The notes under the pieces were generated by a model, which saw nothing but the letters and a program-made list of their open reading frames with translations, was not told where the DNA came from and searched no databases. A program made the position numbers and the translations under genes. Positions 1-46,305 of a DNA stretch of 46,305 bases are shown here, one piece after another. Origin of the DNA: Candidatus Edwardsbacteria bacterium (GTDB taxonomy: Bacteria > Edwardsbacteria > AC1 > EtOH8); NCBI GenBank assembly GCA_018821925.1, contig JAHJLF010000014.1, positions 1-46,305 on the forward strand, in the 5' to 3' direction. Numbering within the stretch: position 1 is the first letter of the stretch; every line of letters starts with the position of its first letter.

Positions 1-723
1 AATTTATTAGATGGTTTTATAATTATGGGTGATACTATAGATAATAGGGCAGTAACAAAAGTGGTATTTATCAACCTTAATAATAAAGCAACGCTTTTTA
101 ACAATAAAAACAAAGAAGATGTATTTGTTGAAAATGTGGATTACTTGGTATTTGACAAAGAAAGCATAATAAAACTTGATAGTTCTTTATGTGCAATTGA
201 TAGCGTAACTAAAAGTGGTTGTTATAATACATGGGGTTTAATTGATAACAAATTGATTATACAAACATACCCTTATGGTGAAGGACGGGTAGGTTTTGAA
301 TTTAAGCTCAGTAAAAAAGAAAAAGAATTTGTTATTAATGCTTTTACATCCCAGTTCAATGCTTTTAGGAAAAGCGTTAATTTAACCAAACAGTGGATGA
401 ACCTGTTTTCTTTCCCCTATGATAGCAATAATGTTAATAACATAAAAATCCGCATTGATAGCCCAGAGCCATTAAAATTCGAAGGGACATATGTAGCAAC
501 AGGCACAGATCAGGGAAATCAAATAAAAAAAGTTGAGGGGACAACACCCTATATTATTTATCTAAATTGTAAAACCCTTTCTATAACATTAAAGAAAAAG
601 GAAAGAAAGGGAATGCTATATATGCAAATTATTAGAGACAATAAATTTGTTGTTGAAAACTTTACTTCTGATTCTAACCCAATAACCATTGATTGGTCAG
701 ATAGAATTGTTAGAAAACGTTAG
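1..723 (+). CDS. hypothetical protein, AT-rich, probably cut at its 5' end by the window edge
   Basis: I do not recognise this protein. The frame is open to base 1, so the ATG at 25 may be internal and the real start may lie outside the window; no ribosome-binding site precedes that ATG. From the ATG there are 232 residues, rich in Asn, Lys and Ile, with no signal peptide or membrane segment in the visible part. The middle has a short stretch rich in Asn and Asp, and the C-terminal half alternates hydrophobic and polar residues in a way that suggests beta structure. Base composition is much more AT-rich than the respiratory operon that follows, and the gene is followed 28 bases later by another AT-rich unknown gene. 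Together these look like acquired DNA. No function is assigned. Confidence 0.6.
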   Translation, partial: NLLDGFIIMGDTIDNRAVTKVVFINLNNKATLFNNKNKEDVFVENVDYLVFDKESIIKLDSSLCAIDSVTKSGCYNTWGLIDNKLIIQTYPYGEGRVGFEFKLSKKEKEFVINAFTSQFNAFRKSVNLTKQWMNLFSFPYDSNNVNNIKIRIDSPEPLKFEGTYVATGTDQGNQIKKVEGTTPYIIYLNCKTLSITLKKKERKGMLYMQIIRDNKFVVENFTSDSNPITIDWSDRIVRKR

Positions 724-751
724 CATTGCCAACTTTTATTTTGGGTGAAAA

Positions 752-1135
752 ATGATATATATTATCATTATTGTCATATTCTTGCTTGTTCTGACGGTAT
801 ATAAAATTGTATATAACAAAAATAATAAAGAGTATATAAGGATAAAAAAAGAAATTGAATTATCTAAGAAGGCTGGGAACCCAATTGTTGCAGTTATAAG
901 GAGTGAATTGATAGATAAAGAAACATGTAAGTATTGCAGAGAAATTTTAGACTTAAAGGTTGTTAAAACAGATGATCCCAATTTCAAGAAATATTTTCTA
1001 AAGCTACCGCACGCTGGTTGTCGGGGTGTAAATATTTATATTTGCGAATCGGAAAGAGAAGAGTACAGAAACGATCCAAGGCGTAAATTTATACCACCAA
1101 CCGTGGATCAATTAAAATGGATAAACGAAAAATAA
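752..1135 (+). CDS. membrane-anchored small protein with a phage-head-protein-like CxxC / HxxCRG motif
   Basis: This is a 127-residue protein. Residues 2-17 form one hydrophobic helix, followed by Lys-rich residues, so it is probably N-terminally anchored with the rest in the cytoplasm. The soluble part has an Asp-Lys-Glu-Thr-CKYC segment and, about 34 residues on, a Pro-HAGCRG segment. This spacing and context resemble the C-terminal metal-binding motif of phage Mu F / SPP1 gp7 type minor head proteins and related modules found in toxins (D-x-x-TCxxC ... HPxCRC). The resemblance is to the motif only; the protein is far too short to be a head protein and no phage gene lies nearby. It is AT-rich like the gene before it. 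A zinc-binding role is inferred. Confidence 0.6.
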   Translation: MIYIIIIVIFLLVLTVYKIVYNKNNKEYIRIKKEIELSKKAGNPIVAVIRSELIDKETCKYCREILDLKVVKTDDPNFKKYFLKLPHAGCRGVNIYICESEREEYRNDPRRKFIPPTVDQLKWINEK

Positions 1136-1181
1136 CGAACAGTTTTAAATAAGGAACATTTCAAACAATAAGGGTAATTTG

Positions 1182-2072
1182 ATGCTCAGAATATTAATAA
1201 TGGTAATGGCCCTGCTCTTCATATCCCCGCTGCTGGAAGGCATCCTCCGCAAATTCAAGGCGCTGGTGCATTCCCGGATCGGGCCGCCGTTGCTGCAGCC
1301 CTACTGGGACACCCTCAAGCTGCTGGGCAAGGATGATGTCCGTTCTCCCCATTCCATGCTGGGGGCGCTGCCGGCCTACTTAAGCCTGGCCGCCGTCCTG
1401 ATGGCCGGGCTGCTGGTGCCGGTGGGCGGAAGCGCGGCTTTTGCCGGCGGCGATATGATACTGTTCCTCTATATGATAGGCTTCGCCTCGGTGTGCGTGA
1501 TGCTGGCCGGGATGGACTCCGGCTCGCCCTACGCCTTTCTGGGCACTGCCCGGGAGATGATGACCTCCCTGACGGTGGAGCCGGTGCTGTTCATCACCCT
1601 GATCACGGCGGCCCTGAAGACCCACAGCTTCCGCTTTTCCGACATGGCCTTCTACCAGCAGTCCTCCGGCACCTCACTTTCCATGATCATCTCCGGCATC
1701 GCGCTGTTATTGGGCATCCAGGCCCAGCTGTCCAAACTGCCTTTCGACATCCCCGAGGCCGAGGGCGAGTTGATGGGCGGACCGTTCATCGAGATCTCCG
1801 GGCCGACCTTCGCCCTGTACCGCTGGGGCTTCATCATCAAACAGCTGATATTCTCCCTGATCCTGGTGCAGATATTCTTCCCCTGGACCTTCGGCCTCTC
1901 CGGCCTGTGGGCGGTGCTGGCACAGATCGCCAAGATATTGGTGGTGGTCCTGCTGGTCGGGCTGGTGGACGTGGTCAATCCCCGTCTGCGGATAGACCAG
2001 GCCATGATCTATTATTTCGGCGTGGTGCTGACGGCTTTGGTGGGACTGGTGTTTGCGTTGGTAGGAGCGTAA
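1182..2072 (+). CDS. NuoH/HyfC/EchB-like membrane subunit of a group-4 hydrogenase-type complex
   Basis: This is the integral membrane subunit that links the soluble electron-transfer arm to the proton-pumping arm in complex I and membrane-bound [NiFe] hydrogenases (NuoH, HycD/HyfC, EchB). It has about eight hydrophobic segments over 296 residues, the usual length for hydrogenase versions. Family features are visible: the HSRIGPP segment near residue 31, the A-R-E-M-M segment near residue 122, and the conserved acidic loop F-D-I-P-E-A-E-G-E near residue 188. The ATG at 1182 is preferred over an adjacent in-frame TTG because AGGG lies a suitable distance upstream. It is the first gene of the operon and follows AT-rich DNA. 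NuoH-like family membership is secure; a hydrogenase rather than a complex-I or related role is inferred from the neighbours. Confidence 0.93.
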   Translation: MLRILIMVMALLFISPLLEGILRKFKALVHSRIGPPLLQPYWDTLKLLGKDDVRSPHSMLGALPAYLSLAAVLMAGLLVPVGGSAAFAGGDMILFLYMIGFASVCVMLAGMDSGSPYAFLGTAREMMTSLTVEPVLFITLITAALKTHSFRFSDMAFYQQSSGTSLSMIISGIALLLGIQAQLSKLPFDIPEAEGELMGGPFIEISGPTFALYRWGFIIKQLIFSLILVQIFFPWTFGLSGLWAVLAQIAKILVVVLLVGLVDVVNPRLRIDQAMIYYFGVVLTALVGLVFALVGA

Positions 2073-2172
2073 ATTAGTCATTAGATAATAGGGATTGGAT
2101 TATAGGGGAACCATTAATATCTTCGTGTGCTCTGTGGTAAAAAGCAAGTAACTCTTAACAGAAGAATTTTAT
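2073..2172 (+). other. 100-base spacer between NuoH-like and ferredoxin genes
   Basis: No gene is seen here. The spacer is AT-richer than its neighbours and contains a short run (TTCGTGTGCTCTGTGGT) of the kind seen in dispersed non-coding repeats. The spacing is unusually wide for subunits of one complex. No inverted repeat like those around the four-helix-bundle genes was found. Confidence 0.3.
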
Positions 2173-2625
2173 ATGATACTATCAAAATTAAAAGAAGCCC
2201 TCATTTGCTTCAAGAACCTGCGGGTCACCTTCCCCTATCCGCTGAAGCGGAATATCGAGGCCCTTCCGGTGGAGGGTTTCCGGGGCAAGCTGACCATAGA
2301 CGTGGCCAAGTGTATCGGCTGCGCCGGCTGCGCCAATGTCTGCCCCTCGCGGCTGATAGTGATCACCGACCGCCAAGCTGTCCGCAAGCTGGACTTCTAC
2401 CTGGAGCGCTGCACCTACTGCGGCCGCTGCGCCGATGTCTGCCCCGAGAAGGCCATCACCATGACCCAGGAATTCGAAACCGCCACCAACGACGTCCACA
2501 ACGACATGCATATCTCGGCCGAGGTTTACATGGGGACCTGCCAGCGCTGCGGCCGGTGCTTTGAGACCCAGACCATCATAGACAAAATGATGACGGTGGG
2601 GTTCAGGAACGGGACGGGGGCGTAA
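2173..2625 (+). CDS. NuoI/HyfH/EchF-like 2x[4Fe-4S] ferredoxin subunit
   Basis: This 150-residue iron-sulfur protein should pass electrons between a soluble donor or acceptor and the NuoB-like subunit on the cytoplasmic face of the membrane. Two complete CxxCxxCxxxCP motifs are visible, starting at Cys47 (CIGCAGCANVCP) and Cys80 (CTYCGRCADVCP), enough for two [4Fe-4S] clusters. A third, partial motif, CQRCGRC, lies near residue 123 and could bind an extra metal site; many NuoI-type proteins have a C-terminal CxxCxxC of this type. The N-terminal part before the clusters fits the membrane-docking helix of NuoI/HycF. The gene lies between the NuoH-like and NuoK-like genes, separated from the latter by a four-helix-bundle gene. 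Confidence 0.92.
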   Translation: MILSKLKEALICFKNLRVTFPYPLKRNIEALPVEGFRGKLTIDVAKCIGCAGCANVCPSRLIVITDRQAVRKLDFYLERCTYCGRCADVCPEKAITMTQEFETATNDVHNDMHISAEVYMGTCQRCGRCFETQTIIDKMMTVGFRNGTGA

Positions 2626-2654
2626 CGACCGTAGGGAGTTGGAGAAGCGCAATA

Positions 2655-3105
2655 GAAAGTCTGGCGATGTCTGAAATGCCAGACAGGATGGCATGATGAT
2701 GATTAATTGTGTATACGAAAGGATGGAGTAAATATGGAACTGAAGTTTCAGAAACTGGAAGTATGGAATATTTCACTGGAATGCATCGATAAAGTGTACG
2801 CTTTGCTGGAGAAGTATCCCAAGTCCGAAGAATATATCCTGAAACAGCAAGGAAAGAGATCGGTAACTTCAATTGCCCTGAACATTGCGGAAGGAAGCTG
2901 TAAGCATACCAAAAAAGATTTCGCTCATTATATCAATACTGCTGTCGGCTCTTTGGTGGAAACAATAGCGAATCTCAAAATCGGCGTCGCCCGAAAATAT
3001 ATTTCCCCGGCGGAGTTTAAAGGAGCAGAACCATTGTTAGACAAATTATATTTCAAGCTTCTGGCGTTGGAAAAATCGCTGCGGGCATAACCTCGCCAGA
3101 CCTTC
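2655..3105 (+). other. putative IVS-like element 1: four-helix-bundle gene between inverted repeats
   Basis: The four-helix-bundle gene here is bracketed by a 15-nt inverted repeat. Bases 2655-2669 match the reverse complement of 3091-3105 at 13 of 15 positions, with a perfect 9-nt core (GTCTGGCGA / TCGCCAGAC). The right arm starts directly after the stop codon. The left arm can also fold locally with GCCAGAC at 2678-2684. A 7-nt sequence, CGCAATA, occurs just left of the left arm (2648-2654) and again at 3122-3128, which could be a target duplication or chance. The layout matches that of 23S rRNA intervening sequences, where a four-helix-bundle ORF sits in a stem, but here it lies in a protein operon. 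The element status is inferred. Confidence 0.5.
2734..3090 (+). CDS. four helix bundle protein (23S rRNA intervening-sequence protein family), copy 1
   Basis: This small, soluble, alpha-helical protein of about 118 residues belongs to the four helix bundle / 'S23' family (PF05635 type), which also includes Avd, the accessory protein of diversity-generating retroelements. The family is basic and forms pentamers; its cellular role is poorly known. Family marks are the opening 'F-Q-K-L-E-V-W' segment, the 'K-R-S-V-T-S-I-A-L-N-I-A-E-G' helix near residue 50, and a late leucine-rich helix. The ATG at 2734 is chosen because AGGATGGAG precedes it; an upstream in-frame TTG at 2707 adds nine residues without homology. 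It splits two respiratory-complex genes and is one of three diverged copies in this operon, each within inverted repeats. Confidence 0.88.
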   Translation: MELKFQKLEVWNISLECIDKVYALLEKYPKSEEYILKQQGKRSVTSIALNIAEGSCKHTKKDFAHYINTAVGSLVETIANLKIGVARKYISPAEFKGAEPLLDKLYFKLLALEKSLRA

Positions 3106-3223
3106 AGAGGGACATCTCTGACGCAATATCATCGATTGGCTAAAGAAGCAGGCATCTCAAACAGTGCACGTCATATATCGTTAACTCCTCAAACATTATT
3201 TAAGCTTTTATCAAGAAGAGAGT

Positions 3224-3886
3224 ATGGGTGATTTAATCACAACCTTAATGGCCTGCCACTTCATTGCTTCGGTGGGTGCGGCCGAGATCAGGAATTTAAA
3301 GACAGCCACCCTGTTCCTGTTGGTGCAGTCGCTGCTGCTGTCGTTCATCATCGTGGCCTTTGCAGAGAAAAGCCAGAACTACACCCTGTACTGGTGGGCG
3401 GTAATGACCTTCATCACCAAGGTGATAATCATCCCCGGGCTGTTGTGGTGGCACATCAAACGCACCGAGTTCATTGAGGTAAAGCCTCTGGTGAGCTTCG
3501 TGGTGTCGTTCATAATCCTGTCCGTATTCCTGATCGTCTTCTACCAGATGATCCGCACCTATGTGGGCTTCATCGCCCCGACGGTGGAGGCCACCATCGA
3601 GCCGGCCCGCTCGTCGCTGGCCCTGGCCTTCACCATCTTTGTACTGGGACTGTACGTGCTGGTGGTCCACCGTGATGCGGTCAAGATAATCATCGGCCTG
3701 CACCTGATAGAGAACGGCGTCCACCTGGCCCTGGTGACCCTGGTGCCCAAGCTTCCGGTGACCACCATCCTGGGGATAGTCTCCAACGTAGTGGTGGCCG
3801 CGGTGATGCTGCTGTTCCTCACCGAGAGCATCTACAAGGCCTTCGGCAGCGCTGATACCATGAAGCTGTCCAGCCTGAAACGATAG
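3224..3886 (+). CDS. HyfE/NuoK-like membrane subunit
   Basis: This 220-residue, very hydrophobic protein is the hydrogenase-4 component E type, whose C-terminal half resembles NuoK/MrpC. It belongs to the membrane arm, next to the antiporter-like subunit, and is expected to take part in ion translocation. About six to seven membrane helices are visible. The segment 'G-L-H-L-I-E-N-G-V-H' near residue 155 carries the buried glutamate region typical of HyfE/NuoK. AGAAGAGAG just before the ATG at 3224 is a convincing ribosome-binding site. It follows the first four-helix-bundle element and is only 14 bases from the cNMP-domain gene downstream, so those two are surely co-transcribed. Confidence 0.9.
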   Translation: MGDLITTLMACHFIASVGAAEIRNLKTATLFLLVQSLLLSFIIVAFAEKSQNYTLYWWAVMTFITKVIIIPGLLWWHIKRTEFIEVKPLVSFVVSFIILSVFLIVFYQMIRTYVGFIAPTVEATIEPARSSLALAFTIFVLGLYVLVVHRDAVKIIIGLHLIENGVHLALVTLVPKLPVTTILGIVSNVVVAAVMLLFLTESIYKAFGSADTMKLSSLKR

Positions 3887-3900
3887 AAAAGGAGCATAAA

Positions 3901-4377
3901 ATGGTCAACAAGGATGTTTTGAAAAAGCTGAACTTCTTCAGCGATTTCTCCGATGCCGAGCTGGAGAAACTGGCTCCGCTGTTCAGCCAGCGCAGTTATA
4001 GCGCCGATCAGGTAATGATCCCGGAACGGGCGCCCAACAAAGAGATGATAATCCTGGTGGAGGGCAAGGTGGCGGTGGAGGTGGCCACCAGCCTTTCCGA
4101 AAATGCCGACCGTCTGGTGCTGACCATGGAGATCAGCCCCGGCCGCATCATCGAATGGTCCGACGCCTTCGACCTGGTGCAGAGCGGCGGCACCGCCTCG
4201 GCCCGGGCGGTCAGCGACGTCAAAGCGCTGGTGGCCGAGGGGCAGCAGGTATGTCAACTGTGCACCACTGAGCCCCAGATGGGGATCAAAATGCTGCAGC
4301 TGATACTGCAGGTGCTGGCCTCGCGATTAAAAGATACCAGGATGCAATTGGTCAGCATGGCCGCTCAGAGTCAATAA
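3901..4377 (+). CDS. stand-alone cyclic-nucleotide-binding (Crp-type) domain protein
   Basis: This 158-residue protein begins with the opening of the cNMP-binding family ('L-K-K-L-N-F-F-S-D-F-S-D-A-E-L' near residues 7-21) and continues with the beta-roll segment ending in 'I-L-V-E-G-K-V-A-V'. The typical phosphate-binding cassette (G-E-x-x-x-x-R-x-A/S) is replaced by 'R-I-I-E-W-S-D-A-F', so nucleotide binding is doubtful. After the roll there is a helix but no helix-turn-helix domain, so it is not a complete Crp/Fnr regulator. It contains the CQLC motif near residues 117-120. It lies 14 bases after the HyfE-like gene and before the HyfF-like gene, so a regulatory or structural role for the membrane complex is plausible but unproven. 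Confidence 0.8.
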   Translation: MVNKDVLKKLNFFSDFSDAELEKLAPLFSQRSYSADQVMIPERAPNKEMIILVEGKVAVEVATSLSENADRLVLTMEISPGRIIEWSDAFDLVQSGGTASARAVSDVKALVAEGQQVCQLCTTEPQMGIKMLQLILQVLASRLKDTRMQLVSMAAQSQ

Positions 4378-4384
4378 GTTGTTA

Positions 4385-4480
4385 GTCATCGCGAGAAGAT
4401 TATCGTTGATGGGCAAACGAAGCGATCCAGGCATTTTAGATTGCTTCGTCAGATAGTCGGGGAAGCCGTCTCGCAATGAC
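4385..4480. repeat. interspersed imperfect palindrome (GTCAT...ATGAC type), 96 nt
   Basis: The spacer between the cNMP-domain gene and the HyfF-like gene is mostly an imperfect palindrome. The ends GTCATCGCGAG and CTCGCAATGAC pair with one mismatch, and inside GAAGCGATC pairs with GATTGCTTC, also with one mismatch. Elements with these ends are common as dispersed non-coding repeats in many bacterial genomes. Three other elements with the same GTCAT/ATGAC ends lie at 23905-23960, 42395-42541 and 43974-44069. Placed inside an operon, the transcript would fold here and could separate expression of the two sides. Confidence 0.7.
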
Positions 4481-4537
4481 CAAAGACAGCGACAAGATAA
4501 TTTAATAAGCATCAAAGCAATAAAGTAGAGTAAGTAT

Positions 4538-6064
4538 ATGGTTGTAACTATCAATCCCATGGTGGTGTCGATACTGCCGTTCCTGGTTTTCATGGTCCCC
4601 TTGGTGTTCGGCGGGCTGATATTCGCCCTGGGCCGGTTGGGAAAGATCGTTCGCCATGGCCTGGCTTTGACCGGTATAGGCCTGACCCTGCTGATCGCCA
4701 TCATGATGACCGTCCGGGTTTTAAACGGAGAGGTGCTCACCTGGTGGGGCAACAATTTCTACGTGGACGGGCTGTCCACCCTGATGGAGCTGGCGGCCAG
4801 CGTGATGGGGGTGATAGTGGTGGTCTACTCCATGAAATATTTCGGGGCCAAGACCGAGATAGAGGAGGCCCACCCTTACACCAGCATGACCACTTACTAC
4901 GGGCAGATCCTGGTCTTTCTGGGCCTGATGAACTGGACCTGCGCCACCAATAACATCATCATGCTGTATGTCTCTCTGGAGTTCACCACCCTGGCCACCG
5001 TTTTTCTGGTGACCTTCCACTGGAACAAACCGGCCCTGGAGGCGGGATATAAATACCTGTTGCTGGTTACGGTAGGCGTGGTGTTCGCACTGTTGGGCTC
5101 GGTGCTGTTGTATTCGGCGGCCACCCCGTTCCTGCCGGTCTCCCGGGTGCTGCTGTTGACCGAGCTGGGGACCATCGCCACCAAGATACCCAGCAACATC
5201 GTGCTGCTGGCCGCCGCCTTTATGGTGGTGGGTTTCGGAACCAAGGCCGGGCTGGTGCCCTTTCACGCCTGGCTGCCCGACGCCCACGCCGAGGCTCCGG
5301 CTCCGGTGTCGGCTTTGTTGTCCGGCATAGTCATCAAGGTGGGGGCCTACGCTTTGGCTAGGACCATCTCGGTGTTCGCCCCGCACTACGGCACCATTCC
5401 CCTGTTCATCGCCATCCTCTGCTCCATCTCCATGGTCGTGGGCATGATGATGGCCATGACCCAGAACGACCTCAAGCGGATGCTGGCCTATTCCTCGGTG
5501 GCCCAGATTGCCTATGTCATCGAGGGGCTGGGCATGGGCACCTACCTGGGGATCTACGGCGGGCTGATGCACCTGATCAACCACACTATTATCAAGGGAC
5601 TGCTGTTCCTGGCGGTGGGAGCCATCATCTATTCGGCCGGAAAACGCAAGATATCCGAGCTATCCAAAGTAAAATTCAAAATGCCCCTGACGGCCTTCGC
5701 CTTTTTTGTGGGGGTGTTTGCACTTTCGGGGATGCCGCCTTTTAACGGTTTCGTTTCCAAGTTTACCCTGTTCCTGGCATTGGGCGAGGCCAAACTGATG
5801 TGGGCGGCCATCATCGGCATCATCACCTCGCTGTTCACCCTGGTCTGCTTCTTTCGGGCCGGGTATAAGATCTTCTGGTCGGAAAAGGAAGTTCACGCAG
5901 TCGGCGCCGAGGCCACCACCGCCACCGAGGTTCCGGCGGCCATGTGGGTGGGAATGGTCCTGCTGGCTGTCGCGGCCATCGTGCTGGGGGTGTTTCCCCA
6001 GATAATGCATCCCCTGTTGGACAGCGCCACCAAGTGCATTTTGAGGATATTGATCGGGGGCTAA
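4538..6064 (+). CDS. HyfF/NuoN-like proton-translocating antiporter-type subunit
   Basis: This 508-residue membrane protein belongs to the NuoL/M/N-MrpA/D family, closest in layout to hydrogenase-4 subunit F. It is the ion pump of the membrane arm. About fourteen hydrophobic segments are visible. Key family residues can be seen: the helix-5 glutamate in 'Y-V-S-L-E-F' near residue 147, the helix-7 lysine in 'F-G-T-K-A-G-L-V-P-F-H-A-W-L-P-D' near residue 236, and 'K-R-M-L-A-Y-S-S' near residue 313. Only one antiporter-like subunit is encoded here, as in simple Ech-type complexes, versus three in complex I and hydrogenase-4. Its 3' end is followed at once by the second four-helix-bundle element. 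Confidence 0.93.
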   Translation: MVVTINPMVVSILPFLVFMVPLVFGGLIFALGRLGKIVRHGLALTGIGLTLLIAIMMTVRVLNGEVLTWWGNNFYVDGLSTLMELAASVMGVIVVVYSMKYFGAKTEIEEAHPYTSMTTYYGQILVFLGLMNWTCATNNIIMLYVSLEFTTLATVFLVTFHWNKPALEAGYKYLLLVTVGVVFALLGSVLLYSAATPFLPVSRVLLLTELGTIATKIPSNIVLLAAAFMVVGFGTKAGLVPFHAWLPDAHAEAPAPVSALLSGIVIKVGAYALARTISVFAPHYGTIPLFIAILCSISMVVGMMMAMTQNDLKRMLAYSSVAQIAYVIEGLGMGTYLGIYGGLMHLINHTIIKGLLFLAVGAIIYSAGKRKISELSKVKFKMPLTAFAFFVGVFALSGMPPFNGFVSKFTLFLALGEAKLMWAAIIGIITSLFTLVCFFRAGYKIFWSEKEVHAVGAEATTATEVPAAMWVGMVLLAVAAIVLGVFPQIMHPLLDSATKCILRILIGG

Positions 6065-6100
6065 CTGTAATTGTATTACATTGTTTAACAGGCTAAACAA

Positions 6101-6531
6101 GTTTAAGAAGTTTAAGTTATGGCAAAATCTTTTGAAGAGTTGAAAATATGGCAACAGGCCAGAGAATTGACAAATATTGTTTATAAACTAACCGGACAAA
6201 ACAAGTTTCTCAAAGATAATAGCCTGAATAACCAAATGCGAAGAGCTGCTGTATCAATAATGGCTAATATTGCCGAGGGTTTTGAACGGGGAGGAAATAC
6301 AGAGTTTATCCAGTTTTTATACATAGCGAAAAGCTCTTGTGGCGAGTTAAGAAGCCATTTTGTAGTGGCGTTAGATCAGCAATATATCACTGATACGGAT
6401 TTTAACTCGTCAAGAGAAAAAGCCGCTGGACTTTCAGCTATGATAAGCAACATGATTACATATTTGAAGAAAAGCAAAATTAAAGGCGAGAAATACCTTT
6501 AACCCTTTTGAACATATTAAACTTCTTAAAC
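6101..6531 (+). other. putative IVS-like element 2: four-helix-bundle gene between perfect 15-nt inverted repeats
   Basis: GTTTAAGAAGTTTAA at 6101-6115 is the exact reverse complement of TTAAACTTCTTAAAC at 6517-6531. Between them lies one four-helix-bundle gene, beginning 3 bases after the left arm and ending 14 bases before the right arm. Just outside the left arm is a second small hairpin, TTGTTTA at 6081-6087 pairing with TAAACAA at 6094-6100. The 431-nt unit separates the HyfF-like gene from the LivK-like gene. It has the same design as the units at 2655-3105 and 7775-8249 but different repeat sequence. In a transcript the arms would bring both ends of the unit together in a stem. Confidence 0.6.
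6119..6502 (+). CDS. four helix bundle protein, copy 2
   Basis: This 127-residue member of the four helix bundle (S23/IVP/Avd-like) family begins with 'S-F-E-E-L-K-I-W-Q-Q-A-R-E-L' and has the diagnostic helix 'Q-M-R-R-A-A-V-S-I-M-A-N-I-A-E-G-F-E-R-G' near residues 40-59, then 'F-L-Y-I-A-K-S-S-C-G-E-L-R-S'. It is the most typical copy of the three. It is clearly diverged from copies 1 and 3, so the three are not a recent tandem duplication. The protein is basic and lacks a signal or membrane segment. There is no good ribosome-binding site; the A/T-rich left inverted-repeat arm ends 3 bases before the ATG, so translation may depend on whether the stem is formed. Confidence 0.9.
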   Translation: MAKSFEELKIWQQARELTNIVYKLTGQNKFLKDNSLNNQMRRAAVSIMANIAEGFERGGNTEFIQFLYIAKSSCGELRSHFVVALDQQYITDTDFNSSREKAAGLSAMISNMITYLKKSKIKGEKYL

Positions 6532-6548
6532 ATACAGATAGGTATAAA

Positions 6549-7742
6549 ATGAAAAAGGCACTTGTTACGGTAACAATTTTACTGGCCGCAACGACATTAT
6601 TGGTTCTCTCGGGCTGCGAGGGCGGCGGGGAACAGATTCGGATCGGGGTGGCCGCCCCGCTGACCGGAGAGCAGGCCAAGGCCGGACAGGATGTCCTGCA
6701 TGGCGTCCAGCTGGCGGTCTCCGAATGGAATGCCAAGGGCGGGGTGCTGGGCAAAAGGATAGTGATCATCGCCGGGGATGACCGGGCCGATGAGAAGGAA
6801 GCATATATCGTGGCCGAGAAGCTGGCCAATCAGCGCGTCTGCGGAATAGTCGGGCACTACAACAGCCACTGCTCCATCGCCGGCAGCCGGATATATAATC
6901 AAAGAATGCTTCCGCAGATCTCTCCGTCCTCCACCAATCCCAAATTCACCGAGCAGGGATTTATTAATGTGTTCCGCACCTGCGGGCGCGATGACCAGCA
7001 GGGCCGGGTGGCGGCCGATTTCGCGATCAATAACCTGAAGGTAAAAAAGGTGGCCCTCTTTAACGATGGCACCACCTATGGCCGCGGACTTACCGAGGAG
7101 TTCAAGAAATTGATCATCGCTTCGATACAGCTGCCGGCCGGTTCCAGAGGCAAAAACGCCATTCCGGCAGTTGAGATCGTGGCCGAAGCCGAGCTGCAGC
7201 CGGTCAATGAGGGCCAGGCCCCCGGCTATGACGCAGTGCTGGACCCGCTGATCAGCATTCAGCCGGATCTGGTCTACTTCGGCGGCAGCTATCCCGAAGG
7301 AGCGGTGCTGGTGCGGAAGATCAAGGAGCGCAAGTTAAAGAGCGTCTTCATGGCCGGCGATGCCATTGCCAATTCGGTATATCTAAAAGCCGGGGGCATT
7401 GCCACGGAGGGCACCTATTTCACCTTCGGTCCGGCGGTGGAGGACATGCCCGAGGCCGGCAGGTTCTACGGCTCGTTCAAGGCCCGCTACGGCGAGATCG
7501 GGCCGTATTCGGTCTATTCCTATGACGCCGCCATGGTGCTGTTGCAGGCCATCGAAAAGGCCGGGATCACCGCCGGGGATTCGCTGGTCAGCGTGCTGCA
7601 TTCCCAGAAGTTCTCCGGGGCCCTGGGCGAGATTGATTTCAATGCGAAGGGCGACATCACGGCCGCGCCGTATGTCATCTGGAGGGTCAAGGGCGGGGAG
7701 TTTATTCCGGTGAAAGAGGGGGCGGAAAATACTGACAAGTAG
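6549..7742 (+). CDS. LivK-like substrate-binding lipoprotein (type 1 periplasmic binding fold)
   Basis: This 397-residue protein belongs to the branched-chain amino acid/amide binding family of ABC transporters (Peripla_BP_6 type). The N terminus is a lipoprotein signal peptide with lipobox L-S-G-C at Cys23, so it should be membrane-anchored outside the cytoplasm. 'I-R-I-G-V-A-A-P-L-T-G' near residue 30 and 'S-P-S-S-T-N-P' near 125 are typical of the ligand-binding fold. No LivH/LivM permease or LivG/LivF ATPase gene is in the window. Instead it lies between the HyfF-like and NuoB-like genes, flanked on both sides by four-helix-bundle elements. It may be an orphan binding protein or a sensor; a direct link to the respiratory complex is only inferred. 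Confidence 0.88.
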   Translation: MKKALVTVTILLAATTLLVLSGCEGGGEQIRIGVAAPLTGEQAKAGQDVLHGVQLAVSEWNAKGGVLGKRIVIIAGDDRADEKEAYIVAEKLANQRVCGIVGHYNSHCSIAGSRIYNQRMLPQISPSSTNPKFTEQGFINVFRTCGRDDQQGRVAADFAINNLKVKKVALFNDGTTYGRGLTEEFKKLIIASIQLPAGSRGKNAIPAVEIVAEAELQPVNEGQAPGYDAVLDPLISIQPDLVYFGGSYPEGAVLVRKIKERKLKSVFMAGDAIANSVYLKAGGIATEGTYFTFGPAVEDMPEAGRFYGSFKARYGEIGPYSVYSYDAAMVLLQAIEKAGITAGDSLVSVLHSQKFSGALGEIDFNAKGDITAAPYVIWRVKGGEFIPVKEGAENTDK

Positions 7743-7774
7743 ACAAGCAAGGGGTTAAGCAGGTATACGATGGA

Positions 7775-8249
7775 GATACAATGGGGATACGATTGTTATA
7801 ATTGGCGATGAGGTGCGCAAAGATGGGCGGGGAGATAAAAGATTTTACAGATCTTGAAATATATCAACTGGCCCTGGGTTTAGCTGATTGGGTTTATGAC
7901 ATTTCTGCAGAATTTCCCAAGGAGGAAATTTTTAATTTGACTTCCCAGATGAGAAGATCGGCGGTTTCCGTAGGGGCCAACATAGCCGAAGGCTTTGGCA
8001 GATATACTTATAAAGAAAGAACTCGCTTTTGTATTTATTCCCGCGGCTCATTAGCAGAAACAAAAAGCCATGTATTATTCAGTCACCGAAGGAAATACAT
8101 ATCAGATATTCAGTTAGCGGAATATTCAGCTAAACATAAAAATCTTTCCGTAAAACTTAACAATTATATTAGTTCTCTGAATAAGAAAGCAAACGGCCCT
8201 GAATAACAAAAGCATAACCATTGTATCACAATAGGAATTTCAATCGTAT
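7775..8249 (+). other. putative IVS-like element 3: four-helix-bundle gene between two pairs of inverted repeats
   Basis: Two perfect complementary pairs bracket the third four-helix-bundle gene: GATACAATGG (7775-7784) with CCATTGTATC (8218-8227), and ATACGATTG (7787-7795) with CAATCGTAT (8241-8249). The order is A-B ... A'-B', so the two stems are not nested; they would be alternative, or pseudoknotted. The left side is built from three imperfect copies of an 11-nt unit (ATACRATGGRG type) starting at 7765. TTAAGC occurs outside both ends (near 7754 and 8265). The unit is about 475 nt, close to the other two, and separates the LivK-like gene from the NuoB-like gene. Confidence 0.5.
7823..8206 (+). 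CDS. four helix bundle protein, copy 3
   Basis: This is the third four-helix-bundle (S23/IVP-like) gene of the operon, about 127 residues from the ATG at 7823. That ATG is preferred to the in-frame ATG at 7808 and TTG at 7802 because GAGGTG lies 7 bases upstream and the next residues, 'I-K-D-F-T-D-L-E-I-Y-Q-L-A', are where family homology begins. The core helix 'Q-M-R-R-S-A-V-S-V-G-A-N-I-A-E-G-F-G-R' is intact. The later helix has 'G-S-L-A-E-T-K-S-H' as expected, but the following loop (S-H-R-R-K-Y-I-S) is more basic than usual. It is closer in style to copy 2 than to copy 1. Function is unknown. Confidence 0.88.
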   Translation: MGGEIKDFTDLEIYQLALGLADWVYDISAEFPKEEIFNLTSQMRRSAVSVGANIAEGFGRYTYKERTRFCIYSRGSLAETKSHVLFSHRRKYISDIQLAEYSAKHKNLSVKLNNYISSLNKKANGPE

Positions 8250-8283
8250 TGCCATCACAGTATATTAAGCCAGAAAGTAGAAT

Positions 8284-8766
8284 ATGTTCCTAAAAAAACT
8301 TTGCGCCAAAGCGTTCACTAAATCGCTGTGGATCTACCACATCAACACCGGGTCGTGCAACGGCTGTGACATCGAGATCGTGGACGTGATCACGCCCTAC
8401 TACGATGCCGAACGGTTCGGGATCAAGCTGGCCGGCTCTCCCCGCCATGCCGACATCATGCTGGTTTCCGGGCCGGTCACCCGGCAGGCCCTGCCGTCAT
8501 TAAAGCGGGCCTATGCCGCCATTCCCGATCCCAAGCTGGTGATCGTGGTGGGCTCCTGCGGGTGCGGTGGAAATATGTGGTTCGATACTTACAACGTGAT
8601 TGGCGGGGTGGACAAGGTGATACCGGTCAACTTCTATATACCGGGCTGCCCGCCCCGGCCCGAGGCCATCCTTTACGGAGTGGCGGTGGCCCTGGGTCTG
8701 GCTCCCAAGAAGGTGCAGGCGGAGGTTTCGGCTGAAGGGCCGATCCGGGAGGGAATGTGGAAATGA
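8284..8766 (+). CDS. NuoB/HyfI/EchC-like small subunit with one [4Fe-4S] cluster
   Basis: This 160-residue protein is the electron-transfer small subunit of group-4 hydrogenase or complex I (HycG/HyfI, EchC, NuoB). It normally docks against the large catalytic subunit and holds the proximal [4Fe-4S] cluster. Visible ligands are Cys25 and Cys28 in 'G-S-C-N-G-C-D-I-E', Cys92 (or Cys94) in 'G-S-C-G-C-G-G', and Cys122 in 'I-P-G-C-P-P-R-P-E'. The CxxC spacing is that of hydrogenases; complex I NuoB has adjacent cysteines. Oddly, no gene for the partner large subunit (HyfG/EchE/NuoD) or for a NuoC-like subunit lies in the window. Its TGA overlaps the ATG of the next gene (ATGA), so the two are translationally coupled. 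Confidence 0.92.
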   Translation: MFLKKLCAKAFTKSLWIYHINTGSCNGCDIEIVDVITPYYDAERFGIKLAGSPRHADIMLVSGPVTRQALPSLKRAYAAIPDPKLVIVVGSCGCGGNMWFDTYNVIGGVDKVIPVNFYIPGCPPRPEAILYGVAVALGLAPKKVQAEVSAEGPIREGMWK

Positions 8767-9680
8767 AACAATTTGAAAAGCAAAAAGCAAAAAGCAAAAA
8801 GCAAAAGTTCAGCCGGCACTATATGGCAACAATTATGTTTTCTGCCATCTGCTTTCTGAATTTAGCTGGCTGCGGGAACCTGCCCCAGGGGCGCTACGGC
8901 CAGGAGGCGGTTAAGATAGCGGTGCTGCCGGCCTACTCCACCGCCGCCATGAGCGCCAGATTTCTGCCACTGCTGGACAAGCTTTCCCGTGAGACCGGCT
9001 TTGACATGCAGTATATCTCCGCCGAGAACATCGCCAGCTTCGGGGCTTCCATAGAAAATTCCCAGGCCCAGCTGGTGATCTGCGACGCCTTGACCTTCCT
9101 GACCCTGCAGAAGACCAAGAATGCCGTGGCTCTTGCCATCGGCCGGGACCAGTCCGGCTCCGCCGAAACCAGCGGACTGATAATCACATCTTTTCCGGCA
9201 TATGCCAAGGGGATCAACGACGTCTCCAAGCTAAAGGACCGGGCGATCTGCTGCGCCTCCAAGCAGTCGTCCGAGGGCTATCTCTCCCAGGCAAAATATC
9301 TTTTTGACCAAGGGATCGATCCGGAACGCGATCTGAGGATAGTAACCGTCGGACAGCTGGACCGGGTGCTGGCCAGCCTGGATAAGGGCGATTTTGCGGC
9401 CGGTTTCGTTCCCCTGTCTCTTTGGAACGACAGCCTGGCCAAATATTACAAAGTCCTGGCGACCGGCCAACCGGTGCCCAACTGGGCGCTGGCATCCCTT
9501 CAGGGCGGCCATACCGAAATGGACGACATGGTCAAGGATGCCATCTTGGCCTTGGATCCCGCCAAATCGGAGGATCAAAAAATACTATCTGGGCTGGGCT
9601 TTTATCGTTTTGCCGAAACCGGCAGTGTTGACTTCCGGGCATTTTCCGAAATGGCCGACCAAATGAAAACACCATACTGA
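8763..9680 (+). CDS. PhnD-like substrate-binding lipoprotein (phosphate/phosphonate-binding type)
   Basis: This protein of about 305 residues has the two-lobed periplasmic binding fold of the PhnD / phosphonate-binding-like family. Typical pieces are 'I-A-V-L-P-A-Y' near residue 50, 'A-Q-L-V-I-C-D-A-L-T-F-L' near 105, and 'K-L-K-D-R-A-I-C-C-A-S-K-Q-S-S-E-G-Y' near 160, the usual 'L-k-G-k-x-v-a-f-x-x-p-x-S-x-S-G' region. The lipobox is L-A-G-C with Cys37, after an unusually long, very basic leader produced by a 7-nt tandem repeat. The ATG at 8763 overlaps the previous stop codon; an internal ATG at 8823 would give a normal leader but has no ribosome-binding site. No phn-type permease genes are nearby, so an orphan or sensory role is possible. 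Confidence 0.82.
   Translation: MKQFEKQKAKSKKQKFSRHYMATIMFSAICFLNLAGCGNLPQGRYGQEAVKIAVLPAYSTAAMSARFLPLLDKLSRETGFDMQYISAENIASFGASIENSQAQLVICDALTFLTLQKTKNAVALAIGRDQSGSAETSGLIITSFPAYAKGINDVSKLKDRAICCASKQSSEGYLSQAKYLFDQGIDPERDLRIVTVGQLDRVLASLDKGDFAAGFVPLSLWNDSLAKYYKVLATGQPVPNWALASLQGGHTEMDDMVKDAILALDPAKSEDQKILSGLGFYRFAETGSVDFRAFSEMADQMKTPY
8776..8807 (+). repeat. 7-nt tandem repeat (CAAAAAG) inside a signal-peptide region
   Basis: About four copies of CAAAAAG run from 8781 to 8807, preceded by AAAAG at 8776. The repeat encodes a Lys/Gln/Ser-rich stretch at the very start of the PhnD-like lipoprotein. Because the unit is 7 nt, loss or gain of one copy would shift the reading frame relative to the start at 8763. 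It is therefore a candidate slipped-strand (phase-variable) site, though the copy number is low. Confidence 0.6.
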
Positions 9681-9765
9681 TATATTCCCCGCTGGCCGCC
9701 GCCGGGCATATTGATAACAACCTGACAGACTCTGCCCGTTCAACGGCGGAGGAGCAAAGGGATCG

Positions 9766-11595
9766 ATGTTAAAAGCAAGAAAAAACCAAGCAAGAATTGG
9801 ATCGATGAAACATAATTACAGCATATGTCCGCATTGCGGCTGCGGCTGCGGCTTTTACCTGGTGGAGCAGGACGGGATGGTAAGCGGGGTAAGTGCCAGC
9901 CAGAATCATTACCTGGGACAGGGCCAGTTGTGCGCCAGGGGATGGACCGCTCATCAGCTGCTGACCGCAGATAAAAGGGTCAAACAACCGGTGATCAGGA
10001 ACGGCCAGGGACTGTCGGCGTCTTCCTGGGACAAGGCGCTGGAGACGGCGGCCAAAAAATTGAAGGCGGTCCGGGAAAAACACGGCCAGAACAGTATAGG
10101 CATCATTGCCTCATCCCGACTGACCAACCGCGAGGCTTATACTGTAAAGGCTTTTGCCCAGTCGGCGCTGGAGACCCAGAATTACGACAGCGCGGCGCGG
10201 CTGTGCGCCGTGCCCATGAAGTTCCCCAACCAGGCGGGTTCCCAGAGCCTTGACCAGGCCGATCTGATAGTGGTGATCGGGTCCAATCTGCTGGAGGATA
10301 ATCCGATCCTGGGTCAGCGGGTGCTTTCCCGGTGCAAGCCGGAAGACGACCGGCCTTATGTTTCTCCAGATCTGGCCCATGTGATCCCCGGGCCTTCGGC
10401 CAAGCTTGTAGTGTTGGACAGCCAGAAGAACCCGCTGGCAAAGCATGCCGGACTATTCCTGTGGTCCCGGCCGGGCCGGGAGGGCCATGTGCTGACGGCA
10501 CTTTTAAAACAGCTGGTGGAAAAACATAATATTCAATCAGCCGATCCTGAATTCCGCAAACTGAAGGAAACCCTCTCCAAACTTTCGCCAGGGCAGTTGC
10601 TGGACGGCTCGGGCGTCAACCATACCGACCTGGAAACCCTGGCCAAGGACCTTTCCTCGGCCAAGTCGCCGGTCCTGCTGTTCGGAAAAAATCTGCTGCA
10701 CCAACCGGAAGCTTTTGAGGCCTGGACCGCCCTGTCGAATATAGCTCTGCTGCTGCAAGACAGATTATCGGTGCTTCCGGTGATGAACGGAGCCAACGAC
10801 TACGGCGCCGGCCGAATCCTTAATTCGCCGGACGGCCTGAGCTACATGGAGATCATCGAAGCGGCCGGCAAAAAGCGCCTCAAGGGGCTGATTCTGATAG
10901 GTGAGGATCCACTGAAGACGATGCCGGGGAGGGAATCGGTGGAGAAGGCTCTTGCCCAGCTGGAGACCCTGGTCGTGATAGATTCCTATCCCAACGACTG
11001 CTCCGAAAAGGCCGAGGTGGTCCTCCCCTGGCAGCTGTCTTTGGAAAAAGACGGCAGTTTCTATAACCTGGATGGCAAAGAACAGCCCTTCAAGGCCGCC
11101 AGCGCGCCCGATAAGGACAGCCGGGCTTTGGGGGATATCCTGGAATATCTGGCAAAAGCCATGGGCGGAAAACTGGGGATAAATGAAAAACTGCCGGAGC
11201 CAGAGGTAGTAAAGCTGGATCCCTTCAAGACGATCGAGATAGAGAGCGAGGCTCTGCCGTTCAACCTGGAATTGGGCAGCGTCTATCCGCATCTCTACGG
11301 CGATGAGGGACAGATATTCAACAGCTACCATCTGGCACGGGAATTCACAGGAGGGTATATAGAACTGCATCCCGAGGACATCGCCGATCTGGGCCTGCGC
11401 GCCGGATGGAAGGCCAAGGTGGTCTCCGATGCCGGATCGATGGTGGCGGTCATCAAGGCCAATCCCAATATTTACAAAAAGACGGCTTTTGTGCCGGTAC
11501 ACTTCGGAGGGAATGTCTTGGCTCCGTTCCAATATGATGCAAAGCTAAAGACCCCGGTATTTAAGGGCATTTCGATCAAGATAGAAAAGATATAA
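9766..11595 (+). CDS. formate-dehydrogenase-like molybdopterin oxidoreductase with altered active site
   Basis: This 609-residue protein has the FdhF/NuoG/NarB fold. The N terminus carries the [4Fe-4S] motif: Cys21, Cys24, Cys28 ('C-P-H-C-G-C-G-C') and Cys56 ('Q-L-C-A-R-G-W'). The segment 'S-S-R-L-T-N-R-E-A-Y' followed by 'Y-D-S-A-A-R-L-C' aligns with the active-site region of E. coli FdhF, placing Cys147 where FdhF has selenocysteine. The next residue in FdhF is the catalytic histidine (U-H-G-P-S); here it is Ala (C-A-V-P-M). The C-terminal pterin-binding domain is present but the protein is somewhat shorter than FdhF. It ends the operon after the NuoB-like and PhnD-like genes. It may be a divergent dehydrogenase or only an electron-transfer/scaffold subunit like NuoG. 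A second ATG at 9805 is possible. Confidence 0.85.
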   Translation: MLKARKNQARIGSMKHNYSICPHCGCGCGFYLVEQDGMVSGVSASQNHYLGQGQLCARGWTAHQLLTADKRVKQPVIRNGQGLSASSWDKALETAAKKLKAVREKHGQNSIGIIASSRLTNREAYTVKAFAQSALETQNYDSAARLCAVPMKFPNQAGSQSLDQADLIVVIGSNLLEDNPILGQRVLSRCKPEDDRPYVSPDLAHVIPGPSAKLVVLDSQKNPLAKHAGLFLWSRPGREGHVLTALLKQLVEKHNIQSADPEFRKLKETLSKLSPGQLLDGSGVNHTDLETLAKDLSSAKSPVLLFGKNLLHQPEAFEAWTALSNIALLLQDRLSVLPVMNGANDYGAGRILNSPDGLSYMEIIEAAGKKRLKGLILIGEDPLKTMPGRESVEKALAQLETLVVIDSYPNDCSEKAEVVLPWQLSLEKDGSFYNLDGKEQPFKAASAPDKDSRALGDILEYLAKAMGGKLGINEKLPEPEVVKLDPFKTIEIESEALPFNLELGSVYPHLYGDEGQIFNSYHLAREFTGGYIELHPEDIADLGLRAGWKAKVVSDAGSMVAVIKANPNIYKKTAFVPVHFGGNVLAPFQYDAKLKTPVFKGISIKIEKI

Positions 11596-11605
11596 GATAA
11601 AAACA

Positions 11606-11631
11606 AGACCTCGCCATTGACGGCGAGGTCT
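11606..11631 (+). terminator. hairpin terminator after the respiratory operon
   Basis: AGACCTCGCC (11606-11615) and GGCGAGGTCT (11622-11631) form a perfect 10-bp stem with a 6-nt loop, 10 bases after the stop of the FDH-like gene. It is followed by TGTTAATTT, a weak T-tract. On the opposite strand the stem is followed by T-rich sequence too. It most likely ends the operon that begins at 1182. Confidence 0.75.
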
Positions 11632-11655
11632 GTTAATTTGAATAATCAATTGCAG

Positions 11656-12165
11656 ATGGAAACATATAAACCAGAAGAGATCATCGAACTGCTGGATCTT
11701 AAGCCGCTGGATATAGAAGGCGGGTTTTTCAGAGAGACCTATCGGTCTAAAGATACCATTCCCAAGGCAGCCTTGCCGGCGTTTTATTATAACGTCCGGT
11801 GTTTTGGAACGGCCATATATTATCTGCTGACCCCGGACAACTTTTCGACCCTTCATAAAGTGAACAGCGACGAGATATTCCATTTCTACTTGGGCGACCC
11901 GGTGGAAATGCTGCTGCTTTATCCGGACGGGACTGGCCGGGAGGTGATGCTGGGTCAGGATATCCAAAACGGACAGTTGGTCCAACTGGTGGTCCCCCGA
12001 GGGGTCTGGCAGGGAGCTTCCCTGCAGCAAGGCGGAAAATATGCGCTATTGGGCACCACGGTTTCCCCGGGGTTTGAATATCAGGATTATATCCAGGGTC
12101 AACGCGAATCATTAGCGTCCGGCTATTCAAAATATGCCAGCCTGATATCGAAATTGACCAGGTGA
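11656..12165 (+). CDS. cupin-fold protein, DUF985 (Cupin_5) family
   Basis: This protein of about 169 residues has a DUF985 / Cupin_5 double-stranded beta-helix fold. Family marks are 'L-D-I-E-G-G-F-F-R-E-T-Y-R-S' near the N terminus, 'A-I-Y-Y-L-L-T-P-D-N-F-S-T-L-H-K-V-N-S-D-E-I-F-H-F-Y-L-G' in the middle and 'V-V-P-R-G-V-W-Q-G-A' later. The enzymatic role of the family is not established; some members resemble sugar epimerases. The ATG at 11656 is chosen because upstream in-frame codons run into the terminator hairpin. It has no obvious functional link to either neighbour and is likely transcribed on its own. Confidence 0.85.
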   Translation: METYKPEEIIELLDLKPLDIEGGFFRETYRSKDTIPKAALPAFYYNVRCFGTAIYYLLTPDNFSTLHKVNSDEIFHFYLGDPVEMLLLYPDGTGREVMLGQDIQNGQLVQLVVPRGVWQGASLQQGGKYALLGTTVSPGFEYQDYIQGQRESLASGYSKYASLISKLTR

Positions 12166-12241
12166 GATATTACAAGCTACCTGCCGACAATATGACGGTG
12201 CTTGGGGGCAATAATGATAAATATTTTATAGGTTACATGTC

Positions 12242-13681
12242 GTGAACTTTGCCTCATTATGTTTTTGGCATTGGAACAACAGCCGGTTTCAAATTATTAT
12301 ACTAATTGTTTTGTTAGTTGGCGTTACGCATGACTTAAAAGGTCAGCCTAATTATCCAACCCCGGCAGATTCCATTGATGCGGTTTCTAACGAAGCGGCC
12401 ACAGGCAGCCAACGCCCAGCTACACCAACATACAACCAGTATCTTGTCCCGGCACTAGAAACGGCCGGTATTAATGTTTTTGTATTTTTTCTTAACAAAC
12501 ATGCGCTGGGAAATCCAAGTTGGACGAATATATCATGTAAAACAGTTAAATACAACATCACGCATGGCTTTGTGTGGGATTCCGATGGCTTTGAAATGAA
12601 TTACTTGTTTCATCCCTATAGCGGGGCGCTTTCACATACAGCCGCCAGGTCGAGCGGATTGAGTTTTTGGAAATCAATTGCCTATCCATTTGCAGGAAGT
12701 TTGATGTGGGAACTTGCAATGGAGGCCGAACAGCCATCCATTAACGACCTGATAAATACGACAGCCAGCGGAATAGTTCTCGGTGAAATAACATTCAGGG
12801 TTTCGTCCCTTTTGCTGAATGAAAGTACAACGGGTGGGGAAAGAATATGGCGAGAAGCTGCGGCCGGCATTCTTTCGCCAATGAATGGCCTGAACCGAAT
12901 AATCAGCGGGAAAAGTTGGCGGGTTAACCCCCGGCCACGTAATCCTGATTATTCAATTTCGGTTTCAGCCGGCATGCTGGGCCTGTTTGAGGATCGACGA
13001 CTATACCAAAAACAGCCCCACGGTTATCTTAAATATCAGATGACTTACGGAAACCCGTTTACTGCTGTGCCCGTCAAGCCGTTCGATTATTTTACCGCAC
13101 ATTTTGGCCTGGGATTTACGACGCATAATACAATATTCGATATTTTTGGAAGCGGACTATTGGCCGGAAAACGCATTCGATTATTCAATCACGATAAAAC
13201 CCTTGTCGGGATTTTCAAAAATTTTAATTATCTTAATACCGCAATATACCGAGCTGGTGGCACCAGCGTGGGAACCGGGCTGCTAACAAACACCACACTT
13301 TCGGCCCGGGCTTCATTAAAGTCTTTCGCCATGGCGTCGGTAATACTGATGGGTGGCGTTGATTCCCCGTATGCCCAGGCGATGCAACGTGACTACAATC
13401 TGGGGCCGGGCCTCGGTGGGAAAATGGAAACGGCAGTTGCATTTGCTGATCTGGGGAAAGTATATGCGGCATATGATCCCACCTGGCTGCATGTCGTCAG
13501 CGGAGCGAAAGGAACTGAATTTGTAAGTTTTAGTCGGGCAGGCTTACAGGCGATGGTATATCATTCAGTGGTGTGGTCGTTTGAATACCTAAGCTACTAC
13601 CATAGCGGCAGCTATAGCAGTTATCCCTCGGTGCGGAAAAATAATTATGCGGTGCTGTCCTACATTACAGTAACATTATAG
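12242..13681 (+). CDS. DUF3943 domain outer-membrane-associated protein
   Basis: This 479-residue protein begins with GTG. Residues 17-35 are a hydrophobic signal segment ending near 'L-K-G-Q-P'. The DUF3943 core follows from about residue 110: 'W-D-S-D-G-F-E-M-N-Y-L-F-H-P-Y-S-G-A', then 'A-A-R-S-S-G-L-S-F-W-K-S', 'W-E-L-A-M-E' and 'P-S-I-N-D-L-I-N-T-T-A-S-G-I-V-L-G-E'. The C-terminal half alternates aromatic and small residues and ends in a beta-strand-like tail, as expected for an outer-membrane barrel. The molecular role of DUF3943 is unknown. It precedes the patatin-Omp85 gene by 99 bases on the same strand, so both may concern the outer membrane. Confidence 0.85.
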   Translation: MNFASLCFWHWNNSRFQIIILIVLLVGVTHDLKGQPNYPTPADSIDAVSNEAATGSQRPATPTYNQYLVPALETAGINVFVFFLNKHALGNPSWTNISCKTVKYNITHGFVWDSDGFEMNYLFHPYSGALSHTAARSSGLSFWKSIAYPFAGSLMWELAMEAEQPSINDLINTTASGIVLGEITFRVSSLLLNESTTGGERIWREAAAGILSPMNGLNRIISGKSWRVNPRPRNPDYSISVSAGMLGLFEDRRLYQKQPHGYLKYQMTYGNPFTAVPVKPFDYFTAHFGLGFTTHNTIFDIFGSGLLAGKRIRLFNHDKTLVGIFKNFNYLNTAIYRAGGTSVGTGLLTNTTLSARASLKSFAMASVILMGGVDSPYAQAMQRDYNLGPGLGGKMETAVAFADLGKVYAAYDPTWLHVVSGAKGTEFVSFSRAGLQAMVYHSVVWSFEYLSYYHSGSYSSYPSVRKNNYAVLSYITVTL

Positions 13682-13780
13682 CCCCGTAACGTGCAGAATA
13701 TTGCGGACGGCAATGGAAACAATTGTTTTCGAGACATAAAGTCCGCTGGAAGGTAGTCCCTGTTTTATTATCAAACTATT

Positions 13781-15979
13781 ATGAATAATAAATATATTGA
13801 TCTTATCAAAAAGCTAACGGCCTTAGTGACATTGGCGTATGTGTTCCTGTTGCCACCCGTTCTTAACGCTCAAGAGGCACAACACCAGCCGAAGGTGGGG
13901 TTGGTGCTTTCCGGCGGCGGAGCCAAAGGTTTTGCCCATATAGGGGTCTTGCAGGTACTTGAAGAAGCGGGCTTAAAGATTGATTATATTACTGGCACTA
14001 GCATGGGTGCGTTCGTCGGAGCCCTATACTCCATCGGCTATACACCGGGGCAAATAAAGGAAATTGCCATAGGCCAGAATTGGATGGATCTGTTCCTTGG
14101 CCAAGCCTCGCGAAGATTATTGCCGATGGTGGAGAAAGATCAGGCTGACCGCTTTATGGCAATATTTCCCATCAAGCCAGGCAGAGTGGAAATGCCTTAT
14201 GGTCTGATCTCCGGGCAAAACCTTCAGGCCCTGCTGACCAGATTAACCTGGCCGGCCCACCAGGTGAATGATTTTATAAAGTTAACGATCCCGTTTTGTT
14301 GCTTAGCCACCAATTTGGAAAACGGCCAGCGGGTGGTGCTGAACAGGGGCTTTCTACCCGAAGCTCTCAGGGCCAGTATGTCCATCCCAACCGTGTTTAG
14401 ACCCGTGGAAATCGACGGGCAATTACTGGTAGACGGAGGATTGGTGGATAACCTGCCGGCAGATGAAGCGTTGAAAATGGGGGCAGATATAATAATAGGT
14501 GTTGATGTCAGCTCCGCCCTGCGCTCCAGGGAACAGATAAATTCATTGCTCAATGTGTTGGACCAGACCATGAGCTTTCAAACTTACGCCTCGGTTCAGG
14601 AACAACGAAAGCTTTGTAATCTGTTATTGGTTCCCGATCTGTCCGAGTATACCCCGGCCGATTTCAATCAGGTGGAAGACCTGATAAAAAAAGGTGAACA
14701 GGCGGCCCGGGAAGCCCTGCCGGAACTGAAGAAACTGATAGATTCCATGGGACTAGGAAAAATCAACAGGCCCATTAATAATTCAGCCCCGCCGGAGTCC
14801 ATATTCATTTGTAACATAGAAGTTGAGGGCTTGAGCCGGGTTTCTAAAAAATCGGTTTTAAGCGAGCTGGCCCTGAAACCCCATTGTTGGATCTCGTCTC
14901 ATAATTTAGCACTGGCTATTGACAAGGTTTACAACACCCAATTCTTTGAGGGTGTTAGCTACCGGCTGGAGCCAAGCCAGGGGGGTGTTTGCCTCAGGGT
15001 AAAAGTAGTTGAGAAAGATCACCAGATTCTGGGGCTGGGTTTGCGTTATGATAGCAATACCAATGCCGAAATCCTGTTCAGTTTGAATTTTAGAAATCTT
15101 TTGGGGCACAGCTCCCAGCTGGCGGCCGATCTGCGCCTTGGCGATAGTCCCGAATTAAAACTATCGGAGTTCATCCACCCCGGACTGGGCCCGGGTTTGG
15201 GCGAGAGGGTATCACTTTGCATTGTCAAATATCCGGTATTTCTGTACCGGGAAGGACAACGCTGGGCAAGTTTTAACTACACTATAGGATCAGGGGATAT
15301 ATTCCTGGGAACCATATATTCCAAATCGATGGAAGTGGGCGGTGGAATACGAATGGAGTATTTTGAAAAAAAGCCGGATATAGCCCCGATGGGGATTCCC
15401 GAGATCAGCGGGCGGCACCTTACTTTGATGGTCTCCTTGAACATGGACACATATGATAGAAGCGAATTTCCAACCCGGGGTCATAAAGTCATCCTGAGTC
15501 ATAGAATGGCAAATCGTGAAATTGCTGGCCGGGCCGATTTTTTTAAGAAATTGGGTCAGTGGCAGGGATGTTTCCCCCTGAACAAAAAACTGTCGTTTAA
15601 CGGGAACATGTTTTGGGGCAATGTATCCGGCCTTGATATCCCCGAACATTACCGGTTTTATCTGGGTGGCCTAGACCAAAGGCAGGGAGTTATTCCGATG
15701 GCCGGCCTGAAGCCGATGGAATTGGACGGTAATAATATTATGGGGCTGGGGATTGGCGCGCAATACGAAGCATTCCCCAATCGATTCGTAACCGGCAGTT
15801 GGAATATAGGGAAAGCCGGGGATGGGTATTGGAGGGATCAACTTGATAGGCATAATTTAGTGAGCGGAATAGCTCTCGGATTAGGCATTCTTTCTCCGGT
15901 CGGTCCTATTAAAATAGACGTGATGGGCGGCAGCCACCACACTTTATTGGCAAACCTTCGGTTGGGATATAATTTTTAA
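13781..15979 (+). CDS. patatin-like phospholipase with C-terminal POTRA and Omp85 barrel (PlpD-type, type Vd)
   Basis: This 732-residue protein has a signal peptide (to about residue 31), then a patatin lipase domain with the oxyanion-hole motif G-G-G-A-K-G (45-50), nucleophile Ser74 in G-T-S-M-G and catalytic Asp218 in D-G-G. Both residues of the Ser-Asp dyad are intact. A POTRA-like region follows (about 345-410), then a 16-strand Omp85/D15-type barrel to the C-terminal aromatic residue of 'L-G-Y-N-F'. This is the architecture of PlpD of Pseudomonas aeruginosa, a type Vd system in which the barrel anchors or exports a phospholipase A. The substrate here is unknown. It follows the DUF3943 gene and precedes cheC without a clear operon link. 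Confidence 0.92.
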   Translation: MNNKYIDLIKKLTALVTLAYVFLLPPVLNAQEAQHQPKVGLVLSGGGAKGFAHIGVLQVLEEAGLKIDYITGTSMGAFVGALYSIGYTPGQIKEIAIGQNWMDLFLGQASRRLLPMVEKDQADRFMAIFPIKPGRVEMPYGLISGQNLQALLTRLTWPAHQVNDFIKLTIPFCCLATNLENGQRVVLNRGFLPEALRASMSIPTVFRPVEIDGQLLVDGGLVDNLPADEALKMGADIIIGVDVSSALRSREQINSLLNVLDQTMSFQTYASVQEQRKLCNLLLVPDLSEYTPADFNQVEDLIKKGEQAAREALPELKKLIDSMGLGKINRPINNSAPPESIFICNIEVEGLSRVSKKSVLSELALKPHCWISSHNLALAIDKVYNTQFFEGVSYRLEPSQGGVCLRVKVVEKDHQILGLGLRYDSNTNAEILFSLNFRNLLGHSSQLAADLRLGDSPELKLSEFIHPGLGPGLGERVSLCIVKYPVFLYREGQRWASFNYTIGSGDIFLGTIYSKSMEVGGGIRMEYFEKKPDIAPMGIPEISGRHLTLMVSLNMDTYDRSEFPTRGHKVILSHRMANREIAGRADFFKKLGQWQGCFPLNKKLSFNGNMFWGNVSGLDIPEHYRFYLGGLDQRQGVIPMAGLKPMELDGNNIMGLGIGAQYEAFPNRFVTGSWNIGKAGDGYWRDQLDRHNLVSGIALGLGILSPVGPIKIDVMGGSHHTLLANLRLGYNF

Positions 15980-16114
15980 AATTTATTTTGTTTATGAACA
16001 GGTTTGTTTTAGAGCGACGGGTACATAAGAAAATTTATATTCCTGGGGTTTGCGGCCAATATAAACGTCCTTGGGGCACAATTATCAAATGCAAGATCAT
16101 ATTAGAAGGGAATG

Positions 16115-16726
16115 ATGAAACAGTTAGACAATATCCAGCTGGACGCCCTAAAAGAGGTGTCGAACATCGGCTCGGGCCATGCCGCTACAGCCCTGTCGGA
16201 GCTTACCGGGCAGAAGGTCACCATCAATATCCCGGTTATCAGCATAGATCCCATCTCGTCGGTTTTTAAAAAGTGCGCTGATTCCGGGCAGAAGATCCTG
16301 GGCATCCGGATCGATCTTTCCGGGGATATAGTGGGCCGGACCCTGCTGTTCTTCAGCCAGGACGACGCCCTTAAATTCTGCGATTGCCTGATGCGGCGTC
16401 CCATCGGCACGGTCAAGGCCCTGTCGGAGCTGGACAGATCGGGTTTAAGAGAGGTCTCCAACATACTGACCTGCGCCTATATGAACGCCCTGGGGGAGAT
16501 GCTCAATTTCATGGTGGTCCCCACCACCCCGTCCCTGATCATAGGCACCCCGGAGGAGATGATGGCCGGCTTTGCCGAGCAGGCCGGAGGGGCCGAGGAG
16601 CTGGCGGTGATAATAGAGAACGATTTCCGTTTTCAGGGCAACGAGACCGTGCTGCAGGGCTATTTCCTGCTATTGCCGGATGACAGTTCGCTGCAGGCCA
16701 TGTTCAAGGCCATGAATATAAAATAG
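16115..16726 (+). CDS. cheC: CheC-family phosphatase of CheY-P
   Basis: This 203-residue CheC-type protein removes phosphate from CheY-P or a related response regulator. Two copies of the active-site helix are visible: 'L-K-E-V-S-N-I-G-S-G-H-A-A-T-A-L-S' with Glu14 and Asn17, and 'L-R-E-V-S-N-I-L-T-C-A-Y-M-N-A-L-G' with Glu113 and Asn116. Both keep the E-x-x-N pair, as in classical two-site CheC. The ATG at 16115 is preferred to the adjacent in-frame ATG at 16112 because AGAAGGG ends 4 bases before it. No other chemotaxis or flagellar gene lies in the window, so its partner is encoded elsewhere. A strong terminator follows 19 bases later. Confidence 0.92.
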   Translation: MKQLDNIQLDALKEVSNIGSGHAATALSELTGQKVTINIPVISIDPISSVFKKCADSGQKILGIRIDLSGDIVGRTLLFFSQDDALKFCDCLMRRPIGTVKALSELDRSGLREVSNILTCAYMNALGEMLNFMVVPTTPSLIIGTPEEMMAGFAEQAGGAEELAVIIENDFRFQGNETVLQGYFLLLPDDSSLQAMFKAMNIK

Positions 16727-16745
16727 GTATTTGGGCATTCTTTAA

Positions 16746-16770
16746 ACGGGGCATCAGCCCCGTTTTTTAT
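16746..16770 (+). terminator. rho-independent terminator after cheC
   Basis: ACGGGGC (16746-16752) pairs perfectly with GCCCCGT (16757-16763) around an ATCA loop, followed by TTTTTTAT. This is a classical intrinsic terminator and isolates cheC from the TetR-exporter operon. Confidence 0.93.
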
Positions 16771-16777
16771 TTCCCTA

Positions 16778-16805
16778 TTGACAAATAAAATAAAAGGTGT
16801 ATAAT
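16778..16805 (+). promoter_or_regulatory. consensus sigma-70-type promoter of the tetR-exporter operon
   Basis: TTGACA (16778-16783) and TATAAT (16800-16805) are both perfect consensus, with a 16-bp spacer. It lies directly after the cheC terminator and 39 bases before the TetR-type gene. A promoter this strong normally needs a repressor; the TetR protein encoded next is the obvious candidate, although no clean long palindrome is visible over the -10 region. Confidence 0.85.
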
Positions 16806-16844
16806 AGAGGAAACCATAAACACTAAATAAGTTTCCACAGTATT

Positions 16845-17474
16845 ATGAAAGCAGGAGCCAATAAATTAAAAGAACGCATCATCGACAGCGCCAGCCGGCT
16901 GTTCTTCGGGCGGGGTTTCTCCAGGGTCAGCATGGACCAGATCGCCTCCGGCCTGGGCATCAGCAAAAAGACCCTATATCTGCATTTTCCCAGCAAACAG
17001 GCCCTGTTGTACGAAGTGGTCAGCAATATGATAAATGAGAACGGGAAGATAATCGAGGGCATCGTCAACGACCGGGAAATGGATTTCCCCCGGAAGCTGT
17101 CCTGGCTGATGAACCATCTCAGCGGGATGGTCAGCCGGATGGCCCGGCCTTTCGGGGAGGACCTGCGCCGCAACGCCCCGGAGATGTGGGAGGAGATCGA
17201 CCAATTCCGGCGGGAGAAGATACTGCTCAATTTCCGGAAGCTTCTGGAATCGGGGACCCGGCAGGGGGTGTTCCGGAAGGATGTTGACCCCCAGTTGGTG
17301 ACAATAGTCTTCACCACCCTGATCCAGAACATGATCGACCCCAAATTGTTCAGCCAGATACCTTTTACCGCGGCCCAGGTATTCGAAACCATCGTGGAGG
17401 TGGTGTTCCGGGGGATATTGACCGAACCGGCCAGAAAAAATTTCCTAAAAAAAATAAAAGAGGAAAACAAATGA
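16845..17474 (+). CDS. TetR/AcrR-family regulator of the exporter operon
   Basis: This 209-residue protein has an N-terminal TetR helix-turn-helix: 'R-I-I-D-S-A-S-R-L-F-F-G-R-G-F-S' (about 11-26) followed by 'M-D-Q-I-A-S-G-L-G-I-S-K-K-T-L-Y-L-H-F-P-S-K' (about 30-51). The remaining 150 residues form the helical ligand-binding domain. It is the first gene of the operon. Its stop overlaps the start of the membrane-fusion gene (ATGA), so the repressor and pump are translationally coupled. This matches E. coli, where the TetR protein CecR (YbiH) controls ybhGFSR. Autorepression through the promoter at 16778-16805 is inferred. The inducer is unknown. Confidence 0.93.
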   Translation: MKAGANKLKERIIDSASRLFFGRGFSRVSMDQIASGLGISKKTLYLHFPSKQALLYEVVSNMINENGKIIEGIVNDREMDFPRKLSWLMNHLSGMVSRMARPFGEDLRRNAPEMWEEIDQFRREKILLNFRKLLESGTRQGVFRKDVDPQLVTIVFTTLIQNMIDPKLFSQIPFTAAQVFETIVEVVFRGILTEPARKNFLKKIKEENK

Positions 17475-18292
17475 AAAGATACCTGACAATGATCGCAATC
17501 CTGCCGCTGCTGCTTGTTTCCTGCGGGAATAACAACGGTAAGAGGGAAAGGATAGAGGCTACGGGGACTATCGAAGCCATTCAGGTTAATGTCTCGGCCA
17601 AAATGGGCGGCCAGATAAAAGGCCTTTTGGGAAAGGAAGGGGCTGCTGTTCGGGTGGGCGACACCCTGGCAACAATGGACCATGAGATGCTTGATCTGCA
17701 GCTGCGCCAGTCACGGGCCGGGCTGGAACTGGCCCGGATCCAATACGAAAACGACCGCAAAGATGACCAGCGCACCAGCGAGCTGTTTCAAAAGGGCAGC
17801 GTCACCCAGAAACAGCGCGATGATGTCAATGCCAAATTCCGGGCCTCCGGAGCCCGGCTGGAGCAGGCCAGGACCGCCGCGGATATGATCAGGAAAAACA
17901 TATCCGATTGTTATGTTACAGCCCCCCTGGCCGGGATGATCACCAATTCAACCTATGAAATAGGCGAGACCGCCGGACCCGGATCCATCCTGTTCACCAT
18001 ATCCAAAATGGATACCGTCGAGCTGGTGGTGTATGTAAACGAAAAAGAGCTGGGATACGTAAAATTAGGGCAGAGATCAGAGATCAGAATAGACTCATTT
18101 AAAGATAAGGCATTTATGGGGCTGGTGGTTTACATCTCGCCCCAGGCCGAATTTACCCCCAAGAATATTCAGACCAAGCAGGACCGGGTCAAGCAGGTCT
18201 TCGGCGTCAAGCTGAAAATCCCCAATCCCGAGCAGCAGCTTAAGGCAGGCATCCCGGCCGATGCGACAATCTTCATCAAGGGGCAGCAGTAA
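17471..18292 (+). CDS. HlyD/YbhG-like membrane fusion lipoprotein of an ABC exporter
   Basis: This 273-residue periplasmic adaptor links the inner-membrane ABC transporter to TolC. The lipobox is L-V-S-C with Cys18. A biotinyl-lipoyl-like hammerhead is split around a long alpha-helical hairpin: 'A-K-M-G-G-Q-I-K-G-L-L-G-K-E-G-A-A-V' (about 43-60), a coiled-coil rich in Gln, Arg and Glu (about 75-140), then 'I-S-D-C-Y-V-T-A-P-L-A-G-M-I' returning to the lipoyl domain, and a beta-barrel domain to the end. Length and layout match YbhG/EmrA-type adaptors of ABC-2 exporters. It overlaps tetR by 4 bases and lies 6 bases before the first ATPase gene. Confidence 0.93.
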   Translation: MKRYLTMIAILPLLLVSCGNNNGKRERIEATGTIEAIQVNVSAKMGGQIKGLLGKEGAAVRVGDTLATMDHEMLDLQLRQSRAGLELARIQYENDRKDDQRTSELFQKGSVTQKQRDDVNAKFRASGARLEQARTAADMIRKNISDCYVTAPLAGMITNSTYEIGETAGPGSILFTISKMDTVELVVYVNEKELGYVKLGQRSEIRIDSFKDKAFMGLVVYISPQAEFTPKNIQTKQDRVKQVFGVKLKIPNPEQQLKAGIPADATIFIKGQQ

Positions 18293-18298
18293 AAACTT

Positions 18299-19216
18299 AT
18301 GACCAAGCCTTTGGTCGAAATATCCGGCCTACAGAAATCTTTTGGCCCGCATCAGGTGCTGAAGGGTATAGATCTTGATGTTCTGCCGGGCGAGATGCTG
18401 GCCATGGTGGGGCCGGACGGGGCCGGGAAGACCACCCTGATCAGGGCCATCTGTGGCCTGCTGCCTTTTCAATCCGGCAGGATAAGCGTACTGGGCCATG
18501 AGGTCCCGTCCCGGATGGATATGATCAAGCCCCATATAGGATATCTTTCCCAGCGGTTCAGCCTGTACGGCGACCTGACGGTGGACGAGAATATCGAGTT
18601 TTTTGCCGAGATCCACGGGGTGCGTGATTACCGGGCCCGGCGGGACGAATTGCTTGATTTTACCCGGATGAAACCATTTCGCAGCCGTCTGGCCGAAAGA
18701 CTGTCGGGCGGGATGAAGCAGAAGCTGGCCCTGGCCTGCACCCTGGTCCACACCCCAAAAGTGATATTTCTGGACGAGCCCACCACCGGAGTGGATCCGG
18801 TCTCCCGCCGGGATTTTTGGAAGATACTGTCCCGCCTGCTGGCCGATGGCCTGACCATCTTTCTGACCACCCCCTACATGGACGAGGCCGAAAGGTGCAG
18901 CCGGGTGGCCATGCTGGATAACGGCAATATCCTGGCCCTAGACAGTCCCCAGAACATAAAATTGCTGATGGGCGGCCAGGTGATGGAATTGGTCTGCCAG
19001 GATATAAAAAAGGCGGCCAAGATGATATCGGAAGAATTAGGCCCGGTCAATGTCCAGACCTTTGGCGACCGGCTTAATGTGATGATGGCCGACCAGGAAA
19101 AACAGTGGCCAGGTTTGATAGAAAAACTTACGGCGGCGGGAGTGGAATGCGACAAATGGCAGGAGGTCTCTCCCTCGCTGGAGAATGTGTTCATAAAACT
19201 GATGAAGCCAAAATAA
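18299..19216 (+). CDS. ABC exporter ATPase 1 (first half of YbhF), H-loop histidine replaced
   Basis: This 305-residue ABC-2-type ATPase corresponds to the N-terminal half of E. coli YbhF. Walker A is G-P-D-G-A-G-K-T at 38-45, the signature is L-S-G-G at 135-138 and Walker B is 'V-I-F-L-D-E-P' near 157. The H-loop, normally T-T-H-Y, reads T-T-P-Y, with Pro192 in place of the switch histidine, so ATP at its own Walker site should be hydrolysed poorly. The second ATPase keeps its histidine but has a degenerate signature. The two proteins therefore look like an asymmetric heterodimer with one good and one poor site. The C-terminal 70 residues form an accessory domain ending 'S-P-S-L-E-N-V-F'. 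Confidence 0.94.
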   Translation: MTKPLVEISGLQKSFGPHQVLKGIDLDVLPGEMLAMVGPDGAGKTTLIRAICGLLPFQSGRISVLGHEVPSRMDMIKPHIGYLSQRFSLYGDLTVDENIEFFAEIHGVRDYRARRDELLDFTRMKPFRSRLAERLSGGMKQKLALACTLVHTPKVIFLDEPTTGVDPVSRRDFWKILSRLLADGLTIFLTTPYMDEAERCSRVAMLDNGNILALDSPQNIKLLMGGQVMELVCQDIKKAAKMISEELGPVNVQTFGDRLNVMMADQEKQWPGLIEKLTAAGVECDKWQEVSPSLENVFIKLMKPK

Positions 19217-19226
19217 AGGTGAAAAG

Positions 19227-20549
19227 ATGCGCAGTATAATCATAATATCAATAGTATTCATTTCGTTTGGCTCTGGCTGGGCCCAGGGAAAAGAACCGAT
19301 GTCCCTGGAGTCCTGTATCCAAGCCGGTTTGGAAAATAATAAGGGCCTGGATGCCGTCCAGACCAGGGCCCAGGGGAGCCGGGCGGCGGCCGACCAGTCA
19401 GCCACGGCTCTTCTGCCCAGCCTGAAACTGTCGGCCGGCTACAGCCGGCTTAGCGATGTTCCGTCATTCGAGATGACCATCCCCGGCTTTCCGGCCCCCA
19501 GAACCATAACCATCGCCGAGCCGGTGCTGGACAACAGCAATATCAAATTGACTCTGCAGCAGCCGCTGTTTACCGGAGGGCGGGTGACCGGCAATATCAA
19601 AATGAACCGTAAAAATTATCAGGCGGATTCAAGCGATTATCTGGCTCAGCGCTGCGAGGCGGCCCTGAATATAAAGATCTTATACTGGAGGCTCTACCAG
19701 GCGCAGAAGGTGAAGGAATTGGCCGAAGAGAACCTCCGTATTTTGGGAAATCATCTCAATGATGTCGGCAACCTGCTGGGCCAGGGCCTGGCCACCGAGA
19801 ATGACCGGCTTAAGGTAAAACTGCAGATGTCCAATGCCCGGCTGATGCTGATAGATGCCGAAAACAACCGCAGGGCCATAGGGATACATCTCAATAATTT
19901 CATCGGCCGTCCGCTGGATGCGCAGATAGACCCCACCTCCATTCCCGATACTTTGGAGGTTGCGAATTTAAGCCCGCCGGAATTGATCCAGAGGGCCCTG
20001 GCCGAAAGACAGGATATTGCGGGCCAGAAATACCGCCGTGAGGCTACTGCGGCGGGAAGGATGGCCGCCAAATCCGGCTGGTATCCCCAGGTGTTTGCGG
20101 TGGGGAATTACACCTATGCCAATCCCAATCCCCGCATATTTCCGGCCCGGGACCAGTTCGATGCCACCTGGGACGCCGGGGTGATGCTGTCGATGGATCT
20201 CTGGAACTGGCAAAGCACCAAACACCAGGTGCGTCAGGCGGGCTCTCTGCTTCGGCAGGCCGAGGACCGACTGGTTTTGTTGGAGGACGCCGTCAGGGTT
20301 GAGATTAATTTAGCGGTGCTGGATGTCCAGAAGGCCGGAGAGAAGACCGAGGTCTCCCGGAGCGGGCTGGACCAGGCCCAGGAGAATTACCGCAACGTCA
20401 AGAACCTGTTCCTTGAGGGAATGGCCACCAATTCCGATCTGCTGGACGCCGAGGTCCTGCTGCTTCAAGCCAAGGTGGGCCACGCCGGGGCATTGGTGGA
20501 ATGCCAGATCGCCAAAGATAAATTAAAAAAAGCCCTGGGAGAGTATTGA
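19227..20549 (+). CDS. TolC-family outer-membrane efflux channel
   Basis: This 440-residue outer-membrane factor has a signal peptide ending at about residue 20 (G-W-A-Q-G) and two copies of the TolC repeat, each with long coiled-coil helices rich in Leu, Gln, Ala and Asn: 'L-E-S-C-I-Q-A-G-L-E-N-N' opens the first, and 'L-I-Q-R-A-L-A-E-R-Q-D-I' opens the second at about residue 253. It supplies the outer-membrane exit duct for the exporter. It lies between the two ATPase genes, 10 bases after the first and 4 before the second, an arrangement that fixes it as part of this pump. No lipobox is seen. Confidence 0.94.
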   Translation: MRSIIIISIVFISFGSGWAQGKEPMSLESCIQAGLENNKGLDAVQTRAQGSRAAADQSATALLPSLKLSAGYSRLSDVPSFEMTIPGFPAPRTITIAEPVLDNSNIKLTLQQPLFTGGRVTGNIKMNRKNYQADSSDYLAQRCEAALNIKILYWRLYQAQKVKELAEENLRILGNHLNDVGNLLGQGLATENDRLKVKLQMSNARLMLIDAENNRRAIGIHLNNFIGRPLDAQIDPTSIPDTLEVANLSPPELIQRALAERQDIAGQKYRREATAAGRMAAKSGWYPQVFAVGNYTYANPNPRIFPARDQFDATWDAGVMLSMDLWNWQSTKHQVRQAGSLLRQAEDRLVLLEDAVRVEINLAVLDVQKAGEKTEVSRSGLDQAQENYRNVKNLFLEGMATNSDLLDAEVLLLQAKVGHAGALVECQIAKDKLKKALGEY

Positions 20550-20553
20550 TACG

Positions 20554-21507
20554 ATGATTGCCCCATCCATAATAGCGGACAAGCTAAGCAAGCGCTTCGG
20601 CGGTTTTGTGGCGGTCGATAACGTCAGCTTTGAAGTGAAGCAAGGGGAGATCTTCGGATTTCTGGGGGCCAACGGAGCCGGCAAGTCCACCACCATCAAG
20701 ATGCTGTGCGGGCTGCTGTCCTCCAGCTCGGGCACCGCCCAAGTGGGCGGATATGACATCAACCGCCAGGCCGACCTGGTTAAAAAAAATATCGGCTACA
20801 TGTCCCAGAAATTCTCGTTGTACGAGGATCTGACCGTAGCGGAAAACATCGAATTTTTCGGCGGGGTCTATGGTCTGGATGGGCAAAATCTGAAAAAAAG
20901 GAAGCAATGGGCTCTGGAGATGGCGGGGTTGTCGGGCCGCGAGCGTTCGCTGACCCGCGAATTGGCCGGGGGGCTGAAACAGCGCTTGGCTCTGGGCTGC
21001 GCCATTCTCCATAAACCCAAGATATTGTTCCTGGACGAGCCCACCGGCGGGGTGGACCCGGTTTCCCGGCGAAGCTTCTGGGACCTGATCAGCGAACTGT
21101 CATCAGGGGGGACCACCATTTTCGTCACCACCCACTACCTGGACGAGGCCGAATACTGCAACCAGATCACCCTGATGCATGCCGGCCGGATCGTAGCCAG
21201 CGGAAGCCCCAATCAGTTGAAAAAAGAATGGATCAAAAACCCCATCCTGGAATTCAAGTCCGACGATGTGGTCAAAGCCATGGGCCTGATCCAGGGACTG
21301 CCCTGGGCCCTGGAGACCACCATCTTCGGCAATTCGCTTCATGTCAGCGTCAAGGATGTCCAGTCCGGCAAAAAGGAGATAATCAAAGCCGTGGGGACGG
21401 AAAATATAAAGTCTGAAAATATAAGGGAGGTAAGCCCTACCTTGGAGGATGTCTTCATCACCCTAATAGAAAAAAAGACACCGACCGAAAACCCGGAAGG
21501 AAAATGA
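20554..21507 (+). CDS. ABC exporter ATPase 2 (second half of YbhF), variant signature
   Basis: This 317-residue ABC-2-type ATPase corresponds to the C-terminal half of YbhF. Walker A is G-A-N-G-A-G-K-S at 38-45, Walker B 'L-F-L-D-E-P-T-G-G-V-D-P' near 160 and the H-loop T-T-H-Y with His194, all intact. The signature motif is L-A-G-G (137-140) in place of L-S-G-G. In a heterodimer with ATPase 1, ATP held by this subunit would meet the normal L-S-G-G of ATPase 1 and its own histidine, giving a competent site. The other site would have L-A-G-G and no histidine. It starts 4 bases after tolC and is followed 3 bases later by the first permease. Confidence 0.94.
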   Translation: MIAPSIIADKLSKRFGGFVAVDNVSFEVKQGEIFGFLGANGAGKSTTIKMLCGLLSSSSGTAQVGGYDINRQADLVKKNIGYMSQKFSLYEDLTVAENIEFFGGVYGLDGQNLKKRKQWALEMAGLSGRERSLTRELAGGLKQRLALGCAILHKPKILFLDEPTGGVDPVSRRSFWDLISELSSGGTTIFVTTHYLDEAEYCNQITLMHAGRIVASGSPNQLKKEWIKNPILEFKSDDVVKAMGLIQGLPWALETTIFGNSLHVSVKDVQSGKKEIIKAVGTENIKSENIREVSPTLEDVFITLIEKKTPTENPEGK

Positions 21508-21510
21508 ACG

Positions 21511-22665
21511 ATGCCTTTGATTAGCCCCGGCACAAAAACAGACAGGGTCGCTTCGGTCATTAAAAAGGAACTACGCCAGATAATGCGGGACAAGCGGAGC
21601 TTGGGGATACTGTTCTTCATTCCGCTGTTCATGCTGGTGATGTTCGGCTATGCCCTGAATTTTGACGTTAAGCACACCTCCCTGGCGGTAGTGGACCTGG
21701 ACATCAGCCAGGAAAGCCGGCATTTGATCAGCGAGTTTTCCCACAGCGAATATTTTACGGTAAAACATTTGCCGGCAGCGGTAAAAGAGCTGGACCATCT
21801 CCTGGGCAGTGAAAAAGTACGGGCGGCCATCGTGATTCCCCGAGGATATGCAGCTGACCTGGCCAGGGGCCGGAGCCCGACGGTACAGGTGATATTGGAC
21901 GGGGTAAACGCCAATGCCGCCAACACCATTCAGGGATACCTTAATGCTTTTTTCCAAAATTATTCGTATCGTCTTACCATCAAGGTCGCCCGGCGGATGG
22001 GGGCCGCCGCCATCAACCAGCCGATAGATTACCGGCCCAGGATATGGTTCAATCCCGAATTGAAGAGCGCAAAATTCCTTATTCCCGGGCTGATCGGCTT
22101 TATTCTGATGGTGGTGGGGGTCATCTCCACCTCGCTGTCGATAGTCAAGGAAAAGGAAAGGGGCACCATGGAGCAGATATTGGTCTCTCCGATAAAACCC
22201 TTGGAATTGATAATGGGCAAAACGATACCCTATATTGCTATTTCGCTGCTGTCGACGGCAATCATACTGGTGGTGGGTTATGTTTTATTCGATGTCTACG
22301 TCACGGGCAGCTTGTTATTGCTGTTTCTAACCACTTTTATCTTTCTGCTGGGCGCCTTGGGCATGGGACTGCTGATATCGTCAATATCCGAAACCCAACA
22401 GCTGGCTTTTTTGGTGGCGGTAATATCCACCATCCTGCCGTCCTTTCTGCTGTCGGGATTCGTTTTTTCCATCCGAAATATGCCGGAGGCAATACAGCTG
22501 ATAACCTATGCCGTGCCCACCAGGTATTACCTGGTGGCCCTGAGGGGCATAATCCTAAAAGGAGCCGGTTTCGGCGCGATCTGGGACCAGCTGCTTTTCC
22601 TGATGGGATTTGCCGCGGTGATGCTTTCGGTGAGCGCCATCAGGATCAAAAGGGCGGGGCTATGA
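21511..22665 (+). CDS. ABC-2 permease 1 (YbhS-like)
   Basis: This 384-residue inner-membrane permease has one N-terminal helix (about 27-46), a large extracytoplasmic domain of roughly 140 residues, and five further helices from about residue 185. 'K-E-R-G-T-M-E-Q-I-L-V-S-P-I-K-P-L-E-L-I-M-G-K' near 213-235 is the typical cytoplasmic coupling segment of ABC-2 (DrrB/YhhJ/YbhR) permeases. It should pair with the second permease to form the transport pathway energised by the two ATPases. Start ATG at 21511 follows ATPase 2 directly. Substrate cannot be read from sequence; homologous systems export drugs and other amphiphiles. Confidence 0.93.
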   Translation: MPLISPGTKTDRVASVIKKELRQIMRDKRSLGILFFIPLFMLVMFGYALNFDVKHTSLAVVDLDISQESRHLISEFSHSEYFTVKHLPAAVKELDHLLGSEKVRAAIVIPRGYAADLARGRSPTVQVILDGVNANAANTIQGYLNAFFQNYSYRLTIKVARRMGAAAINQPIDYRPRIWFNPELKSAKFLIPGLIGFILMVVGVISTSLSIVKEKERGTMEQILVSPIKPLELIMGKTIPYIAISLLSTAIILVVGYVLFDVYVTGSLLLLFLTTFIFLLGALGMGLLISSISETQQLAFLVAVISTILPSFLLSGFVFSIRNMPEAIQLITYAVPTRYYLVALRGIILKGAGFGAIWDQLLFLMGFAAVMLSVSAIRIKRAGL

Positions 22666-22678
22666 TAATAAATACAGA

Positions 22679-23830
22679 ATGTCGATCGAACTCGACCGCA
22701 ACAAAGACATGAAAATAATTCTTCATATAATTAAAAAAGAGTTTCTGCAGTTTATGCGGGATCCCAAGATGGTGGCCATCAACATCATCGCTCCGGCCAT
22801 ACAACTGCTGGTCTTTACCTATGCGGCCACTCTGGATGTCCGGGAGGTAAGCATGATTGTCTGCGACCACGACAATTCCTATTACAGCCGTCAGCTGTTG
22901 AGCGGTTTCACTAATTCCGGATATTTCCGCACCGTGGAAAGCACCACCAGAACCGCGGATATAGATATTGCCCTTACCGAGACCAGAGCTTCGGTCGGGA
23001 TTGTGATCCCGGCCGGGTTCGGAAACGATCTGCTGGCTGGCAAACAGCCCCAGATCCAGGCGTTGGCTGACGGTTCGGATGCCAATTCTTCCGGCATCGG
23101 CCTGGCCTATGCCAGCCAAATCATCAACCGTTATATCGGCCTCCAGTTGGCCGGATCCCCGGGCCCCCGAAAAAATGCCCTGCTTTCGGTTAACCCCGAG
23201 ATCCGGATATGGTACAACCCCGAACTCAGCAGCCGGAATTTCATGGTGCCCGGCGTGCTAGGGCTGTTGCTGATGATAATGACCATGATGCTGACCTCCC
23301 TGGCCATAGTCAAGGAGCGGGAGAACGGCACCATGGACCAGCTGCTGGTGACTCCCATCAAGTCATATCAGCTGATAATCGGCAAACTGACCCCCTTCTT
23401 CTGCATCGGGGTCATCGACATCCTGCTGGTGATGCTGGTGGCTACCCAGTGGTTCGGGATTCCCGTCCGGGGCAGCCATCCGCTGTTGTTTTCCCTGTGC
23501 CTGCTGTTCATCATGACCACTTTGGGGCTGGGCCTGTTCATCTCCACTGTGTCCTCCAACCAACAGCAGGCCATGATGACGGCCATCTTCTTCGTGATGA
23601 TGCCGATGATCTATCTGTCCGGGTTCGTATTTCCCATAGAGAACATGCCCCTGGTGGTCCAGGCCCTTACCTATCTGCTGCCGTTGCGGTACTTCTATAC
23701 CATCATCCGGGGGATATTCCTAAGGGGATCGGGGTTGGTTGAACTGTGGCCCCATGCCCTGGCCCTGCTGATTTTTGGGATCGGCATCCTGTCGCTCAGC
23801 GTCATGCGGTTCAAAAGAAAGCTGGAATAA
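22679..23830 (+). CDS. ABC-2 permease 2 (YbhR-like)
   Basis: This 383-residue permease is a paralogue of the one before it and has the same plan: N-terminal helix, large extracytoplasmic domain, then five C-terminal helices with the coupling motif 'K-E-R-E-N-G-T-M-D-Q-L-L-V-T-P-I-K' near 213-229. Start choice is uncertain: the ATG at 22679 lacks a ribosome-binding site, and the in-frame ATG at 22709 gives a start that aligns better with permease 1. It closes the tetR-MFP-ATPase-TolC-ATPase-permease-permease operon. The following 500 bases hold no gene; transcription probably ends at the hairpin at 24030-24059. Confidence 0.92.
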   Translation: MSIELDRNKDMKIILHIIKKEFLQFMRDPKMVAINIIAPAIQLLVFTYAATLDVREVSMIVCDHDNSYYSRQLLSGFTNSGYFRTVESTTRTADIDIALTETRASVGIVIPAGFGNDLLAGKQPQIQALADGSDANSSGIGLAYASQIINRYIGLQLAGSPGPRKNALLSVNPEIRIWYNPELSSRNFMVPGVLGLLLMIMTMMLTSLAIVKERENGTMDQLLVTPIKSYQLIIGKLTPFFCIGVIDILLVMLVATQWFGIPVRGSHPLLFSLCLLFIMTTLGLGLFISTVSSNQQQAMMTAIFFVMMPMIYLSGFVFPIENMPLVVQALTYLLPLRYFYTIIRGIFLRGSGLVELWPHALALLIFGIGILSLSVMRFKRKLE

Positions 23831-23904
23831 AATATACAGAAGGATTATTTTACTGACACTTAAATAGCCCCATAATTCTTATCAGTGTTTCGAACGATTT
23901 TGTT

Positions 23905-23960
23905 GTCATGCCCGTGAAAATGGGCAACCAGATCTGGATTCTCGCATTCGCGAGAATGAC
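23905..23960. repeat. interspersed palindromic repeat (GTCAT...ATGAC type), 56 nt
   Basis: The element starts GTCATG and ends GAATGAC. It contains three short hairpins in a row: GCCC/GGGC, the palindrome CCAGATCTGG, and TCTCGC/GCGAGA. It shares the end sequences with elements at 4385, 42395 and 43974 but belongs to a different sub-type ('GTCATGCCCG...TGGATTCTCG'), a kind often seen as dispersed non-coding repeats. Confidence 0.65.
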
Positions 23961-24029
23961 CTCTTGAAGTATTTATTAGTTAAATCAATAATTATCCAAA
24001 ACGTAAAATTGCCAAAGATTGGTAGTATT

Positions 24030-24059
24030 AAAAAAACCTCCCTAAAAGGAGGCTTTTTT
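24030..24059. terminator. bidirectional hairpin terminator after the exporter operon
   Basis: A-rich CCTCC and GGAGG arms with flanking A7 and T6 runs form a hairpin (loop CTAAAA) that works as an intrinsic terminator in either direction. On the plus strand it would end the tetR-exporter operon. It is a copy of the hairpin at 28458-28487. Confidence 0.75.
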
Positions 24060-24083
24060 GACTATCACCATCTGGCGGTAGGA
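24042..24083 (-). pseudogene. remnant: last 13 codons of a TPR gene
   Basis: Read on the minus strand, these bases encode S-Y-R-Q-M-V-I-V-K-K-A-S-F-stop, the same residues as the end of the intact TPR gene at 28470-29075. The last Phe codon (TTT vs TTC) and the stop (TAG vs TAA) differ. Upstream of this the sequence no longer matches. It is a gene-end scar and not a functional gene. Confidence 0.75.
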
Positions 24084-24162
24084 ATGCGATGGCTGACGAA
24101 ATGAATAGCATCATTTGCCGCACTACTGTGTATTGTCTGAGAGCGTTTTTCTGGGGTATGGC

Positions 24163-24191
24163 TTGACTTGTGAATAAATCTATTGTATCCT
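24163..24191 (+). promoter_or_regulatory. probable sigma-70-type promoter of the Lol-like module
   Basis: TTGACT (24163-24168) and TATCCT (24186-24191) are separated by 17 bp, with one mismatch in the -35 and two in the -10. It lies about 150 bases upstream of the first gene of the module, leaving a leader of unknown role. Confidence 0.5.
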
Positions 24192-24339
24192 GATATACGG
24201 TTAAAATATGTTCGATTATTGCTAAGCGGTAATCGCAAGCCGCAAAAAAGATGAATTATATGGTGGGGTTTTTTCGACAGCCCGAAAGAACAACTGCAGC
24301 AGAATTGATTTGACCAAAAAACAAAAAGGGGATGGTAAG

Positions 24340-25053
24340 ATGAGCCTACTGATTATTGAAAATGCGAAGAAGAACTACCTGGCCGGAGACGTGATTGTTC
24401 CGGCCCTGCGAGGGATAAGCCTGATGGTAGAAAAAGGCAAATTCATTTCTTTTGTCGGGCCCTCCGGCAGCGGGAAGACGACCCTGCTGAATTTGATCGG
24501 ATGCTTGGATAAACCAACCGAGGGAACCGTCACGGTGGCCGGGGTGGAGGTCAATCGGATGGACCGGAAAACATCGGCTAAATTCCGGGGAGATAACATC
24601 GGGTTTATATTCCAGAATTTTAACCTGATTCCGGTTTTGACGGTTTATGAAAACGTTGAATACCCGCTGATAATGGTTCAGAACGTGCCTCTGGAAAAAC
24701 GAAAACAAATGGTGCTGGCGCTGTTGGAGAAAGTGGGGATGAAGGATCAAAAAGACAAATACCCGTCCCAGCTTTCCGGGGGGCAAAAGCAAAGGGTGGC
24801 CATAGCCCGGGCACTGGTGACGGAGCCGAAACTGGTTCTGGCGGATGAGCCCACCGCAAATCTGGACCACGACACGGCCTACAAAGTGATGGGACTTATG
24901 CACGAGATGAAGAAAGAATTCAACACCACGTTTATTTTTGCCACCCATGACCCCAAGGTTGTGGGCGAGGCGGAAATCATTTATACCATCGAGGACGGTT
25001 TGATAACCCAGGCCCAGGAAAATAAAAACACCGGAGGAGGATCCCTGAAATGA
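24340..25053 (+). CDS. LolD/MacB-type ABC ATPase
   Basis: This protein of about 237 residues is the ATPase of a lipoprotein-releasing or MacB-like ABC system. Walker A 'G-P-S-G-S-G-K-T', signature '[15 protein letters not shown]', Walker B '[12 protein letters not shown]' and the H-loop 'F-A-T-H-D' are all intact. The ATG at 24340 is preferred to an upstream in-frame TTG because GGGGATGG lies just before it. It ends with ATGA overlap into the permease gene. Neighbouring LolA-like and outer-membrane genes suggest a system working between inner and outer membranes, but LolD, MacB and other FtsX-coupled ATPases cannot be told apart by sequence alone. Confidence 0.9.
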
Positions 25054-26300
25054 AGAACGTAATAAAAATTGCCTGGCGCAACCTATTAAGGTACACCCGC
25101 CGGACGCTGTTGACATCCTCGCTGATAGCTGTGGGCGTGGCCCTGGTGATAATATTCGGCGGCATTGGGGCCTCATTTAAAAGCGAGGTGGTCGGCATCC
25201 TTACCAACTCCAATCTGGGCGACGTTCAGATTCACAAAAAAGGCTATGTAGGGTCAATGGATAATCTGCCGCTGGATATCACCATCAGCGAAAAAGGATT
25301 ACAAGCGATCAAAGCTACATTGGACGACGATCCTGACGTGAAGGCCTATTCCGAAAGGATCCGGTTCGGGGCAATGATCAGCAACTTTGCGCAGACGACC
25401 AACATGAGGCTGACCGCGGTTTACCCGGAAAAAGAAAGCATGACCTGCCCCGATCTGGTAAAAAGAATAAAAGAGGGGGACTCCAATCCGGCCACTTTCG
25501 TGAAGCCCGGTGCCATCGTTATTCCGCTTAACATCGCCAATGGCCTGAACTTGAAAGTGGGGGACGATGCCGTTCTGGTGGCCACCAATAAAGACGGCTC
25601 GGTTAACGGGATGGCCTTTAAAATTTCGGGTGTTTCGGAAAACATAATGGGCCCTCAGGGGAAGGACGGGTACATTCATATTGAAGATGCCAGATCGTTG
25701 TTAAGGATCGAGGGCGGCGAAATCACCGAAATTGCGATCAAACTCAATGATTTTAACAAACTAAACTCAGCCTATGCCTCTTTAAAAAAGAGCATTGCCC
25801 AAGACCCGGGCGAAAAAACCGGCAAGCCGGGTTTTGAAATTCATTCCTGGGAGGAGTTGTCTCCGTTTTCAAGCATAGCGCAGATTGTTACGTTACTGAT
25901 TATGGTGGTGCGCATAGTCCTGGTGGCTATTGTTTTGATCAGCATCCTCAACGTGATGATGATGTCGGTTTACGAGCGGATCGGGGAAATAGGCACCATT
26001 GCATCCATCGGCACGGCTCCTTCAAAAATCTTGGCGCTGTTCCTGACCGAGGGGCTCTTGCTGGGTTTATTCAGCGCCGTAGCCGGAAATATCATAGGCA
26101 TAGTTGTGATATTAATTACCGGCTGGGTAAAATTAAATTTCACCTTTGGATCAATGAAGCTTTCGCTGTCACCTCAAATACCGACCACCGAGGTTCTGCT
26201 GGCCTTGATAATTGTGGTTATAATATCCGCCCTAGCCAGCCTGCAGCCGGCGCTCAAGGCGTCCAAAATGGAGCCGGTTGAAGCATTAAGGCATATTTAA
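25050..26300 (+). CDS. FtsX/LolC-type ABC permease
   Basis: This 416-residue permease has the MacB/LolCE plan: one helix near the N terminus (about 20-42), a large periplasmic domain of roughly 220 residues, and three helices from about residue 272 to the end. 'N-V-M-M-M-S-V-Y-E-R-I-G-E-I-G-T-I-A-S-I-G' near 300-320 is the conserved coupling region of the family, and 'L-Q-P-A-L-K-A-S-K-M-E-P-V-E-A-L-R' closes the protein, as in FtsX-like permeases. Only one permease gene is present, so a homodimer is expected, unlike E. coli LolCE. It is coupled to the ATPase gene by a 4-base overlap. Confidence 0.91.
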   Translation: MKNVIKIAWRNLLRYTRRTLLTSSLIAVGVALVIIFGGIGASFKSEVVGILTNSNLGDVQIHKKGYVGSMDNLPLDITISEKGLQAIKATLDDDPDVKAYSERIRFGAMISNFAQTTNMRLTAVYPEKESMTCPDLVKRIKEGDSNPATFVKPGAIVIPLNIANGLNLKVGDDAVLVATNKDGSVNGMAFKISGVSENIMGPQGKDGYIHIEDARSLLRIEGGEITEIAIKLNDFNKLNSAYASLKKSIAQDPGEKTGKPGFEIHSWEELSPFSSIAQIVTLLIMVVRIVLVAIVLISILNVMMMSVYERIGEIGTIASIGTAPSKILALFLTEGLLLGLFSAVAGNIIGIVVILITGWVKLNFTFGSMKLSLSPQIPTTEVLLALIIVVIISALASLQPALKASKMEPVEALRHI

Positions 26301-26315
26301 AAGAAAGGATCATCC

Positions 26316-27050
26316 ATGAAAACCAAAATAGCTTTCCTGGCAATATTGTTCGTTTCCATTGCCGGACTGGCCCTGGCCCAAAGCGGAAACGATCTGTTAA
26401 AAAGAATAGACGAAAAACTTATGCCGGAAAGTTATGAGGCCTACCGGAAGCTGATAAATATTGAGCCCAACGGCCGAAAAAAAGAATTTATCTTCTATAC
26501 GGTAAAAAAAGGGAAGGATAAAGTTGCCATGTTGTATCTTTCCCCGGCCAGCGAAAAGGGCAGGACCACCTTAAGGTTGGGCGATAATATGTGGCTTTAC
26601 ATACCCAATGTGGGCAAGCCGATACGCATAACCAGCCTGCAATCCATCACCGGCGGGGTGTTCAACAACGCCGATATCATGCAGGTCGACTACAGCGCGG
26701 AATACGATGTCGAAAAAACAGAGAAAACAGAAACAGGATATATTCTGGAATTAAAAGCGAAAAACAAAGCCGTGGCCTACGATAAGCTTAAGATGTGGAC
26801 CACCAAAGACGAAAATTTGAAGAAAATAGAATGCTATTCCGCCAGCGGAATGCTGATAAAAACCCTGGACTTTAAGGAAATGAAGAATTTTGGCAATGGC
26901 CTGATCCGCCCGGCGGTTATAGAAACGCACAGCCCGCTATATAAGGGATACCTTTCAACCATGATCTATACCCAGGTGAAATCCAGAACCCTCAAGGACG
27001 AAGTGTTCACCCTAAACTTTATGTCCCAGCTTGAGGGGTTAAGAAAATGA
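26316..27050 (+). CDS. outer membrane lipoprotein-sorting protein (LolA-like fold)
   Basis: This 244-residue secreted protein has a signal peptide cleaved near residue 21 (L-A-L-A-Q). It belongs to the LolA/LolB-like 'outer membrane lipoprotein-sorting' family (PF17131 type), which forms an incomplete beta-barrel that holds lipid. Recognisable pieces are 'R-K-K-E-F-I-F-Y-T-V-K-K-G-K-D-K', 'G-D-N-M-W-L-Y-I-P' near residue 89, and 'D-I-M-Q-V-D-Y' near 125. Members usually lie beside MMPL/RND or LolC-type transporters, as here, and may carry lipids or lipid-modified cargo across the periplasm. It is not LolA in the strict sense. It overlaps the next gene by 4 bases. Confidence 0.88.
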   Translation: MKTKIAFLAILFVSIAGLALAQSGNDLLKRIDEKLMPESYEAYRKLINIEPNGRKKEFIFYTVKKGKDKVAMLYLSPASEKGRTTLRLGDNMWLYIPNVGKPIRITSLQSITGGVFNNADIMQVDYSAEYDVEKTEKTETGYILELKAKNKAVAYDKLKMWTTKDENLKKIECYSASGMLIKTLDFKEMKNFGNGLIRPAVIETHSPLYKGYLSTMIYTQVKSRTLKDEVFTLNFMSQLEGLRK

Positions 27051-28321
27051 GGTCTTTGGCGGGGCTGCTTTGTCTTTTAATCTTCAGTGCGGTTTCCCGG
27101 GCCGAGGATTATTCTTTTGAAGTGCCCCCGGTGGAAACTCAAAAGGAAACCCTGGAGCTAAGCGGCCAGCTTGACGCCAGATATTCCCTTTTGAAAAGCA
27201 GAAAAAACTCCCCGCTGTATTCCTTACAGTACGTCGATCGGCAGTTATCCGATGTTCTGACTTCGTGCCGGGTTGATTTTTATTTAAACGGAGACTACCG
27301 GACCGAAGATCTCGGGGTTCATGTGAAAACCCAGTTGGAATATTTTGACGCCAGCCAGGCGGATTTTGGCCTGTATGAACTTTATGGAAATGTGGACCTA
27401 CCAGGCAATTCATTTTTGCTGCTGGGGCAAAAGATGTTTAATTGGGGCAAAGGGTATGCCTTTAATCCGGTGGGATATGTCAACCCCCAAAAAGATCCGG
27501 AAAACCCCGAGCTGGCGCAATCGGGAATTTTGTCAATGAATTACCAATATACCAAAAGTTTTTCCAGGGGGGCGCTTAATAATTTATCAATGGACCTGAT
27601 CCTGGCGCCCGCGGTCAACACAATTAACGGCAAAATAGCGGAGGCGGAAAAGACCGACCTCGCCGCAAAGATTTATTTTCTGCTTTGGGATACGGATATC
27701 GATCTGATGGGTTATTTCAGCAGGATAAATCCCAAAAGTATCGGATTTGATTTTTCGCGGAATATCCTTTCCAGCCTGGAAATCCACGGAGAGTTCAGCA
27801 GTTTTGCCAACCAGTCCAGATATTATATTCTACAAGACAGCCTTCAAACTGACAACATTGACGGATCCTCCTACCTTATTGGCCTGAGATGGCTGAATAG
27901 ATGGAATATCACCACTATTGCGGAATATTACCTTAATGATGCCGGCTTAAGCGGGGATCAATTTGAAGAGTACAATGCGTTCTTGGTAAATGCGGCCGCT
28001 TCGGGCGACAATGCAGCCATAGCCAGCGCCTTAAGTGTCAGCCGGGTATATTTTGGCAGCTCCAACCTGATGCGGGAATATCTGTATCTCAAGGCATCCT
28101 GGCCGGAACCGTTCAACTGGCTGTATTTCACCCCGGCCGTACAATGGATTTATAATCTGGAAGACCGCAGTTCTTCGGTAGGGGTTCCCGTCAGCTATAA
28201 ACCGATAACAAATTTTGAGTTGGTCGTTTGGCCGTCCCTGTTTGCCGGCAAAGGAAATTCCGAATACGGCAGCAAGCAATATGAAAGCAAGGTGGAGCTT
28301 TGGGCCAAGTTTTATTTTTAG
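27047..28321 (+). CDS. outer-membrane beta-barrel protein of the Lol-like module (DUF1302-like)
   Basis: This 424-residue protein has a short signal peptide (to about residue 19, S-R-A-E-D) followed by many alternating strands with aromatic residues and a C-terminal 'A-K-F-Y-F', the usual outer-membrane insertion signature. The segment 'G-Q-K-M-F-N-W-G-K-G-Y-A-F-N-P' near residue 127 resembles DUF1302/porin-like proteins that accompany LolA-like and MMPL genes. Coupled by a 4-base overlap to the LolA-like gene, it probably provides the outer-membrane end of the same pathway. Substrate is unknown. It is the last gene of the direct-repeat-bounded module. Confidence 0.82.
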   Translation: MRSLAGLLCLLIFSAVSRAEDYSFEVPPVETQKETLELSGQLDARYSLLKSRKNSPLYSLQYVDRQLSDVLTSCRVDFYLNGDYRTEDLGVHVKTQLEYFDASQADFGLYELYGNVDLPGNSFLLLGQKMFNWGKGYAFNPVGYVNPQKDPENPELAQSGILSMNYQYTKSFSRGALNNLSMDLILAPAVNTINGKIAEAEKTDLAAKIYFLLWDTDIDLMGYFSRINPKSIGFDFSRNILSSLEIHGEFSSFANQSRYYILQDSLQTDNIDGSSYLIGLRWLNRWNITTIAEYYLNDAGLSGDQFEEYNAFLVNAAASGDNAAIASALSVSRVYFGSSNLMREYLYLKASWPEPFNWLYFTPAVQWIYNLEDRSSSVGVPVSYKPITNFELVVWPSLFAGKGNSEYGSKQYESKVELWAKFYF

Positions 28322-28425
28322 CCGGAATCGCCGTACAATAAGCAAGGAAACATTGTTTTGTTCGTTTTGAAAATTAACCACTAAAAACCCCGTCGGATAA
28401 ATCAGGCGATAGCTAAAAAAGCACA

Positions 28426-28511
28426 AAAACGTAAAACTACCAAAGTTTAGAAACAATAAAAAAGCCTCCTTAGAAGGAGGCTTTTTTGACTATCACCATC
28501 TGGCGGTAGGA
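28426..28511. repeat. right copy of 86-nt direct repeat flanking the Lol-like module
   Basis: This aligns gap-free with 23998-24083. It includes the terminator and last 13 codons of the intact TPR gene on the minus strand. The two copies enclose roughly 4.3 kb that carries the LolD-like, LolC-like, LolA-like and outer-membrane-barrel genes. Confidence 0.85.
28458..28487. terminator. bidirectional terminator overlapping the end of the TPR gene
   Basis: AAAAAAGCCTCC (28458-28469) and GGAGGCTTTTTT (28476-28487) are perfect complements around a 6-nt loop. It can end transcription from both sides: the Lol-like module on the plus strand and the tol-pal-TPR operon on the minus strand. One arm encodes the last TPR residues K-K-A-S and the loop holds the Phe and stop codons. 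Confidence 0.93.
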
Positions 28512-29075
28512 TTCAAGCAGCTGGTTATCGGGGTCCAGCTCCAGGGCCCGGTTCAGATGTTTCAGGGCTTCACCATATAATCTCATCTCCACCAGGCAGA
28601 CCGCCAGGTCATTCAGAATGCTGGCGTCGCATTCATCCAGGGCCGCGGCCTGCTCCAATATCTGCCGGCCGCTCTTCTGATCGCCGGACATGAAGACCGC
28701 CCACCCCAGCAGATGCATGGTCTGGGGATGGGTGGGCCGGATGTCCAGGGACTTCTTCAGCTGGACGATGGCATCCTCAAAGCGGTCCATATAGCTGTAG
28801 AGCGAGCCCAGCTGCTGGTAATAGTTGGCCTCATTGGGATTGAGCCCTATGGCGGCCAGCAGGTGTTTCTCGGCTTCGGCAGTATCCCTCTCCAGAATCA
28901 AAAGCTCGGCCAGACCCCAATGCGCCAGTTCCAGGACCAAAGCATTCTCTTTTTGCAATTCCGGAATGGCCAGGATCTCCCGGTAAACTTTTAGGGCCTC
29001 CTTGCGCTTACCGTGGCGGGATAGCTGGTCGGCCTGGGCGAAAAGCTCGCTGTCGTTATTTTTTGGGCTGGGCAT
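28470..29075 (-). CDS. tetratricopeptide-repeat protein
   Basis: This 201-residue protein is built of about five TPR units, for example 'A-L-K-V-Y-R-E-I-L-A-I-P', 'A-E-K-H-L-L-A-A-I-G-L-N-P-N-E-A-N-Y-Y', 'A-I-V-Q-L-K-K-S-L-D-I-R-P' and 'A-L-K-H-L-N-R-A-L-E-L-D-P'. There is no signal peptide or membrane helix, so it is probably a cytoplasmic scaffold. It is the last gene of the tol-pal operon on the minus strand and its start overlaps the end of the 69-residue gene. Its stop codon lies inside the loop of the terminator. The last 13 codons are duplicated at 24042-24083. Confidence 0.88.
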   Translation of the reverse strand: MPSPKNNDSELFAQADQLSRHGKRKEALKVYREILAIPELQKENALVLELAHWGLAELLILERDTAEAEKHLLAAIGLNPNEANYYQQLGSLYSYMDRFEDAIVQLKKSLDIRPTHPQTMHLLGWAVFMSGDQKSGRQILEQAAALDECDASILNDLAVCLVEMRLYGEALKHLNRALELDPDNQLLESYRQMVIVKKASF

Positions 29076-29265
29076 GCTGCTGATTCTGGCTGGATATCTT
29101 CTTCAACTCATCCAACAAATCCTGGCGGGTGCAGAGGTTCTTGGCCACCAGGACATTTATCAGGGCCTGGATGGAAAGGGCGTTGGCGGCCACTCCCTGC
29201 TGAATGCTGATGGCATGGCCCTGCTTGGTTCCTTTGGGCCCAAAGATATTCTTTAAAAAACTCAT
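29056..29265 (-). CDS. small conserved-looking hypothetical protein (69 residues)
   Basis: I do not recognise this protein. It has a Gly/Lys-containing N terminus ('F-L-K-N-I-F-G-P-K-G'), a helix 'A-L-S-I-Q-A-L-I-N-V-L-V-A-K-N-L-C-T' followed by 'R-Q-D-L-L-D-E-L-K-K-I', and a Gln/His/Lys-rich tail. The middle looks like a small helical subunit with a 'ALxNxLxxKxLxTxxxLxxE' pattern. It is real by context: its ATG overlaps the stop of the 49-codon gene (ATGA), and its end overlaps the TPR start. All three are therefore translationally coupled at the end of the tol-pal operon. Confidence 0.7.
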   Translation of the reverse strand: MSFLKNIFGPKGTKQGHAISIQQGVAANALSIQALINVLVAKNLCTRQDLLDELKKISSQNQQHAQPKK

Positions 29266-29411
29266 TTTTTCCTTCGCTCCTCCCAGGCCCGGCGCTCCTT
29301 TTCGGTGGCCTTGCCGGTCTCGATCAGATCCCGGAATTCTTTCTCCGAAAGCGGTGTTCGGCGTTCATTGCTTCTCTTCTTGGATTTTTTTTTGGCGGCA
29401 ACTTTGGGCAT
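29262..29411 (-). CDS. very small Lys/Arg-rich protein (49 residues)
   Basis: This is a 49-codon frame on the minus strand, starting at 29411 with M-P-K-V-A-A-K-K-K-S-K-K-R-S and ending E-E-R-R-K-K. GGAGAGATAAG lies just before its ATG, an excellent ribosome-binding site, and its stop overlaps the ATG of the next gene in an ATGA. The N-terminal third is strongly basic, resembling small nucleic-acid- or ribosome-binding proteins; the rest is a charged helix (R-T-P-L-S-E-K-E-F-R-D-L-I). No family is recognised. Good signals and tight coupling make it a likely real gene despite its size. Confidence 0.65.
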   Translation of the reverse strand: MPKVAAKKKSKKRSNERRTPLSEKEFRDLIETGKATEKERRAWEERRKK

Positions 29412-29439
29412 TCTTATCTCTCCAAAAATGGTTATAGGG

Positions 29440-30183
29440 TTATGGCAGTTCTTTTATCCGGTCCTGGGCCAGTCCGGCCTCGGGGCTGCGCGGGAATTTC
29501 TTTATCAGGATTTCCCAGTTTTCCCTGGCGGCTGCTTTATTGCCCAGTTCTTTATAGCAGAGGCCGGACTTGTAATAGGCCGCCGCCGCCTTATCCTGAT
29601 TGGGGTACAGGGCGATGACCTTTTCGAACTCGGCCAGGGCCTCTTGGTATTTTTTCTGGGCGTAATATCCTTCGCCAATCCAGTATTGGGAATTATCGGC
29701 CAGGCTGCTGGTGGGATAAAGCTTCAAGAATTCCCGGAACCCGGCGATGGCCAGGTCGTAATTCCCCCGGGTGATATCCAGATAGGCGGTGTCATACAGC
29801 TGTTTGGGGTCGGGTTGTGAAGAAGTCTCCTTGGGTTTTTCCGGCGGGGTTGGCGGTTTTATCTGCTGGCTGTTGTCGGGCTTCGAGGAACCCAGCGGCA
29901 GGGTTTGGACCATGGGCCGCGACTGCTGATCCTCGTATTGCTGGTCCATGCTCATCATCCGCTCGTTCAACGATCCCCAGCGGGTGCGCATCTCGGCGTT
30001 CAGCTGATAGGTGATATCGGTCTGGGCCCGAAGCAGGCTGTCCATCAGGGTCATCTGGCTCTCCATCTTCTTCTGGCTGGTCTCCAGGTAGTCCAGCTGG
30101 TCGCGCATCCGGACGTATTCCTTCTTGACACCGCATCCGGCCAGCAGGGGAAGGCAGAGAATGAACAGGATTGTTTTCTTCAT
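29440..30183 (-). CDS. CpoB/YbgF-like Tol-Pal-associated lipoprotein
   Basis: This 247-residue protein has the CpoB layout: N-terminal coiled coil (about 25-85, 'Y-V-R-M-R-D-Q-L-D-Y-L-E-T-S-Q-K-K'), a Pro/Lys/Ser-rich linker (about 95-125), then about three TPRs ('Y-D-T-A-Y-L-D-I-T-R-G-N-Y-D-L-A-I-A-G-F'). Unlike E. coli CpoB it has a lipobox, L-A-G-C with Cys17, so it should be membrane-anchored. CpoB coordinates peptidoglycan synthesis with outer-membrane constriction at division. It starts within a few bases of the pal stop, keeping the classic tolB-pal-cpoB order. Confidence 0.93.
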   Translation of the reverse strand: MKKTILFILCLPLLAGCGVKKEYVRMRDQLDYLETSQKKMESQMTLMDSLLRAQTDITYQLNAEMRTRWGSLNERMMSMDQQYEDQQSRPMVQTLPLGSSKPDNSQQIKPPTPPEKPKETSSQPDPKQLYDTAYLDITRGNYDLAIAGFREFLKLYPTSSLADNSQYWIGEGYYAQKKYQEALAEFEKVIALYPNQDKAAAAYYKSGLCYKELGNKAAARENWEILIKKFPRSPEAGLAQDRIKELP

Positions 30184-30184
30184 G

Positions 30185-30682
30185 TTACTTCTTTTCGATC
30201 ACGAATTCCACCCGGCGGTTCTTGGCCCAGCTGATCTCGTTATGCCCGAGGTCGGCCGGTTTTTCCTTGCCGAAGCTGACGGTGGCCAGGCGGGAGCGCT
30301 CCACCCCCAGGTTGACCAGGTAATCCCTGACGGCCACCGAGCGCTTCTCGCCCAGCGCCAGGTTATACTCGGTGGTGCCGCGTTCGTCGCAATGTCCTTC
30401 CAGCCTGACCGATACCTGGGGATAGCTGCGCAGGAGTTTGGCGGCCTCGGTGAGCAGGGAGACGGAGGCCTCCTCTATTGAATATGAATCGAAGCCAAAG
30501 TAGACGGTGGAGAAATCGATTTTCACCTCGGGCTTTTTTTCTTCGGGCGTGGTGATCGGCTTCTCAACGGTGAGTTCCGGCTTGACGATCTCCTCCTGCG
30601 GAGTGGTCTGTTTTTTGGCGCAGCCTGAAAACACCATAGTCAGAGCGGCAAAAACACATAACGGGATCAACAATCTATTCAT
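30185..30682 (-). CDS. pal: peptidoglycan-associated lipoprotein Pal
   Basis: This 165-residue OmpA-family lipoprotein binds peptidoglycan from the outer membrane and works with TolB. The lipobox is F-S-G-C with Cys21; a Lys/Pro/Glu-rich linker leads to the OmpA-C domain from about residue 55: 'V-Y-F-G-F-D-S-Y-S-I', then 'E-G-H-C-D-E-R-G-T-T-E-Y-N-L-A-L-G-E-K-R' near 95-114, and 'N-R-R-V-E-F-V-I' at the end. All match canonical Pal. AAAGGAG precedes the ATG. It lies directly after tolB and before cpoB. Confidence 0.96.
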   Translation of the reverse strand: MNRLLIPLCVFAALTMVFSGCAKKQTTPQEEIVKPELTVEKPITTPEEKKPEVKIDFSTVYFGFDSYSIEEASVSLLTEAAKLLRSYPQVSVRLEGHCDERGTTEYNLALGEKRSVAVRDYLVNLGVERSRLATVSFGKEKPADLGHNEISWAKNRRVEFVIEKK

Positions 30683-30722
30683 GATTAACTCCTTTATATT
30701 GTTATAGTGATAGTTTAGTATT

Positions 30723-32033
30723 TCAAGGAACTGAAACCGGGCTCCAGGCCGGCATCAAGGCCCCGCTGAGGTTGGTGACGGCCTTCTGGCCCGAGCCCTC
30801 CCAGTGCATCAGCCACAGCTGGCTGCTGCCGATGCGGTTGGAGGAGAACGCTAAATGCAGGCCGTCGGGCGACCAGGAGGGATCCTCGTTATCGCCCTCG
30901 AAGGTCAGCTGGGTGTAGCCGTCGCCGGTGACATTCATGGCGCAGATCTGGAAAAGTCCGTTGATGCGGGAGACGAAGGCGATCTTGTCGCCCTTGGGCG
31001 ACCACACCGGTGAAGTGTTGTAATTTCCCTGATAGGTCAGCCGCCGGATATTGGAGCCGTCGGTATCCATCAAATAGATCTGGGGGCTGCCCGGGCGGTC
31101 CGATGTGAAAACCAGCTCCCGGCCATTAGGGGACCAGCCCGGCGAGCAGTCTATGGCCCAGCTGTTGGTCAGCCTCTGCAAGGACCGGCTGTCCAAGGTA
31201 TAAAGGTATATCTCGGCATTGCCGTCCCGGGAGAGGGTCAGGGCCATTTTTCGGCCGTCGGGTGACCAGGCTGGGGAGGTGTTCAGCCCCTCGACCTGGG
31301 AAATGGCCAGAAGCTTCCAGGCCTTCATATCCAGCGAGTAGATCTCTGTCCGGTTGCGTTGAAAGGAAATGAAGGCAAGTTTGCTTCCGTCGGGCGACCA
31401 GTCGGGCGACAGGTTGATTGTGTTCAGGGCCGTTAATTTTTGCAGGTTGTGGCCGTCATAATCCACCAAAGCCAGCTCTTTGTTCTGGCCGTTCTTCTGG
31501 CAGAAAGCTATCTTGGTGGAGGCCACGCCGTTCTCCCCGGTAAGGGCCTTGATGATCTCGTCGCAGATCCGGTGGGCCTGGCCACGGGAGTGATCCACAA
31601 CTACTTCTTTGGTGAAGATATCGCGCCCCACGCCCAGGTCGTAGATCCGGACCTTAAGGTGATCCTGCTTTTTGTCGCTGCGCAGTTCGGGAATCAACAG
31701 CATCTTGGCCCCCAGCAGCTGCCAGGACCCGGCCTGGACCTGGCCTTTCTTGAAGCCGTATCCCGGATCGCTGTCCGGGGACTCAATCAGCTGGAAGTAC
31801 AGCGAGAAAGCTAGGTCGTCAGACAGCACATCGATGGTCTCTTTAACTTTGGCGACAGTCTCCTTGGAAATTTTCCCCTGGGCCTGGATGGGAGTGACCA
31901 CCAGCTCGATGGGCCGCCTTTCCGAGGTGGACAGCTTCAGGTAGACGTCGGTCTGGGCTGCAACAAAAGGGCATCCCAGAAGAAAAACAACAGCCGAAAT
32001 AAAATATTTATTTAGATATATGCTCAGTGTCAT
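30723..32033 (-). CDS. tolB: TolB, periplasmic propeller of the Tol-Pal system
   Basis: This 436-residue secreted protein has a signal peptide (to about residue 26, V-A-A-Q), a TolB N-terminal domain (about 27-165) and a six-bladed propeller whose blades repeat 'S-P-x-W-S-P-D-G-x-x-x-A-F/L' (for example 'L-S-P-D-W-S-P-D-G-S-K-L-A-F' and 'T-S-P-A-W-S-P-D-G-R-K'). TolB binds Pal and is displaced by TolA, coupling inner-membrane energy to outer-membrane invagination. Length matches the E. coli protein (about 430). It follows the nitrilase gene and precedes pal. Confidence 0.96.
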   Translation of the reverse strand: MTLSIYLNKYFISAVVFLLGCPFVAAQTDVYLKLSTSERRPIELVVTPIQAQGKISKETVAKVKETIDVLSDDLAFSLYFQLIESPDSDPGYGFKKGQVQAGSWQLLGAKMLLIPELRSDKKQDHLKVRIYDLGVGRDIFTKEVVVDHSRGQAHRICDEIIKALTGENGVASTKIAFCQKNGQNKELALVDYDGHNLQKLTALNTINLSPDWSPDGSKLAFISFQRNRTEIYSLDMKAWKLLAISQVEGLNTSPAWSPDGRKMALTLSRDGNAEIYLYTLDSRSLQRLTNSWAIDCSPGWSPNGRELVFTSDRPGSPQIYLMDTDGSNIRRLTYQGNYNTSPVWSPKGDKIAFVSRINGLFQICAMNVTGDGYTQLTFEGDNEDPSWSPDGLHLAFSSNRIGSSQLWLMHWEGSGQKAVTNLSGALMPAWSPVSVP

Positions 32034-32054
32034 TCTATAGTGTATAAATAATAT

Positions 32055-32807
32055 TTAAAGGTCGAAATAGATCATGCCGGGTTTCCCTAAAGGAAGTTGG
32101 TCTTTTATTTGCCCATCGGCCGAAAAAACGACCGCCCCGCCAAAACTGGTATCGCCTTGCTCCCGGCAACCGATATAATTCACCATCAGGGTCGGAACTT
32201 TAATGGCGGCTACTCTTTTTGAATATTCGGGGAGTTCCTCAGTATTCCATCTCTCTTGATCTGCCGACCCGTTGGCAAAGGAGCGGGACATGGGCAAAAA
32301 CAAAATTTGGGGATTAACGGCGGATAACCGGCTGCAGATGGCATCGACAAACAGATCACCGCAGATTAAAAACGCCGTGCGCAGCCCGGCAATACCACAA
32401 GATTCTATGCCGGTTCCCTGGCGATATCTGTTCTGATCGGCTTGAAGCCCATGCCAACCCGGTGACATCCTTCGGTATTTTAAAACAATGCCCTGGTCCG
32501 GGGAAATCAATATGGCAGTATCGTAAAGAGAATTCTTCACCCGCTCCAGCAGTCCAAGGGCAATAGAGATATTCTTTTCCGCAGACAAGGAACAAAGCTT
32601 ATCGGTTATAGAGCCGGGAACGGTTTGCCCCAACAAAAGGTCATGATCAGGCTGGTCATTATTTATCAGCCCGGTCAGACAAGCTTCGGGGAATAATACC
32701 AGATCAGCCCCTTCATTAGAAGCCTTTTCGGTGAAGGTTATGAGGGTCTTTAGATTGCCTTCTATTGTCGGCGATAATTTCGGTACGGCCAGAGCAAAAC
32801 GGGTCAT
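32055..32807 (-). CDS. nitrilase-superfamily carbon-nitrogen hydrolase inserted in the tol-pal locus
   Basis: This 250-residue soluble hydrolase acts on C-N bonds of amides or nitriles. The catalytic triad is intact: Glu41 ('L-F-P-E-A-C-L-T-G'), Lys110 ('V-L-K-Y-R-R-M') and Cys149 ('L-I-C-G-D-L'). The substrate cannot be assigned; branches of the family cleave N-carbamoyl compounds, omega-amides and others. It has no signal or membrane segment, so it is not an apolipoprotein N-acyltransferase (Lnt), although Lnt shares the fold. Its ATG overlaps the stop of the tolA/tonB-like gene (4 bases) and it is followed 21 bases later by tolB. It is therefore a true member of this operon, in a position not usual for tol-pal loci. 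Confidence 0.91.
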   Translation of the reverse strand: MTRFALAVPKLSPTIEGNLKTLITFTEKASNEGADLVLFPEACLTGLINNDQPDHDLLLGQTVPGSITDKLCSLSAEKNISIALGLLERVKNSLYDTAILISPDQGIVLKYRRMSPGWHGLQADQNRYRQGTGIESCGIAGLRTAFLICGDLFVDAICSRLSAVNPQILFLPMSRSFANGSADQERWNTEELPEYSKRVAAIKVPTLMVNYIGCREQGDTSFGGAVVFSADGQIKDQLPLGKPGMIYFDL

Positions 32808-33427
32808 TTCACATACTCAAATTCAAAATGCACCCCCAGCACCGATACCTTCATCTCCTGCGGGAAGGGCGGGAAAGTTTTGGCCTGGTAGACCGCCCGG
32901 ATGGCGGCCTGGTCGAACAGAGCGTCGCCGGAGGATTTCTCCAGGTTGGCCTCCAGCAGATTCCCCTGCCGATCGATCTTGAAATAGATGGTGGACCGGA
33001 TCACCTGTTTCTCGCCCTGGTAGGGATTGCGCCAATGCTGGCTGATCTTGGTCAATATCATGCCCAGGTAGTATGACCCCTCCGGGGAGACCCCTTCGGC
33101 GGCCAGCACCTTCATTCCCTGGGGAAGGTTCGGCACCACCGGGCCGCCGGCCGATTTCGGCTTTTTATCCGGAGTCTTTGCTTTCGGCTGCGGTTTGACC
33201 TTGGGGGCAGCCGGCTCCTTTTGGGCCGAAGGCTTGGCTTCGGGAACCGGGGCGCTCTCCATGTCCTGGCCCTCGCTTCCCGAGACTTGGGGCAGGGACA
33301 CCAGGTTGACCTGATATACCGCCGGATAGGAGGGCTGGGATGCCAGGTTCAACACCCTGGCAAAAAAAATCACTGTCAGAAACAACAGCAGATGAAAGGA
33401 CAGCGATATGGAGAATTCCCGTTTCAT
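32804..33427 (-). CDS. TonB/TolA-like periplasm-spanning energy transducer
   Basis: This 207-residue protein has an N-terminal inner-membrane helix (about 9-29), a Pro/Lys/Ala-rich linker (about 55-95, many 'K-P-x-P' units) and a C-terminal TonB-family domain (about 115-205) with 'I-Y-F-K-I-D-R-Q-G-N-L-L-E-A', 'S-S-G-D-A-L-F-D-Q-A-A-I-R-A-V' and 'F-P-P-F-P'. Its place after tolQ-tolR makes it the TolA of this system, although it is much shorter than E. coli TolA and its C-terminal domain looks like TonB. It overlaps the tolR-like gene and the nitrilase gene by 4 bases on each side. Confidence 0.91.
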   Translation of the reverse strand: MKREFSISLSFHLLLFLTVIFFARVLNLASQPSYPAVYQVNLVSLPQVSGSEGQDMESAPVPEAKPSAQKEPAAPKVKPQPKAKTPDKKPKSAGGPVVPNLPQGMKVLAAEGVSPEGSYYLGMILTKISQHWRNPYQGEKQVIRSTIYFKIDRQGNLLEANLEKSSGDALFDQAAIRAVYQAKTFPPFPQEMKVSVLGVHFEFEYVK

Positions 33428-33831
33428 TTGCTGGCTTTGGGTTCGGTGACCAAGCCCAGGTTGTTGACCTTCAGTTCCTTCAACTGCCCGATGATCTCCA
33501 CCACCAAACCGTAAGGCACCGATTTGTCGGCTTTAAGGTAAACCGGCCGGGCAGCGTTCCGGGCCAGCAGCCCCCTTACCACCTGGGAAAAGGCCTTGGC
33601 CGATACCGGCTGGTCGTTGATAAGTATCTTGCTTCCGGAGGTCAGCACTATGGTCAGGCCCTCCTCTATCTGGGGCTTGGAGGAATCGGCCTTGGGCAGG
33701 GCCACCTCCACCCCGGAGCGCATCATTGGAGCGGTGATCATAAAAATGATCAGCAGGGCCATGCAGACATCCACCAGATTGGTGATGTTGATGGAATCCA
33801 GGGGCGGGATATGGAAACGCTCCCGTCTCAT
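33424..33831 (-). CDS. tolR: TolR/ExbD-family stator protein
   Basis: This protein of about 135 residues has one N-terminal helix (about 15-32, 'N-I-T-N-L-V-D-V-C-M-A-L-L-I-I-F-M-I-T-A'), carrying the essential membrane aspartate in 'L-V-D-V', and a periplasmic domain ending in 'V-V-E-I-I-G-Q-L-K-E-L'. It forms the proton channel with TolQ. The ATG at 33831 is chosen: an upstream in-frame start at 33948 would add 39 residues that overlap tolQ and have no ExbD homology. It starts 4 bases after the tolQ stop. Confidence 0.94.
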   Translation of the reverse strand: MRRERFHIPPLDSINITNLVDVCMALLIIFMITAPMMRSGVEVALPKADSSKPQIEEGLTIVLTSGSKILINDQPVSAKAFSQVVRGLLARNAARPVYLKADKSVPYGLVVEIIGQLKELKVNNLGLVTEPKASK

Positions 33832-33835
33832 GGGG

Positions 33836-34519
33836 CTACTTCCCCCCGAACACCGAATGGACCCGCAGGTCGCCCAAAAATTCCGAAGACAGGTTCTCCA
33901 TCTGCCCGGCCATGTGGCGGATGCGGCTGTTGTAGGCATTGAAAGCAATGGAGGCCGGGATGGCCACCACCAGCCCGGCGATGGTGGTCACCAGGGCCTC
34001 GGCGATGCCGGGGGCCACAACCTGAATGCTGGTGGATCCGAAGCGCTTGATGTCCACGAAGGCCACCATGATACCCCAGACCGTGCCCAGCAATCCGATC
34101 AGCGGAGTGACGTTGGCGATGGTGGCCAGCGTGATCAGCCGCCGGCTGATGGCCTCCACCTGATCGCCGATGGCCCGGTCCATGGCGGCCTGGATGTTGG
34201 GCAGCACCTCCAGGGGAAAGGAAAGCTTCTGCCCGCCGGACAGGCGCTGGGCCTCGGCCAGCCCCTCGGCCAGGATCAGGAACAGGGGCGAAGCCGGGTG
34301 GGATGAGGCAAAGGCGTCATCGAAGGTTTTGCGCTGTTTGAACTTTTCCATAAACCTTTTATTGGCCTTGGCGATATTGTTCAGGGAGCGCCGTTTATAG
34401 ATTATCACCGTCCAGGAAAAGACGGAGACCAACAACAGGCCGACCATGATGATGCCGGTGAAGATGTCGTAGCCGAAGATCATCCCCAAAGTACTGCCGC
34501 GCTGAAAAATCTGAAGCAT
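33836..34519 (-). CDS. tolQ: TolQ/ExbB-family proton channel protein
   Basis: This 227-residue inner-membrane protein of the MotA/TolQ/ExbB family has helices near residues 15-37, 130-155 and 165-190. The conserved 'T-P-L-I-G-L-L-G-T-V-W-G-I-M' at about 135-149 and 'A-P-G-I-A-E-A-L-V-T-T-I-A-G-L-V-V-A-I-P' at about 166-185 are diagnostic. It uses the proton motive force, with TolR, to drive TolA. It is the first gene of the tol-pal group and lies 28 bases after the purC stop on the same strand, so it may be co-transcribed with the purine genes. Confidence 0.95.
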   Translation of the reverse strand: MLQIFQRGSTLGMIFGYDIFTGIIMVGLLLVSVFSWTVIIYKRRSLNNIAKANKRFMEKFKQRKTFDDAFASSHPASPLFLILAEGLAEAQRLSGGQKLSFPLEVLPNIQAAMDRAIGDQVEAISRRLITLATIANVTPLIGLLGTVWGIMVAFVDIKRFGSTSIQVVAPGIAEALVTTIAGLVVAIPASIAFNAYNSRIRHMAGQMENLSSEFLGDLRVHSVFGGK

Positions 34520-34547
34520 AATGATTGGTTCCTAAAATTATTGAGGT

Positions 34548-35441
34548 TTAGCCCTGCGGCTGGATGCCGGTCAGTATCTCCAAAGCCTCCAGGTATTTTT
34601 GGCTGGTCTTGTCTATCACATCCTTGGGCAGTTCCGGGCCCGGCGCCTGCTTGTTCCAGTCCAGGGTGCTCAGGTAATCCCTGACGAACTGCTTGTCGAA
34701 GCTGGGCTGCGATTTTCCGGCCTGGTATCCGGCCAGGGGCCAGAAGCGCGAGGAGTCGGGGGTCAGCACTTCGTCTATCAGTATAAGCTCGCCGTTAAAA
34801 TCGCCCATCTCGAATTTGGTGTCGGCGATGATGATGCCCTTTTCCTCGCCGATCTTCCGGGCTGTGCCATAGATCTCCAATGAAAGTTTTTTGACCAGAT
34901 CGGCCTTTTCTCCTCCCAGGATCTCCGACATTTTTTCGAAGGAGATGTTCTCGTCATGGGCGCCGATATCCGCCTTGGTGGAGGGGGTGAAAATGGGCTG
35001 ATCCAAGCGGCTGGATTCCACCAGCCCTTTGGGCAGTTCTATACCGCAGACCTGGCCGGTCTTATTGTAGTCCTTCAGTCCTGAGCCGGTCAGATAGCCG
35101 CGCACGATGCACTCCACCGGCAGGGGCTGGGCCTTTTTGACCAGCATGGAGCGCCCCTCTAGTTCATTTTTGTATTTATGACATTCAGCAGGAAAGTCTG
35201 CCACCTCGGTGGCCACCAGGTGGTTGGGCATGATGCCGGAAATTTTGCCGAACCAGAACTTCGAGATCTGGGTCAGCACATAGCCCTTCTGGGGAATGGC
35301 GTTGAGCAGGACCACATCGAAGGCCGAGATGCGGTCGGTGGTCACGATCAGCAGATGCTCCCCCAGGTCGTAGATGTCGCGCACCTTGCCCTGGGATATC
35401 TTTTTAAGATCGGGGAAGTTGGTTTGGGTGATGGTTTTCAT
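34548..35441 (-). CDS. purC: phosphoribosylaminoimidazole-succinocarboxamide (SAICAR) synthase
   Basis: This 297-residue enzyme joins CAIR and aspartate with ATP to give SAICAR in purine synthesis. The N-terminal '[10 protein letters not shown]' (18-27) and '[11 protein letters not shown]' (35-45) are typical, as are '[14 protein letters not shown]' near 110 and '[10 protein letters not shown]' near 205. It is of the longer type found in yeast and many bacteria, not the short (about 240-residue) E. coli type. It is next to purE, with a TPR gene between, and runs into tolQ. Confidence 0.96.
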
Positions 35442-35506
35442 GAAATCGGTTTCCCTCTTTTATTTAACGTGAAGGTTTGAATAATATTATCAGGCAGGTT
35501 GTTTTT

Positions 35507-36691
35507 TCAGACGTCGGTCCGTTGTTTCTGAAGCCGTGCTGCTTTTGCTACAAGTTCGTCATCGCCGATCTCTCGGGCGGCTACCAAGGCCAAGCTAGCC
35601 GCTTCCCGGGCAAGACCGGCATCGCCTTTTTTAAGGTACATTTCGGCCAGGCCCAGATAATCCACCGCCAGGTCATTTCTAAGCCCATGTTCAATGTCGA
35701 CAGCGATGGCCAGTTTAAAATATTCCTCAGCCCTGGTATAGTCAGCCAACTGCGTGAAGATCTCCCCCAATCCGCTGCAGGCCCCCTCGATGCCTTCGGG
35801 ATCGTTTGCTTCCCGGGAAACGGCAAGCTGGCGTTCAAAACATCCCTGGGCTTCCGTCATATCCCCCAATTCGGTCAAAGCCAGGCCCATATTGCCCAAG
35901 GCTTGCAGGATACCGATTTTGTAGCCGAGTTTTTGGGAGAGATCCAGTTTTTCACGATAACACTCCAGGGCCCGGGCGAAATCGCCATGCCGGTTATGGA
36001 TATTGCCGATGTTTCCGACGGCTACGCTGATATTGGCGATGTCGCCGAATTTAGTCGCCGAATGAAACTGTTTTTGATAATGCTCCATGGCCAGATCCAG
36101 CCGGTCCTGATAAAAATAAGTATTACCCATGCTCCCATAAAGAATGGTCAAAAAAGTATTGTCGTTCTGACGCAGCGAAATGTCCATACAGCGGTTGAGA
36201 TATTCCAAAGCTAGATCGTGTTTGCCTTGCTGCATATATATCTGGCTCAGGTTGCCCAGCCCGCTCATCAGGTGCTTGAGACCGCCGCTTTTTTCGGCCC
36301 TATCGATCAGGAGGCAGAAACAGTCTTCGGCTTTCCGGTTATCTCCGGAAAAACGATAGGCCAGCCCGATCTCGTTGGTGACCTGATTCAGGCCGCCCTC
36401 ATCGCCCAGTTTTTTATAGATCGCCCGGGCTTTTTTGAGCGGTACCAGAAAGTCCTGAGTTTTTCCCAGATAACGAAGCAACCGGATGCGTTTGACCTCG
36501 GAGTCGGCTGTTTCCTTCTTGGCCCCAGCTATTTTGGCAAACTCATAATTGTTGGTCAAGAGCCTTACAGATTCCTGCCATTCGCCCGCCAGGTCCAGCA
36601 CCTCAGCCTTGCGCAGATATACGGTATAGGCATAATAGCTTTCACCGGCCTGTAGCCAGAGGTTCTTTAGTTTGTATTGTGGGGTGGCCAT
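35507..36691 (-). CDS. tetratricopeptide-repeat protein between purE and purC
   Basis: This 394-residue protein is composed almost entirely of TPR units of the 40-residue type found in signalling scaffolds (tetratricopeptide MalT/AfsR/Rapsyn style): 'A-L-E-Y-L-N-R-C-M-D-I-S-L-R-Q-N-D', 'A-M-E-H-Y-Q-K-Q-F-H-S-A-T-K-F-G-D', 'A-L-E-C-Y-R-E-K-L-D-L-S-Q-K-L-G-Y' and others, with 'G-N-x-G' between units. It has no signal peptide or catalytic domain. It lies 24 bases after purE and 65 before purC on the same strand. The link to purine synthesis is positional only. The ATG at 36691 has a weak ribosome-binding site. Confidence 0.85.
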   Translation of the reverse strand: MATPQYKLKNLWLQAGESYYAYTVYLRKAEVLDLAGEWQESVRLLTNNYEFAKIAGAKKETADSEVKRIRLLRYLGKTQDFLVPLKKARAIYKKLGDEGGLNQVTNEIGLAYRFSGDNRKAEDCFCLLIDRAEKSGGLKHLMSGLGNLSQIYMQQGKHDLALEYLNRCMDISLRQNDNTFLTILYGSMGNTYFYQDRLDLAMEHYQKQFHSATKFGDIANISVAVGNIGNIHNRHGDFARALECYREKLDLSQKLGYKIGILQALGNMGLALTELGDMTEAQGCFERQLAVSREANDPEGIEGACSGLGEIFTQLADYTRAEEYFKLAIAVDIEHGLRNDLAVDYLGLAEMYLKKGDAGLAREAASLALVAAREIGDDELVAKAARLQKQRTDV

Positions 36692-36715
36692 TTCGGCTTG
36701 AATGCGTTGGCGAGA

Positions 36716-37216
36716 TTACTGATTGTATTTCTGCTCCGCTTGGGCGGATTTCTTCTCCACCTCCTGCCGCATCCTGGCCCGCATATCCTCCAGTTTCTGG
36801 GCGATGTCGGGGTATTTGATGGATAATATTTCGGCCGCCAGGATGGCCGCATTCTTGGCCCCGTCGATGGCCACGGTGGCCACCGGGATGCCGGAGGGCA
36901 TCTGGACCGTGGCATACAGGGCGTCCACCCCGGCCAGGGCGCCGGATTTCAAAGGAACGCCGATCACCGGCAGGGTGGTGTTGGCGGCCACCGCACCGGC
37001 CAGATGGGCGGCCAGCCCGGCCCCTGCGATGATGACCTCGAAGCCGCTGCTGCGGGCTTCCTTGCAGAACCCGGCCACCTTATCTGGCAGGCGATGGGCG
37101 GAGAGGATCTTCACCTGGGGTTTTATCCCGAATTCTTTCAGGGTCTCGATGGCTTTCTCCATCACCGGAAGGTCGCTGTCGGATCCCATCAGGACGGCAA
37201 CTTTAATGTCTGGCAT
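36716..37216 (-). CDS. purE: 5-(carboxyamino)imidazole ribonucleotide mutase, class I PurE
   Basis: This 166-residue enzyme converts N5-CAIR to CAIR. It has 'V-L-M-G-S-D-S-D-L-P-V-M' (8-19), the active-site 'S-A-H-R-L-P-D' near 40, 'I-I-A-G-A-G-L-A-A-H-L-A-G-A' near 62-75 and 'M-P-S-G-I-P-V-A-T-V' near 107. The histidine in SAHR and the GAG-x-AAHL loop are those of class I enzymes. GGAG precedes the ATG. PurK, the partner making N5-CAIR, is not in the window. Read order on the minus strand is greA, purE, TPR, purC. Confidence 0.96.
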   Translation of the reverse strand: MPDIKVAVLMGSDSDLPVMEKAIETLKEFGIKPQVKILSAHRLPDKVAGFCKEARSSGFEVIIAGAGLAAHLAGAVAANTTLPVIGVPLKSGALAGVDALYATVQMPSGIPVATVAIDGAKNAAILAAEILSIKYPDIAQKLEDMRARMRQEVEKKSAQAEQKYNQ

Positions 37217-37233
37217 ATTGCTCCTTTACTACC

Positions 37234-37252
37234 GGGCGATAACCGATCGCCC
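37234..37252. repeat. short palindrome between purE and greA
   Basis: GGGCGAT (37234-37240) and ATCGCCC (37246-37252) form a perfect 7-bp stem. With its flanks (ACCGGGCGAT...ATCGCCCCTACGG) it resembles the small 'GTAGGGGCGA...CGCCC' repeats scattered through many bacterial genomes. It could also help separate greA from purE transcription, but has no T-tract. Confidence 0.5.
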
Positions 37253-37299
37253 CTACGGTTAATTTATGGCAATCGTTTCAGGCTTGATAAATCAAACCC

Positions 37300-37767
37300 T
37301 TACGTTATAGATATTACCTTATACTTGATGGTGCCGGCCGGGACCGTTATCTCCGCGATATCGCCCACCTTTTTCCCCAGCAGACCCTTGCCGATGGGGC
37401 TTTCCACCGAGATCTTGCCCTGGTCGAAATCGCCCTCATGCTGCCCCACCAGGATGTAGGTCTCCTGCGTGCCGTCGCCCAGGTCCTTCACCTTGACGGT
37501 CTTGCCGAAGACCACCACCCCTTTGGCCAGCTTGCTCTGATCAATCACCTCGGCGTTGGTGAGGTCCGTCTGCAATTGGCGGATCTTCCGTTCGATCATG
37601 CCCTGCTTTTCCTTGGCGGCATGGTATTCGGCATTCTCCGAAAGGTCGCCCAAGCTGCGGGCATGGGCCAGGGCTTCCGATACATTGGGCCGGTCCACCG
37701 ATACCAGTTTTTCCAGTTCGGTCTTCATTTTGGCCAGGCCCTCTTTAGTGGTCACCACTCTGGACAT
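37300..37767 (-). CDS. greA: transcription elongation factor GreA
   Basis: This 155-residue factor induces RNA cleavage in arrested RNA polymerase. The N-terminal coiled-coil hairpin carries 'L-G-D-L-S-E-N-A-E-Y-H-A-A-K-E' near residues 39-53, including the acidic tip (D, E) that reaches the active site. The C-terminal FKBP-like domain has 'G-K-I-S-V-E-S-P-I-G-K-G-L-L-G-K-K-V-G-D' near 117-136. Length is that of E. coli GreA. GGAAG precedes the ATG. A perfect consensus promoter lies about 110 bases upstream and the leader contains a strong hairpin. Confidence 0.97.
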   Translation of the reverse strand: MSRVVTTKEGLAKMKTELEKLVSVDRPNVSEALAHARSLGDLSENAEYHAAKEKQGMIERKIRQLQTDLTNAEVIDQSKLAKGVVVFGKTVKVKDLGDGTQETYILVGQHEGDFDQGKISVESPIGKGLLGKKVGDIAEITVPAGTIKYKVISIT

Positions 37768-37826
37768 AAGGATTCTTCCGTAGGTTTTTTAAGATTTTGT
37801 TTCGATCATTGCCATATAACTCATAC

Positions 37827-37851
37827 CCCCCTGAGGATAAATTTCAGGGGG
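37827..37851 (-). promoter_or_regulatory. hairpin in the greA leader
   Basis: On the minus strand CCCCCTGA (37844-37851) pairs with TCAGGGGG (37827-37834), 8 bp with a 9-nt loop. It lies between the greA promoter and the start codon, about 60 bases before the ATG. There is no T-tract after it in the direction of greA. It may stabilise the mRNA or act as an attenuator; the function is a guess. Confidence 0.45.
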
Positions 37852-37877
37852 ATGTTTGAGGACAGTCACACAGGTTC

Positions 37878-37906
37878 ATTATATATTTTAAGGCTATGGT
37901 TGTCAA
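37878..37906 (-). promoter_or_regulatory. perfect sigma-70-type promoter of greA
   Basis: Read on the minus strand, TTGACA (37901-37906) and TATAAT (37878-37883) are both perfect consensus with a 17-bp spacer. It drives greA and, by the close spacing of the genes, perhaps the purE-TPR-purC-tolQ chain. It lies 25 bases from the end of the DUF362 gene on the same strand. Confidence 0.92.
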
Positions 37907-37931
37907 GCTTATAAAGGAGTTTTCAGTTCGA

Positions 37932-39023
37932 TCACCTCTCGGGGTAACTGCCGAAAAGTCGGCCCCAGGATGTATTCTTCAACCAGCGGCGATAGACCCG
38001 GCTGTCCCACAAAGGCCAGCGAAGGTAATCGTGATAAACCTCCGATGCCAGGATGAACAAGTGGACCAGCGGAGTGCGGAAAAAGAAGTTCTGCATGCCC
38101 CTTAGGGGGCCGAACCAGATCATATCTCCGCCCACCCGGCGCACCAGGTTCTTGCCCACCTTGAAATTCCAGCTCTCTCCGGAGATGTCGTCACCCACCA
38201 ACTCCAGCTCCTCGGGCCTGCCGCAGCCCAGGCCGCGTTCATGGGCCAGCCGGATGTAGTCTATCTTCATGGGGTCGAAGCCCATCATTTTGGCCGCCAC
38301 GGCGTCTATGGCCACCGGATCGCTTGATGCCAGCATGTAATCCTTGATCACCGGATACATGGTGCGGGGCCCCGGCCCGTTGCCGGCGGTGGTGTCGTCC
38401 ATTACTGCGAACAGCCCGGAATGGATCTCCTGTTGGATGGCCAGCAGGTCCACCAGCACTTGGTGGATCCAGGAGTGGGCGTAGTGGCGCTTGGTGTTCA
38501 ACAGCCCGCCGAAGGCGTTCTTCATGGCCCCGGTGGTGGTGGTGTAGATGTGGCATTTCATGGTCGGCAGATGGAGGATGTTCTTGTCGAAGAAATAATC
38601 CGGCACCAGTATCCCTTCGGGAAATATTTTATCCAAGGCCAGCATCTTGGCTTGGGGAACATAAGATACCCATTTCATATCCGCCGCCTTGAAATTATAC
38701 AGCACCGGAACAGAGTGCTTTCTCAGGATGGGCAGATACCGGTTGAGATCCTCGCCCTTGAAAGTATCGGTAACCACGGTCTTGTTCTGGACGCAGGATA
38801 TATCTTTATAGTCGGCATCCCGCAGGGCCTTGATCACTCCCTCTAATTGCCAGGGGGTGGTATTGGCCGCCGGGAAGGGATAATGCCAGGAGATGTTATC
38901 CTTTAATATGACGGTTTTCTTGGGGTCGAGCTGCTCCCGGAAACCGGCCAGGTCCATCAGCCGGGCGATATCATTTAGTATGCTCTCCGGCTTGACCTTT
39001 AATGCTGCTACTTTGGATCTCAT
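37932..39023 (-). CDS. DUF362 domain protein
   Basis: This protein of about 363 residues belongs to the DUF362 family of unknown enzymatic role. Family-like features are the early 'D-P-K-K-T-V-I-L-K-D-N-I-S' stretch, 'N-I-L-H-L-P-T-M-K-C-H' near 165-175 followed by 'T-G-A-M-K-N-A-F-G-G-L-L-N-T-K-R-H' and 'L-A-S-S-D-P-V-A-I-D-A-V-A-A-K-M-M-G' near 245-262. There are no ferredoxin cysteines, unlike DUF362 proteins fused to a ferredoxin. The ATG at 39023 is preferred to one at 39071 because the longer version overlaps the antiporter gene and lacks homology. The C terminus is rich in Trp, Tyr and Arg. Confidence 0.85.
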   Translation of the reverse strand: MRSKVAALKVKPESILNDIARLMDLAGFREQLDPKKTVILKDNISWHYPFPAANTTPWQLEGVIKALRDADYKDISCVQNKTVVTDTFKGEDLNRYLPILRKHSVPVLYNFKAADMKWVSYVPQAKMLALDKIFPEGILVPDYFFDKNILHLPTMKCHIYTTTTGAMKNAFGGLLNTKRHYAHSWIHQVLVDLLAIQQEIHSGLFAVMDDTTAGNGPGPRTMYPVIKDYMLASSDPVAIDAVAAKMMGFDPMKIDYIRLAHERGLGCGRPEELELVGDDISGESWNFKVGKNLVRRVGGDMIWFGPLRGMQNFFFRTPLVHLFILASEVYHDYLRWPLWDSRVYRRWLKNTSWGRLFGSYPER

Positions 39024-39033
39024 TATTTTTCTT

Positions 39034-40290
39034 TCAGTTTCCTTCCGATTGAGGGGGCGGCTGTTTGCCATTGCTTAAAATGTTCAGACATTCCGCTTCT
39101 TCGGTTACTTTGTTGCCGGTGTACATCAGGCCGGCCATCATTATCAGGCTGGAGACCAGGATCACGAAGAACAGCACCCCCTCTCCGAACCTTGCCAGCA
39201 TGAACTGCTGGGGAATGCTGTAATACAGAATGATAGTGATCAGCCCGCGGGGGGCGATGAACAGCTCGGGGAACAGGCTGACCCGGGCGATATATTTGAG
39301 GTGAAAATAACGTACCGTAAAGATCATTACCATTATCAGGCTGCCCAGCAGGATGATCTCCATATTGAGCAGGTAGGCCAGGTGGATGGAGTAGCCGAAA
39401 AGCACGAAGAAGAAGGTCCGGATGACGAAGGCCGACTCCGAGGTGATCAGCTTGAGCTGCCGGAGTTCGTAGGTCAGCTTGTAGGGGTTCAGGAATTTCT
39501 TGATGGGGCCCCGGACTATCAGATAGACGTTGCTGATGGTCAGGCCGAACACCAGTATCAGCAGCAGCGACGAAAGGTGGAGCAGCTCGCCCAGTGAATA
39601 CACCAGGAACAGAATGGAGAGCAGCAGGAAGAATTTATTGTGCCCGGCGATCTTGTCTATGAACAGCAGCAACAGCAGCGAACAGACCACCGAGATCAGC
39701 GAGATGACCGTCAGGTTGCCAACGAACGAGAACACCGAAGAGGCCGACCAGATGCTTTTCTGGATGGCAAAGTTGAAGATCATGATGCCGATGATGTCCG
39801 AGAAGGTGGCCTCATAAACCATGAACTCCTTTTTATCGGGGCCCAGGTTGCAGACCGAGGGGATCACAATGGCGCTGCTGATGACGGCCAGGGGGACCGC
39901 GTTCACGAAACAGCTTTGGAACGGGGCATTCAGAACCAGCTTGATCACCAGGGCTATCAGCAGGGAGGAGGCCATGAAGACCAGCACCGCCGAGGCCATC
40001 GATTTCTTTATCACCGGCAGTTTCTCCCGGGTAAGGCTCAGCTCCAAAGTGGCCTCCAGCACGATCAGAATCACTCCGATGATGCCGAACAGCTCCAGGT
40101 ACATCCGGGAGTTGAGGAAGGCGATGTTCAGATGACTGCCGACAAAGCGCAGGATGATCCCCACCGTTAAAAGCAGCAGGACCGAGGGAATGCGCGACTT
40201 CCGGGCCAGAATGTCGAACAGGTACGACATTATCACCAGAAGGCTCAAGGAGATGATCACCGAATATGAAAGCAATCCCGGATGGTTCAT
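39034..40290 (-). CDS. cation:proton antiporter (CPA family)
   Basis: This 418-residue integral membrane protein has about twelve to thirteen helices in the arrangement of the monovalent cation:proton antiporter family. Characteristic pieces are 'A-R-K-S-R-I-P-S-V-L-L-L-L-T-V-G-I-I-L' near residues 29-47, 'A-V-I-S-S-A-I-V-I-P-S' near 135, and 'Y-E-A-T-F-S-D-I-I-G-I-M-I-F-N' near 160, where the acidic residue is the expected ion-binding site. It probably exchanges Na+ or K+ for H+. There is no C-terminal TrkA-N/RCK regulatory domain. It lies 10 bases upstream of the DUF362 gene on the same strand. Confidence 0.9.
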   Translation of the reverse strand: MNHPGLLSYSVIISLSLLVIMSYLFDILARKSRIPSVLLLLTVGIILRFVGSHLNIAFLNSRMYLELFGIIGVILIVLEATLELSLTREKLPVIKKSMASAVLVFMASSLLIALVIKLVLNAPFQSCFVNAVPLAVISSAIVIPSVCNLGPDKKEFMVYEATFSDIIGIMIFNFAIQKSIWSASSVFSFVGNLTVISLISVVCSLLLLLFIDKIAGHNKFFLLLSILFLVYSLGELLHLSSLLLILVFGLTISNVYLIVRGPIKKFLNPYKLTYELRQLKLITSESAFVIRTFFFVLFGYSIHLAYLLNMEIILLGSLIMVMIFTVRYFHLKYIARVSLFPELFIAPRGLITIILYYSIPQQFMLARFGEGVLFFVILVSSLIMMAGLMYTGNKVTEEAECLNILSNGKQPPPQSEGN

Positions 40291-40382
40291 AGATCAAGCC
40301 AGATAATAAGTTTGTTGTGTTGTTCAATGATAATTATCTTATATATCCTACCTGAAGTCAACTCAAAACACCGGGGTTATTT

Positions 40383-41843
40383 TTATAAAACTATCCAGGA
40401 TAGCAGGATCACCAGGATAAACCCGGTGAATATCGCCCCGTAGGAAATGGAGAGCAGGTTCAGTTTGATAAAAGTAGGCCAGAAGCCCTGCCGGTAGAAT
40501 CTCTTCATGCTCAGATACAGATACAGGGGAATGGTCATGATCAGCAGGCTCATCCACTGGCTGAGCACCGGTATCCGGAAAAAGCGGGTAACGGTGATCG
40601 CCAGGATGGTCAGAAAAACAAAGGCGTGGAAATGGATGGAGAATATCAGGTGCTGCATGTAATAGCGGCCGGAGCGGATATAAAGCAGTTTTAAAAGCAG
40701 GGCAAACAGCGGCATCAGCAGGAACATGCCCTGAGCAAAACGTTCTATCAGCGTTTCCACAAACAATTCTGGATTCTTGGCCCCACGGCGGTAGCCCTCC
40801 TCGACCATCCTGGTGAAACGAAAGTCGAAGCTTAACGTATCCTCCCCGGCAGCGGGGATATCCTGACCGATAATAGGCTTCGGAGCGCTCTCCACGGCCC
40901 GGGCTTCTGTCCTTGTCTCGGGTTCCTCATGCAACTCCTCCAAATGGGAGCGTTTGCTGGCCATGGCCAGCAGCAGGAACAGCAGAAAGCTGATGATCAC
41001 ATAGGTCCGTAAGGGCGGAATGTAGCGCACCCTCCTGCCAGCTACATAATCGGCAGTCAGAAAACCGGGTTTGATGATCAGCGGCGACAGGGTGTGGAAG
41101 AAGCGCGAATCAATCCGCAGTTCGTCCCACAGGAATTCGTGCAGCAGTTCTTTGAAGGGGACGTTGATGTCGGTGTTCTTCTGGCCGCAGTCGTGGCAGT
41201 ATTTTCCGTGCAGTTTTGTCCCGCAGTTGAGGCAGTTCTCCGGCAGGGCATGATGGATAACCGCCTTGCGGGGAACGAAGAACCCGGTGGCTCCCTTGTA
41301 GTGCAGGTATTCCGCGCCCAGGTGCAGCTCCAGGTCCTTCTCCTCGATGCGGCACAGCAGGTAAAAGGCGGGGATCCACAGCAGGGAGAACATCACCAGG
41401 AACGGGGAGTTCAATATCAATGCCGCCACCAGGGGGAGAGCCATCTTGCCCAGGGCCTGGGGATGTCGGATATTTTTATAAATCCCGTGGACGGACGTTT
41501 GCCGGTCTTTTACGGCTATGCTCTCCGGGCCGGCGTCTATCATCCCCCGAATCCAGATGACAGCGGCGGGAAGGCCGACTATGATCGCGGCGGCCAGGGA
41601 GAACCAGCGGTTCCATAAAAATTCGGCCGGGATGAATTTGAAGGCCGGGAAGGCCTTGTAAAGCAGAAAGCAGATGAAATGCAGCACCAGGGCTGCCACC
41701 GAAACGATCCGGAAGATCATAGCCCGCATGTCGGTCCGGCTTTCTTCGGCCAGGGCCTGAATGGACCCGGCGACGCTGCGGTATCCGAAGAACAGATACA
41801 GTCCGCCGGAAAGGAGCATTGATATAAGAACTACCCAAGCCAT
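40383..41843 (-). CDS. fusion of an ICMT-like methyltransferase membrane domain with DUF3667
   Basis: This 486-residue membrane protein seems to join two families. Residues 1-200 have about five helices and end in the ICMT/phospholipid-methyltransferase signature: 'G-I-Y-K-N-I-R-H-P-Q-A-L-G' near 124-136, then 'R-I-E-E-K-D-L-E-L-H-L-G-A-E-Y' and 'F-F-V-P-R'. The RHPxxxG and EE pair suggest S-adenosylmethionine binding. Residues 203-310 match DUF3667: a zinc ribbon 'C-L-N-C-G ... Y-C-H-D-C-G-Q', then 'P-G-F-L-T-A-D-Y-V-A-G-R-R-V-R-Y-I-P-P-L-R-T-Y'. Four or five further helices follow. DUF3667 normally stands alone, so this is an unusual architecture. Function is unknown. Confidence 0.82.
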   Translation of the reverse strand: MAWVVLISMLLSGGLYLFFGYRSVAGSIQALAEESRTDMRAMIFRIVSVAALVLHFICFLLYKAFPAFKFIPAEFLWNRWFSLAAAIIVGLPAAVIWIRGMIDAGPESIAVKDRQTSVHGIYKNIRHPQALGKMALPLVAALILNSPFLVMFSLLWIPAFYLLCRIEEKDLELHLGAEYLHYKGATGFFVPRKAVIHHALPENCLNCGTKLHGKYCHDCGQKNTDINVPFKELLHEFLWDELRIDSRFFHTLSPLIIKPGFLTADYVAGRRVRYIPPLRTYVIISFLLFLLLAMASKRSHLEELHEEPETRTEARAVESAPKPIIGQDIPAAGEDTLSFDFRFTRMVEEGYRRGAKNPELFVETLIERFAQGMFLLMPLFALLLKLLYIRSGRYYMQHLIFSIHFHAFVFLTILAITVTRFFRIPVLSQWMSLLIMTIPLYLYLSMKRFYRQGFWPTFIKLNLLSISYGAIFTGFILVILLSWIVL

Positions 41844-41868
41844 AAAATCTTTTTATAATTGCCTAATA

Positions 41869-42321
41869 TTATTTTGTTACCAAATCCTCGGCCTGGGAGA
41901 AGTGCATCTGGAATATCTTCCAACTTCCCTCTATTTTCTCCAGGACTCCGGTCCAGCGCACCTTCTCCCAGTTGGCCGGGCGTCCTTTGAAGGTGTTGAA
42001 ATCATCCAGCAGACAGGCAAACCAGGCGGTTTGCAGGGATGGCGAAAGATTGATCCTGAGTTCATGAAGCTCGTATTTTATCGCTTTGAAAGCATCCTGC
42101 ATAAAGAGTTTTTCAACCAGTTCTTTAAATTGCCCGATGCCATTGATGGTGCTTTTAGAGTCGGTCTGAAAAAAGAATAGCTCCTTGTTCTCTACTACCG
42201 AAGAATATAATTGTTCCAAGTTTTTGTTGTTTACCGCCCACCCGATGTTGTCCCTTATGGTCTGCTCGATCGTTTCAGTCTCGGAGTGGGGGTTATCAAT
42301 ATTATTGAAAGCGTAAGGCAT
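41869..42321 (-). CDS. NTF2-like (SnoaL-type) protein
   Basis: This protein of about 150 residues has the NTF2/SnoaL-like cone fold. An N-terminal helix 'I-R-D-N-I-G-W-A-V-N-N-K-N-L-E-Q-L-Y-S' leads to 'F-F-F-Q-T-D', a 'I-N-G-I-G-Q-F-K-E-L-V-E' helix and C-terminal strands ending 'W-T-G-V-L-E-K-I-E-G-S-W-K-I-F-Q-M-H-F-S', typical of SnoaL_3 domains. The ATG at 42321 has AAAGGA upstream; an in-frame TTG at 42345 is less likely. Proteins of this fold act as small enzymes or binding proteins; none is assigned here. Confidence 0.82.
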   Translation of the reverse strand: MPYAFNNIDNPHSETETIEQTIRDNIGWAVNNKNLEQLYSSVVENKELFFFQTDSKSTINGIGQFKELVEKLFMQDAFKAIKYELHELRINLSPSLQTAWFACLLDDFNTFKGRPANWEKVRWTGVLEKIEGSWKIFQMHFSQAEDLVTK

Positions 42322-42394
42322 GGTATTAGTCCTTTTTGTTATCAACCAGAGGGGTTTATTGATTGCTTACCATAACAGTTTAATTATGTCAGTT

Positions 42395-42541
42395 CGTCAT
42401 TCCCGTCCTTCGGCCTTGCTCAGGATATAAACTCCGGCGGGCCTGTCCGCCGGAGTTCGCCGATGGCGAACGAAGGAGGAAATCTAGTATAAACCTTCTG
42501 GATACCTGCCTTCGCAGGTATGACAAGAAGTCGCAATGACG
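42395..42541. repeat. compound interspersed hairpin repeat (CGTCAT...ATGACG type), about 147 nt
   Basis: Between the NTF2-like and GNAT genes lies a run of hairpins: an outer CCTTCG/CGAAGG pair, a perfect 9-bp stem CTCCGGCGG/CCGCCGGAG, TTCGCC/GGCGAA, and CCTGC/GCAGG. It begins CGTCAT at 42395, has an internal ATGAC at 42520 and ends ATGACG at 42541. It appears to be one dispersed repeat with a second one nested within it. The rest of the spacer holds no gene. Confidence 0.65.
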
Positions 42542-42574
42542 CATTTTTGTCAGCATCATGAGCGATAAGTGCAA

Positions 42575-43117
42575 CTACTTGCCGCACTCATTAAGATTTA
42601 TCCAAAAGCGCAGGATATTTTTCTCGGTGGAGTCCTCTATAACAATGTTCTCAAGGATTCCGCCGTTATTTTCGATCACTTTCCGAGAGGGGAGGTTGCC
42701 CTCGTTGCAAGTGACCAAGACGCGGTGGGTCCCGTTCTTTCGGGCCTCGTTCAAGGTTAGCCGCAGTATTTCCGTAGCGTATCCCTTCCGGCGATGTTCG
42801 GGGGACACGTCAAAGCCGATATGCCCGCCGATGTTCAATAAATACTCGTTGAGGCTAAGCCTGAGCCTACTGTTGCCTATAAGAACATTGTCTTCGTTCA
42901 GGAACCAGAAGGATATTTGCGTGACCTTTCCCGGCGGCAGGTTGTCCGGGTCCTCATAGCGGTTGAGTGCGGCTATATATTCCCGGAAAGTCTGGCCATC
43001 TTTTAACTGATGCCGGTCCTCATCGTGCCGGCGGTAGGTTGCGGAGAATGCCAGGAACTGGCGCTCAGAAACCTCATTTAATCTGATATGATTAAGCATA
43101 TTAGTGTCTTGTTTCAT
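42575..43117 (-). CDS. GNAT-family N-acetyltransferase
   Basis: This 180-residue protein has the GNAT fold. Motif A for acetyl-CoA binding is visible: 'I-G-F-D-V-S-P-E-H-R-R-K-G-Y-A-T-E-I-L-R-L-T-L' near 99-122, and motif B 'R-V-L-V-T-C-N-E-G-N-L-P-S-R-K-V-I-E-N-N-G-G' near 132-153 with the Asn-x-x-S element. It is similar in layout to YjdJ/Acetyltransf_3-like enzymes that act on small molecules or antibiotics; the substrate is unknown. Its ATG overlaps the stop of the PP-loop gene (ATGA), so the two form an operon. Confidence 0.91.
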   Translation of the reverse strand: MKQDTNMLNHIRLNEVSERQFLAFSATYRRHDEDRHQLKDGQTFREYIAALNRYEDPDNLPPGKVTQISFWFLNEDNVLIGNSRLRLSLNEYLLNIGGHIGFDVSPEHRRKGYATEILRLTLNEARKNGTHRVLVTCNEGNLPSRKVIENNGGILENIVIEDSTEKNILRFWINLNECGK

Positions 43118-43878
43118 TTAACATTAATTGTCGGCAAATATTCCAACTTGGGGTTGGAGATCGCTTTCAGGATATTCTCCTTTACCGGGGAGCCGTCAGA
43201 CTGCAAACGATTCAACATGTTTCGGATGACCAGCCGCTGGGAATCCTTTGCTCCGGGACAGGAGAAGGTTTTTACCCGCCCGAACCTCTGCCGCGAGTAT
43301 TTCATTATCTCAGTCTTCCACACATAGGCCAAGGGGCGGATGATATGCAGTTTGCCCCTGATGATAGACTGCCTGGGCAGGATGGCGGCCAGTTTGCCGG
43401 AATACATGATATTCAGCAGGGCCGTCTCCACTATATCATCGGCATTGTGTCCCAGAGCTATTTTATTGCAGCCGTTTTTTTCCGCCAGGTCGAAAAGAGA
43501 TTTTCTTCGGGCCAGCGAACATTTGAAACAATCTGTAAAAATATCATCGCTAAGCGGCGTGGCAAAAGTCACAAAAGGCATATCTATGGCGCCGCAGATC
43601 TCCTCCAGCCTTTTTAACGGAGCGATGGGTTTCCCCTGGTACTCTCCCGGCACATGCCCGGCGATGATTGATATTCCCAGGCTGCGGCCAAGCTTCTTAT
43701 GCTGCTGGGCCAAAATATCCAGCATTACCAGGCTGTCGCTGCCGCCGGAAAGAGCGACCAGTATCCTGTCGCTGCGCTCTATCTGGCAAAAATCCTTTTC
43801 GGCCCGGATGACTCGGGGATAGACCTTGCCCCAATTATCTGGTTTGACCAGGGAATATCTTTTATTACGATCACTCAT
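43114..43878 (-). CDS. TtcA-type PP-loop ATPase (tRNA 2-thiocytidine synthetase family)
   Basis: This protein of about 254 residues has the PP-loop S-G-G-S-D-S at 44-49, which adenylates a tRNA base, and CFKC at 117-120, followed by a third cysteine in 'F-S-C-P-G'. These are the three cysteines that hold an iron-sulfur cluster in TtcA-type enzymes that thiolate cytidine 32. 'A-L-G-H-N-A-D-D-I-V-E-T' near 143 is also typical. The ATG at 43878 is preferred because the longer version starting at 43947 adds residues without homology. TtcA is the best guess but other TtcA/TtuA-like thiolases are not excluded. It is followed by the overlapping GNAT gene. Confidence 0.87.
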   Translation of the reverse strand: MSDRNKRYSLVKPDNWGKVYPRVIRAEKDFCQIERSDRILVALSGGSDSLVMLDILAQQHKKLGRSLGISIIAGHVPGEYQGKPIAPLKRLEEICGAIDMPFVTFATPLSDDIFTDCFKCSLARRKSLFDLAEKNGCNKIALGHNADDIVETALLNIMYSGKLAAILPRQSIIRGKLHIIRPLAYVWKTEIMKYSRQRFGRVKTFSCPGAKDSQRLVIRNMLNRLQSDGSPVKENILKAISNPKLEYLPTINVK

Positions 43879-43973
43879 TGAAAAAGTATATTTTACCAGC
43901 CGGGGAATGTCAAGAAAATAGTACAAACAATGATCCCTCGCCACCAATAAAGAGAGGGGCCCTATTTTTATGT

Positions 43974-44069
43974 CGTCATCCTGAACGCTACTACATAATT
44001 GACCATTGAAGGATCTTCGGCATATAGATTCTTCGACTTGTTGGGCAGTGAGCCAGGCCCAGAATGACG
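43974..44069. repeat. interspersed imperfect palindrome (CGTCAT...ATGACG type), 96 nt
   Basis: Ends are CGTCAT (43974-43979) and ATGACG (44064-44069). Inside, GAAGGATCTTC and AGATTCTTCG mirror each other partly. Length (96 nt) equals that of the element at 4385-4480 and the inner GAAG-ATC / GATT-CTTC layout is alike, so these two belong to one structural class. Confidence 0.65.
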
Positions 44070-44104
44070 GAGCCAGACAAGGGGATTAGACCCGCTAAAA
44101 AGCA

Positions 44105-44133
44105 TTGACCTGACAGGACAATTAAAGTAAAAT
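44105..44133 (+). promoter_or_regulatory. sigma-70-type promoter of the DUF401 gene
   Basis: TTGACC (44105-44110) and TAAAAT (44128-44133) are separated by 17 bp, one mismatch each from consensus, and lie 36 bases before the start codon. Confidence 0.75.
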
Positions 44134-44168
44134 GTAGCGAGAAACGTAAAATATATCCATTAACCACG

Positions 44169-45380
44169 ATGCTGATAATAATAAAAATACTGCTGATTTT
44201 TGCCCTGATAATATTCCTGTTATGGCGCAAGTGGCCGCTGGGCCCGGTGATGCTTCTGGCGTCACTGTCCCTGGGTCTTTTATTCAGGGTATCGCCGGGG
44301 GATATGGGGCAGAGCGCGCTCAGGGCGGCCCTGGATTTTGAGACCACCATATATCTTATCATCGTTCTCTACCTGATATCCATTCTGGAGAACCTGCTGC
44401 GGACCGGCGGACTGCTGGCCAGGATGGTGGGCGCCTTAAAGGTGCTGTTCCGCGACCACCGGCTGGTGGCCTCTTTCATGCCGGCATTTATCGGGTTCCT
44501 GCCCTCGGCCGGGGGCGCCATGTTCTCCGCCCCGCTGGTGAAGGAGGCCGCCCAGCATATGGATCTTTCGCCCGGCCGGAAAACCTTCATCAACTACTGG
44601 TACCGCCATATCTGGGAGGCGGTATTCCCGCTGTACCCCGGCTTGCTGCTGGCGGCGGTGCTGGCCGCCCGCCCGGTGGCCGACCTGATATACAAGCAAT
44701 GGCCCTATACTGCCGGAGCTATCGTCATAGGCTGGCTGGTGGGCTGGCGCGGGGTAAAGAAAGATGTTTGGGATCAGGCGGACGATTATAAAAAGGCCTG
44801 GAGGGATGTGCTGCTGACCATGTCCCCGGTGCTGTTCGTGATAATATCGGTGTTGGCCTTCAAATTCGACTTGGCCATTATGACAGCCCTTGCGGTGACA
44901 GGCTTGGCCATGGGATTGAAATATAAAATTAAAAAGATACCCCGCCTGCTGTGGGAATCATTCAAGCCGATGACCTTGCTGCTGATCGTCGGGGTGATGG
45001 TCTTCAAGGGGATGCTGGAGACCAGCGGGGCCATAGCTGCCCTGCCCGGAATACTTTTGGGCAGCGGGGTGCCCAAGGTGGCCATAATAACAATACTGCC
45101 GTTCATGGTCGGCCTGTTGACCGGAATCAGCCAGGGCTATGTGGCAGTGGCGTTCCCGCTGCTGTTGGGAATATTCGGGTCTCCGGCAGGATCGCTCAAC
45201 TGGTATGTCCTGGCGTTTGTGGCCGGACTGGGCGGGGTGCTGATCTCCCCCAGCCATCTGTGCCTGGCCCTGACCCGGGAATATTTTGAGGCCAACTGGG
45301 GCCAGGTATACCGCTACCTGCTGCCGGCTTCAATGGGGTTAATGCTGCTGGGATTAATTCTTTATTATTGGTGGCGGTAA
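44169..45380 (+). CDS. DUF401 family integral membrane protein, putative permease
   Basis: This 403-residue protein has about ten to twelve membrane helices and belongs to the DUF401 family (archaeal AF_0261 type), which resembles GntP/citrate-type ion-coupled transporters. Family-like pieces are 'F-I-G-F-L-P-S-A-G-G-A-M-F-S-A-P-L' near residues 111-127 and a repeat-like second half with 'L-L-T-G-I-S-Q-G-Y-V-A-V-A-F-P-L-L' near 315 and 'G-G-V-L-I-S-P-S-H-L-C' near 355. The paired re-entrant-loop-like motifs (S-A-G-G and S-P-S-H) suggest a substrate and ion site. The substrate is unknown. It is a single-gene unit with its own promoter. Confidence 0.88.
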   Translation: MLIIIKILLIFALIIFLLWRKWPLGPVMLLASLSLGLLFRVSPGDMGQSALRAALDFETTIYLIIVLYLISILENLLRTGGLLARMVGALKVLFRDHRLVASFMPAFIGFLPSAGGAMFSAPLVKEAAQHMDLSPGRKTFINYWYRHIWEAVFPLYPGLLLAAVLAARPVADLIYKQWPYTAGAIVIGWLVGWRGVKKDVWDQADDYKKAWRDVLLTMSPVLFVIISVLAFKFDLAIMTALAVTGLAMGLKYKIKKIPRLLWESFKPMTLLLIVGVMVFKGMLETSGAIAALPGILLGSGVPKVAIITILPFMVGLLTGISQGYVAVAFPLLLGIFGSPAGSLNWYVLAFVAGLGGVLISPSHLCLALTREYFEANWGQVYRYLLPASMGLMLLGLILYYWWR

Positions 45381-45462
45381 AGGAAGTGCATTCGACGATC
45401 AAATTTTTATTCGAATTCATCGGGATTAGATTTTTACAATAATTTTTTTCAACCCATATTAA

Positions 45463-45606
45463 TTTATCATTAAAGGAAGTTTTATTAAAGTATTTAAGGA
45501 TCGTGAAAGCAAAGGCAAGGGAAAGCTGAAAAAAGATGATAATCCTAGTGGTACACATTATTACGATATGCTTAGAGATAATATTGGTTGGGAGTTAAAT
45601 AAGTAG
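45463..45606 (+). pseudogene. AT-rich gene remnant without a start codon
   Basis: An open stretch of 47 codons, from just after a stop at 45460-45462 to a TAG at 45604, has no ATG, GTG or TTG near its beginning. It encodes a charged C-terminal-like tail, with 'K-D-R-E-S-K-G-K-G-K-L-K-K-D-D' followed by 'N-P-S-G-T-H-Y-Y-D-M-L' and 'N-I-G-W-E-L-N-K'. The tail has the look of an end fragment of a larger secreted or toxin-like protein, but that is only an impression. It may be a decayed gene end in acquired DNA. Confidence 0.35.
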
Positions 45607-45635
45607 AATATAAGCAATAAATATTAGGAGAAATA

Positions 45636-46305
45636 ATGAGAAAATATATTGTGGCGCTATTAATAATGCTCAATTCTTCATTGTTTGGAATAGAGTATTA
45701 CACTCCGTGGTCATACAATTTAAAAGTTACACATAATGCCAATGGGGGTTACATAATGCCCCAATGGTCGCCTAATGGCAATTATATCGCTTTTTTTGAT
45801 ACGGATACGTTATTTGTATATGAGTATAATAGTTCTAAGTATCTTATAAAGAAACCGATGTCCGTTGAAAACAGACAAATACTTTGGGATAAAAATAGTT
45901 CGAAAGTAATATTAAACACAGACAAAGAAGTGTATATTTTAGATATAAAAACTAAAATTGTAAATAAAATTAAACATATGCCTCAGGGCAAAAATGACTG
46001 GATCGATTTATGGTATTGTTATGGCGATGGCAGATTGTTAATTAAATACAACAAAATGAAAAAAAAGGATACAGTTTTAGTTTACAGTTTAAAGAAGAAT
46101 AAATTTATTGATGATAAGATCAAATATCCTTCAATATCTGGTTCTTGTGAGATATCCCCAGATGGAAAATTCGCTTTAAAAGTTGATTGTGATAAAATAA
46201 TTTATTATGATTTCGAGGCCCAAAAGGATAGAATTATTTATAATATAAATATTAGTTCAGTATTTTGGAGAAGTGATTCTAAGTCTTTCTTTACAATATC
46301 AAGGA
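45636..46305 (+). CDS. secreted TolB-like beta-propeller protein, AT-rich, cut at its 3' end by the window
   Basis: A frame starting at the ATG at 45636, with TAGGAG 5 bases upstream, runs open for 223 codons to the window edge. Residues 1-18 are a signal peptide (R-K-Y-I-V-A-L-L-I-M-L-N-S-S-L-F-G). The mature part has PD40/TolB-type blade motifs: 'M-P-Q-W-S-P-N-G-N-Y-I-A-F-F-D' near 41, 'C-E-I-S-P-D-G-K-F-A-L-K-V-D' near 172 and 'V-F-W-R-S-D-S-K-S-F-F' at the edge. It is probably a periplasmic or surface propeller. Composition is AT-rich and unlike the resident tolB, so it is likely acquired. Confidence 0.72.
   Translation, partial: MRKYIVALLIMLNSSLFGIEYYTPWSYNLKVTHNANGGYIMPQWSPNGNYIAFFDTDTLFVYEYNSSKYLIKKPMSVENRQILWDKNSSKVILNTDKEVYILDIKTKIVNKIKHMPQGKNDWIDLWYCYGDGRLLIKYNKMKKKDTVLVYSLKKNKFIDDKIKYPSISGSCEISPDGKFALKVDCDKIIYYDFEAQKDRIIYNINISSVFWRSDSKSFFTISR

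Follow-up and report, generated by a model that had tools for sequence, protein, structure and literature searches.

Why is a hydrogenase/NDH-like operon broken three times by genes of the S23/IVP family (PF05635), a family that is named after rRNA insertions and for which we know of no function? The operon lies in a window of 46,305 nucleotides, contig JAHJLF010000014.1 of a Candidatus Edwardsbacteria genome (referred to here as G000). It was originally predicted that three four-helix-bundle genes, each in inverted repeats, interrupt this operon like the intervening sequences (IVSs) of 23S rRNA, and that they represent a new kind of element. Overall, this interpretation is partly supported.

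Three S23 genes and their host operon

The interrupted operon (positions 1179 to 8766, forward strand) is made up of HyfC/NuoH-like, Fer4, HyfE-like, cNMP-like, HyfF-like, ABC-type binding protein, and NuoB-like genes, and its gene order is kept in nine relatives. Profile searches assigned the gene types as NADHdh/HyfC-like, Fer4, Oxidored_q2-type (HyfE-like), HyfF/Mrp-type, periplasmic binding protein, and NuoB-like. The three inserted open reading frames, all on the forward strand, match PF05635: gene a (2707 to 3090, with an ATG start at 2734; E value of 5e-25), gene b (6119 to 6502; 6e-34), and gene c (7802 to 8206; 2e-32). Scores of 88 to 117 bits against a PF05635 cut-off of 33.8, and of 82 to 110 bits against a TIGR02436 cut-off of 24, place them in the S23/23S rRNA IVP family. 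The closest solved structure to gene b is XCC0516 (2gsc; E value of 6e-12).

The genome contains six members of the family, namely, the three window genes and three others (C75, C17, and C72), and relatives of the same taxonomic family carry 7 to 29 members per genome. A domain-wide sample of 389 genomes contained 163 with at least one PF05635 gene. However, neither the window nor any of 40 S23 loci searched gave an rRNA match in Rfam, and the window units lie in a protein operon, outside any 23S or 16S rRNA gene. A family named for rRNA is present in about four in ten sampled genomes, with none of the 40 checked loci in rRNA.

Complementary arms in the window and across the family

As in an IVS, terminal complementary sequences flank the open reading frame of each window unit and can close it in a loop, and in silico folding joins the flanks of each unit by 23 to 38 pairs. 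The left arm of unit a (2655 to 2670) pairs at 14 of 16 positions with its right arm (3090 to 3105; 16 nucleotides, 88%), and the minimum free energy fold places 29 pairs between the two flanks. In unit b, the left arm (6082 to 6115), a tandem of AAGTTTAAG with a period of 9, pairs with the right arm (6499 to 6532) over 34 nucleotides at 71%, including a perfect 15-nucleotide core (6101 to 6115 with 6517 to 6531). The outer part of this right arm (TTTCTTAAACATA-like) was also found in the S23-less spacer of the relative G002. The left arm of unit c (7765 to 7799) reads ATACGATGGAG ATACAATGGGG ATACGATTGTT with a period of 11, and its right arm (8203 to 8255) consists of two stretches (8203 to 8232 and 8237 to 8255). 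Three pairings are available to unit c: 7770 to 7799 with 8203 to 8232 (30 nucleotides, 77%), 7781 to 7795 with 8241 to 8255 (15 nucleotides, 87%), and 7765 to 7777 with 8237 to 8249 (13 nucleotides, 85%). All arms of the three units lie on the forward strand. The arms originally proposed are thus in the correct places, those of units b and c being longer than first given, and the three units in inverted repeats inside one operon are confirmed by both the profile matches and the arms.

A perfect 15-nucleotide match had been judged very unlikely by chance under uniform composition, with the caveat that AT-richness weakens this. Each window unit has an empirical P value of about 0.02 against mismatched upstream and downstream flanks; it is the excess across the family that is decisive. 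The other members in the genome, which had been named as a further check, gave P values of 0.03 (C75) and 0.07 (C17), with C72 excluded because the test admitted only genes with a complete start. Overall, the arm signal of single units in this genome is suggestive and becomes decisive only at the level of the family.

We scored arms across the family as the best ungapped complementarity between the 80 to 90 nucleotides before and after each gene, with all mismatched upstream/downstream pairs as a control that preserves composition. In 23 genomes, mostly of the same taxonomic family (set 1), 51 of 97 loci scored at least 10, against 2.5 expected. Regions from about 60 other genomes (set 2) gave 42 of 80 loci against 2.1 expected, and a score of at least 20 was reached by 15 of these loci, against 0.03 expected. 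Among named GTDB contigs ranging from Deltaproteobacteria, Chloroflexi, Bacteroidetes, and Cyanobacteria to Patescibacteria (set 3), the count was 52 of 75 loci against 4.0. Control genes more than 350 nucleotides from any S23 gene scored at least 10 in 1.4% of cases and never reached 14; a heptad run was present in 10.9% of these genes, and either signal was present in 11.8%. The corresponding either-signal rate was 31% in a control set that included genes flanking S23 elements, because such genes share the arms of S23. About one-third to one-half of S23 genes had no arm pairing at this threshold, and 16 to 33% had neither signal. Repeat-armed S23 genes in spacers are a domain-wide arrangement and are not peculiar to this operon.

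Arms as inverted arrays of tandem repeats

The arms are usually arrays of degenerate tandem repeats with a period of 7, the left and right arrays being mutually inverted. Autocorrelation peaks occur at lags of 7, 14, and 21 in both arms of all three sets, with lag-7 z scores upstream and downstream of 16 and 12 (set 1), 21 and 23 (set 2), and 22 and 21 (set 3). Each arm holds approximately four to five repeats, a length that is partly bounded by the 80- to 90-nucleotide scoring window. For example, the arms of locus L158 are runs of the GGTCGAGA/GGTCAAGA type, and those of L204 contain CGGGTAT CGGGTTT. A minority of elements have periods of 8 to 11. The window units are not heptad based: the period is near 9 in unit b and near 11 in unit c, and unit a lacks a clear short period. 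Tandem heptamers beside the open reading frame, described only for the Coxiella IVS, are present domain-wide and also at C75 of this genome (AGCGAGT AGCGGAA AGCGTAT AGCG).

Arm sequences had been noted to differ between the window units, and the same is true of the family as a whole: each element has its own private repeat sequence, which differs even between paralogs. Mismatches are unevenly distributed over the repeat positions (z score of 9.7 against a rough null). At the site between nfeD and SPFH in five genomes, the AGCG positions are variable at 0 of 16 positions in each arm, whereas the remaining positions vary at 8 of 12 and 7 of 9. A contiguous 4-nucleotide core in every array showed no excess over permuted phases; therefore, we claim only nonuniform conservation. 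The tandem and usually heptad-based arrays, their domain-wide breadth, the S23-less arrays, and the tRNA and CRISPR sites described below had no place in the original prediction.

Patchy occupancy of fixed spacers in relatives

S23 genes are patchily present at seven sites in ten relatives, which matches the sporadic, fixed-site presence of IVSs. In the spacer between Fer4 and HyfE, the site of gene a, S23 is found in G000, G003, and G008; the orthologs are 94% (G003) and 78% (G008) identical to gene a, six other relatives lack the gene in the same spacer, and G009 carries an unrelated insert there. The spacer between HyfF and PBP6 (gene b) holds S23 only in G000 and is without it in the eight readable relatives. 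The spacer between PBP6 and NuoB (gene c) is occupied in G000, G003, G009, and G005 and lacks S23 in G001, G002, and G006. Conversely, the spacer between HyfC and Fer4 contains S23 in all genomes compared except G000. Three further patchy sites lie between nfeD and SPFH, GNAT and trpS, and ridA and dagK. Parsimony requires 15 changes over the seven sites; only the topology of the host tree was used, as the long branch of G001 results from a wrong HyfC frame.

Full elements begin at the upstream stop codon, which they sometimes overlap, and end immediately ahead of the next ribosome-binding site. Alignment with relatives lacking a unit, the proposed route to exact junctions, did recover junction-matched absence. 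At most sites, however, full and empty alleles differ along the whole spacer, between the stop codon and the ribosome-binding site; the units have not simply been inserted into a spacer that otherwise stayed the same. Unarmed members elsewhere in the genome, or relatives without junction-matched absence, had been named as outcomes that would count against the proposal; other members do carry arms, and junction-matched absence exists. We saw no target duplication by eye at the empty and full sites read, although the spacers there are too diverged for a firm reading. S23-less alleles often retain traces of an element. Among those between nfeD and SPFH, G008 has a five-repeat array and G003 retains the right arm with the last S23 codons, and at the trpS site G006 has a solo right arm without S23. 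In other S23-less alleles, an unrelated hairpin occurs (CCACAAAGACACAAAGGCAC...GTGCCTTGGTGG type). Locus L136 has an S23 gene framed by similar CACAAAGGCAC repeats.

Selection on the protein and turnover of the arms

S23 genes are under purifying selection: orthologs have dN/dS values of 0.05 to 0.08 (0.056 for gene a compared with G003), close to the 0.052 of HyfE. S23 is therefore very likely to be translated into a protein that benefits itself or its host. The arms evolve faster than the gene, and S23 copies that are 97% identical in the single-contig genome G251 differ in heptad makeup. In homologous elements, arms pair better with their own partner than when swapped between genomes (scores of 12.1 versus 9.0), with own exceeding swapped in 92 cases to 21 over 120 homologous pairs that are not independent of one another. 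The site between ridA and dagK is one example, as G006 has wholly different arms from G001 and G003, with scores of 14 to 15 for own arms and 5.5 to 6.8 for swapped arms. Both arms were exchanged together here, and the arms turn over as matched pairs, which is what selection on pairing predicts. Among paralogs, arm similarity hardly follows protein similarity (rho of 0.12). We therefore do not claim that arm sequence tracks protein sequence, and any specificity between protein and repeat is putative.

Genomic habitats and comparison with known systems

S23 genes that lie between two co-directional genes share their orientation in 100 cases and oppose it in 10, based on crude gene calls. Such a bias is also usual among ordinary operon genes. 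Habitats extend beyond protein operons: at locus L025, two tRNA genes flank an element, and three S23 copies of G251 lie in or adjoin CRISPR arrays. A CRISPR survey includes 23S rRNA IVP in its figure of CRISPR-associated genes (PMC10910872). Membership in a defence system was considered and set aside, with no PADLOC match.

The 23S rRNA IVSs of Coxiella and Leptospira share with the units described here the protein family, a length of about 430 to 475 nucleotides, an open reading frame in the loop of a terminal-arm stem, and sporadic occurrence. The Coxiella IVS is cut by RNase III and has three tandem heptamers, GACAGAT, before the S23 open reading frame, which is described as decaying and probably untranslated (PMC4990558). 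In contrast, the S23 genes studied here are under purifying selection, and the elements occupy spacers of protein operons, lie between tRNA genes, or lie in or beside CRISPR arrays, instead of in rRNA. Within the open-access literature searched, we found no S23 or other four-helix-bundle gene with heptamers or inverted repeats beyond the Coxiella IVS. The claim of a new kind of element is accordingly narrowed: the protein family and the plan of an armed open reading frame are known from rRNA IVSs, whereas the habitat, arrays of repeats, and breadth of distribution are apparently undescribed.

Other systems are less similar. The accessory protein Avd of diversity-generating retroelements (DGRs) is a four-helix-bundle relative, and gene a has a weak NCBIfam match to it (19.9 bits against a cut-off of 80). 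However, Avd is encoded with a reverse transcriptase and a template repeat, whereas G000 has six S23 genes and no RVT_1 reverse transcriptase match at all. A resident reverse transcriptase is thus not needed, and retro-mobility by such an enzyme was rejected. REP/REPIN and REPtron systems, as generally known (compare PMC3116915), resemble the units in having intergenic palindromic repeats, a linked gene in inverted repeats, and solo repeats alongside the gene-bearing form. The units differ in lacking an HUH transposase and in having repeats that are private to the element rather than common genome-wide. Heptanucleotide tandem repeats in a stem or spacer are also known, from the P6b stem of the cyanobacterial trnL intron and from TAACTGA arrays; an S23 gene was not found mentioned in the available parts of these sources, which present the TAACTGA arrays as direct repeats without predicted structure, unlike the inverted arrays here (PMC4476775; PMC4679880).

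Proposed model and alternatives

We consider each unit to be, probably, an IVS-like RNA hairpin element that resides in a transcribed spacer (mRNA, tRNA-spacer, or CRISPR contexts) instead of in rRNA. One S23/IVP gene is flanked by two mutually inverted arrays of degenerate tandem repeats, which in the transcript would form a stem by pairing, leaving the S23 open reading frame in its loop. By analogy with rRNA IVSs, RNase III would cleave this stem and leave the flanking cistrons intact, so that even an occupant of the whole spacer could be cheap for the host. The S23 protein may bind its own repeats as a pentamer; each of the solved relatives, 2gsc and 2rld, contains five chains, and a homopentamer has been reported (PMC4990558). 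Slow, patchy spread could proceed by recombination between strains together with occasional new insertion. In favor of the model are the arm complementarity, the periodic arrays with conserved positions, the joint turnover of the arms, purifying selection on the protein, the co-directionality with host genes, the patchy presence at fixed sites, and the heptamers of the Coxiella IVS. Against it, S23-less tandem arrays are about as dense in other spacers of these genomes, the window units are not built on heptads, and a sizable share of S23 genes show no arm pairing. On this analogy, the units would function like an IVS yet miss the rRNA location that is a defining feature of one.

A possible but rather doubtful alternative overlaps with this model and differs in purpose: S23 would be an autoregulated RNA-binding module that binds repeats in its own mRNA in a TRAP-like manner, one per pentamer subunit, and tunes the operon, with the arrays as regulatory sites of a domesticated rather than selfish element. 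Purifying selection on S23, a held core inside each repeat, and the agreement of four to five repeats per array with a five-chain protein are all consistent with such a module, although the array length is partly set by the scoring window. Against this, an indispensable regulator would not be expected to come and go in the same operon of sister species, and the correlation between arms and protein among paralogs is weak. It is somewhat less likely still that the units are miniature mobile elements at the DNA level, with arrays serving as transposon-like ends that are mobilized in trans and with S23 as an accessory or cargo. Such an element would fit the patchy presence at fixed sites, the near-identical copies of S23 that G251 carries at separate CRISPR-associated locations, and S23-less arrays that look like nonautonomous copies. 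However, transposon or MITE ends are shared between copies, whereas the arms here differ between elements and even between paralogs; the units also have no internal transposase, are strongly biased to the orientation of host genes, have arms that take up all of the spacer between stop codon and ribosome-binding site, and show no target duplication by eye in the diverged spacers read. An account in which S23 genes are ordinary small operon genes, and spacers gather slippage-made repeats and hairpins, both merely tolerated there, is improbable and already disfavored. S23-less tandem arrays and hairpins are indeed common in other spacers here, and 10.9% of control genes away from S23 have a heptad run, but the inverted pairing is specific to an element's own two flanks, well above both mismatched pairs and control genes, and persists while the arm sequence changes.

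Implications

If the hairpin model is correct, operons should contain a class of mRNA processing sites, and rRNA IVSs may represent a minority habitat of an element that lives generally in spacers. The inverted arrays are also a strong clue to what the S23 protein touches, namely, its own repeats. A bolder generalization, which we put forward tentatively and with more doubt than belief, is that S23/IVP genes are bacteria-wide, self-contained RNA hairpin elements whose ring protein reads a private heptad code, one repeat per subunit, that such elements insert into or persist in transcribed spacers (mRNA, tRNA, and CRISPR), and that the rRNA IVS is a special case. Some of the orphan heptanucleotide repeats known from bacterial spacers may be accounted for by the arrays.

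Hairpins and inserts in the operon

Hairpins of the CCACAAAGACACAAAGGCAC...GTGCCTTGGTGG type occupy spacers without an S23 gene in relatives, at sites where sister species carry S23 units; such S23-less spacers are found at positions 2070 to 2190 of the window and in the compared regions L235, L237, L239, L037, L039, and L040. The spacer between the HyfC-like and Fer4 genes holds an S23 unit in all nine relatives but none in the window's own copy. Relatives' copies of the operon also contain S23-free inserts of 1 to 1.8 kb, located between the HyfF-like and PBP6 genes in L036, L037, and L041, and the binding-protein gene of relative G009 is itself split by approximately 0.8 kb (L042, 7934 to 8720). 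Immediately ahead of the HyfC-like gene are two AT-rich open reading frames (25 to 1135 of the window) that differ in composition from the operon and have no match in NCBIfam.

S23 elements and inverted repeats at other loci

Within or adjoining CRISPR arrays of the single-contig genome G251, we found S23 elements sharing 97% identity (L130, 1427 to 1924; L326; L348). A second hairpin at G251 loci, CAGCAAAGCTGGAGTGAAAGATAAAGTG...CACTTTATCTTTGGCTCCGCC, lacks S23 and several times follows half a CRISPR repeat. Across genome G017, partial S23 matches recur as opposite-strand pairs approximately 150 to 200 nt apart (for example, contigs C7, 104028 to 104554; C2, 122174 to 122711; and C3, 436717 to 437275). 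The strong inverted repeats in a 256-nt intergenic stretch of the window (42322 to 42577; CGTCATTCCCG... and CTCCGGCGGGCCTGTCCGCCGGAG) probably represent another repeat family.
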